From NCBI RefSeq assembly GCF_000383975.1, contig NZ_KB913017.1:3200265-3264264 (forward strand): 64,000 nt of DNA, given 5' to 3'. Positions 1 to 64,000 of this stretch are shown here, piece after piece. Numbering within the stretch: the first letter of the stretch is position 1; each line of letters opens with the position of its first letter. The notes beneath the pieces are model-generated. The model worked only from the letters and a program-made list of their open reading frames with translations. It was not told the origin of the DNA and did no database searches. Source of the stretch: Natronorubrum tibetense GA33 (GTDB lineage: Archaea; Halobacteriota; Halobacteria; Halobacteriales; Natrialbaceae). A program made the position numbers and the translations under genes.

Positions 1-88
1 GTCCTAAGCGCTGCGCCGTTGGCCTGGCTTGGCTACCCGCGCGCACTCTCAGCTATCCACGAACTCAGTAAGAAACTGTCGATACGTA

Positions 89-262
89 CTACGGGTGTGT
101 CAACGGTTCCTCGGGTGACCAGTCCGGCGGAACGATGAACGTCACGTGCTCCGAGTCCCGGAGTTGATGTAGCTCCGCCGCTTGTTCGGCCAGCGATCGA
201 TCCCGGTACGGCATTTCTAAACCGCATCCGGTGCAGACGAGCTTGCATGTTGGCTCTTTCAT
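89..262 (-). CDS. Small Cys-rich haloarchaeal protein (57 aa), unknown function
   Basis: A 57-codon frame from ATG at 262 to TAG at 89. The N-terminal third has three cysteines in the pattern C-x3-C-x2-C-G (residues 6, 10, 13), suggesting a half zinc knuckle. The rest is acidic and ends in a Pro-rich tail (VPPDWSPEEP). A helix-like AEQAAELHQLRDSEH stretch follows the cysteines. Codon use is haloarchaeal (C/G at third positions), which supports coding. No function is assigned. It could bind a metal as a dimer, since a single CxxC-type half-site is present. Confidence 0.55.
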   Translation of the reverse strand: MKEPTCKLVCTGCGLEMPYRDRSLAEQAAELHQLRDSEHVTFIVPPDWSPEEPLTHP

Positions 263-490
263 AGACGAGACGCAGCCGCGGATCGTACCCGGACGACGAG
301 CGTCTATTGGAGTGGAGGGACAGCGACGGTTTAGTAGTTGTATCCTAGTGAAAATGACAGTGAACGGCCAATCCGCCTACTCGTTCGTAGCTGAACGTTG
401 TCCGGGACAGCGCTGCATTGGCCGATCGTTTCGTCGAGTGTACGTCTCGAGGACCACCGATATACTCCACTTTTGACATACCTATTCCGT

Positions 491-498
491 AGCTTTAT
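491..498 (+). promoter_or_regulatory. TATA-like box of the TFB-like gene
   Basis: The T/A-rich octamer ctttatcg sits about 26-33 bases before the ATG at 524, the spacing expected of a leaderless haloarchaeal transcript. It supports choosing 524 rather than an upstream in-frame start. Confidence 0.4.
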
Positions 499-523
499 CG
501 GCGATGCACCGATATCCTGTCGT

Positions 524-832
524 ATGCACAGCGCTCGAGATCGTATCGAATACGAACAGTGGCTCGATGAACTCGAGTGCGTCGCGGACCGGCTGGAGCT
601 TTCGACCGACGCACGGTCGTGTGCGGTGGATCTCTTTCTGGCCGACGTTCCCGACGAAGACCGGTCGAAACAGGCTGTTCTCGCGGCCAGCGTCTACGCC
701 GGATCGCTCGTCGCGGGCGACGGCCGAACGCAGGGGGCCGTTGCCGACGCTGCAGACGTCTCGCGACTCTCGATTCAATCCCGCTGGAAGGAGTTACTCG
801 AGACGGCGGGTCTCGAACCACCGCGATGGTAG
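524..832 (+). CDS. Stand-alone TFB/TFIIB-type cyclin-fold protein (102 aa)
   Basis: A 102-residue acidic protein matching one cyclin repeat of archaeal transcription factor B. It has a helical core and a C-terminal segment (VADAADVSRLSIQSRWKEL) that resembles the DNA-contacting helix-turn-helix of TFB second cyclin repeats. The N-terminal zinc ribbon, the B-finger and the other cyclin repeat are absent, so it cannot be a normal initiation factor. Full TFBs are about 300-330 residues. Such short single-repeat proteins are common in haloarchaea and may act as regulators or decoys, which is inference. The start at 524 is preceded by a TATA-like box at leaderless spacing. The frame stays open upstream to 398 but that part lacks haloarchaeal composition. 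Confidence 0.75.
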   Translation: MHSARDRIEYEQWLDELECVADRLELSTDARSCAVDLFLADVPDEDRSKQAVLAASVYAGSLVAGDGRTQGAVADAADVSRLSIQSRWKELLETAGLEPPRW

Positions 833-974
833 GTCGATCTAAGCCTCCGTTTCGACCGTTTCAGGAGGACAGTTTTACACTGAGACACTGTAAGTAGACG
901 ATACGCAGCCGAAACCGAGTACAACAGCAGTGAACGGGCACCTACATCGGAGGTGATGGACGCAACTCTCCGAC

Positions 975-1466
975 TCACTCCGAGCGGTCCGTTTCGCGCT
1001 CCGCGTCCTCGAGGACGTTCCCGTGTTCGTCAATTTCGCCCATGACGATTCGCGTACTCGAGATGATGTCGCCGTCGTCGGCCCGCAGGTGCGGAACGAC
1101 GACAACCTCGAGTGGGTCGTGCCCTCGTTCGCGACGGATTTCGTTGATCCGTTCGCCGCCATCTTTGGTTTCGGGCGAGACGACCAAATAGTCGAACTGC
1201 GGTTCGGTCGCGATCCCGGTCGGTCCGTCGAGGCGTCGAATCTCGAACTCGCGGTCGTAGTTGTCGGTGATCGACTCGAGTTCGTCTTCGAGCGCCGCTT
1301 TCCGCTCGTCGAACGCTCTGACCCGTCGCTCGACGTGTCGTGTCTTCGGTGCGAGTTCGTCGCTCGTCAGTCCCACAGTCACGTCCCCGAGTTCGAACGC
1401 CCGTTCGAACAGCCGACGATGGCCATCGTGGACGGGGTCGAACGTCCCACCAAGCGCGACGTCCAT
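975..1466 (-). CDS. coaD: Phosphopantetheine adenylyltransferase, archaeal type
   Basis: Transfers AMP from ATP to 4'-phosphopantetheine to give dephospho-CoA, the penultimate step of CoA synthesis, in the cytoplasm. The 163-residue protein begins MDVALGGTFDPVHDGH, containing the nucleotidyltransferase T/HxGH signature (HDGH). The second conserved element ISSTRI lies near residue 140. The length fits the archaeal PPAT family (about 150-170 aa). ATG 1466 is chosen because the signature must be at the extreme N-terminus, and the longer upstream frame is basic and unlike the family. It is divergent from the malic enzyme gene at 1613, leaving about 145 bases for two promoters. Confidence 0.93.
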   Translation of the reverse strand: MDVALGGTFDPVHDGHRRLFERAFELGDVTVGLTSDELAPKTRHVERRVRAFDERKAALEDELESITDNYDREFEIRRLDGPTGIATEPQFDYLVVSPETKDGGERINEIRRERGHDPLEVVVVPHLRADDGDIISSTRIVMGEIDEHGNVLEDAERETDRSE

Positions 1467-1582
1467 ACCCCACCTCACTCGAGCGGTGCGTATAAAACGG
1501 TCGAATCGGGGAACGAAGCGACGCGAGACGCGAGACCGATCGCGAGTGGTTTCGACAACTGTCGTACCTCCCCTTCGCATTG

Positions 1583-1590
1583 TTTTTAGT
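1583..1590 (+). promoter_or_regulatory. TATA-like box of the malic enzyme gene
   Basis: T-rich tttttagt located 23-30 bases before ATG 1613, consistent with leaderless initiation and with 1613 as the true start. Confidence 0.45.
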
Positions 1591-1612
1591 AGTCGCCCGC
1601 AGTGTCCCCGAT

Positions 1613-3868
1613 ATGGGATTAGACGAGGATTCACTGGAGTACCACCGAACCGATCCGCCCGGAAAGATCGAAATTTCGACCACGAAGCCGACGAACACGC
1701 AGCGTGATCTCTCGCTCGCGTACTCGCCCGGTGTCGCCGCGCCGTGTTTAGAGATCGACGAGGACGAGAACGAGGCGTACACCTACACGGCCAAGGGCAA
1801 CCTCGTCGGCGTCGTCTCGAACGGCTCCGCGGTGCTCGGACTCGGCGACATCGGCGCGCAGGCGTCGAAACCCGTCATGGAAGGGAAGGGCGTCCTCTTC
1901 AAGCGCTTCGCTGATATCGACGTCTTCGACATCGAACTCGACGAGGCCGATCCGAACAAGATCGTCGAGGCCGTCAAGATGATGGAGCCGACGTTCGGCG
2001 GCGTCAATCTCGAGGACATCAAAGCCCCCGAGTGTTTCACCGTTGAGGAACGTCTGCGCGAGGAGATCGATATTCCGGTCTTCCACGACGACCAGCACGG
2101 CACCGCAATCATCTCGGGCGCTGCCCTGCTCAACGCCGCCGATATCGCTGGCAAGGACCTCGAAGACCTCGAAATCGTCTTCTCGGGGGCCGGAGCAAGC
2201 GCGATCGCGACGGCCCGCTTCTACGTTTCGCTGGGCTGTAAGAAAGAGAATATCACCCTGTGTGACTCTTCGGGGATCATCACCCAGGAACGCGCCGAGG
2301 CGGGCGATGTCAACGAGTACAAACGGCAGTTCGCTCGCGATGTCCCCGAAGGCGACCTCGCGGATGCGATGGACGGTGCGGACGTCTTCGTCGGCCTCTC
2401 GATCGGCGGCATCGTCTCTCAGGAGATGGTGCAGTCGATGGCCGAGGATCCGATCGTCTTTGCGATGGCCAACCCCGATCCTGAGATCGGCTACGAGGAG
2501 GCCAAACAGGCCCGCGACGATACCGTCATCATGGCGACCGGACGCTCGGACTATCCGAATCAGGTCAACAACGTTCTCGGGTTCCCCTTCATCTTCCGCG
2601 GCGCGCTCGACGTGCGCGCGACCGAGATCAACGAAGAGATGAAAGTCGCCTGCGCCGAGGCGCTGGCCGACCTCGCACGGCAGGACGTCCCCGACGCGGT
2701 CGTCAAGGCCTACGGCGACGACCCGATCCAGTACGGCCCGAACTACATCATCCCGAAACCGGTCGACCCCCGGGTGCTCTTCCGCGTGGCACCGTCGATC
2801 GCAGAGGCCGCGATGGAGTCCGGCGCCGCACGGACCGAGATCGACCTCGAGGCCTACGAGGAGGAACTCGAGGCCCGCCTCGGTAAGTCGCGCGAAATGA
2901 TGCGCGTTGTGCTCAACAAGGCGAAAAGCGACCCCAAGACGGTCGCCCTCGCGGAGGGCGAGAACGAGAAGATGATCCGGGCGGCCTACCAGATCCAGGA
3001 GCAGGGGATCGCCCTGCCGATTTTGATCGGCGACGAGGGCGAGATTCGCCAAACCGCGGCGAACCTCGGGCTGGACTACGATCCGCAGGTCGCAGACCCC
3101 TCGGTCGGCGACTACGAGGAGTACGCCAACCGCCTGCACGAACTCCGCGCACGCAAGGGGATCACGCGAAGCGAGGCCGGCGAACTCGTCGAACGCGACT
3201 CGAACTACTTCGGCAGCGTGATGGTCGAACAGGGCGACGCCGACGCGCTCCTGACCGGCCTCTCCCACCACTATCCGTCCGCCTTGCGCCCGCCGCTGCA
3301 GGTCATCGGAACGGACGAGGACGTCGACTATGCCGCCGGCGTCTACCTGCTCACGTTCAAGAACCGCGTGATCTTCGTCGCCGACGCGACGGTCAATCAG
3401 GCCCCCAACGAGGACGTCCTCGCCGAGGTCACCAAACAGACCGGCAAACTCGCCCGCCGGTTCAACATCGAACCGCGCGCCGCGCTCTTGTCGTACTCGA
3501 ACTTCGGCAGCGTCGACAACGAGGGCACCCGCAAACCCCGTAAGGCAGCCGCGATGCTCCAGGACGACCCCGAGGTCGACTTCCCCGTCGACGGGGAGAT
3601 GCAGGCCGACACGGCCGTCGTCGAGGACATCCTCGAGGGCACCTACGGCTTCTCGGATCTGAACGAGCCCGCGAACGTGCTGGTCTTCCCGAACCTCGAG
3701 TCGGGCAACATCGGCTACAAGCTGCTCCAGCGCCTCGGTGGGGCCGACGCCATCGGCCCGATGCTGGTGGGGATGGACGAGCCGGTCCACGTCCTCCAGC
3801 GGGGCGACGAGGTCAAGGACATCGTCAACCTGGCGGGTGTGGCGGTCGTCGACGCACAGCAGGAGTAG
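1613..3868 (+). CDS. maeB: Malic enzyme with C-terminal phosphotransacetylase-like domain
   Basis: Oxidatively decarboxylates malate to pyruvate with reduction of NAD(P)+, linking the TCA cycle to pyruvate and acetyl-CoA pools in the cytoplasm. The 751-residue protein has the two-part MaeB architecture. Residues about 1-420 are the malic enzyme part: [12 protein letters not shown] near residue 40, a [17 protein letters not shown] segment, the DDQHGTA metal/substrate motif and a Rossmann-type [10 protein letters not shown]. Residues about 430-751 are a PTA-like domain that in bacterial MaeB senses acetyl-CoA and usually lacks transferase activity (family knowledge). Length is normal for MaeB. 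NADP preference is usual for the family but not read here. A PEP carboxylase is encoded in the same window, so both sides of the anaplerotic node are present. Confidence 0.96.
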
Positions 3869-3869
3869 C

Positions 3870-4125
3870 GCGGTTCGGAGCGAACGGAGTGAGCGAGAAC
3901 CGCGAAGAGACGAACGGCGAACGGAGTGAGCCGTGAGTAACGAGGGATCAAAGATCCCTCGAACGAACGGGCGCACAGCGCCCGCGAGGAGCGCGATTCG
4001 GAGCGAACGCGGTTCGGAGCGAGAACCGCGGAAAAGCGAACGGTGACCGAAGGGAACCGTGAGCGGACGAAGTGAATGAGAACCGCGAATTTCGAACGGG
4101 GTGGAACGACCCGTGAGCAAGCGAC
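3870..4125 (+). repeat. Cluster of palindromes with a GAGCGAAnGGAGTGAG-like loop
   Basis: The 310-base gap after the malic enzyme contains no gene. It is almost wholly made of short stem-loops set end to end: GCGGTTC/GAACCGC (3870-3876 with 3897-3903), ACGGC/GCCGT, GAGGGATC/GATCCCTC around a 3-base loop, GGGCGC/GCGCCC, a second GCGGTTC/GAACCGC and ACGGT/ACCGT. Several loops carry variants of gagcgaacggagtgag. The first hairpins could terminate transcription, but the serial arrangement looks like a REP-type repeat array. Confidence 0.75.
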
Positions 4126-4178
4126 GATCGATCACCGCGTTTTAGCTGTCGCGGGTACCGAGTGTCAGTAGACCCCGA

Positions 4179-5531
4179 ATGCAACGTCCGAACAACTCCG
4201 CCGCGTCGGAGACCGGTCGAGACCGTGGTGCTGGCTGCTCCCGCCGGCGACTGCTCGCCGCGAGCGGGGCGACCGCGGCGACGGGACTCGCCGGCTGTGT
4301 CGATCTTCCGTCAACACTGGACCGCCGCCTCGAGGGCTCCGAGGACGTCTCGCTGTTCCACGGCGGCCTGCGTCGACTCGGCTACTATCCCGACGAAACC
4401 GTCCCGGACTCGGTGGCCGTCAACTGGGAGTTCCCGCTCAACTACGTCGAGCACACGGCAGCCAAGTCCAGTCCCGTGCCGACGCCCGACGGGGAAACGA
4501 TCGTGTTCGCGGGCGATACTGGCTGGCTCTACGGCTACACGCCGGGGGGCGAACTGCGCTGGTCGACGCGGACGGGTGCAACGGATCTCGGCTTTCACGG
4601 CTCGGCGGCCGTCGTCGGCGACACCGCTTACATCGGCGGCTACGACGGCGACCTCTACGCGCTGGATGTCGACACCGGCGAGATCGTTTGGCGGACCAGA
4701 TCCGCGGATCTCGACGGGGCACTCGCGATCGGCTCGAGTCCGGCCTATCACGACGGCTCGCTGTACGTCGTCTCCGAGTACGGCTCTCCCTCCACGGGGA
4801 CGCTTTGGGAGATCGATCCGAACACCGGCGAGCCGACGTGGAAAGACGACCGCATGTGGGGCCAGCCCCATCCCTCGCCCACGATCGACCTCGAGGCCGG
4901 GCGCATCCTCGCCGGCTCGAACGACGGCGTCCTCTACTGCTGGGAGTACCCCTCTCTCGAGTTTCGCTGGGAGTTTCAGGCCGAGGCCGACGGCGAGGAA
5001 CGGGAGGGCGGCGCGTTCCGCGCGGGAGCTGAGATCAAGGGAACGCTCGCGGCCCATGACGGCTACGGCTATTTCGGCAGTTGGGATGACAACTTCTACT
5101 GCCTCGATCTCGAGGACGGCTCTCAGGAGTGGGCGTTCGAAGCGGGCAGATCGATCATGTCGAATCCGGCGGTCGATGTCGAGACGGATATCGTCTACAT
5201 GGGAAGCGACGACGGCTTCGTCTACGCGCTCGACGCCGCATCGGGCGAGGAGATCTGGTCGACGGATGTCGACGGCCGCGTCATCGGTGCGCTGACGGTC
5301 ACCGCCGAGACGGTACTCGCCGGCTCTTACGATTCGCACCTCTACGCGCTGGACAAGGAAACGGGCGACCGGAACTGGCGGGTCGAGAACCGGGGTCGCG
5401 TCACCAGCGCGCCGGTTCCCGTCGACGGCCGAATCTACTACGCGGAACGGGCCGTCGTATCGACGGGCGACGAAAACGAGGAGACGACCGAGGTTCCGGG
5501 CCACGCGTACTGTCTGGTGAGTGACGAATGA
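4179..5531 (+). CDS. Tat-exported PQQ-type beta-propeller lipoprotein
   Basis: A 450-residue protein predicted to be exported folded and lipid-anchored. The N-terminus has a twin-arginine motif (CSRRRLLAASG), a short hydrophobic stretch and a lipobox LAGC, with the lipidated Cys near residue 40. The mature part contains repeated blades of the PQQ-like/quinoprotein propeller type, recognisable by recurring LYALD-x3-GE-x-W units (such as LYALDVDTGEIVW, VYALDAASGEEIW, LYALDKETG). Whether it binds PQQ or any cofactor cannot be told; many haloarchaeal members are probably scaffold or binding propellers without dehydrogenase activity. Start 4179 is the ATG giving a complete Tat signal. It stands alone between the palindrome cluster and rps8e. 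Confidence 0.85.
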   Translation: MQRPNNSAASETGRDRGAGCSRRRLLAASGATAATGLAGCVDLPSTLDRRLEGSEDVSLFHGGLRRLGYYPDETVPDSVAVNWEFPLNYVEHTAAKSSPVPTPDGETIVFAGDTGWLYGYTPGGELRWSTRTGATDLGFHGSAAVVGDTAYIGGYDGDLYALDVDTGEIVWRTRSADLDGALAIGSSPAYHDGSLYVVSEYGSPSTGTLWEIDPNTGEPTWKDDRMWGQPHPSPTIDLEAGRILAGSNDGVLYCWEYPSLEFRWEFQAEADGEEREGGAFRAGAEIKGTLAAHDGYGYFGSWDDNFYCLDLEDGSQEWAFEAGRSIMSNPAVDVETDIVYMGSDDGFVYALDAASGEEIWSTDVDGRVIGALTVTAETVLAGSYDSHLYALDKETGDRNWRVENRGRVTSAPVPVDGRIYYAERAVVSTGDENEETTEVPGHAYCLVSDE

Positions 5532-5671
5532 GGTCGGGTGCGGACGAACGAGATCGGGTGAGACGGGAACGGACGAAAGAGAACGAGCGAGTTCGACTCG
5601 AGCGCGACGATCGCCATATCGTGTGAGCACGACGCATGGCCGTCGTTCATCGCCGGCGTCCATCCCGTTGC

Positions 5672-5680
5672 ATATAAATA
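5672..5680 (+). promoter_or_regulatory. TATA box of rps8e
   Basis: A clear atataaata lies 23-31 bases upstream of ATG 5703, the best TATA box in the left half of the window and typical of a highly expressed leaderless ribosomal protein gene. Confidence 0.7.
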
Positions 5681-5702
5681 TCCGCCGAGATTGTTTGCGG
5701 GT

Positions 5703-6074
5703 ATGCAAGACCAGGGTAGCTCTACGCGCAAGCGAACCGGTGGCCGACTGAAGAACGTCCGCAAACGCCGGAAAGACGAACTCGGCCGCCTGCCGACCGA
5801 GACGCAGGTCGGCGAGCAGCGATTCCGAACCGTCGACGTCCGCGGTAACGGGACGAAGACCCGCGCGCTCGCAACGGATGTCGCGAGCGTCAACAAGGGC
5901 GACGAGACCGTCTCGGCCGACATCGAAGACGTCGTCGAGAACGACGCCAACCCGAACTACGTCCGCCGAAACATCATCACGAAGGGCGCCGTCATCGACA
6001 CCTCGGAAGGACAGGCCCGCGTCACGTCCCGACCCGGCCAGACCGGTCAGGTCAACGCCGTTCTCCTCGAGTAA
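5703..6074 (+). CDS. rps8e: 30S ribosomal protein S8e
   Basis: Small-subunit ribosomal protein of archaea and eukaryotes. The 123-residue product starts MQDQGSSTRKRTGGRL, followed by the basic KNVRKRRKDELGR segment, and ends with the conserved region containing NYVRRNIITKGAVIDT and VTSRPGQTGQVNAVLL. Length matches archaeal S8e (about 120-130). The start at 5703 is set by the strong TATA box 25 bases upstream; the four extra upstream codons would begin inside the expected transcription start. It is monocistronic here. Confidence 0.98.
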   Translation: MQDQGSSTRKRTGGRLKNVRKRRKDELGRLPTETQVGEQRFRTVDVRGNGTKTRALATDVASVNKGDETVSADIEDVVENDANPNYVRRNIITKGAVIDTSEGQARVTSRPGQTGQVNAVLLE

Positions 6075-6227
6075 GTCCTCGATTCTCGGTTCGTCCGACG
6101 GCAACGGACGCGACTCGTACTATCCGCCCGATCGCGAGTGACGACCCTCACGGGCGTATTCCTTACAGCGCTCGAGACGGCGACGATTGGCGCACTCGAG
6201 CTATCAATTTCGCGACGAAGCTGCGAC

Positions 6228-7223
6228 TCAGGGCCGCGGCGCGGCCTTCTGCAGGGCCGTCTCCGCGATGTTGCCGCCGTAGTCCGCGCTGCGGGAGAGC
6301 GAGTCGACGATCAATCCGAGCGACTGGGCTTGGACAGGGTCTAAGTCGCGCAGCATGTCGTCGATCCGCCGGGTGTGTTCGTCGATCTCGAGGACGGACT
6401 CCAGGGCGGCGTGGCCCAGCCGCGTCGCCTCCTCGGTCTCCTCGGCGACCAGCGCGTCCATCGCCTTCTCGAGGATGTCCGAGGCGTCCCCGTGAAGTTC
6501 GATGAGCGCGTCGGCGACGTCCTCGGGGATCTCCTCGAGCTTGAACGCGAGATTGGAGATCTTGGCCGCGTGATCGGCGACCCGTTCGAGCTGGCGCGCA
6601 CTCGAGTGGTAGTCGAAACAGTCCTCGCGGGGGACGCCGAGTTCCTCCGCGGCGCGGGGCGAGCGCAGCGTGGCGCGGAAAATCCGGGAGACGACGAGCC
6701 AGAGTCGGTCGACATCGTCGTCGCGCTCGATGACGTCCTGTGCGATGTCGTCGTCGTTCTCGACGAGCGCGGTGACGGCGTCTTCGAGCATCGACCGGGC
6801 GATCAGCCGCATGCGGCTCACGGCGTTGACGATCGAGAGCTCCGCGGAGTCGAGCAAGTCCTGGATAACGACGCTGTCGGTCGTCTCCTCTAACACTTCG
6901 ACTCCGACGAGACTCTGGGTCGCGCTCCTGATTGCGCTGCGCTGGTCGGTCGTGATCCGGCTCGCCTCGAGTCGGATGATATCGAAGCCGCTGACGTACA
7001 TCGTCATGACGGCCCGCGTGAGTCGTTCACCCTCCAGGTCAGTGATTTCGAGGGTGCCCTCCTGGCGATTGGTTTCGCTCTGTGGCGTCAACAGGAGGGA
7101 GTCGTTCTCGGGGTAGAATTCCACCGTCGTCCCGGCGCTGACGCCGTTGTCGGTCGCCCAGGATTTCGGCAGCGAGACGGTGTACGTCGAGCCGCCCGTC
7201 ACCTGCACTTTGCGCGTCTCCAT
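6228..7223 (-). CDS. AbrB-domain PhoU-type phosphate regulator
   Basis: A 331-residue protein. Residues 1-50 form a SpoVT/AbrB-like DNA-binding domain (METRKVQVTGGSTYTVSLPK, then WATDNGVSAGTTVEFYP). The remainder is a pair of PhoU helical-bundle repeats with acidic metal-binding turns, e.g. ERDDDVDRLW and HTRRIDDMLRDLD. PhoU proteins restrain the Pst transporter and PhoR-type kinases in bacteria (family knowledge). The fused DNA-binding domain suggests a direct transcriptional role, which is inference. It is transcribed divergently from pstS, with 200 bases between them containing a perfect palindrome at 7343-7359 that may be its operator. A second, plain PhoU lies at 16502. Confidence 0.93.
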   Translation of the reverse strand: METRKVQVTGGSTYTVSLPKSWATDNGVSAGTTVEFYPENDSLLLTPQSETNRQEGTLEITDLEGERLTRAVMTMYVSGFDIIRLEASRITTDQRSAIRSATQSLVGVEVLEETTDSVVIQDLLDSAELSIVNAVSRMRLIARSMLEDAVTALVENDDDIAQDVIERDDDVDRLWLVVSRIFRATLRSPRAAEELGVPREDCFDYHSSARQLERVADHAAKISNLAFKLEEIPEDVADALIELHGDASDILEKAMDALVAEETEEATRLGHAALESVLEIDEHTRRIDDMLRDLDPVQAQSLGLIVDSLSRSADYGGNIAETALQKAAPRP

Positions 7224-7342
7224 GCGAGAACGTTCGAGAGGGTACGTATAAATTCACTCCTCTCTATAGATGTGTTCCACCGGGACGATGGAACAATGTG
7301 GCGACCAATCGACGTATGAAACCGCTTTACAGTGCGTATTTA

Positions 7343-7359
7343 ATACTGTTACTCAGTAT
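7343..7359. promoter_or_regulatory. Palindromic candidate operator upstream of pstS
   Basis: Perfect inverted repeat ATACTG-ttact-CAGTAT in the divergent promoter region between the AbrB-PhoU gene and pstS, 12 bases upstream of the pstS TATA-like box. Position and symmetry suggest an operator; which protein binds is unknown, the neighbouring AbrB-PhoU protein being the obvious candidate. Confidence 0.45.
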
Positions 7360-7370
7360 CGAACATAGGG

Positions 7371-7379
7371 ATATATAGA
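7371..7379 (+). promoter_or_regulatory. TATA-like box of pstS
   Basis: The sequence atatataga in an A/T-rich stretch, 46-54 bases before ATG 7425. A transcript starting about 25 bases downstream would leave a short leader before 7425, or be nearly leaderless for GTG 7407. Confidence 0.5.
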
Positions 7380-7424
7380 TAACATAGTAGAGTATTTAGA
7401 CTGGACGTGCGCTATACCTATCCG

Positions 7425-8396
7425 ATGGGTACCGAGCCGATGTCCGGTGCGGACGGCGTCTCTCGTCGTCGCGTTTTACTCGGTGTCGCAGGATCGAGTC
7501 TGATGGGACTGTCGGGGTGTATCGTTCACGGCGAAGATAGCGGTCTCGAGGGCGAAATCGTTATCGACGGATCGAACACGTTGTTGCCCAACAGCGCCCT
7601 CGTCGCCGAACAGTTCAACTGGGAAAACAATCAGGTACAGATTCCCGTCAGGGGGTCGGGAACCGGGGCCGGCTTCCAACAATTCTGTCGCGGCGAAACG
7701 GATCTACAGAACGCGAGCCGCGACATCGCTGACGACGAACGGGATCTGTGCGACAGCAACGACGTCGACTGGATTCAACTCGAGGTCGTGACTGACGGCC
7801 TCGCCGTAATGAAACACCCGGAGAACGACTGGTGTGACTGTCTGACGACCGACGAACTCCGGGAACTGTGGGGGAGCGACTCCGATATCGAGACGTGGCA
7901 GGACCTCGACGACGAGTGGCCCGACGAGGAAATCTCATTCTACGGCCGTGATACGGCGTCGGGGACGTTCGATTACTTTACCGAGACGATCAACGGGGCC
8001 GTCGGAAACATTCGCAGCGACTACAGCGGGACGCCGGACACGAACGCGATCGTCCGCGGGGTCAGAGGGAATCGCAACGCGATCGGGTTCGGTGGTGCCG
8101 GCTACTACTACGAGAACGAGGACGAGCTCGATCTGATCGCCGTCGACGACGGTGACGGCTGTATCTACCCCGAACCGGAGACGATCGAAGAGGGCACGTA
8201 TACGCCGCTTTCGCGGCCGATGTACCTCTACGTACGCGAGCAATCGCTGGAGCGGGAAGTCGTCCGGGTGTTCCTCCGATATTACCTCGACAACACCCAG
8301 CAGACGGCTCGAGACGTTGGCTTCTACGCCGTTCCGGACGAGACGATCGACGCCCAACACGAGAAACTCGACGAACTATTCGAGGAATACGAATGA
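7425..8396 (+). CDS. pstS: Phosphate ABC transporter, substrate-binding lipoprotein PstS
   Basis: Binds phosphate outside the membrane and delivers it to PstCA. The precursor carries a twin-arginine signal (SRRRVLLGVAG) and lipobox LSGC, so it is expected to be a Tat-exported lipoprotein, as usual in haloarchaea. The mature part shows the PstS hallmarks IVIDGSNTLLP near the N-terminus, VRGSGTGAGFQQFCRGE and YGRDTASGTFDYFTE, which form the phosphate pocket. About 323 residues, normal for the family. Starts possible are GTG 7407, ATG 7425 or ATG 7440; all retain the Tat motif. It is first gene of the pst cluster, followed by pstC after 58 bases. Confidence 0.95.
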   Translation: MGTEPMSGADGVSRRRVLLGVAGSSLMGLSGCIVHGEDSGLEGEIVIDGSNTLLPNSALVAEQFNWENNQVQIPVRGSGTGAGFQQFCRGETDLQNASRDIADDERDLCDSNDVDWIQLEVVTDGLAVMKHPENDWCDCLTTDELRELWGSDSDIETWQDLDDEWPDEEISFYGRDTASGTFDYFTETINGAVGNIRSDYSGTPDTNAIVRGVRGNRNAIGFGGAGYYYENEDELDLIAVDDGDGCIYPEPETIEEGTYTPLSRPMYLYVREQSLEREVVRVFLRYYLDNTQQTARDVGFYAVPDETIDAQHEKLDELFEEYE

Positions 8397-8454
8397 ACAC
8401 AGCTACCGACGGCACTGAGCCACACACTGATCGACGAGGAATCTGGGGGAGACG

Positions 8455-9378
8455 ATGAGCACGGAGCCGATCGATCTCAGCCGTGAGGACAACAACGTCG
8501 GGTCGCTCATTGACCGGGCCGCGAAGTGGATCTTCTTCTCGTGTGCGCTCGTGACCGTGCTGACGACGCTGGCGATCATCATCGTCCTTCTGGACGGGGC
8601 GATCGACTTCTTTGCGGAGGTGTCGGTCGTCGAGTACCTCACGGGGACTACCTGGAACCCGCGGGACGCCACCGACCCGAGTTACGGGGTTCTCCCGCTC
8701 GTCTGGGGGACACTCGTGGTGACGATCGGCTCGGCGCTCATCGCGCTCCCGGTCGGTACGCTGACGGCGATCTACCTCTCGGAGTACGCCGACGAGCGAG
8801 TTCGCCGCACCGTCAAGCCCACCCTCGAGATACTGGCCGGGATCCCGACGATCGTCTACGGCTTCTTTGCGCTCTCGTTTATTACGCCGATCATCCAGTA
8901 CTTCTACGCGGACGTGGGGACGTTCAACGTGCTCTCCGGGGCGATCGTCGTCGGGATCATGATTATCCCGATGGTCTCGTCGATCTCCGAAGACGCGATG
9001 AGTTCGGTCCCCGATTCGCTTCGGAACGCCGCCTACGGTCTCGGTGCGACGAAGTTCGAGGTCTCGACGCAGGTAGTCCTCCCGGCGTCGCTGTCGGGAA
9101 TTCTCGCCGCGTACATTCTCGCTATTTCTCGAGCGATCGGCGAGACGATGGCGGTCACGCTCGCCGTCGGAATGCTCCCCCAGATCACGACGAGCCCGTT
9201 CGCCGAGATGCAGACGATGACGGCGTACATGGTAGAGATCGGAACCGGCGACGCCTCCGTCGGATCGATCGGCTACATGAGCCTGTTCGCAATCGGGCTG
9301 ACGCTCTTCGTGATGACCTTCCTGATGAACGTCGGTAGCATGTGGATCCGCTCGCGCTACCGGGAGGAGTACCAATGA
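8455..9378 (+). CDS. pstC: Phosphate ABC transporter permease PstC
   Basis: Integral-membrane half of the phosphate importer. The 307-residue protein has about six hydrophobic segments and the binding-protein-dependent permease EAA-type loop, here [20 protein letters not shown], which contacts the ATPase PstB. It also has [16 protein letters not shown], typical of Pst permeases. The length is normal. Its stop codon overlaps the pstA start by four bases (ATGA), implying translational coupling. Confidence 0.96.
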
Positions 9379-10310
9379 GCGCGCCGACCGAAACCGACGC
9401 GTTCGAGGTGGACGACTCCTCGATCCGTCGAATGCGGTTCTACGGACGGATCTTCCTCGGCGCTTGCCTGCTGGCGACGATGGTCGGCATCGTCGCGCTG
9501 ATCGCGCTGGTCTTCGACGTCGTCAACGAGGCCTGGGGCTGGCTCACTTGGGAGTTCCTGACGCATCCGCCGTCCTACCTGGCCGAACACTACGATCCCT
9601 CGAACTACGGCGACCTGCCGACCGGGCCCGGCGGCATCTACCCGGCTCTCGTCGGTTCGATCTACCTCATCGCGATGACCGCCGTCTTCACGCTGGTACT
9701 CGGCGTCGGCGCTGCGATCTACCTCGAGGAGTACGCCGGCGACAACCTCCTGACACGGTTCATCGAGGCGAACATCTCGAATCTGGCCGGCGTCCCGTCG
9801 ATCGTCTACGGACTGCTCGGACTGGCGCTGTTCGTCAGAGCGATCGGTGCGGGCTCGAGCCTCCTCGCGGGGGCACTGACGCTGACGTTGTTGATCCTGC
9901 CGATCGTCATCGTCCAGACCCAGGAGGCGTTGCGTGCCGTGCCGGACTCGATGCGACGGGCATCGTACGGCTCGGGGGCGACGAAATGGCAGACGATCCG
10001 CAACGTCGTCCTCCCCGAGGCCATCCCGGGTGTCATGACGGGGATCATCCTCTCGCTCTCTCGAGCGATCGGCGAAACGGCGCCGATCATCATGGTCGGC
10101 GCGGCCACCTCGATGTTTGCTCCCCCGAACCTGACCGATCCGACCGGCTCGTTCGCTGCGATGCCGATGCAGATCTTCACCTGGGCGAAAGAGCCCGAAG
10201 GTGACTTCCAGCATATCGCGGCCGCCGGGATCATCGTTCTCCTGACGGTCCTGTTACTGATGAACGCGGCTGCGATCTACATCCGGAACAAGTACGATCG
10301 ACGAAAATAA
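9375..10310 (+). CDS. pstA: Phosphate ABC transporter permease PstA
   Basis: Second membrane subunit of the phosphate importer, 311 residues. It has about six transmembrane segments, the cytoplasmic coupling loop [18 protein letters not shown] and [16 protein letters not shown], both paralogous to those in PstC. ATG 9375 overlaps the pstC stop (ATGA), which decides the start over the in-frame codon at 9342. The next gene, a histidine kinase, begins 182 bases downstream rather than pstB, an unusual order. Confidence 0.96.
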
Positions 10311-10492
10311 GCACCATCACGCCGGCCGATCCACATCGGGCAGACGATCCGTCGGTTTTTTCGCTCGGTTTCGGTTCGGTCGGTTTCGGTTCGGTCGATC
10401 GCATTTGTACCTGAACAAATGACAGTGAATTAAGAGTACGGCCACAAGAATAATGCGCTCGTTATCTGTACGGTGTATCGAGACATGCTCGC
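10311..10492. promoter_or_regulatory. Spacer with tcggtttcggt repeats and a palindrome
   Basis: The gap between pstA and the kinase gene contains tandem copies of tcggtttcggttcgg (about 10353-10398) followed by the perfect inverted repeat CATTTGT-acctga-ACAAATG (10402-10421). The palindrome may be an operator for a kinase-gene promoter; the T-rich cggttttttcg at about 10353 may terminate the pstSCA transcript. Confidence 0.4.
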
Positions 10493-12154
10493 ATGAGGCT
10501 CGTGTATCGGTTCGGTATCGTCTTTCTTGTCGTCGTTCTCGTCGCAGGAGCCGTACTCGTCGTTACATTCGACGCCCACCGAACCGACGTCGAAGAGCAG
10601 TCGAACACGTCGGTTGCCGATCGAGCGGCGCTCTCGGCGTCGATCCTCGATGACCGCCTCGAGGAACAGCGGCGAACCGTCGCCGTCGGTGGGATCAATC
10701 CCGATCTCGCAGCTCACGGCACGGATCGTCAGGACGAGGCGCTCGAGCGGTTCGTCGCGTCGACCGCGTTCGACGGGGCGTCAGTGGTCGACGAGGAGGG
10801 AACGGTCCGGTCGTTCGAGACGACATCGCCCGAGTTTGAATCCGAGACGGTGGTCGGATCGGACTTCAGCGATCGCACCTACGTCCAGCGCGCACTCGCC
10901 GGCGAGCAACACGTTAGCGATCCGTTTCGAGCACAAACTGGCAACACGGTCGTCATAATCAGTGCGCCGCTCGTCATCGACGGGGAGGTCGTCGGCTCGG
11001 TCAACGGCGGTTCCCAACTCGAGGAAACGGGTTTGTTCGGCGGGCTGAGCGGTGACGACGAGCGAGAGGCCGTTTCGGTGGCGACGGAGACCGAAACGCT
11101 GTATTCGACGGCCGATCGATTTGACGAGACCGTTTCCCACAGCGCCGACCTCGAGACCGTCGACTGGACGGTCACGGCCCACCGTGACCGAGCGGCGGTC
11201 GACGCTCGAATCAACCGCCTCGCCGTCTTTCAGGCCGTCTCGGGCGTCGCCCTGCTCGGCTCGATCGTCGTCTTCGGCGGCTGGGTGTATCGCTCGAAGA
11301 TCCGCCGGATCAGTCAGTTCGCCGACCGCGTCAGGGCCCTGGAACGACGGCAGTACGACGCCGGCCCGTCGTTCGAGGGGGCTACCGAGTGGCGGCGTAT
11401 CGACGACGCCCTCGAGCGACTCGGAACCGCACTGGCCCGCCGTGAGCAGATGTTGCTCGTCCTCAACCGAATTCTGCGTCACAACCTCCGAAACTCGCTC
11501 AACGTGGTCGCCGGTCGGGCCAGCGACCTCGAGGACCGACTGGACGGTCCCGAGCGGGAGTCGGCCCGAGAGATCCGGCTGGTGACGGGGGAACTGCTCA
11601 CGTTAGCCGACCGGGCGCGGATGACCGAGAAGTTGCTCGATCCGGTCGGCGAGGAGTCGCCCCGGATCGATCTCGCGGCCGTCGTTCACGAGCGCATCGT
11701 TCAGTTCGGACTGTCGGGAGCGGACGACGCGAAGCCGAACCTGACCGTGACGATTCCGGATCGAGCCGTCGCCGTCTGCGGACCCGAGGTCGCCGTCGCA
11801 ATCGACGAACTGCTCGCGAATATCGCCGATCACGCCGGACCCTCGCCGACCGTCGATGTCACCGTCGAGACGGACGACGACATCGTCCGGATTCTGGTCG
11901 CCGACGACGGGCCCGGTATTCCGGAGGACGAGGCCGCCGTTATCACCGGTAACCGAAAAATCTCGCAGGTCAGCCACACCGGCGGCATCGGGTTGTGGCT
12001 GGTCGACTGGATCGTGAGCCAGTACGACGGTCGGCTACTGATCCCGTCGAAGGAGTCGAACTCGACGACGATAGCCGACGGTGCGACTGTCGTCCTCGAG
12101 TTCGCTCGGGCACCGGAGTCGACGGCGGACGACGGCGGCGAAGAGCAGACGTGA
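10493..12154 (+). CDS. Membrane sensor histidine kinase within the pst cluster
   Basis: A 553-residue kinase. TM1 is at residues about 8-25, an extracellular Cache-like sensor occupies about 28-240 (it includes VSDPFRAQTGNTVVIISAPL, typical of Cache modules), and TM2 is at about 244-266. A short linker leads to the phospho-acceptor box around His330 (LRHNLRNSLNVVAG), followed by a GHKL ATPase domain with ADDGPGIPEDE (G1) and GGIGLWLVDWIV (G2). No response regulator is adjacent. Its place between pstA and pstB suggests it senses phosphate status, but a Cache domain more often binds small organic molecules, so this is inference. The C-terminus is Ala/Asp-rich. Confidence 0.9.
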   Translation: MRLVYRFGIVFLVVVLVAGAVLVVTFDAHRTDVEEQSNTSVADRAALSASILDDRLEEQRRTVAVGGINPDLAAHGTDRQDEALERFVASTAFDGASVVDEEGTVRSFETTSPEFESETVVGSDFSDRTYVQRALAGEQHVSDPFRAQTGNTVVIISAPLVIDGEVVGSVNGGSQLEETGLFGGLSGDDEREAVSVATETETLYSTADRFDETVSHSADLETVDWTVTAHRDRAAVDARINRLAVFQAVSGVALLGSIVVFGGWVYRSKIRRISQFADRVRALERRQYDAGPSFEGATEWRRIDDALERLGTALARREQMLLVLNRILRHNLRNSLNVVAGRASDLEDRLDGPERESAREIRLVTGELLTLADRARMTEKLLDPVGEESPRIDLAAVVHERIVQFGLSGADDAKPNLTVTIPDRAVAVCGPEVAVAIDELLANIADHAGPSPTVDVTVETDDDIVRILVADDGPGIPEDEAAVITGNRKISQVSHTGGIGLWLVDWIVSQYDGRLLIPSKESNSTTIADGATVVLEFARAPESTADDGGEEQT

Positions 12155-12550
12155 CACACCCCGTCGCTCCCGTCCCGACGCTCGGGCTCTCCGTGGCCAG
12201 GGCTGACGGCGTTCGTCCCGAGACTACAGTGTACTATATAGCAATCAGTAGTGGTATATGGGCCACAACAGCCGAACAGAGGGGTCATAGCACGCTATTT
12301 ATTCGACCGGCTGATCGTATCGAGTGATGACACCGGCGACTCGAGTCGGGCGAGTTGAGCTCTCGACCGACCGAACCCGATCCCCCCGATCCACCGGACC
12401 AGTTCGGCGGCCGATCGAACCGGTTTATCGATCCGCCGAGCCGGTCTGTAGGCCCGTCGTGGCTCGAGCGAGTACCAGCGTGGCACCGTCCGTAGCGAAG
12501 TACATTCCGGAACAAGTAACTGCGTGAGTCCCAAGAATCAACCACCTCAT
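12155..12550. other. Gene-free spacer before pstB with promoter-like and repeat-like DNA
   Basis: About 400 bases without a supported gene. The left half has A/T-rich promoter-like DNA (tgtactatatagca near 12230 and ctatttattcg near 12293). The right half is built from repeated ccgatcgaaccgg/ccgatccaccgg-type units (about 12360-12450). pstB probably has its own promoter here, separate from the kinase transcript. Confidence 0.4.
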
Positions 12551-13414
12551 ATGACCGCGAATGGCGGCGGACCCAGAACCGTATCGACGACAGAATCCGA
12601 CGGCGCTCGGTCGGACGCATCGATGGCCGACAACGCGCCGCTCGGCACCCCGCGCGTCGACGATGCCGTCATCGAGTCCCGGGATCTCGACGTCTTCTAC
12701 GGCGACGATCAGGCGCTTCACGGGATCGATATGGACATTCCCGAGCACAAGGTGACGGCACTCATCGGTCCGTCGGGCTGTGGGAAGTCGACCTTCCTGC
12801 GCTCGATCAACCGGATGAACGACCTCATCGACGTCGCCCGCGTCGAGGGCGACCTCTACTTCCACGGCAAGAACGTCTACGACGACGACGTCGACCCCGT
12901 CGCCCTCCGGCGGAAGATCGGCATGGTCTTCCAGAAGCCGAACCCGTTCCCGAAGAGCATCTTCGACAACGTCGCCTACGGGCTGCGAGTCCAGGGGAAA
13001 GACGACGGCGACACCGAAGAACAGGTTCGGACGGCACTCGAGCGTGCGGCACTGCTCGAGGAGGTCGAGGACCAACTCGACTCCTCGGGACTCGACCTCT
13101 CCGGCGGCCAGCAACAGCGACTCTGCATCGCTCGAGCGATCGCACCCGACCCCGAAGTCATCTTGATGGACGAGCCGGCGTCGGCGCTGGACCCCGTCGC
13201 AACGTCGAAGATCGAGGACCTTGTCGAAGAGCTCGCCGAGGAGTACACGGTCGTCATCGTCACCCACAACATGCAGCAGGCGGCCCGTATCTCCGACAAA
13301 ACGGCCGTGTTCCTCACTGGTGGCCACCTCGTCGAGTTCGACGACACGAACAAGATCTTCGAGAACCCCGAGAGCGATCGGGTCGAAGACTACATTACCG
13401 GCAAGTTCGGGTAG
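12551..13414 (+). CDS. pstB: Phosphate ABC transporter ATPase PstB
   Basis: Cytoplasmic ATPase powering phosphate import. The domain shows Walker [10 protein letters not shown], the Pst-specific [16 protein letters not shown] segment, the signature [14 protein letters not shown], Walker [14 protein letters not shown], and the switch histidine in [10 protein letters not shown]. The 287-residue product includes a low-complexity N-terminal extension of about 45 residues ahead of the core (bacterial PstB is about 257). ATG 12551 is chosen over GTG 12524; an internal ATG at 12623 would give a near-minimal protein. It is separated from pstSCA by the histidine kinase gene. Confidence 0.96.
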
Positions 13415-13517
13415 TCAACGGGATCGGGTTCGGGCTGGGAATCCGCTGGTCCACCGCTTCTTACGGTCAGTTTCGTGTCCGCCTCGAGAGCGATAGCGTG
13501 GTCTCCTCCGGCGGCGA

Positions 13518-14906
13518 TCACGTCGCCGGCTCGATGTTCTGATTGACTCGGAAGAAGTTGTCGGGATCGTACCTCGATTTGACTTCCTGCAACCGTTCGT
13601 AGTTGTCCCCGTAGGTAGCGCGGATCCGATCCTCGCCTTCGTCCATCATGAAGTTGATGTACGACGCGCCGGCCGAGTGGGGGTGCACCGCCTCCCAGTA
13701 GTCGCGGGCCCACTCGGTGAGTCGATCGCGTTCGGCGGGGTCCGGGTCGACGCCGACGATGACCATCGACCAGGTGGCGTCGCGGTGACTCCACGCCGTT
13801 TCGTCCGCATCCACGCGGTTGACGGCCCCGTCGATCGGGTAGAGGTGCATCGTCGACTTGGGTGTCGGCACCTCCCCGAAACGCCGGTGTTCCGCGATGG
13901 CGTCGTCGGTCAGTTCAGCCACGAAGTCTCCCTTCCAATACCACTGGTCGCCCGGCGCGTAGAGCTCGTCGAACATGCTCTGTAACGTCGGATAGGGCAT
14001 CGGTCCGACGTGTTCGAACAGCGGTTCGGCAACGTCACGGGCCGGTTGGATCGCGGACTCCGCCTGCTCTTCGGGTCCCGTGTAACACCACAGCAGCCCG
14101 CAAACCTTCTCACCGTGGATCTCCTCCGGGAAGGGATCCCCCGGCACCTCGGCGGTGAGGTAGAAGGCGTAGACGTCCTCCGGGGCCTCAGGCAGCCACT
14201 CGCGATACCAGCGCATCGTGGTCTCGAGCTCTTCGATCGGCCAGAACATCGGCCCGGCGATCACCGTCTCGACCGGATGCAACTGGAACTCGAACGCGGT
14301 GACGACGCCGAAGTTACCGCCGCCGCCGCGCAGCGCCCAGAACAGATCGGGATTCTCGTCCTCGCTGGCGTGAACCAGCCGGCCGTCGGCCAGCACGACG
14401 TCCGCGCTCACGAGATTGTCGATCGCCAGTCCGTACTTGCGACTCAGGTAGCCGTGGCCGCCGCCGAGGGTCAGCCCGCCGACACCGGTCGTCGAGATGA
14501 CCCCGCTGACGGTCGCCTTTCCGAAGGCGTGAGTTGCGTGATCGATGTCGCCCCAGGTACAGCCCGGTTCGACGCGGACGGTCTCCGCATCTGGATCGAC
14601 TCGAATGCCGGTCATTTCGGAGAGGTCGATGACCAGTCCGTCGTCGACGAGCGACAGCCCCGGACCGCTGTGGCCGCCGCTTCGGATCGCCGTCTCGAGT
14701 CCGCGTTCGCGGCCGAACGTCACCGCTGCGATCACGTCCGCCACGTTCGCACACCGGACGATCAGCCGCGGGTGCTTGTCGATCATCGCGTTGAAGATCG
14801 TCCGCGCGTCGTCGAACGCTGGATCGGCGGGCCGGAGTAGCTCCCCTCGAAGCGTCTCCGTTAACTCCTCGATCGTCGCATCGTCGTCTGCTGTTGTTGT
14901 TGCCAT
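13518..14906 (-). CDS. BBE-like FAD-linked oxidoreductase
   Basis: A 462-residue flavoprotein of the berberine-bridge-enzyme/FAD_binding_4 class. The PP-loop FAD domain contains RSGGHSGPG, whose His79 is the usual 8-alpha-histidyl FAD attachment site. The second covalent site of bicovalent members, a Cys before the VGxGG turn, is Thr140 here (ISTTGVGG), so a single covalent link is expected. GGGHGYLSRKYG and WALRGGGGNFGVV complete the FAD site. The C-terminal BBE motif SYINFM and YDPDNFFRVNQNI close the protein. Substrate unknown; relatives oxidise sugars or alcohols to lactones or ketones. ATG 14906 gives a standard N-terminus. It lies between pstB and phoU on the opposite strand. Confidence 0.92.
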   Translation of the reverse strand: MATTTADDDATIEELTETLRGELLRPADPAFDDARTIFNAMIDKHPRLIVRCANVADVIAAVTFGRERGLETAIRSGGHSGPGLSLVDDGLVIDLSEMTGIRVDPDAETVRVEPGCTWGDIDHATHAFGKATVSGVISTTGVGGLTLGGGHGYLSRKYGLAIDNLVSADVVLADGRLVHASEDENPDLFWALRGGGGNFGVVTAFEFQLHPVETVIAGPMFWPIEELETTMRWYREWLPEAPEDVYAFYLTAEVPGDPFPEEIHGEKVCGLLWCYTGPEEQAESAIQPARDVAEPLFEHVGPMPYPTLQSMFDELYAPGDQWYWKGDFVAELTDDAIAEHRRFGEVPTPKSTMHLYPIDGAVNRVDADETAWSHRDATWSMVIVGVDPDPAERDRLTEWARDYWEAVHPHSAGASYINFMMDEGEDRIRATYGDNYERLQEVKSRYDPDNFFRVNQNIEPAT

Positions 14907-15108
14907 GATTGCTCCCCCGTTCCGTTCGCGACGAACGGACATCGCCCAGTAATAGCGTGTTATTACCAAGCACACTCTCACAGACTACCGAGAGCGTGAT
15001 GAACGTAGTGAGTGCCGATCCGGCAGTCGCTGGATTCCGCGCGACCGGTGCGACCCGGTCACCGGCTGCAAACCGGGAGCGTCCCGCGAGAGCGCCCGTT
15101 CGAGGCCG

Positions 15109-15843
15109 TTACAGCGACACGACGAGGATCAGGACGACGTACCCCACCGCAGCGAGCATCGCCCAACGGATCCCTGCGTGGTTGACGACGAATCGGAGCG
15201 GCGTGTCGTCGACCAGCCGTTCGCGAACGGTCCGGGGCTCCCGTCGAATCGCGACCTGCTGCGACGCGAACACGCTGGGACGAACCGGGGCGTTTACTCG
15301 TCGTGACGCGAGTTCGTGCGTCGAGAGCCGATGATTGGCGGCGATCGCGCCCCGAGTACAGTCCAGATCGCGCTCGAGCACCAGTCCGGCACACGGTTTA
15401 CAGAGCATCAGGTGGTCGGTCTCCCGGCCGTTCACCGGCGTCGGAACGTCGGTCCAAGCGACGAGTTCCGTCGGGTCGTCGTGCTGGGTGCCACACCGAC
15501 TGCAGCACTGATCATCCGGGGTCCGCATCCGGGCGACGGGAGCGGGCGCGGTGCGGTCGGGAAAGAGTGGTGCGTCGTCGCGAACGTCGTCGAATGCGCC
15601 GTTGGACTGGTGGATCACGCCGTGGCACGGACGACAGATCGTAAGCAGATTCTCGAGGTCGTCCGGTCCGCCGGCCGATCTCGGGACGACGTGGTGGGCC
15701 TGAAGCGTCCGATCATCGGCCCCGCAGCGCGTACAGGCGTACCCGTCCCGACGCAGCGTTTTTTGGCGAAGTTCCTCCCAGCCCTCGCCGTAGCCGCGCT
15801 CGTCGGGTCGGCCGTCGGTCTCCCGCTCGCTCCGATTCCCCAT
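15109..15843 (-). CDS. HNH endonuclease-like protein with C-terminal membrane segment
   Basis: A 244-residue protein. Residues about 20-80 are an HNH domain of the McrA type: CTRCG, then AHHVVPRSAGG (catalytic HH), NLLTICRPCHGVIH (N and the second CxxC-H). A second pair of CxxC motifs (CSRCG about residue 113 and CKPC about 148) forms another zinc site. Residues about 225-243 are hydrophobic (WAMLAAVGYVVLILVVSL) and look like a C-terminal membrane anchor, unusual for a nuclease. Function is unknown: the HNH core fits DNA cleavage, but the tail suggests a membrane-bound role. Immediately upstream is a decayed universal stress protein. Confidence 0.8.
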   Translation of the reverse strand: MGNRSERETDGRPDERGYGEGWEELRQKTLRRDGYACTRCGADDRTLQAHHVVPRSAGGPDDLENLLTICRPCHGVIHQSNGAFDDVRDDAPLFPDRTAPAPVARMRTPDDQCCSRCGTQHDDPTELVAWTDVPTPVNGRETDHLMLCKPCAGLVLERDLDCTRGAIAANHRLSTHELASRRVNAPVRPSVFASQQVAIRREPRTVRERLVDDTPLRFVVNHAGIRWAMLAAVGYVVLILVVSL

Positions 15844-15907
15844 CGGTTTCGAAACGGTACGGGTTGCGGTCTCAAAGGCGCATCGGCGGACTCGAGACGG
15901 CTCGACC

Positions 15908-16281
15908 TCACACGTTCGTCGCTTCAGCGTGGCCCCACCGACAGCGCTGGAGCGATCGGGACGGCCGCTCAGGCCGCGTCGATACTTCCGTCCGGCCGCG
16001 TACGCCGCGATCTCTTCGGCGGGAACGCCGGTTTTGACGACGGCTTCCGCCTCGAGGCCGCGCTCTCAAATCGTCGCCGCGAGCTCGTCTGCCAACTCGG
16101 CGGCGACGTCGGTGACGTCCTGTTTGCTCTGGGGCGGCTCCCCGCCGATCGACGAAATGTCGGAGATGTTCACGTCGCCGACGGCGAGCGCGTGGACCGT
16201 GGCGTCGAGCTTCTCGGCGAAGTCGAATCCGACTTCGGCTGCTCTTTCGGTATATTCGGCCCATTCGTCGGCATTATACTC
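15908..16281 (-). pseudogene. Decayed universal stress protein (UspA family)
   Basis: On the minus strand a frame without a start codon, from about 16281 to TGA at 16066, reads YTERAAEVGFDFAEKLDATV then HALAVGDVNISDI, matching UspA helix 1 and strand 2. After a frameshift the next frame reads GLEAEAVVKTGVPAEEIAAY, matching the following UspA strand and helix. A further degraded GRRGL/VGGATLKRRT-like piece replaces the GRxGLxRxLLGSVTE nucleotide motif. The first strand with the DGS motif is missing. Start loss plus at least one frameshift indicates a dead gene. Confidence 0.6.
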
Positions 16282-16470
16282 TCTTTGATTACCAAATGTG
16301 CTCTATTTCAGATACCTAGCGGACGCTCGCATAGTATTTCCCAATCGAGCAACGGTGGCAATAGTCACGGTTCTTCGGTCGTCCGTCCCTGTCCAGTCTC
16401 CCTCCTGTCCATCCCACAGAACTCCCGCCCGGTTACTGGACATCGCGATCGTCGTCACAGTGAGCGCAAG

Positions 16471-16478
16471 CTATATCT
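16471..16478 (+). promoter_or_regulatory. TATA-like box of phoU
   Basis: ctatatct lies 24-31 bases before ATG 16502, supporting independent leaderless transcription of phoU rather than read-through from pstB. Confidence 0.5.
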
Positions 16479-16501
16479 TCGCCCGGAAAGGTGCGTGAAT
16501 C

Positions 16502-17173
16502 ATGGCTCGGAAATCGTATCAGGAGCAGCTCGCGGAACTCCGCGAGGATATCCTCTACATGAGTGAAGTCGTCATGGAACGACTTCGGATGGGACTCGAC
16601 GCGCTGGAGCAGAAAGACAACTCGCTCGCTCACGAAGTGATTCAAGGAGACGGCGAGATCAACCGAATGTACCTCGATCTCGAGCAGGACTGCATCGATC
16701 TGCTGGCCCTGCAGCAACCGGTCGCGAGCGATCTCCGGTTCATCGCCGCCTCGTTCAAGATCATCACCGATCTCGAGCGAATTGCCGACCTCGCGGTCAA
16801 CCTCGGGGAGTACACCTTAGACGCCGAAGAAAACCTCTTTCCCGACGTCGACGTCCAGGAGATGGGCGATCTTACCCTCGAGATGATCGAGGACGCGATG
16901 GTCGCCTACGACGTCGAAGACACCGAGGCCTGCCGGGAGTTGGCCTCTCGAGACGACGATCTCGACCACTTCGCGGAGCGAGCGAGCGAGATCGTCGTTC
17001 GAGACCTCATCGAGCGCGAACTCGACTCCCCCTCGGAGGTCGAACTCCTCCTGCAGGATGTCTCCAGACTGCTGTTGACGATCCGTGATCTCGAGCGCGT
17101 CGGCGACCACGCGGTCAACATCGCGGCGCGAACGCTGTACATGGTCGAAAACGATGACGAGCTGATCTACTAA
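16502..17173 (+). CDS. phoU: Phosphate signalling protein PhoU
   Basis: A 223-residue canonical PhoU with two three-helix repeats, each with an acidic metal-binding signature: GDGEINRMYLDLEQDCIDLL and SRDDDLDHFAERASEI, plus paired ITDLERIADLAVN and IRDLERVGDHAVNIA motifs. Family role: negative regulation of the phosphate response through Pst and the sensor kinase. It lies 3 kb from pstB, separated by opposite-strand genes, with its own TATA-like box. With the AbrB-PhoU gene it brackets the whole pst locus. Confidence 0.96.
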   Translation: MARKSYQEQLAELREDILYMSEVVMERLRMGLDALEQKDNSLAHEVIQGDGEINRMYLDLEQDCIDLLALQQPVASDLRFIAASFKIITDLERIADLAVNLGEYTLDAEENLFPDVDVQEMGDLTLEMIEDAMVAYDVEDTEACRELASRDDDLDHFAERASEIVVRDLIERELDSPSEVELLLQDVSRLLLTIRDLERVGDHAVNIAARTLYMVENDDELIY

Positions 17174-17198
17174 CTGCATCTCCGAGTTCCGGCGCGCG

Positions 17199-17576
17199 TC
17201 AGCAGCGCTCTCGCGGCGGCGTTCCGGTCAACAACTGGCCGACGTCGTCGACGTTTCGCGTCTGGACGAGCAGTCCCGCGGCTTCTCGGACCGTAAAATC
17301 GGCGTCGAACGCGACCCCGTAGCAGCGGGTGTAACACTCGAGCCACTGGTTCATTGCTCGCTCCAGGGCCTCGAGTTCGGCCGGCGAAAACGGGACCAAG
17401 CGGCCGCCAGTTCGGGCCTCGACGTAGAGCCAGATTGCCTGCCCCGCGCCCTCGCGGAGGTACGTCGCAGCGTCCTCCGAGTCGGTCGCTCCAGCCCCAT
17501 CCTCGTCTGCCACGGCGGCTCGATCACGCTCCGCGCGGCGCTCGAGGGCCGCGATTCGAGGACCGTATCGACTCAT
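17199..17576 (-). CDS. Uncharacterised haloarchaeal protein next to fixCX
   Basis: A 125-residue helical protein, start ATG 17576, just after the fixCX stop at 17578 (one base between), so probably last gene of the fix operon. It begins MSRYGPRIAALERRAERDR, is Ala-rich, and has a central WLYVEARTGG and a NQWLECYTRCYGVAF segment. No known domain is recognised. Tight coupling to fixABC suggests an accessory role in the same electron-transfer complex, which is inference. Confidence 0.75.
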   Translation of the reverse strand: MSRYGPRIAALERRAERDRAAVADEDGAGATDSEDAATYLREGAGQAIWLYVEARTGGRLVPFSPAELEALERAMNQWLECYTRCYGVAFDADFTVREAAGLLVQTRNVDDVGQLLTGTPPRERC

Positions 17577-17577
17577 C

Positions 17578-19269
17578 CTATCCCTCGCGGTACTCGACGC
17601 CCTTGCCACCCCGCGGGTGTTGCCACTCGGTGTCCGCGACGATCGCACAGGTCCCACACTCGATGCAGGGCTGGGTGTCGAGGCTGACTAACGTCTCCTC
17701 GGTGCCGTTCGTCTTTACCGTCTCCGAGCGGTAACAGCCGCCGCCGAAGTCCTCGGCGCTGACCGGACAGGCGTGGACGGCCGCGCCGCTGGCCTCGGCG
17801 GACTCGTCTCTGAGTTCGATGTGCGGGTTTCCGACGTCCGTATCGTAGGTGAGGTCCCCGATGCGTTCCTCGAGCGTCGGCGGTTCGATCTCGCTGCCCC
17901 AGTGGATGGTCCGACCGTGCTCTTCCGCAATGACCGTCGGGAGCGTGACGTAGCCCGTGCTCGTGTCGGGCAGCATCGACACCAGGAACGGCGAGTTATA
18001 GGCCCGCTTCAGCAGGCCGTTCGCGATCGGGTTACCGACCGCGATCGAACCGACCCGGGACTCGAGCACCCGGTCAACCGCGCTCTCGACCCGGTCGTGC
18101 TCGCCGACGCCCCGGCTGAGTTCGTAGCGCCGGGGTCGGAGCTTGTCCATCGTGCCGGACTTCTCGAGCATCTGTGCGTACCGTCGACCAGTGGCCTCGG
18201 GTTTGACGTTGCCGCGGGTGACGACGAAGGCGTCGGCCGCGAGCGCGCCGGCGGTGACGGCGTGGTTCATCCCCTTGATGATCGGGCCCTGGGCCTGCAT
18301 CTGACCGGCGGCGTCGCCGACGAGCACCAGTCGGTCCTGGTAGGGCTCGGGATGGGCGACCTTCTTCGAGTCGGGGACGAGTTTTGCGGAGTACTCGCGC
18401 TCGTGGTAGTCGTCGCGGATCCACTGGGCCAACAGCGGATGGGTGAGCAACGCGTCGAGCAGTTCGTGTGGCTCCGCTTGCTCTTCGACGAGGCTGTCGA
18501 GGTGGAAGACGGTCCCGATCGACAGCGAGTCCTCGTTGGTGTAGAGAAAGCCGCCGCCGCGGACGTCCTCGAAGAGGTCGCCCGAGAACAGGTGGGCGAC
18601 GCCCTCGTCGGAATCGATACCGAACCGGTCGTTGACCACGTCCGGATCCATCTCGACGACGGCTTTGACGCCCTGGAACCACTCGTCGGGCTCCTCCCAG
18701 TCCATCAGCCCGGCGTCACGGGCGAGTTCGGAGTTGACGCCGTCCGCGCCGACGATCAGGTCCGCTTTGATGGGATCGAGTTCATCGCAGGTGACGCCGA
18801 CGATCTCTCCGTTCTCTCGCAGCAGGCCGTTTACGCGGACGTCGGTCAGCACGCCGCCGCCCGTCTCGCTTGTTTTCTCGTGGACGCGGGCCTCGAGCCA
18901 CGAGTCCATCTGTCGGCGGAGCACCGCGTCACACCAGTCGGTGTCGTGCTCGTGGAGATCCGTTAGCTCGTAGCTCTTGACTTTGTTCCCCGCGATGTTG
19001 TGAATGTGGTAGTCCGTGACTGGGCGTTCGGCAGCCGCCTCGCGGAAGCCGTCGAAGAGGTCGTCGATCGTGTAGGCGGCCGACTCCTCGGCGTAGATAA
19101 GCCCGCCGGAGACGTTCTTGGACCCGGCCTTCGTGCCGCGCTCCAGGACGAGCGTCTCCACGCCGTGATCCGCCAGTCGCGCGGCGGCCGCGGCCCCGCC
19201 GGGGCCACAGCCGACGACGACGGCCTCGTAGTGTTCGTACTCGCTCGTTTCGTCGCTGTCTGTGCTCAT
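17578..19269 (-). CDS. fixC: FixC-FixX fusion: ETF-quinone oxidoreductase with ferredoxin tail
   Basis: Membrane-associated dehydrogenase passing electrons from the FixAB flavoprotein to quinone or ferredoxin. Residues about 12-45 are a Rossmann FAD site (AVVVGCGPGGAAAAARLA). GDAAGQMQAQGPIIKGMNHA near 315-335 is the second FAD motif with the GMNxA signature of FixC/ETF-QO. The last 80 residues are a FixX-like ferredoxin domain: HACPVSAED, GGGCY and the closing CIECGTCAIV cluster motif. In many bacteria FixC and FixX are separate genes; here they are one 563-residue protein. Its ATG at 19269 overlaps the fixB stop. Order is fixA-fixB-fixCX. Confidence 0.95.
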   Translation of the reverse strand: MSTDSDETSEYEHYEAVVVGCGPGGAAAAARLADHGVETLVLERGTKAGSKNVSGGLIYAEESAAYTIDDLFDGFREAAAERPVTDYHIHNIAGNKVKSYELTDLHEHDTDWCDAVLRRQMDSWLEARVHEKTSETGGGVLTDVRVNGLLRENGEIVGVTCDELDPIKADLIVGADGVNSELARDAGLMDWEEPDEWFQGVKAVVEMDPDVVNDRFGIDSDEGVAHLFSGDLFEDVRGGGFLYTNEDSLSIGTVFHLDSLVEEQAEPHELLDALLTHPLLAQWIRDDYHEREYSAKLVPDSKKVAHPEPYQDRLVLVGDAAGQMQAQGPIIKGMNHAVTAGALAADAFVVTRGNVKPEATGRRYAQMLEKSGTMDKLRPRRYELSRGVGEHDRVESAVDRVLESRVGSIAVGNPIANGLLKRAYNSPFLVSMLPDTSTGYVTLPTVIAEEHGRTIHWGSEIEPPTLEERIGDLTYDTDVGNPHIELRDESAEASGAAVHACPVSAEDFGGGCYRSETVKTNGTEETLVSLDTQPCIECGTCAIVADTEWQHPRGGKGVEYREG

Positions 19270-20852
19270 CAGTCGTCACCTCCGCTCCCGTCCGCCATCG
19301 CCTCGAGTTCGATCTTGCCCGATTCAACCGCGCTCGTCAGGCGCGGCAACACCTCGAAGAGGTCGCCTTCGACGAAGTAGTCCGAGAAGTCTCGGATTCG
19401 GGCGTCAGTATCCGTGTTGATCGAGACGATGGTGTCTGCCTCGTCCATCCCGACCTTGTGCTGGACGGCACCCGACACCCCGGCAGCGATGTAGAGCTTG
19501 GGCGCGACGACCTGTCCGGTCTCGCCGATCTGGCGCTCCTCTTTCGAGTACTCCTCCACGTGGCCTTCGAACTGGTAGGAGGAGGTGACGATCCCTCGCG
19601 TAATGCCGAGTTCAGCGTCCTCGAAGGCGTCGGCCAGATCGAGACCGAGCTCCATCCCCTGGGTTGGGTCGTCCGCAATGCCGCGACCGAGACAGACGAC
19701 GACCTCGTGGCCGGTGAGGTCGATCCCGGCCTCGAGTTGGTCGTGTTCGGTGATCTCGACGCGGAACCAGTCCTCCTCGAGGTCCATATCGTGTTCGATT
19801 ACCAGGCCCTCACGGTCTGGGTCCCGTTCTATCGGGTCGAAGCTCCCGGGGATGATCGACGCCCCCTGCGGGTGGAACTCCCGGCCGGGGTTGTCGAGAC
19901 AGAGGATCGTCGAGTACTCGAAGCCCGAGAAGTCCGGCCGCTTCATGTGTAAGACCTTCTCGAAAGTCTTCTTAACACCGGGTTCGCCCGTCTTGACCGG
20001 ATTGGAGACTTCGTTCTCCTCGATGTAGAGGTCCGAACAGTCCGAGGCGAGTCCGGAGTCGAGTTCCGCCTGCACTTTCGCCGAGAGGTCGCGGCCGTTG
20101 TTGGTCGCCGGGAACAGAATGTACCGTGGCTTGTCGTACTCTCGCCAGTCGGTGCTCTCGACGGTTCCCTCGCCGCGGGCCATATGGGATGTGATCTCGG
20201 TGTAGGGTTTGTGGAGGAATCGCTCGAGGCGATTGTCGTCGTGATAGACGGCGACGTCCGCGCCGTAGGCGATGCACTCCTCGGCGAGCCCCTCGCAGTC
20301 GTCGCCCATGAGGAACGCGACGACGCGCTCCTCGTCACCATAGTCGTCGGCGAACTGGTCCATCAGTCCGCGGGCCTTGCCGAGCATCTCGAGTGAGACG
20401 TCGAGCAACTCGCCGCCCTGGGTCTCACAGAACACCCACATGTCGGCGTACTCGCCGTCCGCGAGCGCGCGGACGTGGCGTTTGTCCCGCGTGGGGTGGG
20501 AGAGTCCGTCGTCCTCCTCGTCGTCAGCTTCGTCCGGCTCGGATTCCTCGTCGTCTTCGACTGCTTCCTCGATCTCCTCGCCCTCGGCTTCTTCGCCGAC
20601 GTCCTCTTTGGTCCCCTCGTACTCGCCTTCGGTTTCGGTTCCCTCCTCGACGCCGTCGCTCTCTTCCGTCTCATCGCCGTCGAGTTCGCCGATATCCTCG
20701 AGTCGCTTGTGGACCGCTTCGCGAGCAGTCGCCCGATCCTGTCCGGCTTGTTCGGCCTCGAGGATCGTCTGCAGTTCGTCCGCGTCGTCGATCGTCTCGA
20801 GTTCGTCGGTCAGTTCGTCGAGCGTGTGTTCGGTTGGGTCTACGTCGGTCAT
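19269..20852 (-). CDS. fixB: ETF alpha subunit FixB with long acidic N-terminal extension
   Basis: Large subunit of the electron-transfer flavoprotein. The 527-residue protein has an N-terminal extension of about 125 residues, largely Asp/Glu low complexity (e.g. EEAEGEEIEEAVEDDEESE), before the FixB core starts near MWVFCETQGGELLDVSLE. The C-terminal FAD-binding domain shows VVVCLGRGIAD, TGQVVAPKLYIAAGVSGAVQ and SINTDTDARIRDFSDY, the diagnostic ETF-alpha motif. Typical FixB is 310-370 residues, so the extension is notable. ATG 20852 is one base after the fixA stop and preferred over GTG 20861. Confidence 0.94.
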   Translation of the reverse strand: MTDVDPTEHTLDELTDELETIDDADELQTILEAEQAGQDRATAREAVHKRLEDIGELDGDETEESDGVEEGTETEGEYEGTKEDVGEEAEGEEIEEAVEDDEESEPDEADDEEDDGLSHPTRDKRHVRALADGEYADMWVFCETQGGELLDVSLEMLGKARGLMDQFADDYGDEERVVAFLMGDDCEGLAEECIAYGADVAVYHDDNRLERFLHKPYTEITSHMARGEGTVESTDWREYDKPRYILFPATNNGRDLSAKVQAELDSGLASDCSDLYIEENEVSNPVKTGEPGVKKTFEKVLHMKRPDFSGFEYSTILCLDNPGREFHPQGASIIPGSFDPIERDPDREGLVIEHDMDLEEDWFRVEITEHDQLEAGIDLTGHEVVVCLGRGIADDPTQGMELGLDLADAFEDAELGITRGIVTSSYQFEGHVEEYSKEERQIGETGQVVAPKLYIAAGVSGAVQHKVGMDEADTIVSINTDTDARIRDFSDYFVEGDLFEVLPRLTSAVESGKIELEAMADGSGGDD

Positions 20853-20853
20853 C

Positions 20854-21723
20854 TCAATCACCAGCTCCTGTCGCGAACGGGTGCATCTCCTCGAGCACCT
20901 CGCCCATCTCGCCCTCGTCGTCGGGGTCGATCATCGTTGCCTCCCGCTCCGAGGGCGCTTTGGGGATCGGATCGACCGACGAGACGATCGTCGGGGAGCC
21001 GTCGAGCCCGATGTAGTCGGAGTCGAGGTTCAGATCCTCGTGATTCCACGTCGTCAGGTGCTCCTCGTGGTCGGCCGCACGCGCCTCGGTCTCCGCCCGG
21101 AGTTGTTTGTGCGTCAGCCGGTGTGAGGCCTTGCGGTAGGTCGGCTCGAACTCGGGATCGGTAACGACGAAACAGGGGAGCGACACCTCGATGGTCTCGA
21201 TCTCGTCGATATCGCCCTCGACGAGCCGTTTCGCTCGGAGCACTCGCTCGTCGGGATCGATATCGAGCGCGAGGACGTGCGTGACGATCGGCCAGTCCAT
21301 CGCCCAGGCGGTCTGGGGGCCAGTCTGGCCCGTCTCCCCGTCGGCCGATTTGAAGCCGGCGAAGACGATATCGATGTCGCCGACCTCTTCCTGATAGGTC
21401 TCGAGCCCGGCGCTGAGCGTGATCGCCGTCGCCCACGTGTCTGAGGCGGCGAGCTCACGGTCGGAGAGCAGATAGCTGTCGTCGGTGTAGACGGACCCCA
21501 TGGCTTCCTTTAGCACGTCGGCGTAGCCCGGCGGGCCCATGCTCATCCCGGTCACGTGCCCGCCGTGGCGTACCCGCGTCTGTAATGCGGCCTGCGCGGC
21601 GAACTCGTCGTTCGGGTTCATCACCGTCGGCGTCTTTCCGCGCTCGAGATGACCGTCCTCGTCGAACGAGACGGCCCCTTCGGAAAAGTCCGGTACCCCT
21701 TTCGTCAGGACGATCGATCGCAT
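20854..21723 (-). CDS. fixA: ETF beta subunit FixA
   Basis: Small subunit of the electron-transfer (possibly bifurcating) flavoprotein. The 289-residue protein starts MRSIVLTKGVPD and contains NPNDEFAAQAAL, GHVTGMSMGPPGY and VFAGFKSADGETGQTGP, the AMP/FAD-binding ETF-beta region (the last matches the G-x-x-AxDGDTAQVGP-like loop). It is first gene of the fixA-fixB-fixCX-17199 operon. Length is slightly above the usual 250-270 owing to a C-terminal helix-rich tail. Confidence 0.94.
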   Translation of the reverse strand: MRSIVLTKGVPDFSEGAVSFDEDGHLERGKTPTVMNPNDEFAAQAALQTRVRHGGHVTGMSMGPPGYADVLKEAMGSVYTDDSYLLSDRELAASDTWATAITLSAGLETYQEEVGDIDIVFAGFKSADGETGQTGPQTAWAMDWPIVTHVLALDIDPDERVLRAKRLVEGDIDEIETIEVSLPCFVVTDPEFEPTYRKASHRLTHKQLRAETEARAADHEEHLTTWNHEDLNLDSDYIGLDGSPTIVSSVDPIPKAPSEREATMIDPDDEGEMGEVLEEMHPFATGAGD

Positions 21724-21989
21724 TGCACCCTCCGTTTCGGTTGTGTGATTGTCATTCCCATGCCTGTCAACCCCTATCGTAATTATCGGTATTAAGAATA
21801 GGGGTAAAAATCGCCACGAGAAGCTGACGGTCCGCTTGCCACTCGTTCGGACGGGGACACTTGCCAGCTCGAGATGGGAAGCGAGTCCACGGAAATCTGT
21901 AAAAAGAGGGATCCCTCGCCAGACGTATTGATCGCACCGTTCGACCGACCACTACAGAGTCAGCCGATCATCGACGTCTCGACCGGCGA

Positions 21990-22850
21990 TCACTCGGGGT
22001 CGCGTTCGGTCGTTCCCATCGTGATCTCGCCATCGGCGCGGATCGTCCCGTCGATTTCGGCTTCGGGGCCGAGTTCGAGGTCGTTACACGAAACGTCGCC
22101 GAGGATCCGAGCGTTTGGCTCGATCGTAACATCACCGTCGCGAGTCGTCAGATCGCCGTGGATCCGGGTTCCCTCGCCGACAGTGACGTCGCCTCGAGCG
22201 CGGAGGCTACCGAAAATCGTCGTATCGGTGCCGACATCGATCGTCTCGGCGCGGACGTTGCCGTGGAGCCGGCAGTCGTCGCCGATCGTCGCGGGCGTCG
22301 AGACTCGCCAGGCGTCGTCGCTGACGGTCGCGTTCCGGGGGATCACGAGCGGTTCGACGTCGGGTTGGGCGTCCCCCTCTTCGTCGACGAGTTCGGAGAC
22401 GAGCCGCTGGGCGGTGTCCTCCTCGCCGACGAGCAGGAGGTGTTTGAGGTAGACAAAGAGGAGGACGATCGTCGGCATCGGGTTACGAATGACGATCCAG
22501 CCGTTGGCTTCGAACCCCTCTTCGATCTCGACGTCGTCGCCGATATCCAGATCGCCGGCGACTTTCATCTCGCCCGCGACGTGGACTCGCTCGCCGATGT
22601 AGGCGTCCTGGCCGACCAGGACGTTCTCGGCGACGTCACACCACATGTCGAGTCGGCAGTCGCCCTCAGCTTCGATGGCACCGCCGAACTCGACGCTCTC
22701 GCCGGCGAGGACGTTTCGGCCGCGGACGCCGAAGTCGATCGTCGACCGCGCGCCGACGAGAACGTCTCCGTCGGTCACGAGGTCGACTTCCTTGGCTTCC
22801 GTCCCGTCGGGAACGACGAGTTCGTCGAGCGGATCCCTGCTAAATGCCAC
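21990..22850 (-). CDS. Bactofilin-like polymer-forming protein
   Basis: A 286-residue protein made of short right-handed beta-helix repeats: an N-terminal run (VLVGARSTIDFGVRGRNVLAG, continuing as IGERVHVAGEMKVAGDLDIG), a central hydrophobic insertion (PMPTIVLLFVYLKHLLLVG, about residues 122-140), then a second run (IGDDCRLHGNVRAETIDVGT). Bactofilins self-assemble into filaments without nucleotide. The central hydrophobic segment may be a membrane-targeting helix. Role here (cell shape, scaffold) is inference. Monocistronic, convergent with the DUF5800 gene region. Confidence 0.8.
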   Translation of the reverse strand: MAFSRDPLDELVVPDGTEAKEVDLVTDGDVLVGARSTIDFGVRGRNVLAGESVEFGGAIEAEGDCRLDMWCDVAENVLVGQDAYIGERVHVAGEMKVAGDLDIGDDVEIEEGFEANGWIVIRNPMPTIVLLFVYLKHLLLVGEEDTAQRLVSELVDEEGDAQPDVEPLVIPRNATVSDDAWRVSTPATIGDDCRLHGNVRAETIDVGTDTTIFGSLRARGDVTVGEGTRIHGDLTTRDGDVTIEPNARILGDVSCNDLELGPEAEIDGTIRADGEITMGTTERDPE

Positions 22851-22976
22851 GTTTCAGGCCAAAGGAGTTATCCGGTAATAAATCTCGCGCGTCGTCTGCC
22901 GTCCGTCTGACGCGTGTCTCACGCTCGTCCGGCCCAGTCGCCTCGTTTTTATGAGCCCCACCGCGTACACTCACAT

Positions 22977-23174
22977 ATGACTACACTCGCGTTCGACGAC
23001 GAGGGCGTCGACGTCGTCTACGAAGGGACCGAATTTCGCCTCGAGAAGGAACTCATCGAAGAGGCCACGGAGAAATCCTACTACGACGTGACCGACCACG
23101 AAGTGCTCAAGATCGTCGCCGAGCAGCCGAATTTGCAGGGCGAACCGCGACGCGTCGGCGATATTCTCGACTGA
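22977..23174 (+). CDS. DUF5800-type small acidic protein
   Basis: A 65-residue protein starting MTTLAFDDEGVDVVYEGTEF with a helical core (LEKELIEEATEKSYYDVTDH) and ending GEPRRVGDILD, matching the haloarchaeal DUF5800 pattern as remembered. Function unknown. ATG 22977 was chosen because the upstream in-frame extension is basic and unlike the rest; a T-rich stretch (cgttttta) about 30 bases upstream can serve as TATA box. Confidence 0.85.
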   Translation: MTTLAFDDEGVDVVYEGTEFRLEKELIEEATEKSYYDVTDHEVLKIVAEQPNLQGEPRRVGDILD

Positions 23175-23222
23175 AGCCGTCGATTTCGGGGCGTAGTCGC
23201 GTTCAGATTTGGGGGCGACCCG

Positions 23223-24173
23223 TTAGTCGATTGTCGGCACCGGCACCGACTCGAGGACGCGCTCGACGATCCGCCCTTTGTTCGCGTCGTTGACCGTCGC
23301 GTCGGGCGTCAGCACCAGTCGATGCGCTAGCACCGGCTTCGCGACGCGCTTGATGTCGTCGGGAGTGACGTACTCCCGGCCCGTGACGACGGCGTACGCG
23401 CGGGCGGCCTCGAACAGCCGTTGGGTTCCGCGCGGGGAGACGCCGGTCTCGACGCGGCCGTCGGTCCGGGTCTCTCGGGCCAGCGTCGCGATATACTCGA
23501 GCAGGTCATCGTCGACCCGAACCGTTTCGGGGACCCGTCGTAACTGCGCGACCTGCTCGGGCTCGAGGACAGGGTCGACGGACGGACTGCCGGTCTCGCG
23601 GTTCGCCCGGCGTCGGAGCAGCTCGACCTCGCCGTCCGCGTCGGGATACCCCATTGCCGTCTTGACGAGGAAGCGATCGACCTGGGCCTCCGGCAGCGGA
23701 AACGTCCCCTCCTGCTCGACGGGGTTCTGCGTCGCGATGACGAAGAACGGATCCGGGAGCGGGCGGGTCTCGCCGTCGACCGTAACCTGTCCCTCCTCCA
23801 TGGCCTCGAGCAGCGCGGCCTGGGTTTTCGGCGGCGCGCGGTTGATCTCGTCGGCCAGCACGATGTTGGCGAAGATCGGTCCCGCCGAGAACTCGAACTC
23901 GCGATCCTGTTCGTTGAAAATGTGCGTGCCGGTGACGTCCGACGGGAGCAGATCGGGTGTAAACTGGATGCGCGAAAAGGAGAGACCCAGCGCGCTCGCG
24001 ACCGTGCGGGCCGTCAGCGTCTTCCCCGTTCCCGGTACGTCCTCGACGAGGACGTGGCCACGGCCGACGACGCCGAGGAGGAGCTCCTCGAGAAAGGCGC
24101 GATCACAGATGACGGCGTCGCCGACGGCCTCGAGGACGGCTTCGCAGTCGGCGGTCGCCTGAGTTCCGTTCAT
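23223..24173 (-). CDS. MoxR-family AAA+ ATPase
   Basis: A 316-residue MoxR-type ATPase. Walker A is EDVPGTGKT (about residue 40), Walker B VLADEINRAPPKTQAALLEA, sensor 1 FVIATQNPVEQEGTFPLPEA, followed by QVDRFL and a C-terminal lid with GVSPRGTQRLFEAARAYAVV (sensor 2). MoxR proteins act as chaperone-like activators, often of metal-containing or VWA-domain complexes, and are usually encoded with DUF58/VWA proteins (family knowledge). No such partner is adjacent; the neighbour is tRNA-Ser. Start ATG 24173. Confidence 0.93.
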   Translation of the reverse strand: MNGTQATADCEAVLEAVGDAVICDRAFLEELLLGVVGRGHVLVEDVPGTGKTLTARTVASALGLSFSRIQFTPDLLPSDVTGTHIFNEQDREFEFSAGPIFANIVLADEINRAPPKTQAALLEAMEEGQVTVDGETRPLPDPFFVIATQNPVEQEGTFPLPEAQVDRFLVKTAMGYPDADGEVELLRRRANRETGSPSVDPVLEPEQVAQLRRVPETVRVDDDLLEYIATLARETRTDGRVETGVSPRGTQRLFEAARAYAVVTGREYVTPDDIKRVAKPVLAHRLVLTPDATVNDANKGRIVERVLESVPVPTID

Positions 24174-24290
24174 AGCTCACGGATCACAGGCTCGTGTCAA
24201 ATGATTTTCGCTCTCGAGGGACGTGAGCCAGTCACACTCGGGGAGAAAAATCGAAACGGGTAAAAACGTCTCCCGGGTAAGTAAAGATGA

Positions 24291-24375
24291 GCCGAGATAG
24301 CCTAGCCCGGCCAAGGCGGTAGATTCGAAATCTACTGTCCTCACGGACTCGGGAGTTCAAATCTCCCTCTCGGCG
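24291..24375 (+). tRNA. tRNA-Ser (anticodon CGA)
   Basis: An 85-base type II tRNA. Acceptor stem GCCGAGA (24291-24297) pairs with TCTCGGC (24368-24374) and the discriminator is G. The anticodon arm gtaga-ttCGAaa-tctac gives anticodon CGA (codon UCG). A long variable arm (tgtcctcacggactc) is typical of serine tRNAs, and the T arm is gggagTTCAAATctccc. No intron and no encoded CCA. Confidence 0.95.
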
Positions 24376-24377
24376 TT

Positions 24378-24435
24378 TTACAGCGACCAATTCAACGAGC
24401 GACGCGTAGCGGCGCGAGTTATACAGTCGCTGTAA
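24378..24435. terminator. Inverted repeat just after tRNA-Ser
   Basis: Perfect 10-base arms TTACAGCGAC (24378-24387) and GTCGCTGTAA (24426-24435) separated by 38 bases, starting 3 bases after the tRNA. It may end or process the tRNA transcript, or be the edge of an inserted repeat. Confidence 0.4.
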
Positions 24436-24443
24436 ACGACGTC

Positions 24444-24510
24444 GGGGAGTTTGAACTAGACCGAGGTTCTGCGCGAAGCGCAGGTTCTCGGGCGTAGTTC
24501 AAATCTCCCT
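24444..24510. repeat. Long imperfect palindrome carrying a copy of the tRNA-Ser T arm
   Basis: Arms of about 32 bases centred near 24476 (tgcgc-gaa-gcgca). The right arm ends GTTCAAATCTCCCTC (24498-24511), identical to the T arm of the tRNA-Ser 140 bases upstream; the left arm contains its near-complement ggggagtttgaac. A second palindrome with tRNA T-arm sequence lies at 43254-43322. Confidence 0.6.
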
Positions 24511-24622
24511 CCACAGTTTCACTGACACAGTGAGCAAAACGCTCGAGAACCACTAGTGACCTCGAGGCCGATAGCAACGCGGTGCAGTTTCTCACCCGTG
24601 AGTTCGAGCCACCGTCGCCCGA

Positions 24623-25031
24623 TCAGCCGTCCCCCTGACCGGCGTAGATGTCTTCCCACGTCACGTCCACGGATTGCTGAACGGGCTCGAGGTAAATTCG
24701 CCCCCACTGAATTCGTTTCCCCGAAATCCCCTTGATCGCGACGCCGCGGACGTCTAATTTCTCGTCGGTCTGTGCGCCGTGCATTCGGAGTGCGATCCAG
24801 GCAGTATCGCCGTCGATCGTCGTTCGCGAAAACTCGACCGCCAGATCGGGGGTGGTCTCGAACAGCTGTATCCAGTTCGCCCGAACCTGTGCGTCCGGTG
24901 AACGATCGTTCGGGGTGGATCGGCGTTTCGCTCCGATAGTCCTCGGGGAATGACGAGAGCAGTTCGTCGAGGTCGTGATCGTTCATCCCCCGCCGAAACC
25001 GATCCACGACGTGTTTGGTAGTTTGTAACAT
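24623..25031 (-). pseudogene. Frameshifted SnoaL-like/NTF2-fold protein
   Basis: The frame from ATG 25031 reads MLQTTKHVVDRFRRGMNDHD then DELLSSFPEDYRSETPIHPE, a typical start of SnoaL-type polyketide-cyclase-like NTF2 proteins. Near 24905, at FTGRT, it shifts; the continuation lies in another frame as QVRANWIQLFETTPDLAVEF, then DVRGVAIKGISGKRIQWGRI, ending ...DIYAGQGDG at TGA 24623-24625. Joining the two gives an intact fold of about 135 residues. A single frameshift (or a sequencing error) is the simplest explanation. Function of the ancestor unknown. Confidence 0.75.
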
Positions 25032-25104
25032 GAGTGCTCTCCACCGACGGAGGGTATATCCGAGATGTCAAGCGGTGAGTGAGAGAGGAGACTCGAGCCG
25101 AGTG

Positions 25105-26256
25105 TCACTCGGCAAGCCCGTCCGCGGCGGGGAGCGTGAACGAGAACGTCGTTCCGCCGTTTGGGCCGGAATCGATCCAGATCTCACCACCGACAGACTC
25201 ATTTCGCTCGTCTGTCGAGCCCGGTCTCACGCTGTTCGCCCGGACGCCGTGGCGTTCGACGATCCGCTCACAGAGCGCGAGCCCGATTCCCGTTCCGGCG
25301 TGTTCCTCCTGGCTGTGCAGCCGCTGGAACACCTCGAAAACCCGATCTTCGTCCTCGGAGTCGATCCCGATCCCTTCGTCGCTGACCGAGATGACCCACT
25401 CGTCTTCGTCGCGCGTAGCGGAGATCGTCACTCGAGGTGGCTGTTCGCCTCGATACTCGATGGCGTTGTCCAGTAGGTTCTGGAACAGCTGACGGAGTTG
25501 GTTGGCGTCGCCCGCGACGGTTGGCAACGGCTCGCTGGTGATCTCTGCGTCGGTGTCTTCGGTCCGTCTGCCGAGATCCATCAGGACGTCGTCCAGCACG
25601 GCGTCAAGGTCGACCGGATCGAAGGAGTCACCCTGCGTATCGATTCGCGAGTACTCGAGGAGCCCCTCGATCATCGCACCCATACGCTCGGCACCGTCGA
25701 CGGCGTACTCGATGAACTCCTCGGCGTCCTCGTCGAGTTCGTCGGCGTACCGGCGCTCGAGGAGTCCGAGATAGCTCGTGACCATTCGCAACGGCTCCTG
25801 GAGGTCGTGTGAGACGGCGTACGCGAACTGCTCTAAGCGTTCGTTGGACGCCTCCAGTCGACGCTGGTACTCGTGGCGCTCGGTGATATCGAAGTGTGCG
25901 ACGGCGACGTATCGCTGTCCGCCGTCGGTGAACGGTGCCGCCCGCATGAGGAACCACCGGTGCTCGTCGGGGGAGTGACACGGATACTCGAATTCGAACA
26001 GGTCCCGCTCGCCCGCGAGAATTTCGGATACGCCCGCAGCAACCTCCTGTGCGGTCTCCGTCTCCGCTCGCGCGGTGACCTCGAGATAGTTCGTCCCGAC
26101 CGTGTCCCCCGGGAGTTCGATGTCGTTTGCGTCCCCGAACTCCTGCCACGCGCGGTTCGTATGCAGGATCGTTCCCTCGTCGTCGAGAATCGCGAAGTTG
26201 ATCGGGAGCGTGTCGACCGCCGCAGGAACGAGAGCCTCCGGCTCTCGAGAGTACAT
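25105..26256 (-). CDS. PAS-domain sensor histidine kinase (soluble)
   Basis: A 383-residue kinase without membrane segments. A PAS domain spans about 12-125 (TLPINFAILDDEGTILHTNR near its start). The phospho-acceptor helix FAYAVSHDLQEPLRMV has His150, of the phytochrome-like class common in haloarchaea. A GHKL ATPase domain (NLLDNAIEYRG, VSDEGIGIDSED, GTGIGLALCERIVERHG) follows. Residues 338-355 interrupt the normally contiguous ERHGGEIW segment before the last strand, an in-frame insertion encoded by a DNA palindrome at 25191-25217. ATG 26256 is preferred over GTG 26277. No adjacent response regulator. Confidence 0.88.
   Translation of the reverse strand: MYSREPEALVPAAVDTLPINFAILDDEGTILHTNRAWQEFGDANDIELPGDTVGTNYLEVTARAETETAQEVAAGVSEILAGERDLFEFEYPCHSPDEHRWFLMRAAPFTDGGQRYVAVAHFDITERHEYQRRLEASNERLEQFAYAVSHDLQEPLRMVTSYLGLLERRYADELDEDAEEFIEYAVDGAERMGAMIEGLLEYSRIDTQGDSFDPVDLDAVLDDVLMDLGRRTEDTDAEITSEPLPTVAGDANQLRQLFQNLLDNAIEYRGEQPPRVTISATRDEDEWVISVSDEGIGIDSEDEDRVFEVFQRLHSQEEHAGTGIGLALCERIVERHGVRANSVRPGSTDERNESVGGEIWIDSGPNGGTTFSFTLPAADGLAE
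25191..25217. repeat. Palindrome inserted in frame in a kinase gene
   Basis: CGACAGAC-tcatttcgctc-GTCTGTCG, 8-base perfect stem with an 11-base loop. On the gene strand the loop reads gagcgaaatga, resembling the gagcgaacggagtgag loops of the intergenic cluster at 3870-4125. It lies exactly within the extra 18 codons of the kinase. Confidence 0.55.
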
Positions 26257-26471
26257 GGACAGGTCCAATCGGTCCACGGAGAAAACGTTGTTCCCGGCGG
26301 TTGTATGAGACGCGATTTCGGGCGTCTCGGCTCGCTGCAGACACCACTATCGGCCGTCGACCAGTATTCGAGTGCAACCCGGATGATCGTCGACACTGGT
26401 GTTGTGCATGTCAGTCGCAAGCACCCCGTTTATCGATATCTGGCTGGTAGCTACAGTGCCAGTAACTAACA

Positions 26472-26525
26472 ATGGACACGGATCGCATCTACCGCGTCGC
26501 TCGTCGGGGTGAGGTGGCGCGATGA
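26472..26525 (+). CDS. Possible 17-aa leader peptide upstream of the FeS protein
   Basis: ATG 26472 opens an 18-codon frame (MDTDRIYRVARRGEVAR) whose TGA overlaps the ATG of the next gene at 26522 as ATGA, the arrangement used for translational coupling. There is no other support; it could equally be an alternative leader of the larger gene's mRNA. Confidence 0.3.
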   Translation: MDTDRIYRVARRGEVAR

Positions 26526-28180
26526 GTTTCGACGACAGCGAGGAACACGACGACGAGGAGACGTTCCATCCGCTCGGTGAATCGTGGCAGGACGGTCTCG
26601 AGGACGCGCTCGAGGACACCGAGTACGATGCGGAGCTGGGAATGGAGATGGCGAAAGACGCCATGCGCGTTACCGAGGGGAAGCTTTCGGAGGAAGAATT
26701 CTACGACCGGTATCACGACGACGTCGTCGAGGAGTTCGGCGAGGACGGTCGGCCGATGGCCGAGGAGATCGAGCAATCCAGAGAGGAGGGGCGGTTCGAG
26801 GAGACGCTCTCGCGGTTCGGCGTCGGCGAGGATTCCCGACGCAGCGTGATGAAGAAGATGGGGGGTGTCGGTGCCGTGGGACTCGGCGCGTGGGGAACGG
26901 CCAACAGCGGCGGCAACGAACCCGCACTCGTCCAGGACGAGGACCAGGAGGCAGACGAGCCGGACGATATGAACGGTGAGGGTATTCAGTGGGGGATGAC
27001 GCTGGATCTCGAGCACTGCGACGGCTGTCTCTCCTGCGTCGTCGCCTGTGCCGAAGAGCACGACTGGGATCAGGGGGCGAACTGGATGTACGTCCTCGCG
27101 TACGAGGACGACACCGTGAGTTCGCCGCCCGCCGACGAGTTCGAGTCGACGGAGGACTTCGAGTATCTGATCCGGCCCTGTCAGCACTGTACCGACGCAC
27201 CCTGTGAAAAAGTGTGTCCGACGACGGCTCGTCACACCCGAGATTCGGACGGGCTCGTCCTGACCGACTACGACGTCTGTATCGGCTGCCGATACTGTCA
27301 GGTAGCCTGCCCATACGGCGTCAACTACTTTCAGTGGGGTGAACCGGATGTCGGCGAGGACGAACTCGACGAGGACCACGTCTACGACGAACGCGACCGG
27401 CCGGTCAGCGCTCGCGGCCCGCGCGGCGTCATGGAGAAGTGTACGTTCTGTCCGACCCGACAGGACGGCAGTTTGGGTGACGAGATGGTCGGGAGGACCG
27501 CCTGCGAGGACGCCTGCCCACCCGAGGTGATCCAGTTCGGCAACATGAACGATCCGAACAGCGACCCGCAGCGGTATATCGAAAACACCGCCAAGAGCCG
27601 CACCCTCGTCCGCATCGCCGGTGACCTGCCGGACCCGGAGGACCTCGAGGCGGCGCTCGAGGACGTAGACGAAGACGAGGACGACGATCTCGAGGCCGTC
27701 ACCGAGGCTGTCGAGGATCTCGACGAGGAGATGATCGGGAACCTGCTGGCGATCCAGATCCTCGGCGCGGAAGACCAGCCCGAGGTAGAAACGAGCAGCA
27801 GTTTAGCCGACCAGGAGCAAGACGCTCTCGAGGTGCTCGCAATGTTAGCCGAGCACGGACTGGACCTCGAGGACGAGGAGCTGCTGATTGAACTCGATCT
27901 CGCTGAAGAGCCCGACGAAGAAGAGGACGAGGAGTTCGAGGGGGCAAGCGAGGAACTCGCCCAGCAGCGGCTCGACACGTTCGCCGGCGATCCCGACTCG
28001 CAGTTCAAATTGCTCGAGAACATGGGCACGGATCCGAACGTCGTTTATCTCGGCAACGAGCCCGGTCCGACCGCGGAGCAGGTCGAGGGACCGGTGACCT
28101 ACGACGACATCGGTCAGACGGACGACCGGAAAGATGTCCTCGACGAGGGGACCGTCGGCATCGACGGCCCGTCTCTCTGA
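26522..28180 (+). CDS. Tat-type four-[4Fe-4S] ferredoxin subunit (DMSO-reductase beta-like), orphan
   Basis: A 552-residue protein with four cysteine clusters in the order of the electron-transfer subunits of molybdopterin oxidoreductases: CDGCLSCVVAC, CQHCTDAPCEKVC, CIGCRYCQVACP and CTFC...CEDACP. A twin-arginine motif SRRSVMKKMGG followed by a hydrophobic segment sits unusually deep, at residues 106-125, after an acidic helical N-terminal domain. The C-terminal third is very acidic with helical low complexity. Normal partners (molybdopterin catalytic subunit, NrfD-like membrane subunit) are not adjacent; downstream is only a 67-residue two-TM protein. It may serve a complex encoded elsewhere. 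Confidence 0.85.
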   Translation: MSFDDSEEHDDEETFHPLGESWQDGLEDALEDTEYDAELGMEMAKDAMRVTEGKLSEEEFYDRYHDDVVEEFGEDGRPMAEEIEQSREEGRFEETLSRFGVGEDSRRSVMKKMGGVGAVGLGAWGTANSGGNEPALVQDEDQEADEPDDMNGEGIQWGMTLDLEHCDGCLSCVVACAEEHDWDQGANWMYVLAYEDDTVSSPPADEFESTEDFEYLIRPCQHCTDAPCEKVCPTTARHTRDSDGLVLTDYDVCIGCRYCQVACPYGVNYFQWGEPDVGEDELDEDHVYDERDRPVSARGPRGVMEKCTFCPTRQDGSLGDEMVGRTACEDACPPEVIQFGNMNDPNSDPQRYIENTAKSRTLVRIAGDLPDPEDLEAALEDVDEDEDDDLEAVTEAVEDLDEEMIGNLLAIQILGAEDQPEVETSSSLADQEQDALEVLAMLAEHGLDLEDEELLIELDLAEEPDEEEDEEFEGASEELAQQRLDTFAGDPDSQFKLLENMGTDPNVVYLGNEPGPTAEQVEGPVTYDDIGQTDDRKDVLDEGTVGIDGPSL

Positions 28181-28235
28181 TCGACCCAGCGGCACGACTC
28201 GCCGGCTTCATTACGGCTGACCCGAACGTCCACGT

Positions 28236-28439
28236 ATGAACGTTCGTCAGCGGGTGATCGTCGGCAGTCTCTGGATCGGGGTCGCGGCGTTGATGGCGAT
28301 CACGCTCGAGCCAGGGATTCCGTCGACGGTCGATGAGTTCGCACGGCTGTTCGTCGTGATCGTCGCGCTGTTTCTCGCCGTCGTCTACCTGTTCGATCCC
28401 TGGAACATCCACGGGCGGCTGATGCCGGATCAGGAGTAG
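28236..28439 (+). CDS. Small two-TM membrane protein
   Basis: A 67-residue protein with two hydrophobic segments (about 7-24 and 36-54) and a short cytoplasmic tail ending MPDQE. It lies 55 bases after the FeS protein gene in the same direction, so it may be cotranscribed and could provide a membrane anchor. No family recognised beyond a haloarchaeal hypothetical. Confidence 0.65.
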   Translation: MNVRQRVIVGSLWIGVAALMAITLEPGIPSTVDEFARLFVVIVALFLAVVYLFDPWNIHGRLMPDQE

Positions 28440-28486
28440 TCAGCTGGAACCGCAACCCCAAAACGTTGGTCGCGCTGAATCGCTCG

Positions 28487-30055
28487 TTAGTCGTCCGCCG
28501 GCGTAAGCGGCTGCGGATCGGCTGCGAGGAGTCGGTCGAGCGCATCGACCATCGCCTCCACGCTCGCCCGCGTGATATCGGCCTCGCTGCGAGCGACGGT
28601 GACCGACCGATCGTTGCGGACCATCGTCACCTCGACGGTAACGACGGCGTCGGTGCCGCCGGTCACGGCGTCGACGTGGTAGGAGTCGAGTTCCGCGTCG
28701 GCCATCGAGCCGAGCGCCTCTCGAACGGCGGAGACGGCGGCGTCGACCGGACCGGAGCCGGTGCCGCTGGCGACGCGCTCCTCGCCGCCGACGGCGAGTC
28801 GGATGCTCGCGGTGGGGACGGCCCCGCCGCTCGTCGCGGTGAGGTCGAGCAGTTCGACCACGCGCTCGCGGTCGTCGCCGGTGACGTCCTCGGCGATGGC
28901 GAGCAGGTCGGCGTCCGTCACCCGGCGGCCGCGGTCGCCGAGTTCGGTGACGCGGGTCGCGATTTCGGCGACGGCGTCGTCGTCGGCCTCGACGCCGTGT
29001 TCCTCGAGCGTCGCCTGGACGCCCGCGCGACCGGTGTGTTTGCCGAGTGCGAGCCGTCGCTCTCGGCCGACCGTCTCGGGCGCGTAGGGCTCGTACATCT
29101 TGTCGTCTTTGAGCGTGCCGTCGGTGTGAATTCCGCTCTCGTGGGTGAAGGCGTTCTCGCCGATGACGGCCTTGTTCGGCGCCAGTTGAATCCCCGTCGC
29201 TCGGGAGACCGTCTGTGCGAGGCCGTACAGTTCCGTGAGTTCGAGCGTCTCGACGTCGTAAACGTGGGAAAGAGCGATCGCGACCTCCTCTAAGGCGACG
29301 TTGCCGGCGCGCTCGCCAAGGCCGTTGACGGTGCAGTGAACGAGATCCGCGCCGGCGGAGACGGCCGACAGCGCGTTTGCAACGCCCAGTCCCAGGTCGT
29401 CGTGGGTGTGGGCGCTGACCGGCCCCAGTTCGGCGAGTCGGGAGACCGCCTCGGCGGTGCGCTCGGGACCCGTGTGGCCGACGGTGTCGGCGAAACAGAC
29501 CCGATCGGCACCGGCGTCGAGCGAGGTACCCATGAGTTCCTCGAGGTAGTCCAGATCGGCCCGGGAGCCGTCCTCGCCGATGACCTCGACCCAGAGGTCG
29601 TGGTCGGCAGCGTACTCGACGAGCTCGGCGGTCTTCGCGAGGTTATCCTCGCGGGAGGTGCCGACCTTGCCCTCGACGTGACGGTCGCTCGAGGGAACGA
29701 CGAGGTGAATACCGTCGACATCACAGTCGAGCGCGAGATCGATGTCAGTCCGGATCCCGCGACAGAAACTGGTCACGCGGGCGTCGAGAGCGAGGTCGGT
29801 CACGCGGGAGATGGCCTGGCGCTCGCCGGCCCCGGTACAGGCGCTGCCGGCCTCGATGACCGAAACGCCGGCGCGTTCGAGCGCGCGGGCTATTTCGACT
29901 TTCTCGTCGGGTGAGAGCGAGACACCTGGCGCTTGCTCGCCGTCGCGAAGCGTCGTATCGAGAAGGCGGACGGTACGGTCCGGGGAGATCGTCTGCTCGG
30001 CGGAGTGAGTCACAGGTACGAGTGAAGAGTGATGGCTTTCATCGCTGAATTTCAC
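28487..30055 (-). CDS. (R)-citramalate synthase / 2-isopropylmalate synthase family enzyme
   Basis: Condenses acetyl-CoA with a 2-oxo acid (pyruvate to citramalate for isoleucine, or 2-oxoisovalerate to isopropylmalate for leucine). HMGL-like TIM barrel at about 28-290: RLLDTTLRDGEQAPG, then AHTHDDLGLGVANAL (metal His) and NGLGERAGN. The C-terminal part (about 390-522) is the LeuA regulatory fold with AVPTASIRLAVGG and GSGPVDAAVSAV. The substrate cannot be told from sequence by eye. Only GTG starts are available: 30055, or 30013 (giving VTHSAEQ), which would fit other family members better. 522 residues with the longer start. Confidence 0.9.
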   Translation of the reverse strand: MKFSDESHHSSLVPVTHSAEQTISPDRTVRLLDTTLRDGEQAPGVSLSPDEKVEIARALERAGVSVIEAGSACTGAGERQAISRVTDLALDARVTSFCRGIRTDIDLALDCDVDGIHLVVPSSDRHVEGKVGTSREDNLAKTAELVEYAADHDLWVEVIGEDGSRADLDYLEELMGTSLDAGADRVCFADTVGHTGPERTAEAVSRLAELGPVSAHTHDDLGLGVANALSAVSAGADLVHCTVNGLGERAGNVALEEVAIALSHVYDVETLELTELYGLAQTVSRATGIQLAPNKAVIGENAFTHESGIHTDGTLKDDKMYEPYAPETVGRERRLALGKHTGRAGVQATLEEHGVEADDDAVAEIATRVTELGDRGRRVTDADLLAIAEDVTGDDRERVVELLDLTATSGGAVPTASIRLAVGGEERVASGTGSGPVDAAVSAVREALGSMADAELDSYHVDAVTGGTDAVVTVEVTMVRNDRSVTVARSEADITRASVEAMVDALDRLLAADPQPLTPADD

Positions 30056-30257
30056 GCCCAGCCGGGTTGCCCCGACTTCCTCTATCCTCGGACTCCGGCG
30101 TTGAGAAGGGTTCTCGTGCCATTGTATCTCGCTCTATTGAATCACGGCGACTTAACTCCGCCGGTCACGGTACCATCTGCGTGATCCGTCGGTCGCGACC
30201 GACTCGCTGTCGGGACCCGAACACCCATTCTCCTCCCCGTTGTAGCACCCCTCGAGT

Positions 30258-30818
30258 ATGGATCCAACCCTGGAGCCGCTCGCGCGATCGCTTCGCGAGG
30301 CCCCCGTCGTCGACAGAGGCGGCTACGAGTACTTCGTCCACGGCGTTACCGACGGCGTCCCGCCCGTCGAGCCGTCGGTGCTGCGGGCGATCGCCGACGG
30401 CATCCGCGAGCGGGTCGACCTCGAGTCCGTCGACACGCTCGTAGCCCCGGAAGCGATGGGCATTCACCACGGGACGGCGCTCTCGCTCGCGACCGACGTG
30501 CCGCTCGTCATCGTCCGCAAGCGCTCCTACGGCTTCCCCGACGAGGTCGCCGTCCACCAGGAGACCAGCTACGGCGAGGACGAACTCTTCTTGAACGGCG
30601 TCGACGCGGGTGACCGCGTGGTCGTCGTCGACGACGTGCTCTCCTCCGGCGGGACGATCGACGCCGTCTGTGGGGCACTCGAGACCGTCGGTGCCGAGAT
30701 CGTCGAAGTCGTAACCGTGCTCCGACGGGTCGATGCCGACCACGAGGACGTCTCGCGCGACGTGACGAGCCTGCTCGACATCCGCGTTCGGGACGGAGCG
30801 GTCGAGATCGTCGACTGA
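30258..30818 (+). CDS. Hypoxanthine/guanine phosphoribosyltransferase-like protein
   Basis: Purine salvage-type PRTase, 186 residues, single type I PRTase domain. The PRPP loop is VVVVDDVLSSGGT at about 122-134; APEAMGIHHGTAL forms the pyrophosphate loop region, and VRKRSYGFPDEVAVHQ is characteristic of the haloarchaeal HGPRTase-like group. Expected to convert hypoxanthine/guanine (or adenine) with PRPP to the nucleotide; base specificity is uncertain. Haloarchaeal genomes often annotate it as HGPRTase-like or adenine PRTase. Start ATG 30258. Confidence 0.88.
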   Translation: MDPTLEPLARSLREAPVVDRGGYEYFVHGVTDGVPPVEPSVLRAIADGIRERVDLESVDTLVAPEAMGIHHGTALSLATDVPLVIVRKRSYGFPDEVAVHQETSYGEDELFLNGVDAGDRVVVVDDVLSSGGTIDAVCGALETVGAEIVEVVTVLRRVDADHEDVSRDVTSLLDIRVRDGAVEIVD

Positions 30819-30831
30819 TCGCCGGGCGAAT

Positions 30832-31224
30832 TCACCGACCTTCGAGAACGAGTCGGTCGCCGGCCTCGACGTCGTCCGCAGCCCCGGCGGGGAGTTCGAC
30901 GAGCAGGTCACACTTCTCGCGGGCGAAGCTCCGCCACGGCCGCAGTCGCTCAACGCGCTGGACGACGCCATCGACGACCCAGACGGCGTCGATGGGGAAG
31001 AAGACGAACAGCATGTGAACGTCGCGCGTTTTGGCCGTTTCGAACCGGAACGCGAGCGCGGAACCGTCCGGAAAGGATCGGCGAAACATCAATCCTCGAG
31101 TCTGACTCAGGAGCGACTCCGCGAGGTCGACGTCCGTGGCCAGCACCTCCTCGTGGCTCACCGCCTCGGCGTCCGCTTCCGAATCGACGTTGCGTCCGAC
31201 GGTCGAATGGTGAACCAGCTGCAC
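30832..31224 (-). CDS. DUF192 family protein
   Basis: A 130-residue DUF192 domain protein recognised by LLSQTRGLMFRRSFPDG, MLFVFFPIDAVWVVDG and PWRSFAREKCDLLVELPAG. The family has a small beta-barrel fold; its function is unknown. GTG 31224 is chosen: a T-rich gtttttgctat box lies about 25-30 bases upstream and no ATG is available; the longer frame would run from TTG 31302 into the transducer gene's end. Confidence 0.85.
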   Translation of the reverse strand: MQLVHHSTVGRNVDSEADAEAVSHEEVLATDVDLAESLLSQTRGLMFRRSFPDGSALAFRFETAKTRDVHMLFVFFPIDAVWVVDGVVQRVERLRPWRSFAREKCDLLVELPAGAADDVEAGDRLVLEGR

Positions 31225-31298
31225 GCTCTCGGCTCCGGGGGCGAATAGCAAAAACCTTCCCGCTGGCACCGAACGCGAACCGATTCGCGGAGACTCAC

Positions 31299-33869
31299 TC
31301 AACCGCCGAACGAGAACGTCTCGTCGTCGGCCGTCTCACCTTCGGATTCCGTAGTTTCGCCGTCGGCGGTCTCACCGTCGGACTCCGTAGTTTCGCCATC
31401 GGCCGTCTCCTCGTCGGTTGCCGTCGTTCCCGCATCCGTTTCGTCGTTCGTCCCGATGATTTCGTCGCCAGAATCGATGCCGCGTCGTCCGTCGCCGTCG
31501 TCCCCGACCGTCGCGAGAGCGGCGGGGTCGATATCCGATTCTCGAGCCGTCTCGGACTCGGCGTCGGTTTCGAACCGGTCGAGCGCCTCCGAGAGCGTCA
31601 CCGCCTGCTGGGAGAGATCGTCGGCCGATCGCGACACTTCCGTCAGTGCCGACGTCTGCTCCTCGGCGGCGGCAGCGACGTTCTCGGCTTCGGCGGTCGT
31701 CTCCTCGGAGATCGTCGCCACCTCGTCGACCATCGCGACGACTTCCTGGGTAGAGGCCGCCTGCTCTTCGGTCGCCGCCGAGATCGACTGCACGCCGTCG
31801 TTCGTCTCCTCGGCGTACTCCGAGATTTCCTCGAGCGCGCCCACCGCGTTCGTGACGAGGTCGTTCACGCGCTCGATCTCGTCGCTCGTTCGATCGATCT
31901 CTTCGGCGGATCGCTCGGTCTGGGACTTGATTCCCTCGAGACGGTGATCGATCTCCTCGGTGGCCGTCTTGACGTTCTGGGAGAGTTCCTTGACCTCGGC
32001 CGCGACAGCGGCGAACCCGCCGTCGTCGCCCGCGGCGGATCTGGAGGCCTCGATGTTGGCGTTGAGCGCGAGCATGTTCGTCTGCTCGGCGATCTCGGCG
32101 ATCCGGTCGATCAACTCGTCGACTTCCGCGACTTCGGCGCGGAGTTGGTCGAACTCGTCGACGACGGCGTCGCGTTCGTGCTCGAGCTGTTCGCAGGCGT
32201 CGACGGCGTCCCGCGCTGCGTCGTGTCCCTCCCGGCCGGTGTGAGCCGTTCGTTCGGCGACGTCGGCGACCTCGTTCGAGGAGGCGGCGATCTCTTCGGT
32301 CGTCGTCGAAAGCGCGTTCATCTCCGCGTCGACCGACCGAAGCGACTCGTACTGTTGGTCCGCGCCGTCCGAAATTTCCTGAACCGACTCGCTGACCTGT
32401 TGGGAGGCGGAGCGAACCTCCTCGCTCGAGGCCGTGACCTGTTCGCTGGCGGTCGCGACCTCGGTCGCGAACCGGTTGAGGTCCTCGATGGTCGACTCGA
32501 TCTCGGCGAGCATCTCGTTGAAGTCGACGGCGATCTCTTCCATGGTCTCGTTGTCCGAGGTGTTCGGGTCCATCCGAACGGTGAGATTCCCGCGTGCGGC
32601 CTCCGCCATGACGCCGCAGTAGGTCGTCGCCGCCCGTTCCAGGTCCTCGTTCAGTCGCTGGACGCGTTCGCGTTCGCGCTCGGCGTCGGCCCTCGCATCC
32701 TCGGCTTCGGTGATCTGCAGGTTCAACTCGTCGCGCATCGAGCCGAACCCGTCGTAGAGTCGGCCGATGTTGTCGATCCGCCTGGTCTCGAACTCGACGT
32801 CGAGGTCGCCGTCTTCCATTTTGCCGACCTTGTCGGTTAGCCGATCGATCGACACCGCCGTACTGCGCCCGATCACGGCGCCGAACAGGCCGATCAGCAC
32901 GACGCCGAGAATCGTGATTCCGGTACCGAACTGATCGACCGTCTCGACGAATCCCAGCGCGTCGGACTCCGCGGTGTGGACGAGGACGAGCCAGCCGTCG
33001 GCCGTCGTATGGTAGCCGACGACGTAGCCGTCGGGAGCGAAGCCGTACGGCTCGTCGTGGAGGGTCTCGCTCGGAGCTCCGTCGACTTTCGTTGCGCCCG
33101 GCGCGTCCGCTCGTGCCGTCTCGAGGATGCCGTCGGCGTCGTCGTACGTCTCGAGGAAACTCACTGCGTCTCGATCCTCCTGATAGCCGAGGTAGGCGTC
33201 GTCGCCGACGATTCGGTCCTCCTCGTCGAGGATGGTCACGACGGTATCCGAATCCGTACTCGAGAGCAGGTCTGTCGATCGATCCGCGAGGGTGAACGTG
33301 ACGACGAGCGCTCGGTCGGCGTCGTCACCGACGCCGATGTAGTAGGAAACCACCGGCCGATCGTCGAACGTGACTCGGTGTTCGTCCGGCATCGCGTACG
33401 GATCGGTTCGCTGGGTCTGGTGGATAGACGCCTCGTCGAGGGCGTCCGTCTCGGGGAATGCGATCCCCTCGAGCGTTTCGGCGTCGGTATCGACGCCGTC
33501 GAGCACCTCGCCGGTGGCCGTATCGACGTAGAGTGCGTTCACCCGTTCGTCCGGGAGGTCCTGGTAGACGTCTTGAAGGTACTCCTGTCGAACCTCCTCA
33601 TCGTCCGACTGAAGGGCGGGTGCCCCGGTCGCCGTTGCGACGAGCTGTCTGTTTCGTTCGTCCCAGTTGTCCACCGCCTGTGCTTCCTGCACCGCGGCAT
33701 CCTGCTGATCCTCGAGCACCGTCGATTCGACGCTCTCGGTGAGTGCCCCCGTCGCGACCATCCCGAGCGTGCCGATCGACACACCCAGGACGAGCAGAAT
33801 GAGGCCGAACTTCAGTGCGTAGCTTCGCCGAACGATCGCCGGAATCCGGTCGTAAACTCTGTCCCGCAT
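31299..33869 (-). CDS. Methyl-accepting transducer (Htr-type) 1
   Basis: An 856-residue membrane chemoreceptor. TM1 is at about 19-41 (LKFGLILLVLGVSIGTLG), an extracellular Cache-type sensor at 42-305, TM2 at about 315-335 (ILGVVLIGLFGAVIG), then HAMP (IDRLTDKVGKMEDGDL) and a long MCP signalling coiled coil with the kinase-binding tip EQTNMLALNANIEASRSA. The C-terminal tail has repeated GETADGETTES-type units and ends FSFGG. It relays an external signal to CheA, altering archaellar rotation; the ligand is unknown. It is a tandem paralogue of the gene at 34069. Confidence 0.94.
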   Translation of the reverse strand: MRDRVYDRIPAIVRRSYALKFGLILLVLGVSIGTLGMVATGALTESVESTVLEDQQDAAVQEAQAVDNWDERNRQLVATATGAPALQSDDEEVRQEYLQDVYQDLPDERVNALYVDTATGEVLDGVDTDAETLEGIAFPETDALDEASIHQTQRTDPYAMPDEHRVTFDDRPVVSYYIGVGDDADRALVVTFTLADRSTDLLSSTDSDTVVTILDEEDRIVGDDAYLGYQEDRDAVSFLETYDDADGILETARADAPGATKVDGAPSETLHDEPYGFAPDGYVVGYHTTADGWLVLVHTAESDALGFVETVDQFGTGITILGVVLIGLFGAVIGRSTAVSIDRLTDKVGKMEDGDLDVEFETRRIDNIGRLYDGFGSMRDELNLQITEAEDARADAERERERVQRLNEDLERAATTYCGVMAEAARGNLTVRMDPNTSDNETMEEIAVDFNEMLAEIESTIEDLNRFATEVATASEQVTASSEEVRSASQQVSESVQEISDGADQQYESLRSVDAEMNALSTTTEEIAASSNEVADVAERTAHTGREGHDAARDAVDACEQLEHERDAVVDEFDQLRAEVAEVDELIDRIAEIAEQTNMLALNANIEASRSAAGDDGGFAAVAAEVKELSQNVKTATEEIDHRLEGIKSQTERSAEEIDRTSDEIERVNDLVTNAVGALEEISEYAEETNDGVQSISAATEEQAASTQEVVAMVDEVATISEETTAEAENVAAAAEEQTSALTEVSRSADDLSQQAVTLSEALDRFETDAESETARESDIDPAALATVGDDGDGRRGIDSGDEIIGTNDETDAGTTATDEETADGETTESDGETADGETTESEGETADDETFSFGG

Positions 33870-34068
33870 AGCTGATGACGTCGCCCGCCGATATTATTCT
33901 TTACGAAATAATACATCACTATTTCTAAGACGTGGATTTTTGTCACCGAACCGTTGTTATTCGCCGACAGTTCGAGAAGGAATACACCGATTTCCGTCGC
34001 TCGAAAGCGGCAAAAACGCAACCAACCGGCGTGGTAAAAAGCGTGAGAAAAGCGACGTTGCCGTCGAT

Positions 34069-36588
34069 CTACTCGTCGAACGTGAAGGAGTCGTCGTCCG
34101 ACTCCTCGGACGCGTCCGTGTCCGTCCCGACCGTCTCCTCGCCGAACGAGAACGTCTCCTCACCGGCATCCTCGTCGGGGGTGCTTTCGTTCGGTTCCGA
34201 GATGTCACCGACGACGGCGGCGCCGGTGGCGGTCTCGAGGGACTCAAGTTCGATGGCGGACGCGCTCGCGTCGGCGTCGGTTTCGAACCGATCGAGCGCC
34301 TCCGAGAGCGTCACCGCCTGCTGGGAGAGGTCGTCCGCCGATTGGGACACCTCCGACAGCGCTGACGTCTGCTCCTCGGCGGATGCGGCGACGTTCGCGG
34401 CTTCGGCGGTCGTCTCCTCGGAAATCGTCGCCACCTCGTCGACCATCGCGACGACCTCCTGGGTAGAGGCCGCCTGTTCCTCGGTCGCCGCCGAGATCGA
34501 CTGCACGCCGTCGTTCGTCTTCTGTGCGTACTCCGCGATCTCCTCGAGTGCGGAGCCAGCGGTCGTCACGAGTTCGTTGACCGCTTCGATTTCCTCACTG
34601 GTCTGGTCGACCTCCTCGGCCGACCGCTCAGTCTGATCCTGGATCTCGCCGAGTCGGGCGCTGATCTCGTCGGTAGCCGTCTTGACGTCCTGGGAGAGCT
34701 CCTTGACCTCGGCAGCGACCGCGGCGAACCCGCCGTCGTCACCCGCGGCGGATCTGGAGGCCTCGATGTTGGCGTTGAGCGCGAGCATGTTCGTCTGCTC
34801 GGCGATCTCCGCAATCCGGTCGATCAACTCGTCGACCGTCGCGACCTCGTCGCGAAGCTGCTCGAACTCGTCGACGACCGCGTCGCGGTCCCGCTCGAGT
34901 TCCTCGCAGGCCTCGATGGCGTCGTCGAGTTTCTTGCGACCGTCTCGGCCGGTCCGAGCGGTTCGCTCGGCGACGTCCGCGACCTCGTTCGAGGAGGCCG
35001 CGATCTCCTCGGTCGTCGTCGAGAGGTTGTTCATCTCCGCGTCGACGGAACGGAGCGACTCGTACTGCTTGTCCGCACCGTCGGAGATCTCTTGTACCGA
35101 CGCACTGACCTGTTCGCTGGCGGATCTGACCTCTTCGCTCGAGGCCGTAACCTGTTCGCTGGCGGTCGCGACCTCGGTCGCGAACTGGTTGAGGTGATCG
35201 ACGGTCGCTTCGATTTCGGTAAGCATCTCGTTGAAGTCGACGGCGATCTCCTCCATGGTCTCGTTGTCCGAGGCGTCCGGATCCATCCGAACGGTGAGGT
35301 CGCCGTCCGCAGCGTCCTCCATCACGCCGCAGTAGGTCGTCGCCGCCTGTTTGAGATCCTCGTTTATCTGTTCGACGCGTTCGCGTTCGCGCTCGGCGTC
35401 GGCCCTCGCGTCCTCGGCCTCCGTAATCTGTAGTTTCAGTTCGTCGCGCATCGAGGCGAACCCGTCATACAATCGGCCGATATTGTCGATCCGCTTGGTT
35501 TCGAACTCGACGTCGAGATCCCCCTCCTCCATCTGTCTGACCTTATCGGTCAGTCGGTCGATCGATGTCGCCGTACTGCGCCCGATCACGGCGCCAACGA
35601 GACCGATCAGGAGGACGCCACCCATCGTGGCTATCGTCCCGTACTGGCTCACCGAGTTGACGAAGCCGTAGGCCTCGTCAGTCGAGGTGTGAGAAAGCAC
35701 GACCCATCCCGTTTCGGTGCCGTGGTACGCCGCAACGTAGCCGTCCGGGTTGAAGTCGTGTGGCGACGACTGAAGTGCACTAACCGGTTCCTCCTCGAAC
35801 GTCATCGATCCCGAATGGGTCGCGTTCTCAGAGGCCAACGCCTCGTTCAGAAGCGGGTGCTCGTCCGCGTAGGCGGTCTGGAACCCGGAGTCGACGAACC
35901 CGTCCTGTAATCCGTCCGCGCCGCTTCCGGTGAGTCTGTCGTCGAGGATGATCTGCCCCTCGCGATCGACGACGACCGTCGATCGTTCGCCTTCGACCGT
36001 CGCACCGAGGTCCGTCATCACGTGCTCGAGTTCGAACGACACGACGATCGCCGTGTCGTCCTGGCCGCCAGTGCTGATGTAGTGCGAGACGACCGGCGTG
36101 TCGTCGACGGCGTACGGCTCCGTTCGTTCGACGCTCGACGCCGACAGCTCCGAGTCGATCCGATGCGATTCGGGGAACTCGACATCCTCGAGCGTCGCCG
36201 CATCTTGCGTCGTCGTCGCCAACAGTTCGTGGCTCTCCTGGTCGACGTAGTGGATCGCTTCGACCTGTCCCGATAACTCGAGTTGGAGGTCGTAGAGATA
36301 CGATTGGATCGCCTCTTCGTCACCCGATTCGATGACGGGTGTATCGGACGTACTGGCAGTACGTCGTTCGTTTTCTTCGTCCCAGTTGTCGATCGTATTC
36401 GCCTCCTGAGCGGCGAGGGACTGCTGATCTTCTAGCGCGTTCTCTTCGACGCTGTCGGTTATCTGGGCGGTCGCGACGAACCCGATCGCGCCGACGGAGA
36501 GGCCGAGTAGTAACAGGGCGATACCGAACTTCAGTGCGTAACTTCGTCGAATCGTCGAAGGGACGATCCGCCGTAATGAATCGAGCAT
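34069..36588 (-). CDS. Methyl-accepting transducer (Htr-type) 2, tandem paralogue
   Basis: An 839-residue receptor with the same layout as its downstream neighbour: TM1 LKFGIALLLLGLSVGAIG, Cache-like ectodomain, TM2 GGVLLIGLVGAVIG, HAMP IDRLTDKVRQMEEGDL, and a signalling domain almost identical from HAMP onward (NMLALNANIEASRSAAGDDG). The ectodomains differ substantially and the tails diverge in low-complexity acidic sequence (ends SFTFDE). ATG 36588 gives a short N-terminus; the frame opens at 36615. The pair looks like a duplication followed by divergence of the sensory half. About 200 bases separate the genes, with an A/T-rich promoter region before the first (33875-33905). Confidence 0.94.
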   Translation of the reverse strand: MLDSLRRIVPSTIRRSYALKFGIALLLLGLSVGAIGFVATAQITDSVEENALEDQQSLAAQEANTIDNWDEENERRTASTSDTPVIESGDEEAIQSYLYDLQLELSGQVEAIHYVDQESHELLATTTQDAATLEDVEFPESHRIDSELSASSVERTEPYAVDDTPVVSHYISTGGQDDTAIVVSFELEHVMTDLGATVEGERSTVVVDREGQIILDDRLTGSGADGLQDGFVDSGFQTAYADEHPLLNEALASENATHSGSMTFEEEPVSALQSSPHDFNPDGYVAAYHGTETGWVVLSHTSTDEAYGFVNSVSQYGTIATMGGVLLIGLVGAVIGRSTATSIDRLTDKVRQMEEGDLDVEFETKRIDNIGRLYDGFASMRDELKLQITEAEDARADAERERERVEQINEDLKQAATTYCGVMEDAADGDLTVRMDPDASDNETMEEIAVDFNEMLTEIEATVDHLNQFATEVATASEQVTASSEEVRSASEQVSASVQEISDGADKQYESLRSVDAEMNNLSTTTEEIAASSNEVADVAERTARTGRDGRKKLDDAIEACEELERDRDAVVDEFEQLRDEVATVDELIDRIAEIAEQTNMLALNANIEASRSAAGDDGGFAAVAAEVKELSQDVKTATDEISARLGEIQDQTERSAEEVDQTSEEIEAVNELVTTAGSALEEIAEYAQKTNDGVQSISAATEEQAASTQEVVAMVDEVATISEETTAEAANVAASAEEQTSALSEVSQSADDLSQQAVTLSEALDRFETDADASASAIELESLETATGAAVVGDISEPNESTPDEDAGEETFSFGEETVGTDTDASEESDDDSFTFDE

Positions 36589-36762
36589 TGAGATAGAACA
36601 GTTATCATTATTCAAAAAACCTTCCTGTTTGCGCTAGTATCTCACCAGCCTACAGTATCGCAGTAAAAAATGTTACGGCCGAATAGGGCGTGGCGTTGAC
36701 AGTTGTGTCGAACTGCGCTCGGAGCATTCACATCAGTTCGGTCCGTACCGTGAACTCGACGC

Positions 36763-37302
36763 ATGGAAAAAACGCCCCGGGGTACGTCCGTCGGCGTCGA
36801 CGATCCGTACGAGTTCGCGGGCGTCTGTGACTATCTCACCGGCGAGGGGCAGTGTCGCTACGCGTTCGATCACTACGAGCACGACCCCGCGTTCGCCCGC
36901 GAACGCGCGGATGACGACTACGCCTGCCCCGTTGTCGATCCCGAAACCGACGAGACGTGGGCCGACTGCCCGCACTTTCGCTCTCGAAACCACGACCGAG
37001 AGTGTGTCCGCTGTGGACTCGAGGAAAAGCGCATGGCCCACGACGACGAACGCCCGCTGCTCGAGGAACACCACCTCTCGTATGCCCGCGACGGCGAGGA
37101 GTTGACCCACGAGATCACGGTCTACCTCTGCCGGTGGTGCCATGCGAAGGTCCACAACTCGTGGGCCCGGATTACCGACAACGCCGCGCCGGAGCCGGAC
37201 GCAATCGCCGCGCTCGAACAGCGTCGCGGACGCGAGTACGACGAACTGGGCTTCGAGTCGGCCGCGGAACGGTACGGTGAGGACGAAGACGGCTCCAACT
37301 GA
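36763..37302 (+). CDS. Zinc/HNH-like haloarchaeal protein (DUF7097-like)
   Basis: A 179-residue protein rich in Cys and His: CDYLTGEGQCRYAFDHYEHD, then CPHFRSRNHDRECVRCGLEE, then EEHHLSYARDG and YLCRWCHAKVHNSW. The last two segments resemble the HNH nuclease/zinc arrangement (HH ... CxxCH..VH). Probably binds two zinc ions. It may be a derived HNH protein; nuclease activity is not established. I recall similar haloarchaeal proteins as DUF7097, without certainty. Start ATG 36763. Confidence 0.75.
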   Translation: MEKTPRGTSVGVDDPYEFAGVCDYLTGEGQCRYAFDHYEHDPAFARERADDDYACPVVDPETDETWADCPHFRSRNHDRECVRCGLEEKRMAHDDERPLLEEHHLSYARDGEELTHEITVYLCRWCHAKVHNSWARITDNAAPEPDAIAALEQRRGREYDELGFESAAERYGEDEDGSN

Positions 37303-37326
37303 GCAAAATCGCCACCCTGCGGCTCG

Positions 37327-40017
37327 TTATCCCGTGTTCTTCATCCCGGCTGCGATCCCCTTGACCGTCAGCCGAAGCGTTCGTTCTTCGATGTCGGTTC
37401 GGTGAGTTCGGTCCAGCAGGTACACCTGCAGTAGGTTCAGCGGGTCGACGTAGGGGTTTCGCCGCGCCAGATTCTCACCGAGCCAGTCGCGGGTGTGGAG
37501 GGTCTCCCGTTGACCGACGGTGGTGATTAATTCGGTCGCTCGCTCGTACTCGTCGGTCACTCGCGGGAAGAATCGACCCCGGATGTCCTCGTCCGCCAGA
37601 TCGGCGTACTGTTCGGCGATCTCGAGTTCGGTCCGGGACAGCGAGAGCGCGGCGTTGTCGAGCGTTGTTCGGAAGAACGACCACTCCTCGTACATCTCCT
37701 GGAGAGTCTCTATTGTGCCGCCATCGTCTAGGTAGGCGTCGAGACCCGTCGCGAGGGCGTACCAGCCCGGCAGGATACAGCGTGACTGCGTCCACGAGAA
37801 CACCCACGGGATCGCCCGCAGGTCCTCGACGGTTCGCTCGCCGCTACGCGAGGCGGGACGCGATCCCAGGTCGAGGTCTTCGATGACCGTGATGGGCGTC
37901 GCCTGCTCGAAGTAGCGGACGAAGCCGTCGCTCTCGAGGAGGTCACGGTACTCCCGACGGGCGGCGTCGGCCATGGTCTCCATCGCCTCGACCCACTCGT
38001 CGTGGACCTCCTCTTCGGGCTGCTCTTTGGCGTACAGCCGCGCCCGAAGCTGTGCGTTGACCATCTGTTCGATGTTACGCTCGGCGATGCGCGGGTTAGC
38101 GTACTTTTCGGCGATCGCCTCGCCCTGCTCGGTGAACTTGACCTGTCCGGTCACCGTGCTGTTCGGCAGCGCCAGCAACGCCTCGTTCATTGGGCCGCCG
38201 CCGCGGGAAATCGAGCCCCCGCGGCCGTGGAACAGTCGCATCGTCACGTCGTGGTCGTCACAGATCTCCCCCAGTCGGCGCTGGTTCTTGTACAGCGACC
38301 AGTTGGCCGCGAGGAAGCCGTTCTCCTTGTTCGAGTCCGAGTAGCCCAGCATGATCTCCTGGGTGCGCCCGCGTGCCTCGAGGGCCTGCGCGTAGGCTTC
38401 GTTCTCGAAGAGCGTCCCCATGATCCGGCGAGCGCCGGAGAGGGCGTACTCCGTCTCGAGCAACGGAACGATGTCGAGCCCGCAGTGTTCTGGCAGGGAG
38501 ACGACGCCGGCCTGATCGGCGAGGAACAGAACCTCGAGGACGTGGCTTGGTTCATCGGTCATCGAGATGGCGTAGGTGTCGATGGCGTGGACGCCGTACT
38601 CGGTCTGCCAGTCCCCGAGGTTGGCGAACAGGTCGAGGACCTTCGCCGACGAGTCCGAGAGATCCTCCGTCTTGGAGAGATCGACGACGGCTTCATCCTG
38701 AAGAATCGCGTCGGTCAGCAGGTCGGCCCGTTCCTCCTCGTCCATGTCGTGGTAGTCGATTCCCTCGCGCTCGAGGGCCTCCGCGATGGCATCGGTGTGG
38801 TTCTGCTGGTGTTCGCGCAGGTCCAGACTGGCGAGCGAGAAGCCGAAGGTGGCGACCTGCCGCCGGATCGGATCCACGTGCGCCTCGGCAACGCTCTCCG
38901 CACCGTTGTTCCGCAGGCTCCCCGCGATAATCTCGAGATCGTCGAGCAGCTCGTCGACCCCGTCGTAGCCGCCGGGACGAACGTCGCCGACGCGCTGGAG
39001 TCGCTCGCGCATCAGTTTGAGCTTCTGTCGGTAGGGCTCGTCGGGATAGCGTTCCTCGGCGGTTCGGGCACTACCGGGCAGTCGCTCGCGATCGTCCTCG
39101 AGCGAGACCAGGAACTCGGAGCCGGGATCGATCCGACTGCCGTCCTGACTGAGGACGCCGGACAGCCGCTTGAGCTGTTCGCGGTACTTTTCGAGGATCA
39201 CCGAACGCTGGCGTTCCAGCGTGTTCGCGGTCACCTCGGGGGTTACGTAGGGATTCCCGTCCCGGTCGCTGCCCGCCCACGACCGGAACTCGAACAGTTT
39301 GGGAATCTCGAGATTCCCCTCGACTTCATCGTCGATCGCGTCCGCCAGTTCGTCGTACACTTCGCCGACGACATCGAACAGCGTGTTCTCGAGATACCAC
39401 TGGACGTTTCGCGCCTCGTCTTCGGGTTCGGGCTGTCGATTACGGACCTGCGGCGTCTGCCAGAGGCTCGTCACTTCGGCGTCGATGTCCCGCCAGATCT
39501 GGCCCTCTTCCTTCTCGGTCAGTAGCCGCTCGTCGAGCGTCTCGAGCTCCGTCGAGATCGTTCGGAGCTTCGATTTGACCGTCTTGCGTCGGGCTTCCGT
39601 CGGGTGGGCCGTAAACGTCGGCTCGATCAGCACGTCGTCTAAAACCTGTCTGACGGTGTCGACGTCGCTGTTACCCAGCTCTTCGGCCGCGGTCTCGAGG
39701 CTGTCCTCGAGGGTCCCCTCGTGGGACTCCGTTCGAATCGTTCGCACCCGCTCGCGCTCTTCGGCGAGATTGATCAGTTCGAAGTAGGTCGTAAACCCCC
39801 GCGCGACGACTCGCTGGTGGTGTGGTGACAGTCCGCGGAGGTCCGAGATGAGCGCGTCGCGTGACTCGAGTTCGCCCGACCGGTAATCGATCGCGGCCTG
39901 CCGACACGATTCGACCGTTTCGAACGCCCGCCGGGAGGTCTGGTCCTCCAAAACGTCGCCGAGCAACGCACCGAGCTCTCGGACGTCCTGTCGAATCTCC
40001 CTGTTGTGAAGTCGCAT
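37327..40017 (-). CDS. ppc: Phosphoenolpyruvate carboxylase
   Basis: Carboxylates PEP with bicarbonate to oxaloacetate, replenishing the TCA cycle; cytoplasmic. The 896-residue protein has the bacterial-type PEPC motifs: TFTAHPTEARRKT (catalytic His region), WAGSDRDGNPYV, MLGYSDSNKENG and FHGRGGSISRGGGPMN (glycine loop), with the typical C-terminus ending MKNTG. Length is normal (about 870-930). Together with the malic enzyme at 1613 it forms both directions of the C3/C4 node. Monocistronic; start ATG 40017. Confidence 0.97.
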   Translation of the reverse strand: MRLHNREIRQDVRELGALLGDVLEDQTSRRAFETVESCRQAAIDYRSGELESRDALISDLRGLSPHHQRVVARGFTTYFELINLAEERERVRTIRTESHEGTLEDSLETAAEELGNSDVDTVRQVLDDVLIEPTFTAHPTEARRKTVKSKLRTISTELETLDERLLTEKEEGQIWRDIDAEVTSLWQTPQVRNRQPEPEDEARNVQWYLENTLFDVVGEVYDELADAIDDEVEGNLEIPKLFEFRSWAGSDRDGNPYVTPEVTANTLERQRSVILEKYREQLKRLSGVLSQDGSRIDPGSEFLVSLEDDRERLPGSARTAEERYPDEPYRQKLKLMRERLQRVGDVRPGGYDGVDELLDDLEIIAGSLRNNGAESVAEAHVDPIRRQVATFGFSLASLDLREHQQNHTDAIAEALEREGIDYHDMDEEERADLLTDAILQDEAVVDLSKTEDLSDSSAKVLDLFANLGDWQTEYGVHAIDTYAISMTDEPSHVLEVLFLADQAGVVSLPEHCGLDIVPLLETEYALSGARRIMGTLFENEAYAQALEARGRTQEIMLGYSDSNKENGFLAANWSLYKNQRRLGEICDDHDVTMRLFHGRGGSISRGGGPMNEALLALPNSTVTGQVKFTEQGEAIAEKYANPRIAERNIEQMVNAQLRARLYAKEQPEEEVHDEWVEAMETMADAARREYRDLLESDGFVRYFEQATPITVIEDLDLGSRPASRSGERTVEDLRAIPWVFSWTQSRCILPGWYALATGLDAYLDDGGTIETLQEMYEEWSFFRTTLDNAALSLSRTELEIAEQYADLADEDIRGRFFPRVTDEYERATELITTVGQRETLHTRDWLGENLARRNPYVDPLNLLQVYLLDRTHRTDIEERTLRLTVKGIAAGMKNTG

Positions 40018-40399
40018 ACCCAGAGCGTACGGCTTCTACCTCAAAAACCCCCGTGGAGGGTCGCTACCTCCCATTTCATCCTTTTCCGTGATAGTTACTG
40101 ACGGTGACCTGTTGGAGAGCAATCGATCGATTGCGGCTTCGATAATCTGTCACGTATTCACATCTCGGTTTCGACCGGTCAGTAGCGTTTCACTTGCTAA
40201 TTAGAAACTCGGAATCGAGTTCTTTTCTCGGAACCGACAGTAGCCCGCGACGAGAGCGTCATTCAATTATTTGGAACGATGATGATGAATTTTCGAACGA
40301 AACCGACGGGATCGAACTGGCGCGCGCATCCCTCGCGGGCGAACACCCGGTCGTCTCCGTGACATATCGAGGGATCGGTCTAGCCCCGCGTCGACCGCT
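40018..40399. other. Gene-free spacer upstream of ppc
   Basis: About 380 bases without a convincing frame. It includes the ppc promoter region (ttccgtgatagttac near 40085), an A/T-rich centre (ttgctaattagaaac, about 40194; attcaattatttgg, about 40261) and, at 40300-40399, a GC-rich stretch resembling a badly degraded type II tRNA on the minus strand (gttcgatccc and ggctgaagcggtcgacgc), too divergent to call. Confidence 0.4.
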
Positions 40400-40645
40400 T
40401 CAGCCACCGTATTTTCGATACCAAACTCGAGCGCCGATCGGCGACTCGTCCGCCTCGAGATCCAGTCTTCGCAGTACCAACTCCTGGATAGCGGCCGTGA
40501 CGACGAGTTCGACCGAATCGCCGTCCTCGGTTCGCAGTTCGAAGACGCAGTGTCCGTCACGCTCATCGATGCGTTCGATCGTTCCGACCGACCACCGATC
40601 GAGATTGTGGGTCGGTTTTCGCGCGTGAATTCGATCGTGGCCCAT
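40400..40645 (-). CDS. Small haloarchaeal protein, 81 aa
   Basis: Starts MGHDRIHARKPTHNLDRWSV and is mostly predicted beta strand (GTIERIDERDGHCVFELRTE, then SVELVVTAAIQELVLRRLD), ending ARVWYRKYGG. The size and strand pattern suggest an SH3/OB-like small barrel; no family is assigned. ATG 40645 is preferred over the start at 40666 because an A/T-rich taaaccg segment lies upstream at leaderless distance. Confidence 0.7.
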   Translation of the reverse strand: MGHDRIHARKPTHNLDRWSVGTIERIDERDGHCVFELRTEDGDSVELVVTAAIQELVLRRLDLEADESPIGARVWYRKYGG

Positions 40646-40714
40646 GTTCGGACGGAAGTCGGGCAAACGGTTTAATTTGCGGTACCAATGAAGTGAGTCT
40701 GCCCGCGTTGTCCG

Positions 40715-41527
40715 TCAGTAATCGCCGAGAACGCCGAGCCGTCTCGCTCTGCGGGTCGCGTACTGAAAGACCGCATAGCCCAACACTACGTAGCCGCCGG
40801 CGACCGCGATCAGAAGCCCGAGTTCGGCCGGCGAGAATTCCCAGAGACGAACGCCGTCGATCATCGCCCGCTGGAGGAGCGCGCTCCCGTGAGCGAGAGG
40901 GAGAAACCGCATCCACCCGAGTTCGAACGCGGGTGCCGAAATCAGGACGATGAATCCGAACTGGAGGAGATTCAGCCAGTTCCCGATCTGCTTGTAGAGC
41001 ACGGTGACGCCGCCGGCAGCCAGACCGAGTCCGAGCACTGAAACGATGCTGAGCGTCGCGACAACGACGATCGTGAACAGGTTCAGTTCGAGCGTCGTCC
41101 CTGTGATCAGGATCATCGCGACCAGAATCACCGTCGAGGTGATGAACGTCCGAACGATCTTCGCGACGCCTTTCAGCAGCGCGACGGGCGCGAACCCGAA
41201 CGGCGTCATCACGTGGCGCTCGAGAGTCCCCCACTGCACCTCGCTCGCAATATCGTTCGAGATGGCGGAGTACGCCCCCACCGACAGCGTCCACAGGAAG
41301 TAGCCGACGATGATCCCTTCGATCGAGTCGGTGAGCGCCTGCCCGGCGACCATCTGCCCGCCGTAAAAGAGCACCCCGAAAAAGAACAGGGAGATGACGA
41401 TCCCACCGATAGCGTTCGCCGGATAGCGCACGAAAATCAGAAACTCGCGGTAGAGCACGGCCCGTGCGAGGTGATAGTAGCCGGCCGTCCGCGGCGTCGG
41501 CTCCTCCTCGTGCAGTCGCGAACTCAT
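40715..41527 (-). CDS. ABC-2 type transporter permease
   Basis: Membrane half of an exporter. The 270-residue protein has about six hydrophobic segments (e.g. NAIGGIVISLFFFGVLFYGG, VILVAMILITGTTLELNLFT, ELGLLIAVAGGYVVLGYAVF). The ABC2 membrane family usually exports drugs, lipids or polysaccharides. The ATPase gene ends four bases into it (overlap 41524-41527), so they form an operon. Substrate unknown. Confidence 0.93.
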   Translation of the reverse strand: MSSRLHEEEPTPRTAGYYHLARAVLYREFLIFVRYPANAIGGIVISLFFFGVLFYGGQMVAGQALTDSIEGIIVGYFLWTLSVGAYSAISNDIASEVQWGTLERHVMTPFGFAPVALLKGVAKIVRTFITSTVILVAMILITGTTLELNLFTIVVVATLSIVSVLGLGLAAGGVTVLYKQIGNWLNLLQFGFIVLISAPAFELGWMRFLPLAHGSALLQRAMIDGVRLWEFSPAELGLLIAVAGGYVVLGYAVFQYATRRARRLGVLGDY

Positions 41528-42642
41528 CGTCCCCTCCGTTCAACTGTCGTCAAATCGACAAACACGTCCTCGAGGTCGGGTTCGATCGTCCGGACTCGCT
41601 CGAGCGTCACGTCCGCGGCGCGGAGCGTGTCCAACAACTCGTAGAGGCCGTCGCTATCCGTCGTCACTTCGATCAGGTTGCCGCGGTCGCGCGGCTCGAC
41701 GTGAATCGCGTCGAATCGGCCCTCGAGTCGCGACACGATCGCCGCGTCGAGATCCCGACTCGCGATCTGCACGCGGTGTCGATCTGTCCCGTCCAGCAGC
41801 GCCGCCACGGTGTCGTCGGCGACGACCGCTCCGTCGGACATGATGAGGACCCGGTCACAGACCGTCTCGACGACGTCCATGTCGTGACTACTGAGGATAA
41901 CGGTGAGGTCCTCTTCCTCGACGAGCCGTCGCAACTCCCGCTGGAGGGTTCGAGAGCTCTCGATGTCCAGTCCCAGCGTCGGTTCGTCGAGAAAGACGAC
42001 CGCCGCTCCCCCGGCGAGAACGCTCGCCAACGATACTTTCTGTTTCATTCCGCGTGATAGCTCGCGGACGGGAACGTCCGCTTTTGCCTCGAGTCCCAAC
42101 TGCGTCAGGAGCCGATCGTGACGGTCGCTCACCGAATCCGGATCGACGCCGCTGATCGTCGCGAAGTACCGAAGGTTTTCTCGAACGGTCAGCCGCCAGT
42201 AATCGTTCCGCGCACCCTCGAGCATCGCATCGACGGACGCGTACGCCTCTCGAGGCCGATCGTAGACGTCGATACCCCGTATCCGAACGGCCCCCGCGTC
42301 CGGCAGAACCATCCCGAGAATCGACTTGATGAGCGTCGTCTTCCCGGCCCCGTTCGGACCGAGCAATCCCACTATCGATCCGGTTTCGATCTCGAAGGAA
42401 ACGTCGTCCACGGCGGTCACTGCCGCTGTTCCGTCACCGAACCGTTTGCGCAGTCCGGTCACGGAAACGGCGACATCACAACCATCTGCTTTCGCAGTCA
42501 CGGTCCCGGCAGAGACATCGCCCTTCGTGACGGGGGCAGCATCGGTCGGCGAGCGCCCAGCGGATTCCACGGTAACTCTCCCACCGGGTGGGGGGCCAGC
42601 GACTTCCCCGTTCGTCGATCGGTCGTTGTCTCGCGCGGTCAC
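41524..42642 (-). CDS. ABC transporter ATPase (ABC-2 exporter)
   Basis: A 372-residue ATPase: Walker A LGPNGAGKTT, Q-loop region MLEGARNDYWRLTVREN, signature LSRGMKQKVSLASVLAGG, Walker B VVFLDEPTLGLD and H-loop LSSHDMDVV. An N-terminal low-complexity extension of about 55 residues precedes the domain, and a C-terminal about 90 residues resemble the regulatory tail of DrrA/NatA-type ATPases. GTG 42642 is used: a taaaac box on the minus strand (42649-42656) is at leaderless spacing. Operon with the permease at 40715. Confidence 0.93.
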   Translation of the reverse strand: MTARDNDRSTNGEVAGPPPGGRVTVESAGRSPTDAAPVTKGDVSAGTVTAKADGCDVAVSVTGLRKRFGDGTAAVTAVDDVSFEIETGSIVGLLGPNGAGKTTLIKSILGMVLPDAGAVRIRGIDVYDRPREAYASVDAMLEGARNDYWRLTVRENLRYFATISGVDPDSVSDRHDRLLTQLGLEAKADVPVRELSRGMKQKVSLASVLAGGAAVVFLDEPTLGLDIESSRTLQRELRRLVEEEDLTVILSSHDMDVVETVCDRVLIMSDGAVVADDTVAALLDGTDRHRVQIASRDLDAAIVSRLEGRFDAIHVEPRDRGNLIEVTTDSDGLYELLDTLRAADVTLERVRTIEPDLEDVFVDLTTVERRGR

Positions 42643-42833
42643 AGTACCGTTTTAAGTGTGGTAGCTACAAAAACGCGAGGCCAACGGGAGTTCGATACTG
42701 ATCCGAGGCTGCAACCGTCTCACTCGACAAAACGGGGCTGCGGACCTACGCGCCGCTGCGGGAACGAAGCGGTCTGCAGCACGTCCGTCGATCCAGCGCC
42801 ACGTTTTTACGAACCAGTCGTGTCGAGGGCACT

Positions 42834-43160
42834 GTGGGACGCTATCAACCTGGGCAGCACGACTCGTTTATTAGCTGTGATACGCCTCGTTGCGGGGCGA
42901 GCAACGCACCAGAAGGATCTCCAGAGTACGACACCGACTGCTGGCGGTGTGGAGAACCGCTGGGTGGGAAACCCGAACCAGGTGATACCGTTCACGTCGA
43001 CATCGTCGACGAGAAAGCCGACGGGACGCTCGTCTGCAAAACGGAGAGCGGATTCGTCCTCTTTCTCGAGGCGGATATCGCGGCGATCGAAGCGACGGTT
43101 CGAGTAACCTCCGTCGACGAGACGTACGGTGAGGCGGAACTCGTCGAAACGGGATCGTAG
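42834..43160 (+). CDS. Zinc-ribbon plus TRAM-domain protein
   Basis: A 108-residue protein. The N-terminal half has CDTPRCG and CWRCG, a four-Cys zinc ribbon. The C-terminal half (PGDTVHVDIVDEKADGTLVC, then VTSVDETYGEAELVE) matches the TRAM RNA-binding barrel found in archaeal stand-alone TRAM proteins. TRAM proteins bind RNA, some acting as RNA chaperones. Starts at GTG 42834; a cgttttta box lies about 30 bases upstream. It is the last convincing core gene before the island boundary. Confidence 0.75.
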   Translation: MGRYQPGQHDSFISCDTPRCGASNAPEGSPEYDTDCWRCGEPLGGKPEPGDTVHVDIVDEKADGTLVCKTESGFVLFLEADIAAIEATVRVTSVDETYGEAELVETGS

Positions 43161-43253
43161 CTGGGACGGCGTTGCTGTGCGTATCGGTCTCAAAGGGGTG
43201 CTCGATTGGGGACTCGAACACGCGAAGTGTTCGCTACTGCTCGTGGTTCTCTA

Positions 43254-43322
43254 ATTCAAATCCCGGAGCGTCCGCTTTTTGCTCACTACGTTCGCAAAAA
43301 TGCTCCGTCAGGGATTCGAACC
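43254..43322. repeat. Long imperfect palindrome at the island edge
   Basis: Centred near 43288 (TTTTTGC-tcactacgttc-GCAAAAA, exact 7-base inner arms, 43275-43299). The outer arms carry ttcaaatccc on the left and gggattcgaa on the right, i.e. two facing tRNA T-arm-like sequences. The right arm is the 3' end of the tRNA-Glu fragment. The inner hairpin could terminate transcription from the left. Confidence 0.6.
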
Positions 43323-43343
43323 CTAGTCATTGCCGTGAGAGGG
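43301..43343 (-). other. 3' fragment of tRNA-Glu (CTC): putative attachment-site remnant
   Basis: On the minus strand this reads as the 3' half of haloarchaeal tRNA-Glu: anticodon loop ccCTCtcacgg, then tgactAGGGTTCGAATCCCTgacggagcA, with T arm and acceptor 3' strand intact and discriminator A at 43301. The 5' half (acceptor 5' strand and D arm) is absent. Such 3' fragments are left when an element integrates by site-specific recombination at a tRNA 3' end. The low-GC, mobile-rich region starts directly beside it. Confidence 0.7.
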
Positions 43344-43344
43344 T

Positions 43345-43943
43345 AGATCTCGCCTAACTGATAATTCCCTGCCCTCTCAATTACCCGTCCGCTGAGACCA
43401 TGATTTTCGGCCGTGTGAGCGATGCTACGGTCCGGAGACTTAAAAGGAACCCAGTTAATTGCCTTAGTGGGACGCCGGGTCTATCCTAACGATTTTCGAC
43501 CCGATTGGGCATACCCAGATGAGTACTTGAAGTGGGCAAATAGAGGCACCAAACCAGGATCGGCGGATTCGGGATTCTTTATGTTACCCCCGTTTCTATT
43601 CGTGGGATACGCTCATTCCAATAAAGATTGCCTCATTCTCTTTATTAGCGAATTCAGAAATCATCAAACCGGTATTATTCCGCCACACAATTGATAGTAT
43701 AATAGGTTTGCTGTAGCCGGCAGCTGAGAATGCAACCCGGGATATATCTGTCTCTATGTTGAGGGGATTGGAATCGAATCGGTGTTTATCGCTACACTCC
43801 AGATTACAAATACCTGTATCATATCTGTGTACCATGAACCGAGTACGCGCTAGTGATCCTCGTCAGTGTACCATAGTACTGTGCTATGTATATGCACCAA
43901 GCGCAGATACTCCTTCTCAAGAGCGTCTTCAGCAGGAGTTTAC
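43345..43943. other. Low-GC island start without a supported gene
   Basis: About 600 bases between the tRNA-Glu fragment and the transposon. Two short frames are open: 43422-43694 plus (90 codons) and 43596-43835 minus (79 codons). They overlap, have no promoter or homology I recognise, and their composition is not haloarchaeal. A frame starting ATG 43834 (MNRVRASDPRQ...) runs into the transposon; restoring the empty site (through the GAATAAAC duplication) would end it after about 44 codons. Confidence 0.4.
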
Positions 43944-44006
43944 GAATAAACGGCTCTGTTGAAACCCTCAGTAGATGATAAGATTGGACTGCTGAATACA
44001 GAGGGT

Positions 44007-44987
44007 GGGCCTTGTATAGACGCTCAAACGTTAGCAGTGTATAGCTGATCGAACTCTTGTCGCTGTGCTAGTAGCTCGGGGAAAATACCACATCTACTAG
44101 GAAGTGAAGCGGGACGGGTTCGTTGTGCACACGAAGACCTCCCGCTTCACAGAGAGGGTTGTGTCGCTCGCCCAAAAAGCCGTCGTTGGCCCGCCAGCTC
44201 CGGCCTACCGCCCGGGAGAAGAAGGCTACGCTGACTGGGTGATTCTCGCCGTTCAGGGATTGAAAGAGTATCTCGGCCATCCGTACCGGAAGCTGATGGA
44301 CGTCCTCCGTGAGATGCCGAGAGTTACGGAATCACTCGGATTGACGCCTGAAACGGTTCCACACTTCTCGACGGTGTGTACGCGAAAACAAGCGATTCCA
44401 ATGAAGCGGTGGCGAGCGATCCTCGATCAGTCCGTCGAACTGTATGATCTTGGAGATGTACAGGCGATCGACGCAACCGGTGTCGATCGCGTCCAGGCCA
44501 GCCAGCACTACGCAAAACGGACGGACTACACGTTCGAGGCGGTGAAGACGACGCTGCTCATCGATTGTGAAACCAGTGCGATTCTCGATATACACTGTTC
44601 GATGAAACAACCGCACGATACACAGGTCGGTTGGCAGGTGTTAGTGCGGAATCTCGACGAGTTGGCGACTGTCGCTGCCGATAAGGGCTACGACTGGGAA
44701 GAACTTCGCACGAGATTGCGTGCGGAAAGTATCACACCGCTGATTCCGCAGCGAGATCCTGGAATGCGGGGATGGGCGAGAAATTTGCTCATCAAGGATC
44801 GGGCGTATCACCAGCGTTCGAACGCTGAATCAGTGTTTTTTGGGCTCCGGCGCAGATACGGCGATACGCTCTGGTCGAGAACCTGGTTCGGCCAATTACG
44901 TGAACTTGTCATGAAATCCGCCGTCCGCAACATCGAACGCGCAATAGAGGACTCACACCCGTGAAATCACGCGTTCAAACAAGGCCC
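44007..44987 (+). mobile_element. Complete IS5-like insertion sequence (981 bp)
   Basis: Ends GGGCCTTGT (44007-44015) and ACAAGGCCC (44979-44987) are perfect 9-base terminal inverted repeats; similarity continues weakly inward (GACGC/GAACGC). The flanks AGAGGGT (44000-44006) and AGAGGGT (44988-44994) are a 7-base target duplication. One transposase gene fills the element. It is nested inside the left end of the larger 43952-46873 unit. Confidence 0.85.
44104..44964 (+). CDS. IS5-family DDE transposase
   Basis: A 286-residue transposase. Catalytic residues read as Asp123 (VQAIDATGVD), Asp193 (TVAADKGYDWEE) and Glu242 (RSNAESVFFGLRRRYG), the last matching the Y-(2)-R-(3)-E-like signature region of IS4/IS5 enzymes (here YHQRSNAE). 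The N-terminal region (YADWVILAVQGLKEYLGHPY) matches haloarchaeal IS5-group elements. Start GTG 44104. Frame is intact with terminal repeats and target duplication present, so the element may be active. Confidence 0.93.
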   Translation: MKRDGFVVHTKTSRFTERVVSLAQKAVVGPPAPAYRPGEEGYADWVILAVQGLKEYLGHPYRKLMDVLREMPRVTESLGLTPETVPHFSTVCTRKQAIPMKRWRAILDQSVELYDLGDVQAIDATGVDRVQASQHYAKRTDYTFEAVKTTLLIDCETSAILDIHCSMKQPHDTQVGWQVLVRNLDELATVAADKGYDWEELRTRLRAESITPLIPQRDPGMRGWARNLLIKDRAYHQRSNAESVFFGLRRRYGDTLWSRTWFGQLRELVMKSAVRNIERAIEDSHP

Positions 44988-45110
44988 AGAGGGTGGGTGA
45001 AGCACACCACTCTAATTTATTTCGATTTAAAGTGGATAAATAATAGGTCCACTACACGTATCTATGTAGCAGAAGAAAGAATTGTAAGTGATAAGTGAGA
45101 GACTGCGGAT

Positions 45111-46694
45111 ATGAGTGGACCGACACCAGACCGTTGCGGATACACGTGGCCCGAAAAACACGAAATTGATGACAGCCCGCATCACCAGAACTGTTGCTGG
45201 CGACAGACCGTATATGGAGAAGACCACTGTGTATGGCATTCTGACACAGAAAAAGTCACGAAATTAGTTGAGGAGTTGCAAGGAACGAGAGCCCGGCCAG
45301 AAATCCGTGACCTGAATTTTATTAAAACTGGTAAAACCCCATCCCCATCTTACGATAAAGTTCTGTCTGAAACCCTTGACGGGGTAAAGTTATCTGCCGT
45401 AGAGTTGGGCAATAAAATTGATTTTGAGAAAGTTACGCTACGTGACGCTGACCTATCGGACGCGGATCTTAGAGAGGCCAATCTATCAGGCGCGGATCTT
45501 AGTGATGCTGACCTATCAGGCGCGGATCTCAGAAAGGCCGACCTGTCGGGCGCAAACCTCAAGAAGACCGACTTAGCGGGAGCAAACCTGTTTGAGACCG
45601 ACCTCTCAGACGCAAACCTCTTTGAGGCCAAACTCTCGGATGCAGACCTCGTGAGGGCTAATCTCTCCGACGCGAGGGTCATTGGTGCCGATCTCTCCAA
45701 CGTGGACACCCGGGACGCCGACCTCTCTGACGCAAATCTTGCGAGAGCCGACCTCTCGGACGCGTATCTCGTAAATACCGACTTTTCTGGCGCAGAGCTC
45801 AGGGCAACCGACTTCTCGGGTGCGTACCTACCGGAGGTTGACCTTTCGGGTGTGAATCTGAAGAGTGCGACGTTCCATAATGCAAACCTTCAGGAGGTAA
45901 TACTGAACCGTGCAACTCTTTTTAGAGTTGACTTCCGAGGTGCGAAACTTCACGGAAGCCTTCTCGGAGACGCTCGAATTGACGCAGAGACGGAGTTTCT
46001 GGGACCACCGGTCAATGATGGTGTGCGGTCTCCTCATACGTGTGCTGCTATTTTCTCAAAACCGTGCTGTGTGTACGACCCAAACTACTCTGGTGAGAGT
46101 GACGAAACGAACGAAGATAAAGCTAAAAGCGTCTATCAGGCCCTCGAAGAACTAGCGACCAGAGCGGCGCAGACGCGCTTGCAGTCACAGTGTTTTGTTC
46201 GCCGTCAGGACATCCAAAAAGATGTCTATAGAAAGACACTACTCAACGGACCGGAACAAGACAGTGACGAGACAGAAACAATCGATTCACAACCATACCT
46301 CCAGTCGAGACTTAACTCATTTGAGATAAGGTCCATCGCAGGAATGCGATACGCCCGTGCGAAAACAGCCCGAATGACGCTCCTCTATGGCGAAAGTCCT
46401 TGGCGAATTATTGCATGGAGTGTTGGATTTGTCGTTGCAGTAGCGCTCGTCTATCCGCTGAACGAGTGGCTGAGACCGATCGGTGAGGAGCCAATCACGT
46501 ATAGTCGAATAGCTGAAGAGCCAACATTATTCCTAGAATCACTGTACTTCAGCACTCTCACTTTCACAACCCTCGGGATGGGTGACTACGAACCGCTGGG
46601 GTGGGGACAAGCGATTGCGACACTCAACACTGCATTCGGAGCCATCTTAATCGCTCTACTCGTATTCGTCCTTGGGCGTCGAGCCGCGAAATAG
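45111..46694 (+). CDS. Pentapeptide-repeat protein fused to a two-TM ion-channel domain
   Basis: A 527-residue fusion. N-terminal Cys/His-rich segment (CGYTWPEKHEI..., HHQNCCWR, HCVWHS) may bind zinc. Residues about 108-290 are tandem pentapeptide repeats of the A(D/N)LSx type, forming a right-handed quadrilateral helix. After a linker, TM helix about 433-450, a pore loop with TTLGMGDYEP (486-495) and TM helix about 505-523 form an Ion_trans_2 channel module; the filter LGMGD is a variant of the potassium-channel TVGYGD. Low GC compared with the core. It is cargo of the transposon-like unit. Possible role: gated potassium or cation conductance controlled by the cytoplasmic beta helix (inference). 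Confidence 0.88.
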   Translation: MSGPTPDRCGYTWPEKHEIDDSPHHQNCCWRQTVYGEDHCVWHSDTEKVTKLVEELQGTRARPEIRDLNFIKTGKTPSPSYDKVLSETLDGVKLSAVELGNKIDFEKVTLRDADLSDADLREANLSGADLSDADLSGADLRKADLSGANLKKTDLAGANLFETDLSDANLFEAKLSDADLVRANLSDARVIGADLSNVDTRDADLSDANLARADLSDAYLVNTDFSGAELRATDFSGAYLPEVDLSGVNLKSATFHNANLQEVILNRATLFRVDFRGAKLHGSLLGDARIDAETEFLGPPVNDGVRSPHTCAAIFSKPCCVYDPNYSGESDETNEDKAKSVYQALEELATRAAQTRLQSQCFVRRQDIQKDVYRKTLLNGPEQDSDETETIDSQPYLQSRLNSFEIRSIAGMRYARAKTARMTLLYGESPWRIIAWSVGFVVAVALVYPLNEWLRPIGEEPITYSRIAEEPTLFLESLYFSTLTFTTLGMGDYEPLGWGQAIATLNTAFGAILIALLVFVLGRRAAK

Positions 46695-46950
46695 AAGCGC
46701 TAAACTCAGTGCTCTTTTGATGATAGATGTAATATGTATGTCTGTTCTGAAAGTCACACCTGTACTGACCGGTCACTACCCTCAAAGTTCGGCTCCCAAT
46801 CTGTACGACATTCGCGCTGTCTATTCAGTACGACTGTTGAAACTTATCACTAGGCAAGAGTTTCAATAGAGCCGAATAAACCCTTGTCGTCTCAATGAGG
46901 CGCTCAATTTTGTGTGCTGGGTGGGCATCAGTGCTCTGAGCAAAACTGTT

Positions 46951-47262
46951 ATGAATGCTCCCACTGGAAGTGGGAATATGGTGAAAGTGGATTCAAAAGG
47001 ACGGATCGTCCTCCCGCAGGAGGTCCGAGAGCGTCTCGGAATTACGCCCGGGACGGAAGTAGAGATCCACGAAGAGGGTGGAAAGGCAGTCGTTGAACCC
47101 GAAGATAATCCCGAACAAATTATCGAACGGATGGACCATCTCGTTGCGAAAACGGCTTCTGACCGAGGGGAGACGACTCCGGTTGACGAAGAAGTTGATC
47201 CAATTGCCCAGAAGCACCGGGCTGCTGTTCGAAGAGGAGCAGAGAAAAACAGCGATGAGTGA
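46951..47262 (+). CDS. AbrB/MazE-type antitoxin (VapB-like)
   Basis: A 103-residue protein with the swapped-hairpin AbrB domain VDSKGRIVLPQEVRERLGIT and PGTEVEIHEEGGKAVVEPE, then a helical acidic tail that would wrap the toxin. Start is ATG 46951 or ATG 46978. It overlaps the PIN-domain gene by 8 bases (ATGAGTGA), the usual VapBC layout; VapB represses the operon and neutralises VapC. Confidence 0.88.
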   Translation: MNAPTGSGNMVKVDSKGRIVLPQEVRERLGITPGTEVEIHEEGGKAVVEPEDNPEQIIERMDHLVAKTASDRGETTPVDEEVDPIAQKHRAAVRRGAEKNSDE

Positions 47263-47722
47263 CGCTAGCGGCCCGTATCTTTTCGATGTTGGGGTAATTG
47301 CTCTCGCACACACGGAGACACCGGTTCGTGAGGCAGCACTTTCATACGTTCGAGACGCCATTGCTGGAGAGATCGATGCCGTTGTGCCATATCCTGCGCT
47401 ATTCGGCGCGCATACTGTTCTGACGACGTACTACGGGCAGTCAAACACAGATGCGTCCCGGTTGCTGCAAAATTTCATGGACGCAAAACGCATCCACTGG
47501 TATGACGGGATACCCGACGACGTTGTCCGAGGTGGGTTGTCGCGGTCGAGTGAAGCAAATGTTAATGGGTGGGATGGGTACTATGCTCAGGTAGCAATTG
47601 ACGAAGGAGTGAACACTGTGTTGACGATCGACGACGACTTCGAACGGTTTGACGAGTTCGATACCGAAGTCATTCTCTCGTCTGACGAATTTAGCGAACT
47701 GAACCGGTTTTTGGGAAACTGA
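47255..47722 (+). CDS. PIN-domain toxin (VapC-like)
   Basis: A 155-residue PIN-domain protein, expected to be a metal-dependent RNase. Acidic active-site candidates are the Asp in YLFDVGVIALAH at the N-terminus, an Asp/Glu in the central helix, and the Asp cluster in VLTIDDDFERFD near residue 130. In many VapC proteins the first motif is D-x-(S/T/N); here it is DVG, so activity is uncertain. ATG 47255 overlaps the antitoxin gene end. Confidence 0.85.
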   Translation: MSDASGPYLFDVGVIALAHTETPVREAALSYVRDAIAGEIDAVVPYPALFGAHTVLTTYYGQSNTDASRLLQNFMDAKRIHWYDGIPDDVVRGGLSRSSEANVNGWDGYYAQVAIDEGVNTVLTIDDDFERFDEFDTEVILSSDEFSELNRFLGN

Positions 47723-48044
47723 TTCCCCTTCTCACTCTGAATAAAGGAACGGCATTCCCAGCTACTGTTATTTGAACTCGGTTGGAGCAAAAAGACCACA
47801 AAGAACAGGTATTTAGTGGTGAAACGAATCAAAGAGCCGTTCAGTGTGTCGAGATAACGCGTGATTCTCGTCGGCAGTATAGGCAGATCCCTTATCGTCC
47901 GTTCGGAAAAGGAAACCGTAGCCGAGCAACGGGGCGTCTAGTGCTGCATCAATGCGTCCTGACTCAATTTCTCGTGATTCGAGGCGAAAACTCATGCGTC
48001 AGTCGTAGGAAGACGTAAAGTTACTCCGTACCAAGTAGTCAATC
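47723..48044. other. Spacer after VapBC with one doubtful small frame
   Basis: The only notable frame is 47813-47995 on the minus strand (60 codons, MSFRLESREIESGRIDAALD...). Codon choice is compatible with coding but there is no homology, promoter or partner, so it is not called as a gene. Confidence 0.3.
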
Positions 48045-48230
48045 ATGGGTGTCGCGCGTTCGCTTCTCACAACACTGATCCTCGGGACCACGGCGATCGT
48101 TGCCACCGCGGTTCTAGTCGGATTTCTATCGGAATCAGCACTTTGGGTCGTCCTCGCCGCCGCTACGGTTGTCGTGATCGCGGACCTCTCATTAACCACT
48201 CGCCCCCTCCTTGCTGAGGACGTCAACTAG
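48045..48230 (+). CDS. Small two-TM protein, one of two related copies
   Basis: A 61-residue protein with two hydrophobic stretches (ILGTTAIVATAVLVGFL and LWVVLAAATVVVIADL) and tail SLTTRPLLAEDVN. A truncated relative sits at 51520-51651 (ATVVMIADLLLTTRSLLTEN), 3.4 kb downstream. Function unknown; precedes the M48 protease gene by about 100 bases. Confidence 0.6.
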   Translation: MGVARSLLTTLILGTTAIVATAVLVGFLSESALWVVLAAATVVVIADLSLTTRPLLAEDVN

Positions 48231-48333
48231 CCAGAAAGAACAACAGGCTCACCCACAATATTCTCCGTGTATATACACTCTCTTCATCTTCGAATACCTT
48301 GATAGGGGGCCTTGATATTAACTGTCACAGGAG

Positions 48334-49257
48334 ATGTTCGCAACGGTCCGAGAGCGGATTGAGTCAGTTGAGCACTGGGAATTACTGACATTGATGTTGT
48401 TAACGTGTGCGGCAATCGTGACATTATACACACTCGGAATACTGATCGTTCGTCCGTTCTTTTTCGGGATGGACTTTCACGTTTATTTGATAACCGCGTT
48501 TCTTGTTGCTGTAGGGTTAGCAGGGTATCAATACTGGCGAAGCTATCGAATTATCAAACAAGATGGGGTGAAACTACAGGAGGCAGATCATCCACAACTA
48601 CATCGGTCTGCTCGTCGCTTTGCAAGAGATTTCGACATTGAGAAACCAGAATTACGACTACTTGACGATCCAGTACCGAACGCGTACGCGATTGGCGGCC
48701 CAAAGAACGGTGTCGTGTTTTTCAATACTGGACTCCTCAATACACTTGACGAGCGAGAAACTGAAGCTATTCTTGTTCACGAACTCGCCCACCTCAAACA
48801 CCGCGACAGCATCGTCATGATGCTTGCGGGCGCTGTCCGTCAACTAATGCGCCGTGGTGCGTTTTACATCGCACTTTCGGTAGTGATCGCCGCCAACATG
48901 CTCTTCTCGGAAGACGAACAGAAAGAAGAAAGTCAGTTAGAGTACGCTATCGTCGCTGGTACAACTGCGTTCGTATCAGGTCTCGTCTTATTTTTCAGTC
49001 GTGCTCTCTCACGATACCGAGAGTACGTTGCGGATTTGACTGCTGCGCGAGCGATTGACGATCCAAATTCAATGATCTCTGCTCTCCGCTCCCTCGAAGT
49101 AGCAACCGCTGGCGGAAAAGACGTCGAAAACGACCAAGCTGCATCGCTATACATCATGAACAGAGTTGAGGGCCGATTAGCAATGCTGTTTCAAACACAT
49201 CCATCGACCGAACAACGAATAGACGTCCTTGGCTCCGTTGAAATCCTTCAGAGATGA
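48334..49257 (+). CDS. htpX: M48-family membrane metalloprotease (HtpX-like)
   Basis: A 307-residue zinc protease. Two N-terminal TM helices (about 20-70), then AIGGPKNGVVFFNTGLLNTL and the zinc motif HELAHLKHRD (HExxH), another TM pair (about 165-220), and the third-ligand region SRYREYVADLTAAR (Glu in REYVAD). HtpX-type proteases degrade misfolded membrane proteins. Length is normal. Lower GC than the core. It ends just before a solo IS end (49338-49355). Confidence 0.92.
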   Translation: MFATVRERIESVEHWELLTLMLLTCAAIVTLYTLGILIVRPFFFGMDFHVYLITAFLVAVGLAGYQYWRSYRIIKQDGVKLQEADHPQLHRSARRFARDFDIEKPELRLLDDPVPNAYAIGGPKNGVVFFNTGLLNTLDERETEAILVHELAHLKHRDSIVMMLAGAVRQLMRRGAFYIALSVVIAANMLFSEDEQKEESQLEYAIVAGTTAFVSGLVLFFSRALSRYREYVADLTAARAIDDPNSMISALRSLEVATAGGKDVENDQAASLYIMNRVEGRLAMLFQTHPSTEQRIDVLGSVEILQR

Positions 49258-49337
49258 CATTGAGAAGAGTTACTCTTTCCACCGGGTTTCGCGGATCCGA
49301 CTGAAAACTAGCTCCTTAGCGAATCGCAAGACGTGAA

Positions 49338-49355
49338 GAGGGTTTCAACAGAGCC
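49338..49355 (-). repeat. Solo transposon end identical to the left end at 43952
   Basis: GAGGGTTTCAACAGAGCC is the exact reverse complement of the 18-base terminal repeat at 43952-43969. No partner end or target duplication is found nearby. The reading frame of the following gene is open right up to this repeat, suggesting that an insertion and deletion removed that gene's beginning. Confidence 0.7.
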
Positions 49356-49462
49356 ACGTCCTTCAATCCGAGTTCGACACTCACGGATCTGCTACTGAAC
49401 CATTTAATGTCGGGCCGTTTCTCGGTCGGTTTACGAAATTTGGCTTCACAGGCGCCCCAGTC

Positions 49463-50860
49463 GTGATCTTATTGATCGGATTCATCGGGGCTGCTGCAAT
49501 TGGCGCTGACATAATCGGAATCTCATCCACTGCGGTTCTACCATCTATTGGGGGAGTCACTGCGATGGTGTTGCTGATACTGTTGCTTCTCTGGCTGGCT
49601 AGCCTTGTCCTCTTTCCATGGGCGTTACTGTTCGCAAATGGCGGAAGTCCAATACTTGGTTTCTTAGCCGTTACTTCGGTACTGCTGTTCTTCTTTAGCG
49701 GAGCTGTTCTCCCTGACGTGCTCATCCTTAGACAGTTAGATCTCTTCTTTTACGTTGGGTTGATGGGAATCGCCGCGATTCACGTCAAACAACTACTCCT
49801 GGATTCGAACACTCAAAGCACTTCATCAACTGCCTCACCAGAAGATGCTGTACGGGACCTCGATCTGGAAGGAGAACACCAACAGGATCAACGAGAAGCT
49901 AGCATCGAACCGACGCCTACAGAGACAGCAGCGACACCAGAATCACACTCAAAACCGTCTACATTCGATAGTGACTCAGTAGCGAATTCATGTAACGAAT
50001 CCGAAGCTGGTGCCGAACACACTGCATCACCAGTTGGGTTTAATCCGACAGATTCTTTCCAGGATACTTCCCGGACAAATCGGACTGATGAGTCAACGCT
50101 AACGCCTAACGAGACAATCAACTACTTTGCCTTCCAACAGCGGACTAACTCGGAGAAAACACGAAAAGCGAAAGAGCGCACCGTTGCCGAGGAACAGTCC
50201 TCGACCTCACTTTCGGAATCATCACACACGACAAACCCTCCTAACTCATCTTCATCTACTTCCCAGGAAACTGACCTTGGACACGATCCCGTTGATGATC
50301 CTCCGAATAACCGGAGTAGGCGGGCAGTTATTGGTGTGGCACTCGCAGCAACGGCCAGCCTTCCCTTCCTCTACACGCAGCGTGACGGCATCGCCTCTTA
50401 TCTCGGAAGCACCCCACTCGGGGGATACATTTCCGGTGCTGGTGGCCCACCCAGTGCAACAAACAATTCATCAACCGACGACTCTAGCGCCGCTGATGAG
50501 GATGCCGCCGAAGATATCTTTGATAAATCGTCAGATTCAGACGGTTCAGAAACCGACTCATCGTATTTTGAGGTGAGTGGCCTCGAAACGAATTCCCCGA
50601 TTGGCCCAAACGAACAATTACGCGTCGAAGCCACTATCGAGAACACGGGAGCCCAGCGCGGAGAGTCACCTGTAGCCTTAATAATTGGCCACGACCCTCA
50701 GATCGAGGATATCGAAAGAGTAGCGCTCGGAGCCAACGAATCAGACAATCTCACGCTTGAGTTTACGGCTGGTGAACCAGGGGGAGGGTACGAGGAGTTC
50801 CCGATCATAGTCGAAACAGAATACGACGAACGAAGCGTGGAAGTTGTCGTTGCAGAGTGA
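49463..50860 (+). CDS. Membrane protein with low-complexity linker and C-terminal beta domain, probably 5'-truncated
   Basis: From GTG 49463 the product is 465 residues: about three or four TM helices (ILLIGFIGAAAIGADIIG; MVLLILLLLWLASLVLF; LAVTSVLLFFFSGAVL), a Ser/Thr/Glu-rich linker of about 170 residues, a twin-arginine-like RSRRAVIGVALAATA segment (about residue 288), another low-complexity stretch, and a CARDB-like beta-sandwich (NEQLRVEATIENTGAQRGES). The same frame is open and coding-like upstream to the solo IS end at 49355 (FNVGPFLGRFTKFGFTGAPV) without any ATG, so the original start was probably lost. Function unknown. Confidence 0.65.
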   Translation: MILLIGFIGAAAIGADIIGISSTAVLPSIGGVTAMVLLILLLLWLASLVLFPWALLFANGGSPILGFLAVTSVLLFFFSGAVLPDVLILRQLDLFFYVGLMGIAAIHVKQLLLDSNTQSTSSTASPEDAVRDLDLEGEHQQDQREASIEPTPTETAATPESHSKPSTFDSDSVANSCNESEAGAEHTASPVGFNPTDSFQDTSRTNRTDESTLTPNETINYFAFQQRTNSEKTRKAKERTVAEEQSSTSLSESSHTTNPPNSSSSTSQETDLGHDPVDDPPNNRSRRAVIGVALAATASLPFLYTQRDGIASYLGSTPLGGYISGAGGPPSATNNSSTDDSSAADEDAAEDIFDKSSDSDGSETDSSYFEVSGLETNSPIGPNEQLRVEATIENTGAQRGESPVALIIGHDPQIEDIERVALGANESDNLTLEFTAGEPGGGYEEFPIIVETEYDERSVEVVVAE

Positions 50861-51014
50861 ACAAACAGGCTGGTACCGCGTTCATGACAAGCTCAACCAC
50901 ATTGTCCGTGCCATTCAGCGTACTGACGCCAACGGTCACTTGCAGGTAGCGATGAGTCGTATTCGTTGGGGGTCAATCTCGGTCCAGTGCTGAGCACAAA
51001 AGCTGCCCACCAAA

Positions 51015-51131
51015 TTAGCCGTGGCGCTCGCGGAAGCGCTCTTTCGAATGGGCATTGCACAACCATGCATCGATTTCTGGATCATGTCTGATTGCTTCTT
51101 CGCCACATTTCACGCATTCGTGATCTGCCAT
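51015..51131 (-). CDS. 38-aa zinc-finger microprotein
   Basis: ATG 51131 to TAA 51015 encodes MADHECVKCGEEAIRHDPEI followed by DAWLCNAHSKERFRERHG. Four zinc ligands are apparent: C6-x2-C9 and C25-x2-H28, a compact finger. It resembles many short haloarchaeal zinc-finger proteins. It stands alone in an otherwise gene-poor 800-base region. Confidence 0.6.
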   Translation of the reverse strand: MADHECVKCGEEAIRHDPEIDAWLCNAHSKERFRERHG

Positions 51132-51296
51132 GATAGGTAGTATGAAAGAAATATAGAAAAAGATCGGCATTGCTTCCGGCACTGACACATCCTCATCAAA
51201 AGATCAGCTACAGATTTGAGTGAAAATTTGACCGCTTTTCGGTAATTTCAAGCCAAAGATAGTGTTCTGGACTGGTGAGATTTCTGGAGTGATTAA

Positions 51297-51494
51297 TACT
51301 TTGCCGCCAGGCTCCCGGTGTCACTCGATTACTTTGCGCCGATTCAGCGAGTTGTTCCGAGCGACGCGCTGGTGCGGATCGAACTCGGGGATCGTAAGTA
51401 CCTACGATTTCAGTATCCGATAGTTAATGGAAATATTACAGTCATACCCAGCGGACTAAACTTTATCGTGTTCTACTTCCCACCATCGAACTGA
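51297..51494 (+). pseudogene. Possible C-terminal fragment of a PCNA-like sliding clamp
   Basis: The frame following TAA 51294 reads VSLDYFAPIQRVVPSDALVR, then IELGDRKYLRFQYPI and VNGNITVI before TGA 51492-51494. This fits the last about 60 residues of archaeal PCNA: the SLDYL helix, the IPxDxEVxxELG strand, the (H/Y)FPIxxG strand and the final strand. The ending is not the usual MLAPRIQSD. The N-terminal three quarters are missing and there is no start, so it is a remnant if the match is right. Confidence 0.4.
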
Positions 51495-51519
51495 CTGTTC
51501 CTCCGCATTCGACCGGGGC

Positions 51520-51651
51520 ATGACCAGCGTCTATACACAGTCGAGCATCCGGAGAACGCCGATCAGTATCGTCTTCACAGCCGCTACGGTCGTCATGATA
51601 GCGGATCTCTTATTGACCACTCGCTCCCTCCTCACTGAGAATGAGAAGTAA
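51520..51651 (+). CDS. 43-aa relative of the small membrane protein at 48045
   Basis: ATG 51520 to TAA 51651. The C-terminal half (TAATVVMIADLLLTTRSLLT) is clearly related to the protein at 48045; the first TM helix is replaced by a polar stretch (MTSVYTQSSIRRTPISIV). Either a truncated copy or a decayed gene. Confidence 0.45.
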   Translation: MTSVYTQSSIRRTPISIVFTAATVVMIADLLLTTRSLLTENEK

Positions 51652-51873
51652 TTATACTCAACAACGACCGCGTCTTTGTGATCCCATGTAGCGCCGGGCT
51701 AGCCGTCCGTGTGGTGTGGCTGCCGGTGTCATCACTTGCATGTTGCGTGGACTCACGGCAGCAGCCACATCACGACGTAGCGGCGTGTATTCCGATCCCT
51801 ACACCGTTCTTTGCAGTAGAACCGATGTTACATATCAAAGACGCTTTGGAAACGTGTAACGAACTATCGGCCA

Positions 51874-53442
51874 ATGCGTCGAACAGCGGTCATCTCAGGG
51901 CTCTGTGGGATCACCGGATTCTCCATCGGGACACGATGGTTGTCAAACCGGGGCGGGTCGCTGTTCGGGTGGGCTACAGCTGCGTCCGACAGCACTACCG
52001 TCGCAGTCCTTTTCGCCTTTATTGCCGAACACGGCACTGTACTGTTCGCCGTGAGTCTCTCGGCCCAACTAGTCCTTTACGCGATAGGTATCTACCTTCT
52101 ATGGCCGTATCTCCTTCCAGGACGGAGTCAGGAACTGGTTCGTTTCTCCCGAGTGCGTATCGCGTTGACCGTTACGGTCCTGCTGACCTTTTCATATTCA
52201 TATATGCTGATCCAAAGAGATTACGTCCACCCCCTCGATGTCGGGGCTTTTGTTGTTCTTGTTTTGCTCATCCCGTGCGTGATCGGTTGGCTGCTTGTGC
52301 GATCACATCCAACACCGTATGATCCCGAGGAAGGCTGTATCGTGTATGTTAGTGCGTTGACTGAGATCGGTCGACCGGGAGGTCACTCATCTTCTACGAA
52401 CGAATTCGATCCATACAGTCTGCAATCTATGCTGATTTATACGTATCTGGCCGGCCTCGTGCTAACCGCCATCGCTTTTTTTACTGGAGGAATAATGTCG
52501 TTGCTCTTTTTATTATACCCTCTTCTTGAAGTGACAGTACTCATATTCGGTGTCTTGAGCGTTGTGAGGTCACGATTGTCTATCCCCGTTAGGACCGTCC
52601 ATGCCGATGTTGAAACCGTGTTTTTGAAATCGGCATCAGCCGTGATCGTCTCGCCCAAAGGGTTCGCGACGTTCTTTTTTATTTTTGGCGGACTTGCGAT
52701 GGCCGGAATCTCGCTGGTCGCAGGAGTCGGTATTCTCACGCTCGGTGGTCGCGTATTCCTGACCGAGATGGCTACTGGAACGATTGGGGCAACCGTCGCT
52801 GTAGGACTCACTTGTGGGGTGATCTATGGGATATACGGCCTATGGTACTGGCTCGGGGTCGCTCGTCGGCTTCCGGCATTGCTTCGAGTATCGGAGGGAA
52901 GTTCAGTTTCGCCAATTCCCATCCGGCCACGGGGCGCGATGATTTCTCCCACCATGTTGTTGCTTTACCCTGCCGGAGTTGTTGTCATTCTAGCGTTATT
53001 GATTTTTCATGGCCTATATGACGAGATTTCCCCACTGTGGCTGATAGGAACGATCGGAGTCGGGTTCATCGTAGTACTCGGGCTCGTCACATGGAACGTC
53101 TTATCGACGTTCCGTCAATCTCGACCACAGCCGGCCGCGTCAGACGATCAGGCCATTCCGACCGCCATCGTGATACAGAGCATCGGATTCATTGCCTCGT
53201 TAGTCCTGTTGTCGGTATACGATCCGATCACTGGCGGTGGAATAAAAGCGGGAATTGAGTCGCTTCGTTCCTCGGTGGTGGTGTACGGGCGATGGCTCCT
53301 GTTGCTGCCACCATTCTTGACGTTATTTTATGCGAACCGACTCGGTCGAATGCTCTTCGATAGCGATAATTCTCGGGTGGAGGTGGTGATAATGTTCGCG
53401 GTCACCGCAGTTCTGATCGGTCTCTTGGTTGTGGTTTTTTGA
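51874..53442 (+). CDS. Polytopic membrane protein, family A copy 1
   Basis: A 522-residue protein with about 12 hydrophobic helices and no recognised domain. Diagnostic segment YGIYGLWYWLGVARRLPALL in the middle also occurs, as YAVYGLWFWLRVLDRMPAFL, in the protein at 61491-63203, so the two belong to one family; both place it after a cluster of N-terminal helices and before a further six or so. Central cytosolic-looking linker (about 150-175) is hydrophilic. Start ATG 51874. Transporter-like in shape but without known motifs; function unknown. Confidence 0.75.
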   Translation: MRRTAVISGLCGITGFSIGTRWLSNRGGSLFGWATAASDSTTVAVLFAFIAEHGTVLFAVSLSAQLVLYAIGIYLLWPYLLPGRSQELVRFSRVRIALTVTVLLTFSYSYMLIQRDYVHPLDVGAFVVLVLLIPCVIGWLLVRSHPTPYDPEEGCIVYVSALTEIGRPGGHSSSTNEFDPYSLQSMLIYTYLAGLVLTAIAFFTGGIMSLLFLLYPLLEVTVLIFGVLSVVRSRLSIPVRTVHADVETVFLKSASAVIVSPKGFATFFFIFGGLAMAGISLVAGVGILTLGGRVFLTEMATGTIGATVAVGLTCGVIYGIYGLWYWLGVARRLPALLRVSEGSSVSPIPIRPRGAMISPTMLLLYPAGVVVILALLIFHGLYDEISPLWLIGTIGVGFIVVLGLVTWNVLSTFRQSRPQPAASDDQAIPTAIVIQSIGFIASLVLLSVYDPITGGGIKAGIESLRSSVVVYGRWLLLLPPFLTLFYANRLGRMLFDSDNSRVEVVIMFAVTAVLIGLLVVVF

Positions 53443-53734
53443 TCCCACCGGGGAGTGGATCGTCCGCGAGAATGTCAGCTCCGCGATCAGCCGACTCCCG
53501 GGAACTCGTCCCGATTTCGCCCGTGAGACGATTTCTGCCGTCGCTCGGAGCGCCTCCGATCGAGACGGAACCCACCTCTGTCGGGTGACGATGAGCACGC
53601 TTGAGACACTCGTCGCGTCCCATCCGGAGGGCGTCGCGACCGGGATCGATATGGTCGCGCTCAGCGAGCTGTTGGATCCATCGGAAGCGCTTAGATCGGG
53701 CGCGAACGACGCGACCGACTCAATTGAGGAGTGA
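53429..53734 (+). CDS. Doubtful 101-codon frame after the membrane protein
   Basis: The frame overlaps the end of the preceding gene and reads VRENVSSAISRLPGTRPDFA then VATGIDMVALSELLDPSEAL, composition consistent with coding. The only start covering it is TTG 53429 inside the upstream gene; an internal ATG at 53591 would give 47 residues. It may be a real coupled gene, or the remains of a fused C-terminal domain lost by frameshift. No homology recognised. Confidence 0.35.
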   Translation: MWFFDPTGEWIVRENVSSAISRLPGTRPDFARETISAVARSASDRDGTHLCRVTMSTLETLVASHPEGVATGIDMVALSELLDPSEALRSGANDATDSIEE

Positions 53735-54144
53735 CCGCGACGACCTCTCACGGACGCCGACCGGGGGCTTCCGATGCGGTTGACGTTCTCGAACTCAAAC
53801 GAGCGGAATGGATTCTCTGCCGTTTGCATGATTGGACTGGAATGTGCCCCTGTCGACACTCCCGGGCCGCCCGAAAGAAAATCCCTTGCCGAAATAACCG
53901 ACAGCGTCCAGCAAAGGTTTTTATTGGTGAACTGTCCTGATTGACGCGCCATTGAATCGGAAACATTGTCGCTCAATCATCCCGCCGTGCGAGCGTTTCG
54001 GGACTATTGAGTCCATCCGCGGGATGCGGAAATCCCCCACGTAGTACGAATCGTCTCTTTGACGGGCGACACTAAGACCCGAATTCAGGTGTTGCAGTAC
54101 TGATCGTAACCATCCACCACGAGAAGTCCGCGTGTCATGGCCGA
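53735..54144. other. Spacer with no supported gene
   Basis: About 410 bases. A T-rich box aaaggtttttattgg (about 53915) resembles a plus-strand promoter but no gene follows; a 17-codon frame (54085-54138 minus, MTRGLLVVDGYDQYCNT) follows the metallophosphoesterase stop without further support. Confidence 0.35.
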
Positions 54145-55080
54145 TCACACAACTCTCGTGAGCGAACCCGTCTCTGTCTCGATCTCAACGAAGGAAACAC
54201 CGGGGCTGCCGGGATTGTAGATGTCTGCATAGCCGCCTGTGGTTTCGATTACGTCCCGTCCTTCGGCATGCATGTGGCCACTAAAAACGACGTCCGGTGC
54301 CGACGCAGCGATCGCCATTTTGAGTGGGATTGAGCCGCGGTGAAGTCGCCCGCGGAGGGCCTCGGAGGAATGGTGGTGATCAAAATCAACGTGAAACGGC
54401 GACTCGTGCGAGAGCAGTATCGTCGTCTCTCCCTTATTGGTAAGCAACTCACGTATCTCGTCGAATTCCTCTGCAAGTTCGGTGAGTTCGCCAGCGCACT
54501 TCTGCTGGCGATCCGCCGACACGCCGAGTTCAACTGCCGCTTCTCGTGAATCGAGTCGTCCCGCGAGAAACCGCCCGACGATGGCTTCCACGGCGTTCGC
54601 AGTTTGTGCTGCCGTTTGCGTCACGCTCTTGACTTCAGTCAACTCCGGGACGATCCCTGGATACTGATCGTACGCGAACGTCGGCGTCAAGTCGAACTGT
54701 TTGCACCCCCAACCGACGAATCGGACCGCCTCGAGAGTTGGCTGTTTCCTTATCAGATCATCAACAGCGCATCGATGTGCGACGATGACGTTGTCAAGAC
54801 CGTTGGCGAGCCGTCGCGTGCAGTCAACAGGATCGTGATTTCCGGGAACAGTGATGACTGGTACACCGACCTCGTTCAGTTGCTCAAAAAACGCCCGTCC
54901 GCGCCTTTCATAAGCGCTTCCAGCAGTTTCGTCTCCTGCATGATCGGTATTGTCGTCGATAATGTCCCCGATCGAGACGATCGCATCCACGTCTAGTGAC
55001 TCGATATTTGGACACTCTGGCGGAGTCGTCGGTCCGGTCGCACTCAGATGGAGATCTCCGAGCAGGAGGAGTCTGACCAT
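54145..55080 (-). CDS. Calcineurin-like metallophosphoesterase
   Basis: A 311-residue phosphoesterase with the di-metal motifs in order: GDLHLS (DxH), SIGDIIDD (GD), VPGNHDPVD (GNH), LLSHESP and SGHMHAEG (GHxH). Between GNHD and the last motifs is an extended helical insert (about 145-215) with AVEAIVGRFLAGRLDSREAA, possibly a lid. Substrate unknown: phosphodiester, nucleotide or protein phosphate. ATG 55080 is 27-35 bases from an A/T-rich tatatttt box (55107-55115, minus strand), supporting a leaderless start. Confidence 0.9.
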   Translation of the reverse strand: MVRLLLLGDLHLSATGPTTPPECPNIESLDVDAIVSIGDIIDDNTDHAGDETAGSAYERRGRAFFEQLNEVGVPVITVPGNHDPVDCTRRLANGLDNVIVAHRCAVDDLIRKQPTLEAVRFVGWGCKQFDLTPTFAYDQYPGIVPELTEVKSVTQTAAQTANAVEAIVGRFLAGRLDSREAAVELGVSADRQQKCAGELTELAEEFDEIRELLTNKGETTILLSHESPFHVDFDHHHSSEALRGRLHRGSIPLKMAIAASAPDVVFSGHMHAEGRDVIETTGGYADIYNPGSPGVSFVEIETETGSLTRVV

Positions 55081-55106
55081 TGATCAGGGTTGGAGATACT
55101 CGCCTG

Positions 55107-55115
55107 AAAATATAA
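55107..55115 (-). promoter_or_regulatory. TATA-like box of the metallophosphoesterase gene
   Basis: Minus-strand ttatatttt, 27-35 bases before ATG 55080. Confidence 0.5.
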
Positions 55116-55302
55116 CTTGTGGTGACCGAGTACGTTGCATGGATGAACTCTGTTCCAAGATTATCTACAGGGGTCAAATGTCGCAACGACCTTTGGCCAA
55201 GCCTCATACGGCCAGCGCTTTGAAACCTACCAATCAAAACTCGATAAACCGGTGCCGGCCCGCTACTTTGAATCATCTTGACCGCTAACATCCGATTCGC
55301 CG

Positions 55303-55923
55303 CTACGGCTCCGTGATCTCATAGGAAGCGGTAACGCGCGCATTGATTTCGACTGGACCGGGTACGATGTTGTCCGTAGCGCTATACTCTAGGGCCTCGT
55401 CAACAAGCGATTGCATTCCGTCAGGACTCCTCTCACTGATCTCGATAAGATCCCCGAGTTCGACACCTTCGGCGTCCGCTATCGCTTCCGCGTGTTCTCG
55501 GGCGTCGCTCGTTGCCCTCGTCAGCGCCGCTGATCGCAACTCAGATCGGCGTTCGTCCGAAAGCGCTGTCTGGATTTCTAATACGTCCGCGCCAGCTTCC
55601 AAACCGGGGACAAGCCGATCTCGAACCTTTTCTGATCGACAGCACAGAACGAGCGTTTCTTTGGCGCAGTATGGTAGGTCGTCGGGCGCGGGATCGAATT
55701 GGTTCGATCGATGTTTGACCGTACACTCGATCGTCTCAAACTGGGACCGATCGCAGCCGTGATCAAGCAGCGACTGCCGAAGTGCCATCGTCCGATCAGC
55801 AACCGTCTGATACGCGTCTGTCGGCAGATCTCCACCCCCGCTGGTCTGAAATCGGATTTCAGATCGCTCCGGTCGAAATTGAACGCTCCCATCACCGAGT
55901 ACCGTAATCGATCGTTCGGCCAT
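55303..55923 (-). CDS. SIMPL (DUF541) domain protein
   Basis: A 206-residue SIMPL-domain protein: ITVLGDGSVQFRPERSEIRF at the N-terminus, TRATSDAREHAEAIADAEGV in the centre and INARVTASYEI at the end match the family. No signal peptide is visible, so it is probably cytoplasmic here, unlike many bacterial periplasmic members. Function poorly known (stress-linked in some bacteria). Confidence 0.85.
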   Translation of the reverse strand: MAERSITVLGDGSVQFRPERSEIRFQTSGGGDLPTDAYQTVADRTMALRQSLLDHGCDRSQFETIECTVKHRSNQFDPAPDDLPYCAKETLVLCCRSEKVRDRLVPGLEAGADVLEIQTALSDERRSELRSAALTRATSDAREHAEAIADAEGVELGDLIEISERSPDGMQSLVDEALEYSATDNIVPGPVEINARVTASYEITEP

Positions 55924-56023
55924 AGACCACTAATACGACTTTCTTGTGAAAAATCTAGTCCACTATTGATATCCTCCATGACCTGAATGGCCAAAGCTCC
56001 GTCGCACAACTGCTAAGTGCGCT

Positions 56024-56052
56024 CTTGACATCCTTCCCGCCCTGAAGGGCGA
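56024..56052. mobile_element. Solo IS200/IS605-type end hairpin
   Basis: ttgacatccttcccgccctga followed by agggcga contains the stem CGCCCT-ga-AGGGCG (56038-56051) preceded by tgacatcc, the sequence usually found at one end of haloarchaeal IS200/IS605 (TnpB-type) elements. No tnpA/tnpB is adjacent. By orientation it would be the right end of an element lying on the minus strand to its right, so it need not belong to the TnpB piece at 59521. Confidence 0.5.
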
Positions 56053-56173
56053 GCCTTTCTCTTTTAATTTCCGTAACCTACCGCCAAGAACATCATACCT
56101 CGGAGAAGTCGGCGGATTTCAATTCCAGTCACCAAAAATGATATAACGGAGTGATAATAACTACTGGCGTGAA

Positions 56174-56959
56174 ATGATACGCTCAACCTCTCTTACCGTT
56201 CCACTCACTCTCTTGGTTGTTCTTTTAATCGCAACCTCGTCAGCAGCCGGGGCCGTTTCCACCAGCTACGATACGGAGTATCACGGTGACAGCGAGGACG
56301 CCGACCAGGCCATCGAAACGACGTTTACGCTGTCTCCCGACGACGACGAAATTACGGACATTCAGATCGATTTCCAGCACACTGACGACGCGTTCGTCGA
56401 CTTCGATTCCTTCAGTACGACGACCTCTGCCGGGGCGGACATCGACATCCAGTACGAAGGCAACGGCGTGTTCACGATCGATGAGATTCAGACGAACGAA
56501 GACGTCGTCTTCGAGTTTGAGGCGTATCCCACGGATATCAAGCAGGAAGAGATCAGATCGACGACCATCGAAATCGACTACGTCCAGCAGGGACAGGGGC
56601 TTTCGGAAACGGAACACATCGATGTCGACATCTCGTCCTCTCCGTGGTTCCTGTATCAGGAGGAGGTGTCTGAGGATGAGTTTTGGGATCGAGCGGGTAG
56701 CGTCATCAGCATCGGAACATTTGGCGCGTTCGCCGTGGGACTTCTCGGACTTGCTACCGCTGGAGTCTTCTATGTCCGCAGCGCAAACCGGGTAAAGTCG
56801 GCTCGTCAAACTCTGGTTAAGAAACTGAAGCGGCTCGAGAATCAGGTTGAGTCAGAGCGTGCCACCACGAAGATTCGAGACACGAGAAAAGAACTGGAAG
56901 ACGGTAACACCGGTGACCCCACCCCCTCTACCGAAGATGGGCCAGAGCTCCGTCCGTAA
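56174..56959 (+). CDS. Signal-anchored membrane protein with ectodomain and cytoplasmic coiled coil
   Basis: A 261-residue type I membrane protein. Signal peptide at residues 1-27 (LTLLVVLLIATSSAAGA), a beta-rich acidic ectodomain (about 28-170), TM helix about 178-200 (IGTFGAFAVGLLGLATAGVF), then a basic cytoplasmic coiled coil (ARQTLVKKLKRLENQVESER) and an acidic tail. No domain recognised. It precedes the tubulin-like gene by 109 bases in the same direction; the coiled coil is well placed to contact a cytoskeletal partner under the membrane (inference). Confidence 0.75.
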   Translation: MIRSTSLTVPLTLLVVLLIATSSAAGAVSTSYDTEYHGDSEDADQAIETTFTLSPDDDEITDIQIDFQHTDDAFVDFDSFSTTTSAGADIDIQYEGNGVFTIDEIQTNEDVVFEFEAYPTDIKQEEIRSTTIEIDYVQQGQGLSETEHIDVDISSSPWFLYQEEVSEDEFWDRAGSVISIGTFGAFAVGLLGLATAGVFYVRSANRVKSARQTLVKKLKRLENQVESERATTKIRDTRKELEDGNTGDPTPSTEDGPELRP

Positions 56960-57068
56960 GTGATGGCATTCGTCAGGGGAGGGGACCAGCGAAAGCCGGG
57001 TCCTCTCGCCCGTATCTGCGATCCGTTTCAGCCATAAGTTATTTCATCTATAACGACAGGTATTACCT

Positions 57069-59456
57069 ATGACAACGAATCCAACGATAGTGGTTGGGGT
57101 GGGTGAAGCTGGCTGTCGAATGGCCACTCACCTTTACGAAGATCTCAAGCGCGACGGCGAGTCTCTACTCGACGAGTTTTCGTTCGTCGGCGTCGACACC
57201 AAAGAGAGCGATCTGAAGGCGATCACGTCAAAAGAGGGGTTCACCCAGATCACGTTAGATCCGCCCGAAGAATTCTGGGAGAACGATCGCGAGTCGTTCA
57301 GTTATCTCTCGTCGGACTACGAACTGAGCCGGAGCGGAGGCGCCACTCGCCAGCGGTCGATCGCCCGGTACTATATTGACAACAAGGAGAACTACGTCTC
57401 GCTCTATCAGAGCCTCGAAAACGTATTCGCCGAGTTCGAGAGCAACGACGGCGGCTCGCTAACAGATCCCGATATCGGGGGCGCGAACGTCTGGTTGCTC
57501 AACTCCCTGGGCGGGGGGACCGGAAGTGGCGCATTCCCGCTCATCACTTCGATACTCTACAACGTCTCACGGGCCCGGAACTACAAGTATTACCTCTGTG
57601 GCATCGGCTCACTCCCGCGCCTCGACAGCCTGGAGCATCGTGGGCTCCCTCCCCAGGCGAATGCCGATTTCTACGGGAACGCGTACGCTGCACTTCGAGA
57701 GCTCGCGGTCCTCATCGATTACAATTTCCACGAAGAGTATCAGGACGCGGCAGGAATCGACTCCAACAAGGCGATCCGTCTCGAATCGGAGCCAAAACGA
57801 CAATCAGAACTGGACCTCCCTGACAGCGCATTCGACTTTTACGGCCTGATCGGGGCGAACGAAAGCGAAATGAGCGTCAGCTACCGGGACGAGATGAACC
57901 AAATCTCGGCGAATACGATCCGATTCTTCGCCCAAGCCGTTGGCCTCGAGGACTTCCCGGATGACCGAAACAAGCCTGGATCGGAGGACGTGTTATTTTC
58001 GCTAGACAGTACTTCGGTTCGCGTTCCGATGGACGAAGTCGATGAGTACATTGAGGTCGTTGAGGCGATAAACGAAATCGAAGCGGAGCTTAGCGATGTC
58101 AAAGATCGGATCCAGCGCACCAGACGGAATCGCGACTACATCAACGGAGCGCTGGATATAGACCTTCGGGATGTGGATCTCGAGGAACTCGGCCACGTTG
58201 ATCCAGAGTTCATTAGAACAGCTAAAGATCGCACTCGAAGCATCGAGGTAGCGTCGATATCGAATCCTGATGTGCTGGACGAGGAGTTTGAGAATTACGT
58301 AATGAATCAAACGCCGGCCATCAGCGATGAGTACGATGTTGAGAAGTCCGACGTGGTCGGGCTCATATTCTATCAGTCGCTCCGGAACCGGATGGAAGAT
58401 CTAATCACAAATGATCAGTCGGCTCAGGACCTTCAGGAGGCGTGGACGGACTACAGCGTCGAGATCGGTTCGTTCCGAGATGAAGTCGTGGACACCGCTG
58501 AGTTAGAAAGCAGTTCGACACTTCGAAAGTGGGAGGACGGTCTTGCCCCCTTCTTTACGGGCTGGAAGAAAAGCCTACAGAACTCGCTCGAGCAGATCCC
58601 CTCGTATCGAGTGCTTGAGCGACGGAACACAAGAGAGGACCTCCAGAAAGTCGAAAACCTGTACAGGAATCTCGAATCGGCGTACGCTCAACATCGAACG
58701 CTGGTCAACGCCCAGAACGTGGTGACGTCGCGATTGAACACGCAGCGGTCGAACCTCAAGTCCGCCCGTAAAGAGTACGAGAGCCAGATCGAAGAGTTCA
58801 CGTCCGAGCGAGAAACGCTGATCGAGCGTCAACAGCAACGAGAAAACGAGTTACAGACGAAAGAGTACACGTTATCACACACCGACCATGAGCGGTACAT
58901 GTCCGTGGAGCTTCGAAATTTCGAAACGATCGACGAGGAGTTCCTGGACGAAATGGAGAGTTTCTCGAACCTGATCGTTCGCAACGCGGTAAGCAAGGAG
59001 ACGGTGGCGTTGGCAATCGAGAAACAGCTCGACGAACTTCACGAACCGATTCAGGATATCACGCCATACGTTGTCTCCGAGAGTAGCTACGAGATTCTTG
59101 GAGCGCTCGTGGACGAAGAGAACCGGGGGCTTCTCGAGGGAGAACTTGCCGACGTTTCGGCGAGCGACGTCTCCGACGCCCTCAGTTCGTTCAACGAGGT
59201 GGAGTACAGCGAAGCGTTCCAAGATCCGTTTTCGATTCGATTCGTCGGCTGTTACACCGACGTATTCATCGAAAACACCAGCGAGTTCGGAACCATTCAC
59301 GACTTCTACACTGATCCCGATAAGGACGTAGGAGACCTGTTCGGACTAGATACGACCGACGACGACTTCATCGCGGACCGAATTGCCTACCCGGAACTGT
59401 TCCCGGAAGACGAGCGGATCCAGACCTATCGAGATCCGATTTCGGCAGACGACTAA
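57069..59456 (+). CDS. Divergent tubulin/FtsZ-superfamily protein with coiled-coil C-terminus
   Basis: A 795-residue protein. Residues 5-22 (PTIVVGVGEAGCRMATHL) form the nucleotide-binding loop found in FtsZ/tubulin; VGVDTKESD (about 40-48) fits the next loop. The tubulin signature GGGTGSG is at 148-154 (LLNSLGGGTGSGAFP). NADFYGNAYAALREL (198-212) matches the Asn-bearing helix contacting the guanine. No clear NxDxxD/E T7 catalytic loop is seen. After about residue 325 come long helical segments, including a coiled coil about 560-640. FtsZ and CetZ are 350-400 residues, so this is neither; it resembles the Tubulin_2-like group. Probably a membrane-linked GTP-dependent polymer with the upstream anchored protein (inference). 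Confidence 0.85.
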   Translation: MTTNPTIVVGVGEAGCRMATHLYEDLKRDGESLLDEFSFVGVDTKESDLKAITSKEGFTQITLDPPEEFWENDRESFSYLSSDYELSRSGGATRQRSIARYYIDNKENYVSLYQSLENVFAEFESNDGGSLTDPDIGGANVWLLNSLGGGTGSGAFPLITSILYNVSRARNYKYYLCGIGSLPRLDSLEHRGLPPQANADFYGNAYAALRELAVLIDYNFHEEYQDAAGIDSNKAIRLESEPKRQSELDLPDSAFDFYGLIGANESEMSVSYRDEMNQISANTIRFFAQAVGLEDFPDDRNKPGSEDVLFSLDSTSVRVPMDEVDEYIEVVEAINEIEAELSDVKDRIQRTRRNRDYINGALDIDLRDVDLEELGHVDPEFIRTAKDRTRSIEVASISNPDVLDEEFENYVMNQTPAISDEYDVEKSDVVGLIFYQSLRNRMEDLITNDQSAQDLQEAWTDYSVEIGSFRDEVVDTAELESSSTLRKWEDGLAPFFTGWKKSLQNSLEQIPSYRVLERRNTREDLQKVENLYRNLESAYAQHRTLVNAQNVVTSRLNTQRSNLKSARKEYESQIEEFTSERETLIERQQQRENELQTKEYTLSHTDHERYMSVELRNFETIDEEFLDEMESFSNLIVRNAVSKETVALAIEKQLDELHEPIQDITPYVVSESSYEILGALVDEENRGLLEGELADVSASDVSDALSSFNEVEYSEAFQDPFSIRFVGCYTDVFIENTSEFGTIHDFYTDPDKDVGDLFGLDTTDDDFIADRIAYPELFPEDERIQTYRDPISADD

Positions 59457-59465
59457 ACTGCCCAG

Positions 59466-59485
59466 TTCGAGATACGGGTCTCGAA
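59466..59485. terminator. Hairpin downstream of the tubulin-like gene
   Basis: Perfect inverted repeat TTCGAGA-tacggg-TCTCGAA beginning ten bases after the stop codon; may end the transcript or mark the junction with the TnpB remnant. Confidence 0.4.
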
Positions 59486-59520
59486 TCATTCAGCCGTCTC
59501 AAAGCCGGAAAGTCGCTTAA

Positions 59521-60198
59521 CGCCTTCTTCATTCAAACGAACAAGACTTCTCGCAGTCAGAACACGAGAAGACGAGCATCCACCGGAAACTCGGTGACAA
59601 AGAAAAACGATTCACCGAAAGGATATTGCATCGTCTCTCCCGTGCTGTCGTGGAGTTTACGGAGCAGTTCTCGAACCCGGTTATCGTGTCCGAGGATATG
59701 AGCGGTATCCGTGACGAAATGCAGTACGGCACGTATGTGAACCACCGGTTGCACAAACTCCCGTTTCGCAAGTTCGAGACGCTCGTCTCGTACAAGGCGA
59801 CTTGGCGGGAGATCTCCACCGACACAGTGGATGCCTATTACAACTCGCAGACGTGTTCGTGCTGTGGTGAGTGTGGATATCGGTGGGAACGGCGGTTCCA
59901 CTGTACGAACGATGAGTATGACGTGGTGCAAGATCACGCAGATCGGATTGCATCGGTGAATATCGCGTGGCGCGAGAAGGCGAAACTCGACGGTAACGAA
60001 TCGGATTACCGGACTCACATAACCCAACCGCAGGTTCGGTTGGTGCGTCTGTCCAGGTCCGGGGCGTGTAAGCCGTCCAACCTTATCCCGCTCGTTCGCG
60101 GAACAGGGAGTGCTATCGCATGGCTAAGGGAACTACAAAAGCTCGGGCCACCGCGCCCGAGGCTGTTTACTCATCGAATTTGCTCATTACAAGAATAG
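59521..60198 (+). pseudogene. tnpB: C-terminal part of TnpB (IS200/IS605 RNA-guided nuclease), 5'-truncated
   Basis: An open frame without a start right after TAA 59518-59520. It contains KLGDKEKRFTERILHRLSRA, the RuvC-II region VSEDMSGIR (Glu), and the zinc-finger/RuvC-III region CSCCGECGYRW and DHADRIASVNIAW (Asp). The RuvC-I part with the first catalytic Asp is lost, and the second CxxC of the zinc finger is broken (HCTNDEY). Near the end a GC hairpin (CTCGGGC/GCCCGAG, 60142-60161) is the likely right-end/guide-RNA scaffold structure. Inactive remnant. Confidence 0.85.
60142..60161 (+). ncRNA. Possible IS605 right-end hairpin / omega-RNA scaffold remnant
   Basis: Stem CTCGGGC (60142-60148) and GCCCGAG (60155-60161) around caccgc, inside the 3' end of the tnpB frame, where such elements encode their guide RNA scaffold and right end. 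Only the hairpin is recognisable. Confidence 0.35.
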
Positions 60199-60688
60199 TT
60201 AAGCTAGAAAATGTGATATAATATATCCATGTTTCAATGGTGAGCAAAATTATCGGCTCAAATAACGGGTCAACTATTGCATAAAACGGAACCGGAAAAA
60301 CGCCGCTCTCCGGTGCAAACAGAATTAACGAACCCACTTGATCTTGTAGGCGACTGGATAGCGCTGGCGAGCTCCGCCGTGGTCTACCCCTCAGTAACCG
60401 AATCGGTGCCCGTATTATTCGGAGCGTTCCAGAAAAAATAAAAACAGTAATGAAAATAATCATCGGGATGAAGTGTGAAAATGTGCCATTCCACAAAAGG
60501 AGGGCGATAAGAGAAAACTCTTCATCTGGTTTTAATATCCATATTAAATATCCGCTTATTACACCAAAGACAACTAGAATCTGGGGAGGTAAATAAAAGA
60601 CGCCCAAAAAGAATCCTACCCCTGTTAAAGCTATGAATAGCGGCATCGAAAGGAAGAGCGGAACTATTCCAATCTTACTATTTAGCAT
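60167..60688 (-). CDS. Small polytopic membrane protein
   Basis: A 173-residue protein with about four hydrophobic segments (IVPLFLSMPLFIALTGVGFF; ILVVFGVISGYLIWIL; LLLWNGTFSHFIPMIIFITV; LTIETWIYYITFSSLTILVM) and a basic loop (RAPIRLLRGRPRRSS). A/T-rich, unlike the core. Its 3' end overlaps the end of the TnpB remnant by about 30 bases. No family recognised. Confidence 0.55.
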   Translation of the reverse strand: MLNSKIGIVPLFLSMPLFIALTGVGFFLGVFYLPPQILVVFGVISGYLIWILKPDEEFSLIALLLWNGTFSHFIPMIIFITVFIFSGTLRIIRAPIRLLRGRPRRSSPALSSRLQDQVGSLILFAPESGVFPVPFYAIVDPLFEPIILLTIETWIYYITFSSLTILVMSKFDE

Positions 60689-60809
60689 GTCCAGAATCCC
60701 ACTCCTCCCGCATTTTCATATAGTCAATGAAGAGTCTGGGCCATTAATACTTTTGAATATTATGACCTACACGTGCTGAATATGATTGATTTGGGAATTT
60801 TGCCACGAT

Positions 60810-61014
60810 TCATGCACTCTCGACACTCTGTGAGAAGAGCGAAAGTTCACCAGAATACGGTTCTGTACCACCCCGTAAGAAACTCGACATAGATTCGGTC
60901 GAACAGATCGGCAATACGCTGATCCAGAAGGATGTTCTCGATATTCTTCCCGAGCAGGTGGAAATCTGCGCAGACTTCCACTTGTGGCCATCCTATGTGC
61001 GGAATTCGGCTTAA
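60810..61014 (+). pseudogene. Transposase N-terminal remnant (ISH3/IS4-like)
   Basis: An open frame reading YGSVPPRKKLDIDSVEQIGN then LPEQVEICADFHLWPSY, ending at TAA 61012-61014. The LPEQVEICADFHLxPYYG-type segment is characteristic of haloarchaeal ISH3/IS4-like transposases just before the first catalytic region; the rest of the gene is missing. Confidence 0.55.
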
Positions 61015-61170
61015 TTTGCGAAAGAGGTGATCAGTCAGTACATGCGAAGGCGTTACCGAAGAAGGTACCCACCTCTCGGATAGGCGTCAGAAACAACCTG
61101 CTGAATCTAGTGGGTCTATTTTGCAGCATTGATCGAAAAATTTGTACTTTTTCAATGAGACAAATATGAT

Positions 61171-61490
61171 ATGTACACTCGTAATCATGCACTTTTATCT
61201 GCCCTTGTCGGGATTCCAGTTGCAATGGCTGCTAACGATATAAGTTCCCAGATTTCAGTCTGGGTATAATTGTCCTAATAGGTACGATTATTGATTTAGA
61301 CCATTTTCTGATTTCACGGTTAAACTCTGGGAGTTGGATACATGTCGTCCAAAGTATCAAAACCCTTATAGACTATTCTTTGATCAAACCACTATTTTCA
61401 ATCCAGGTGACTTGTTCAGGGATCAGCGGCTATTATCTCATCATTTGATATTTGGGTTTGCTACAGTTACCACATGGGTTCATGTGCGCT
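61171..61490 (+). pseudogene. Frameshifted membrane-bound metal-dependent hydrolase (DUF457-like)
   Basis: Begins ATG 61171 with MYTRNHALLSALVGIPVAMA, shifts frame near 61265 to GTIIDLDHFLISRLNSGSW (the conserved DxDHF motif), and again near 61385 to IFNPGDLFRDQRLLSHHLIF, the LLSHxxxG motif. Joined, these match haloarchaeal YdjM/DUF457-type hydrolases. At least two frameshifts and truncation by the convergent gene at 61491 mark it as dead. Confidence 0.65.
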
Positions 61491-63203
61491 CTAATCGCTC
61501 GACACGAACACGTGCTGCAAAGTGTATAGAAAGCACACGGCGCCAATCCAAGCGTACAGGAACACGTTGAATAATTGTCCGACGAAGAGGACACAAAGAA
61601 GGAATGCAGTTGATGCAGCCAGTGACCGCTGCACGTCTGCCGATTTCACGAACGGTTTGAGATGAATGATGTAGACGGCGCCAACACCGAAAATGAAAAA
61701 GAAAAACTCGTAGAGGTCATACAGGTTCGAGACAGGTGTGTCGAAAAATCGGATGCCAGCCAGCACGAGTAGAGAATAAAGGTATCCAACGAACCAAGTT
61801 GTATCGAAAAAACGGCGCGCGTATCGGTACACGTCGTCCATATAAAACAGAAGTATAAAAACCAAGGCTGCTTGGCCCACCTGTTCCGAAGACATGTGTC
61901 CAGCGGTCAGTTCAAACTCCATTCCGCTGGTTACCCCTGACTCGATTGACGATAACGCGTTCGAAAGAAGCATGAAACCAAGCAAATAGACGAGGAATGC
62001 GCTTGGAAGCCACCAGTTGTCGCGGCCTAGCCTGGCCTCGGTACTTGATTCTCTGGTTCGTTTGAACGACTCTCCGATAGACATGGCCCCCAACGCGTAG
62101 AAACCGATGATTCCGAGGGTCCAAACGGTTATTCCCTCGGCGTCAAACTGGGAGAAGAAGGCAAGCAAACCGACCGTACCTCCTGACAAGACCACTGTCG
62201 GTACAATCCAGAATCTGGGTAACGGTGTGACAGTAATTCTTTTTTTGCCGGTTACGAACCGCTCCTGTTCGTCTCGCCGATAACTGGTCAGGAATGCGGG
62301 CATCCTATCTAAAACCCGAAGCCAGAACCAGAGGCCGTACACCGCATAGAGAATGACGGATAAGCTAACGATGATATGTGCATCGGTTGGTACTGTCCCT
62401 TCTGACAGTACCTTCCCGAAAGCGAACATCGTCTCGCGCTCAAGTGAGAACGGTGTCACAGCCAACAAAAGCCCAACGAGAACCATGAAGACTGTCATCA
62501 TCCCTTTCAGTGGTGTCGTAAGGACTGAGCCGAACGTGGTGAACAACGTGTCCAACAAATCGGTCTTAATCCGCGGTCCTTCGGGAAGTAATGCTACTCG
62601 CCGGGCGATCATATCGTACGTGGCGACACCGACTACGAGGACCTCGAGTATTGGAAACTGTTGCTCGGCGACGCTTATTGCTAAAATTGTGAAACAGACA
62701 AACAGCATTACCATTCCACCGATGAGCAGCGAAATAGCACCCGTATTCGCTCCTGCTGGTGGTTGATCCATAGTGCCGGTATTTGCTATCAGAATCTGGC
62801 TGAACATCTGCTGAGGTTCACTCTGGTTGTCTATTGCCTTGGACCACGCGTAAACGATCCCAGTCAACAGTAACCATGTCGTGAGTGATAGAATAACAAG
62901 TAATAACAGCGTGTTTGGCGTCGGATCGCGACTCCAAAATAAAAACCCGCTAATCACAATGCCCGTAACAAGAGCCCAGAACGGCGACCACTTTGAACTA
63001 TCATTTTTGGTAAAATAGTTCGGTGTTTGATATACGACATAGGCATACAGGACAAGTTGAAGAACTCCCATCAGTACGTCGGGTAGCCAGTCCAGCCAAA
63101 AGAGCGCCAGCACCACTGGGGCCGAATCCAACAATATCAGTATACCTGCGAGTATGCCGGCAATTGCTGAGGGCCTGACTCGTGTCAATTGTATCCTACT
63201 CAT
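61491..63203 (-). CDS. Polytopic membrane protein, family A copy 2
   Basis: A 570-residue protein with about 14 hydrophobic helices. It shares with the 51874-53442 protein the segment VILYAVYGLWFWLRVLDRMP and a similar helix layout (N-terminal cluster, a charged linker, the YGLWFWL helix pair and a C-terminal six-helix block), but overall identity looks low. It lacks known transporter motifs. ATG 63203 is chosen; the frame upstream to 63320 is basic and unlikely. The A/T-rich 63210-63270 region is a probable promoter. Confidence 0.75.
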   Translation of the reverse strand: MSRIQLTRVRPSAIAGILAGILILLDSAPVVLALFWLDWLPDVLMGVLQLVLYAYVVYQTPNYFTKNDSSKWSPFWALVTGIVISGFLFWSRDPTPNTLLLLVILSLTTWLLLTGIVYAWSKAIDNQSEPQQMFSQILIANTGTMDQPPAGANTGAISLLIGGMVMLFVCFTILAISVAEQQFPILEVLVVGVATYDMIARRVALLPEGPRIKTDLLDTLFTTFGSVLTTPLKGMMTVFMVLVGLLLAVTPFSLERETMFAFGKVLSEGTVPTDAHIIVSLSVILYAVYGLWFWLRVLDRMPAFLTSYRRDEQERFVTGKKRITVTPLPRFWIVPTVVLSGGTVGLLAFFSQFDAEGITVWTLGIIGFYALGAMSIGESFKRTRESSTEARLGRDNWWLPSAFLVYLLGFMLLSNALSSIESGVTSGMEFELTAGHMSSEQVGQAALVFILLFYMDDVYRYARRFFDTTWFVGYLYSLLVLAGIRFFDTPVSNLYDLYEFFFFIFGVGAVYIIHLKPFVKSADVQRSLAASTAFLLCVLFVGQLFNVFLYAWIGAVCFLYTLQHVFVSSD

Positions 63204-63462
63204 ATCATAACACGGCGCTTGACGTATGTCGATATCATAATTATCATTTAAATATCTTTTCAAGGTTATACTTACCCTCTTCGCGATTGCGCCCAGACAA
63301 TTCCCTCGAGGCCGAAACACGCGCTGAAACGCCGATAAAACCGCAATCCCGGGCCGATACGGGCATCAGGCAGGAATAGCGACAGAGACGTATTTCCTAG
63401 TCTGTACCTTCGGTTTCCGGGTGGTCGTATCGATTGAACCGGTACTTGCCTGTCCGAATCAC

Positions 63463-63636
63463 CTAGTACCGGCCGTCAAACTCGAGAAGATCCTCGTTGG
63501 TGACCGCCTCCGAAAGGAGATCCGGGATCTCCGTATCGGTGATGCCGTGATCAGATGCCAAGTCCATGATTTCCTCGACGGTAGCTCCCGGGTTCTCCGC
63601 CACGACCTCCAGGATCTGGTCATATTCCTCCGTCAT
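63463..63636 (-). CDS. 57-aa winged-helix-like microprotein
   Basis: ATG 63636 to TAG 63463 encodes MTEEYDQILEVVAENPGATV, then EEIMDLASDHGITDTEIPDL and LLEFDGRY. The pattern of two helices joined by a PGAT turn, a second helix-turn-helix and a short C-terminal strand fits a minimal winged helix. Third gene of a three-gene microprotein operon, starting 3 bases after the previous stop. Confidence 0.65.
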   Translation of the reverse strand: MTEEYDQILEVVAENPGATVEEIMDLASDHGITDTEIPDLLSEAVTNEDLLEFDGRY

Positions 63637-63639
63637 AGG

Positions 63640-63780
63640 TTAAGAGATCCGGTATTGGACGATCGATTCTGTGTTACAGGCAGGACAGGTTTCGGTATCT
63701 TTGTCGACGGTGGTTCCGCAGCGCCGGCACTCGTACACGACCTCTTCCTGGTTGTCCGGGATAGCAGCCGTTCTACACAT
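63640..63780 (-). CDS. 46-aa rubrerythrin-type zinc ribbon microprotein
   Basis: ATG 63780 to TAA 63640. VVYECRRCGTTVDKDTETCP followed by ACNTESIVQYRIS contains two CxxC knuckles, the haloarchaeal rubrerythrin-like zinc ribbon. 16 bases after the upstream gene's stop, 3 bases before the next start. Confidence 0.7.
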   Translation of the reverse strand: MCRTAAIPDNQEEVVYECRRCGTTVDKDTETCPACNTESIVQYRIS

Positions 63781-63796
63781 ATCAGGGATACAGAAA

Positions 63797-63949
63797 TCAC
63801 TCTGGGTTCACGACGTCACGGCACTCCGGGCACTCAGCGTATACTGCCGGTCCTGTCTCGCTTTCGTACTCGAGAATCACATCGGTCGTTGTGATCTCGG
63901 CCTGGCAGAACGGGCATGTACCGAGAGACGGTGGATTTGTCGTGGACAC
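63797..63949 (-). CDS. DUF7837-like zinc-binding microprotein (50 aa)
   Basis: GTG 63949 gives (M)STTNPPSLGTCPFCQAEITT, then ILEYESETGPAVYAECPECR and DVVNPE, with two CPxC knuckles forming one zinc ribbon. Similar haloarchaeal proteins are known as DUF7837, from memory. An upstream GTG at 63988 would add 13 unlikely hydrophobic residues. First gene of the microprotein operon. Confidence 0.7.
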   Translation of the reverse strand: MSTTNPPSLGTCPFCQAEITTTDVILEYESETGPAVYAECPECRDVVNPE

Positions 63950-64000
63950 GAGTTGAGGAAGATGAAGTCTGATGAGGGAAGGGAGCACGTGTGACTGTGA

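Follow-up and report, generated by a model that had tools for sequence, protein, structure and literature searches.

A tubulin-superfamily gene of the FtsZl1 family linked to the gene of an exported membrane protein in Natronorubrum tibetense and other haloarchaea

The gene pair and the membrane partner

The window, by which we mean the whole 64,000-nt stretch of Natronorubrum tibetense DNA that was analysed, carries two closely spaced genes on the + strand. The first codes for a 261-aa membrane protein, referred to here as the partner, and the second, separated from it by 109 bp, codes for a 795-aa protein of the FtsZl1/Tubulin_2 family. Both reading frames lie where the initial annotation, made from the letters alone, had placed them. 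The FtsZ1, FtsZ2 and CetZ-type genes of the host are found at other sites of the same chromosome. Two homologous proteins with multiple membrane spans and without a known family are encoded on either side of the pair (51874-53442, +, and 61491-63320, -; phmmer E 3e-12 to each other). The partner gene has the following features:

56174-56959, + strand: partner gene, coding for a type I membrane protein of 261 aa whose Ig-like ectodomain is exported (open reading frame; AlphaFold2 model)
56174-56251, + strand: signal peptide, residues 1-26 (hydrophobic helix 7-25 ending SSAAGA; position kept in all partners)
56255-56629, + strand: ectodomain, nine-strand beta-sandwich, residues 28-152 (AlphaFold2 pLDDT mostly >80, many blocks >90; Ig-type adhesin-like fold, Z about 12)
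56702-56773, + strand: transmembrane helix, about residues 177-200 (hydropathy; AlphaFold2 helix 186-224)
56774-56956, + strand: cytoplasmic tail, a basic helix followed by an acidic end (net +8 over residues 201-240, -5 over 241-261)

The predicted signal peptide, nine-strand beta-sandwich and single membrane helix agree with the earlier description of a type I membrane protein with an exported beta-rich domain. Residues 27-170 carry a net charge of -38, and most of this region is modelled as the beta-sandwich. When the model was compared with known structures, the nearest folds to the ectodomain were the Ig-type adhesin domains of Als3, ACE and CNA (Z about 12 over 120-130 residues); because the Ig-like fold is common, this tells little about the ligand. 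None of the Pfam, NCBIfam or PADLOC families reached its cut-off with the partner, SepF, ZipA and FtsA profiles of Pfam and NCBIfam included, and a weak FtsL-type match (13.6 bits versus 50) was restricted to the tail helix.

The topology of the partner, with a signal peptide, an ectodomain and one membrane helix, was constant in 20 loci. The cytoplasmic tail ranged from 10 to 114 residues, and hence no conserved binding site is visible in it. A basic cytoplasmic coiled coil, as initially proposed, is therefore a property of the partner in the window rather than a general trait, the tails of some relatives being only 10-17 residues long. Four clostridial relatives of the FtsZl1 protein are likewise preceded directly by a gene for a signal-anchored exported membrane protein, here of 915-1,090 aa, which suggests that pairing with an exported protein might hold generally. 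A Pfam scan of two of these four membrane proteins recognised nothing.

Family, fold and nucleotide site of the FtsZl1 protein

In a Pfam search, the 795-aa protein matched Tubulin_2 (PF13809) over residues 7-327 with 63.1 bits against a cut-off of 27 (E 3.6e-17). The classical Tubulin family fell just below its cut-off (31.2 bits, cut-off 33), and the FtsZ equivalog TIGR00065 of NCBIfam was far from being reached (12.6 bits versus 295). The features of the gene are listed below:

57069-59456, + strand: FtsZl1/Tubulin_2 gene, 795 aa (PF13809 63.1 bits; AlphaFold2 pLDDT 75, pTM 0.64; CetZ Z 21.8)
57093-57116, + strand: T1 nucleotide loop VGVGEAGC, residues 9-16 (G12 invariant in 19 relatives, G15 in 90% or more)
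57510-57530, + strand: T4 loop GGGTGSG, residues 148-154 (G149, G150, T151 and G154 invariant in 19 relatives)
57858-57941, + strand: T6/H7 region, residues 264-291 (E265 in 17/19, Y272 in 16/19, N277 in 15/19; model helix 270-291; equivalence to T6-H7 inferred from the order of elements)
57942-57992, + strand: loop replacing T7-H8, residues 292-308, without NxDxxD (19/19 relatives without the motif here)
58029-58880, + strand: inserted helical/coiled-coil region, residues about 321-604 (AlphaFold2 helices 321-363 and 515-604; structural match resumes past it)
58881-59429, + strand: C-terminal alpha/beta region predicted to finish the tubulin fold, residues about 605-787, with a conserved AYPEL motif at its end (strands 676-680, 711-714 and 722-729; CetZ/FtsZ match to residues 732-763; Y774 invariant)

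Both sequence motifs from which a tubulin relative was first proposed, GGGTGSG and VGVGEAGC, are present, and the Tubulin_2 score together with the structural match to CetZ shows that they are not due to chance. The protein belongs to a known, uncharacterised family, FtsZl1, which is Pfam Tubulin_2. Thus, the view of a divergent tubulin relative holds at the level of the superfamily, but the family itself is not new: a Halorhabdus protein served in 2010 to define it, set out in the main text as an FtsZ-like N terminus followed by a coiled coil and a further domain (PMC2875224). A phylogeny from 2023 left Tubulin_2/FtsZl1 sequences out as too divergent (PMC9871819), and plasmid relatives already carry the NCBI label "tubulin-like". 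Haloarchaea also possess a second Tubulin_2 subfamily of 1,070-1,090 aa (L056, L057, L092, L093), which is encoded without the partner gene and next to other membrane-protein genes.

An AlphaFold2 model of the FtsZl1 protein, built from just 8 sequences, reached a pLDDT of 75 and a pTM of 0.64, with moderate confidence in its C-terminal part. Its best Foldseek match was CetZ (E 2.4e-6). A second aligner matched the model to CetZ with Z 21.8 (298/342 CetZ residues, model residues 2-763) and to FtsZ with Z 20.2 (270/304 FtsZ residues, model residues 3-732). Since 270 positions exceed the first domain of FtsZ, much of the second domain must match too. Profile-profile comparison with FtsZ and CetZ aligned T4 to H6 and nothing wider, so that the wider match is that of the predicted model. 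The checks proposed with the initial annotation, a profile search against Tubulin_2 and FtsZ families and a structural comparison with known relatives, thus both place the protein in the tubulin superfamily, the profile search also outside FtsZ proper, and computation on the model shows a two-domain tubulin fold in which both domains are covered.

The position of the coiled coil differs from what was first proposed. Rather than forming the C-terminal half, the long helices (about 321-604) lie mid-protein, between a strand at 309-318 and the strands at 676-729, and are followed by the alpha/beta region. In the model, with its moderately confident C-terminal part, the coiled coil is therefore an insertion within a complete tubulin fold. 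The overall layout, an N-terminal tubulin domain, an extended coiled coil and a C-terminal domain, is that of FtsZl1. If confirmed, a coiled coil inserted in the tubulin fold would change the alignment and interpretation of the FtsZl1/Tubulin_2 family.

The NxDxxD catalytic motif of T7, sought between H7 and the next strand, was present in 0/19 FtsZl1 relatives. This bears out the earlier remark that a T7 loop is not apparent, and justifies the doubt raised then about GTP hydrolysis. Without this motif, classical GTP-driven dynamics are unlikely; its absence suggests little or unconventional hydrolysis and an assembly that would be stable or of slow turnover rather than treadmilling. E265, Y272 and N277 would be the counterparts of the guanine-contacting residues of tubulin. 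The T4 loop is altered to SGGTAAG or AGGTGAG in one subgroup (L052, L053, L055, L088), and the use of GTP is therefore perhaps not universal in the family.

Linkage of the two genes and their genomic companions

The partner adjoins FtsZl1 genes of this subfamily wherever an intact locus was examined, which is a new observation. It extends over about 24 loci, mostly haloarchaeal, and runs directly counter to the refutation proposed at the outset, that the two genes might never be adjacent elsewhere. Among 392 genomes of the order, FtsZl1 was found in 20, strong partner matches in 18 and both in 17 (Fisher p about 8e-26, inflated by shared ancestry), and all 17 intact FtsZl1 copies have the partner. 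In the three genomes with FtsZl1 only, the gene is fragmentary, carries a frameshift or lies at a contig end; in the sole genome with the partner only (G382), C-terminal FtsZl1 remnants adjoin it. In four cases (G002, G004, G226 and Halobellus clavatus) gene calls had overlong starts or overlaps, and the partner was recovered by a profile search over all open reading frames.

When the genes around the relatives found first were clustered, the membrane protein appeared next to almost all of these relatives. As the partner profile was built from such genes, independent tests count for more. A partner-first search across the phylum found two carriers outside the order, G466 and G622, in which FtsZl1 lies 64 and 11 bp away. 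The partner was also present in loci outside the set from which the profile was made (Halobellus limi, H. clavatus, H. rufus and Halorientalis persicus). Neither in the 392 genomes nor in the partner-first search of the phylum was a strong partner match found away from FtsZl1 or its remnants. The wider search of sequence collections used a query alignment of 5 sequences.

The partner may lie upstream of FtsZl1, downstream with overlapping ends, or convergent to it, and this variation in order and orientation indicates that the linkage exceeds operon drag. Evolutionary distances of the two proteins are correlated (Mantel r 0.67, with 0/20000 permutations as high), a correlation to which shared ancestry contributes. 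In Haloarcula the partner is one gene off, close to a second FtsZl1 paralogue. Two or three FtsZl1 paralogues of about 770 and 945 aa are arranged in tandem round one partner gene in L078, L080 and L081 (Haloarcula, Halolamina and Haloferax marinum), which makes hetero-assemblies possible.

None of the other members of the host genus that were searched has the pair. A DDE transposase gene (44104-44964) and, just downstream of the pair, a C-terminal remnant of a TnpB/Cas12f1-like gene (59626-60198) lie in the window. Together with the absence from the other genus members searched, these flanking remnants suggest that the pair is an accessory unit, probably acquired by transfer. Some FtsZl1 relatives are on plasmids; none was found in viral contigs.

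Companion genes vary from locus to locus. They include vWA, FHA-kinase and zinc-ribbon genes (L051, L103), Hsp70 and GrpE (L050, L083) and, at some loci, M48 peptidases, AAA proteins and HEAT-repeat proteins. vWA, GTPase and protein kinase genes are common but non-defining neighbours of the family: none was recognised near the FtsZl1 gene in the window, whereas vWA and/or kinase genes occur near L050, L051, L083, L084 and L103. An E1-JAB fusion with duplicated ubiquitin-like and E2-like small genes, reminiscent of bacterial ubiquitin-like conjugation operons, was seen in L052 (4162-7609), L088 (12105-15437) and L091 (1697-5199). Seven loci (L080 12618-14060, L051, L078, L079, L081, L082 and L086) encode, next to FtsZl1 or near it, a protein of 480 aa that combines an HExxH metallopeptidase-like motif with double zinc ribbons at the C terminus; its peptidase-like part matched no Pfam family.

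Divergently upstream of the pair in the window are a metallophosphoesterase gene (54145-55080, -) and a SIMPL-domain gene (55303-55923, -). A similar phosphoesterase-SIMPL pair is on the FtsZl1 contig in G013 and, in L084 and L088, close to FtsZl1 itself. FtsZl1-related genomes have the phosphoesterase more often (7/21 versus 25/371 others, p 0.0006), but it is mostly not adjacent to FtsZl1, and we regard it as a loose companion rather than a further component.

The host genome also contains, outside the window (G000:C1:1296805-1310733; L129 4806-18733), an apparent operon of three divergent tubulin-family genes (530, 447 and 408 aa; PF00091 44, 58.6 and 34 bits) that alternate with genes for membrane or exported proteins without a clear family (666, 341, 695, 962 and 337 aa). 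It may correspond to the quasi-tandem 'Halo.Tub' context of PMC9871819, and adds a separate, independent example of tubulin relatives whose genes lie among those of exported proteins.

Possible roles and relation to known systems

A tubulin fold in both domains, conserved residues in the GTP loops, an exported topology and near-perfect linkage form the computed basis for the reading that FtsZl1 and the partner are one functional unit, a membrane-tethered scaffold of tubulin fold, for which we judge the chances to be about even. In such a unit the FtsZl1 protein would bind GTP through its conserved T1 and T4 loops and assemble in the cytoplasm, with the internal coiled coil as a projecting arm for spacing or bundling. 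The partner would anchor it at the cytoplasmic membrane and expose the Ig-like domain to the surface-layer space, so that something outside the cell could be organised by the assembly or elicit a response from it. Direct contact between the two proteins, polymerisation and a surface role are what we infer from this basis. A bolder reading, which we consider rather unlikely as it stands, is a two-component transmembrane system in which a dedicated receptor-like protein with one membrane pass couples a T7-less tubulin with an in-fold coiled-coil arm to an exported Ig-like domain, and the surface directly controls, or is organised by, tubulin-type assembly. If true, it would be a prokaryotic analogue of the integrin-cytoskeleton link.

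The main rival to the scaffold, possible though on balance doubtful, is that the FtsZl1 protein does not polymerise but acts, with GTP bound, as a switch or as an assembly platform for a pilus- or adhesin-like surface structure, with the Ig-like partner being part of that structure or reporting on it. The missing T7 motif and the likeness of the ectodomain to adhesin and pilin domains are consistent with this, although a fold as widespread as the Ig-like one cannot pin down a function. A search of the FtsZl1/Tubulin_2 literature found a single mutant report, on Synechocystis Sll0445, whose loss impairs phototaxis and which co-fractionates with pilus assembly proteins (PMC9880817); Sll0445 is, however, a distant family member with different neighbours, and no pilus or archaellum genes were recognised among the called neighbours here. 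Transport or signalling had been suggested by a referee of the 2010 paper (PMC2875224).

Another possibility is that mobile elements spread the pair as the central part of an accessory module for stress or for defence against viruses. This would fit the patchy occurrence of the pair (FtsZl1 in 20/392 genomes of the order), the plasmid copies, the nearby transposase and TnpB remnants, and the E1/E2/ubiquitin-like, AAA, Hsp70-GrpE or kinase genes at some loci. Neither protein, however, matched a PADLOC anti-phage defence profile, no relative came from a viral contig, the companions change between loci, and in Halobellus limi the neighbours are ordinary metabolic genes; we hold this explanation to be improbable. 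A coincidental adjacency, with the membrane protein having a separate, unrelated role, could appeal to the unfixed order and orientation but is hardly credible given the pairing of all 17 intact copies, the two blind matches outside the order and the confinement of strong partner matches to FtsZl1 or its remnants.

Although FtsZl1/Tubulin_2 proteins occur across bacteria and archaea, few branches of the tubulin superfamily are as poorly understood. The pairing with an exported, membrane-anchored partner makes a tubulin-type structure wired to the cell exterior a testable idea, and the two-gene unit in culturable haloarchaea (Haloarcula japonica, Halobellus, Haloferax marinum) offers a minimal system for polymerisation, T7-less GTP hydrolysis and a connection to the outside of the cell.

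With the FtsZl1 family as set out in the main text of Makarova & Koonin (2010, PMC2875224), the present protein shares the Pfam family, the GGGTG motif, the succession of N-terminal GTPase, coiled coil and C-terminal domain, and the patchy spread; membrane-protein neighbours, and vWA, kinase and zinc-ribbon genes by some relatives, are common to both accounts. That text left T6-H7 unplaced and did not succeed in relating the C-terminal domain to FtsZ/tubulin, whereas the present model spans both domains with the coiled coil as an insert. The Ig-like partner is not named there, but could belong to the associated families that the paper leaves unnamed, A1-A2. Sll0445 has the same Pfam domain, Tubulin_2, but is encoded with Sll0446 (FtsA-domain) and Sll0447 (DivIC-domain) rather than with a partner of the present type (PMC9880817).

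The best structural likeness is to CetZ (3zid, 4b46, 4b45), over both domains of the model and with Z 19-22; no solved structure was named as a member of the family in the literature searched. CetZ is about 350-400 aa long, lacks the coiled-coil insert and shares 14-16% sequence identity with the FtsZl1 protein, which Pfam assigns to Tubulin_2. FtsZ is a cytoplasmic tubulin-type polymer kept at the membrane by the dedicated anchors ZipA, FtsA and SepF. No similarity between the partner and any of these anchors was detected, and none of them has a folded, exported domain such as the partner carries; what the pair would share with them is the proposed logic of a tubulin-type polymer held at the membrane.
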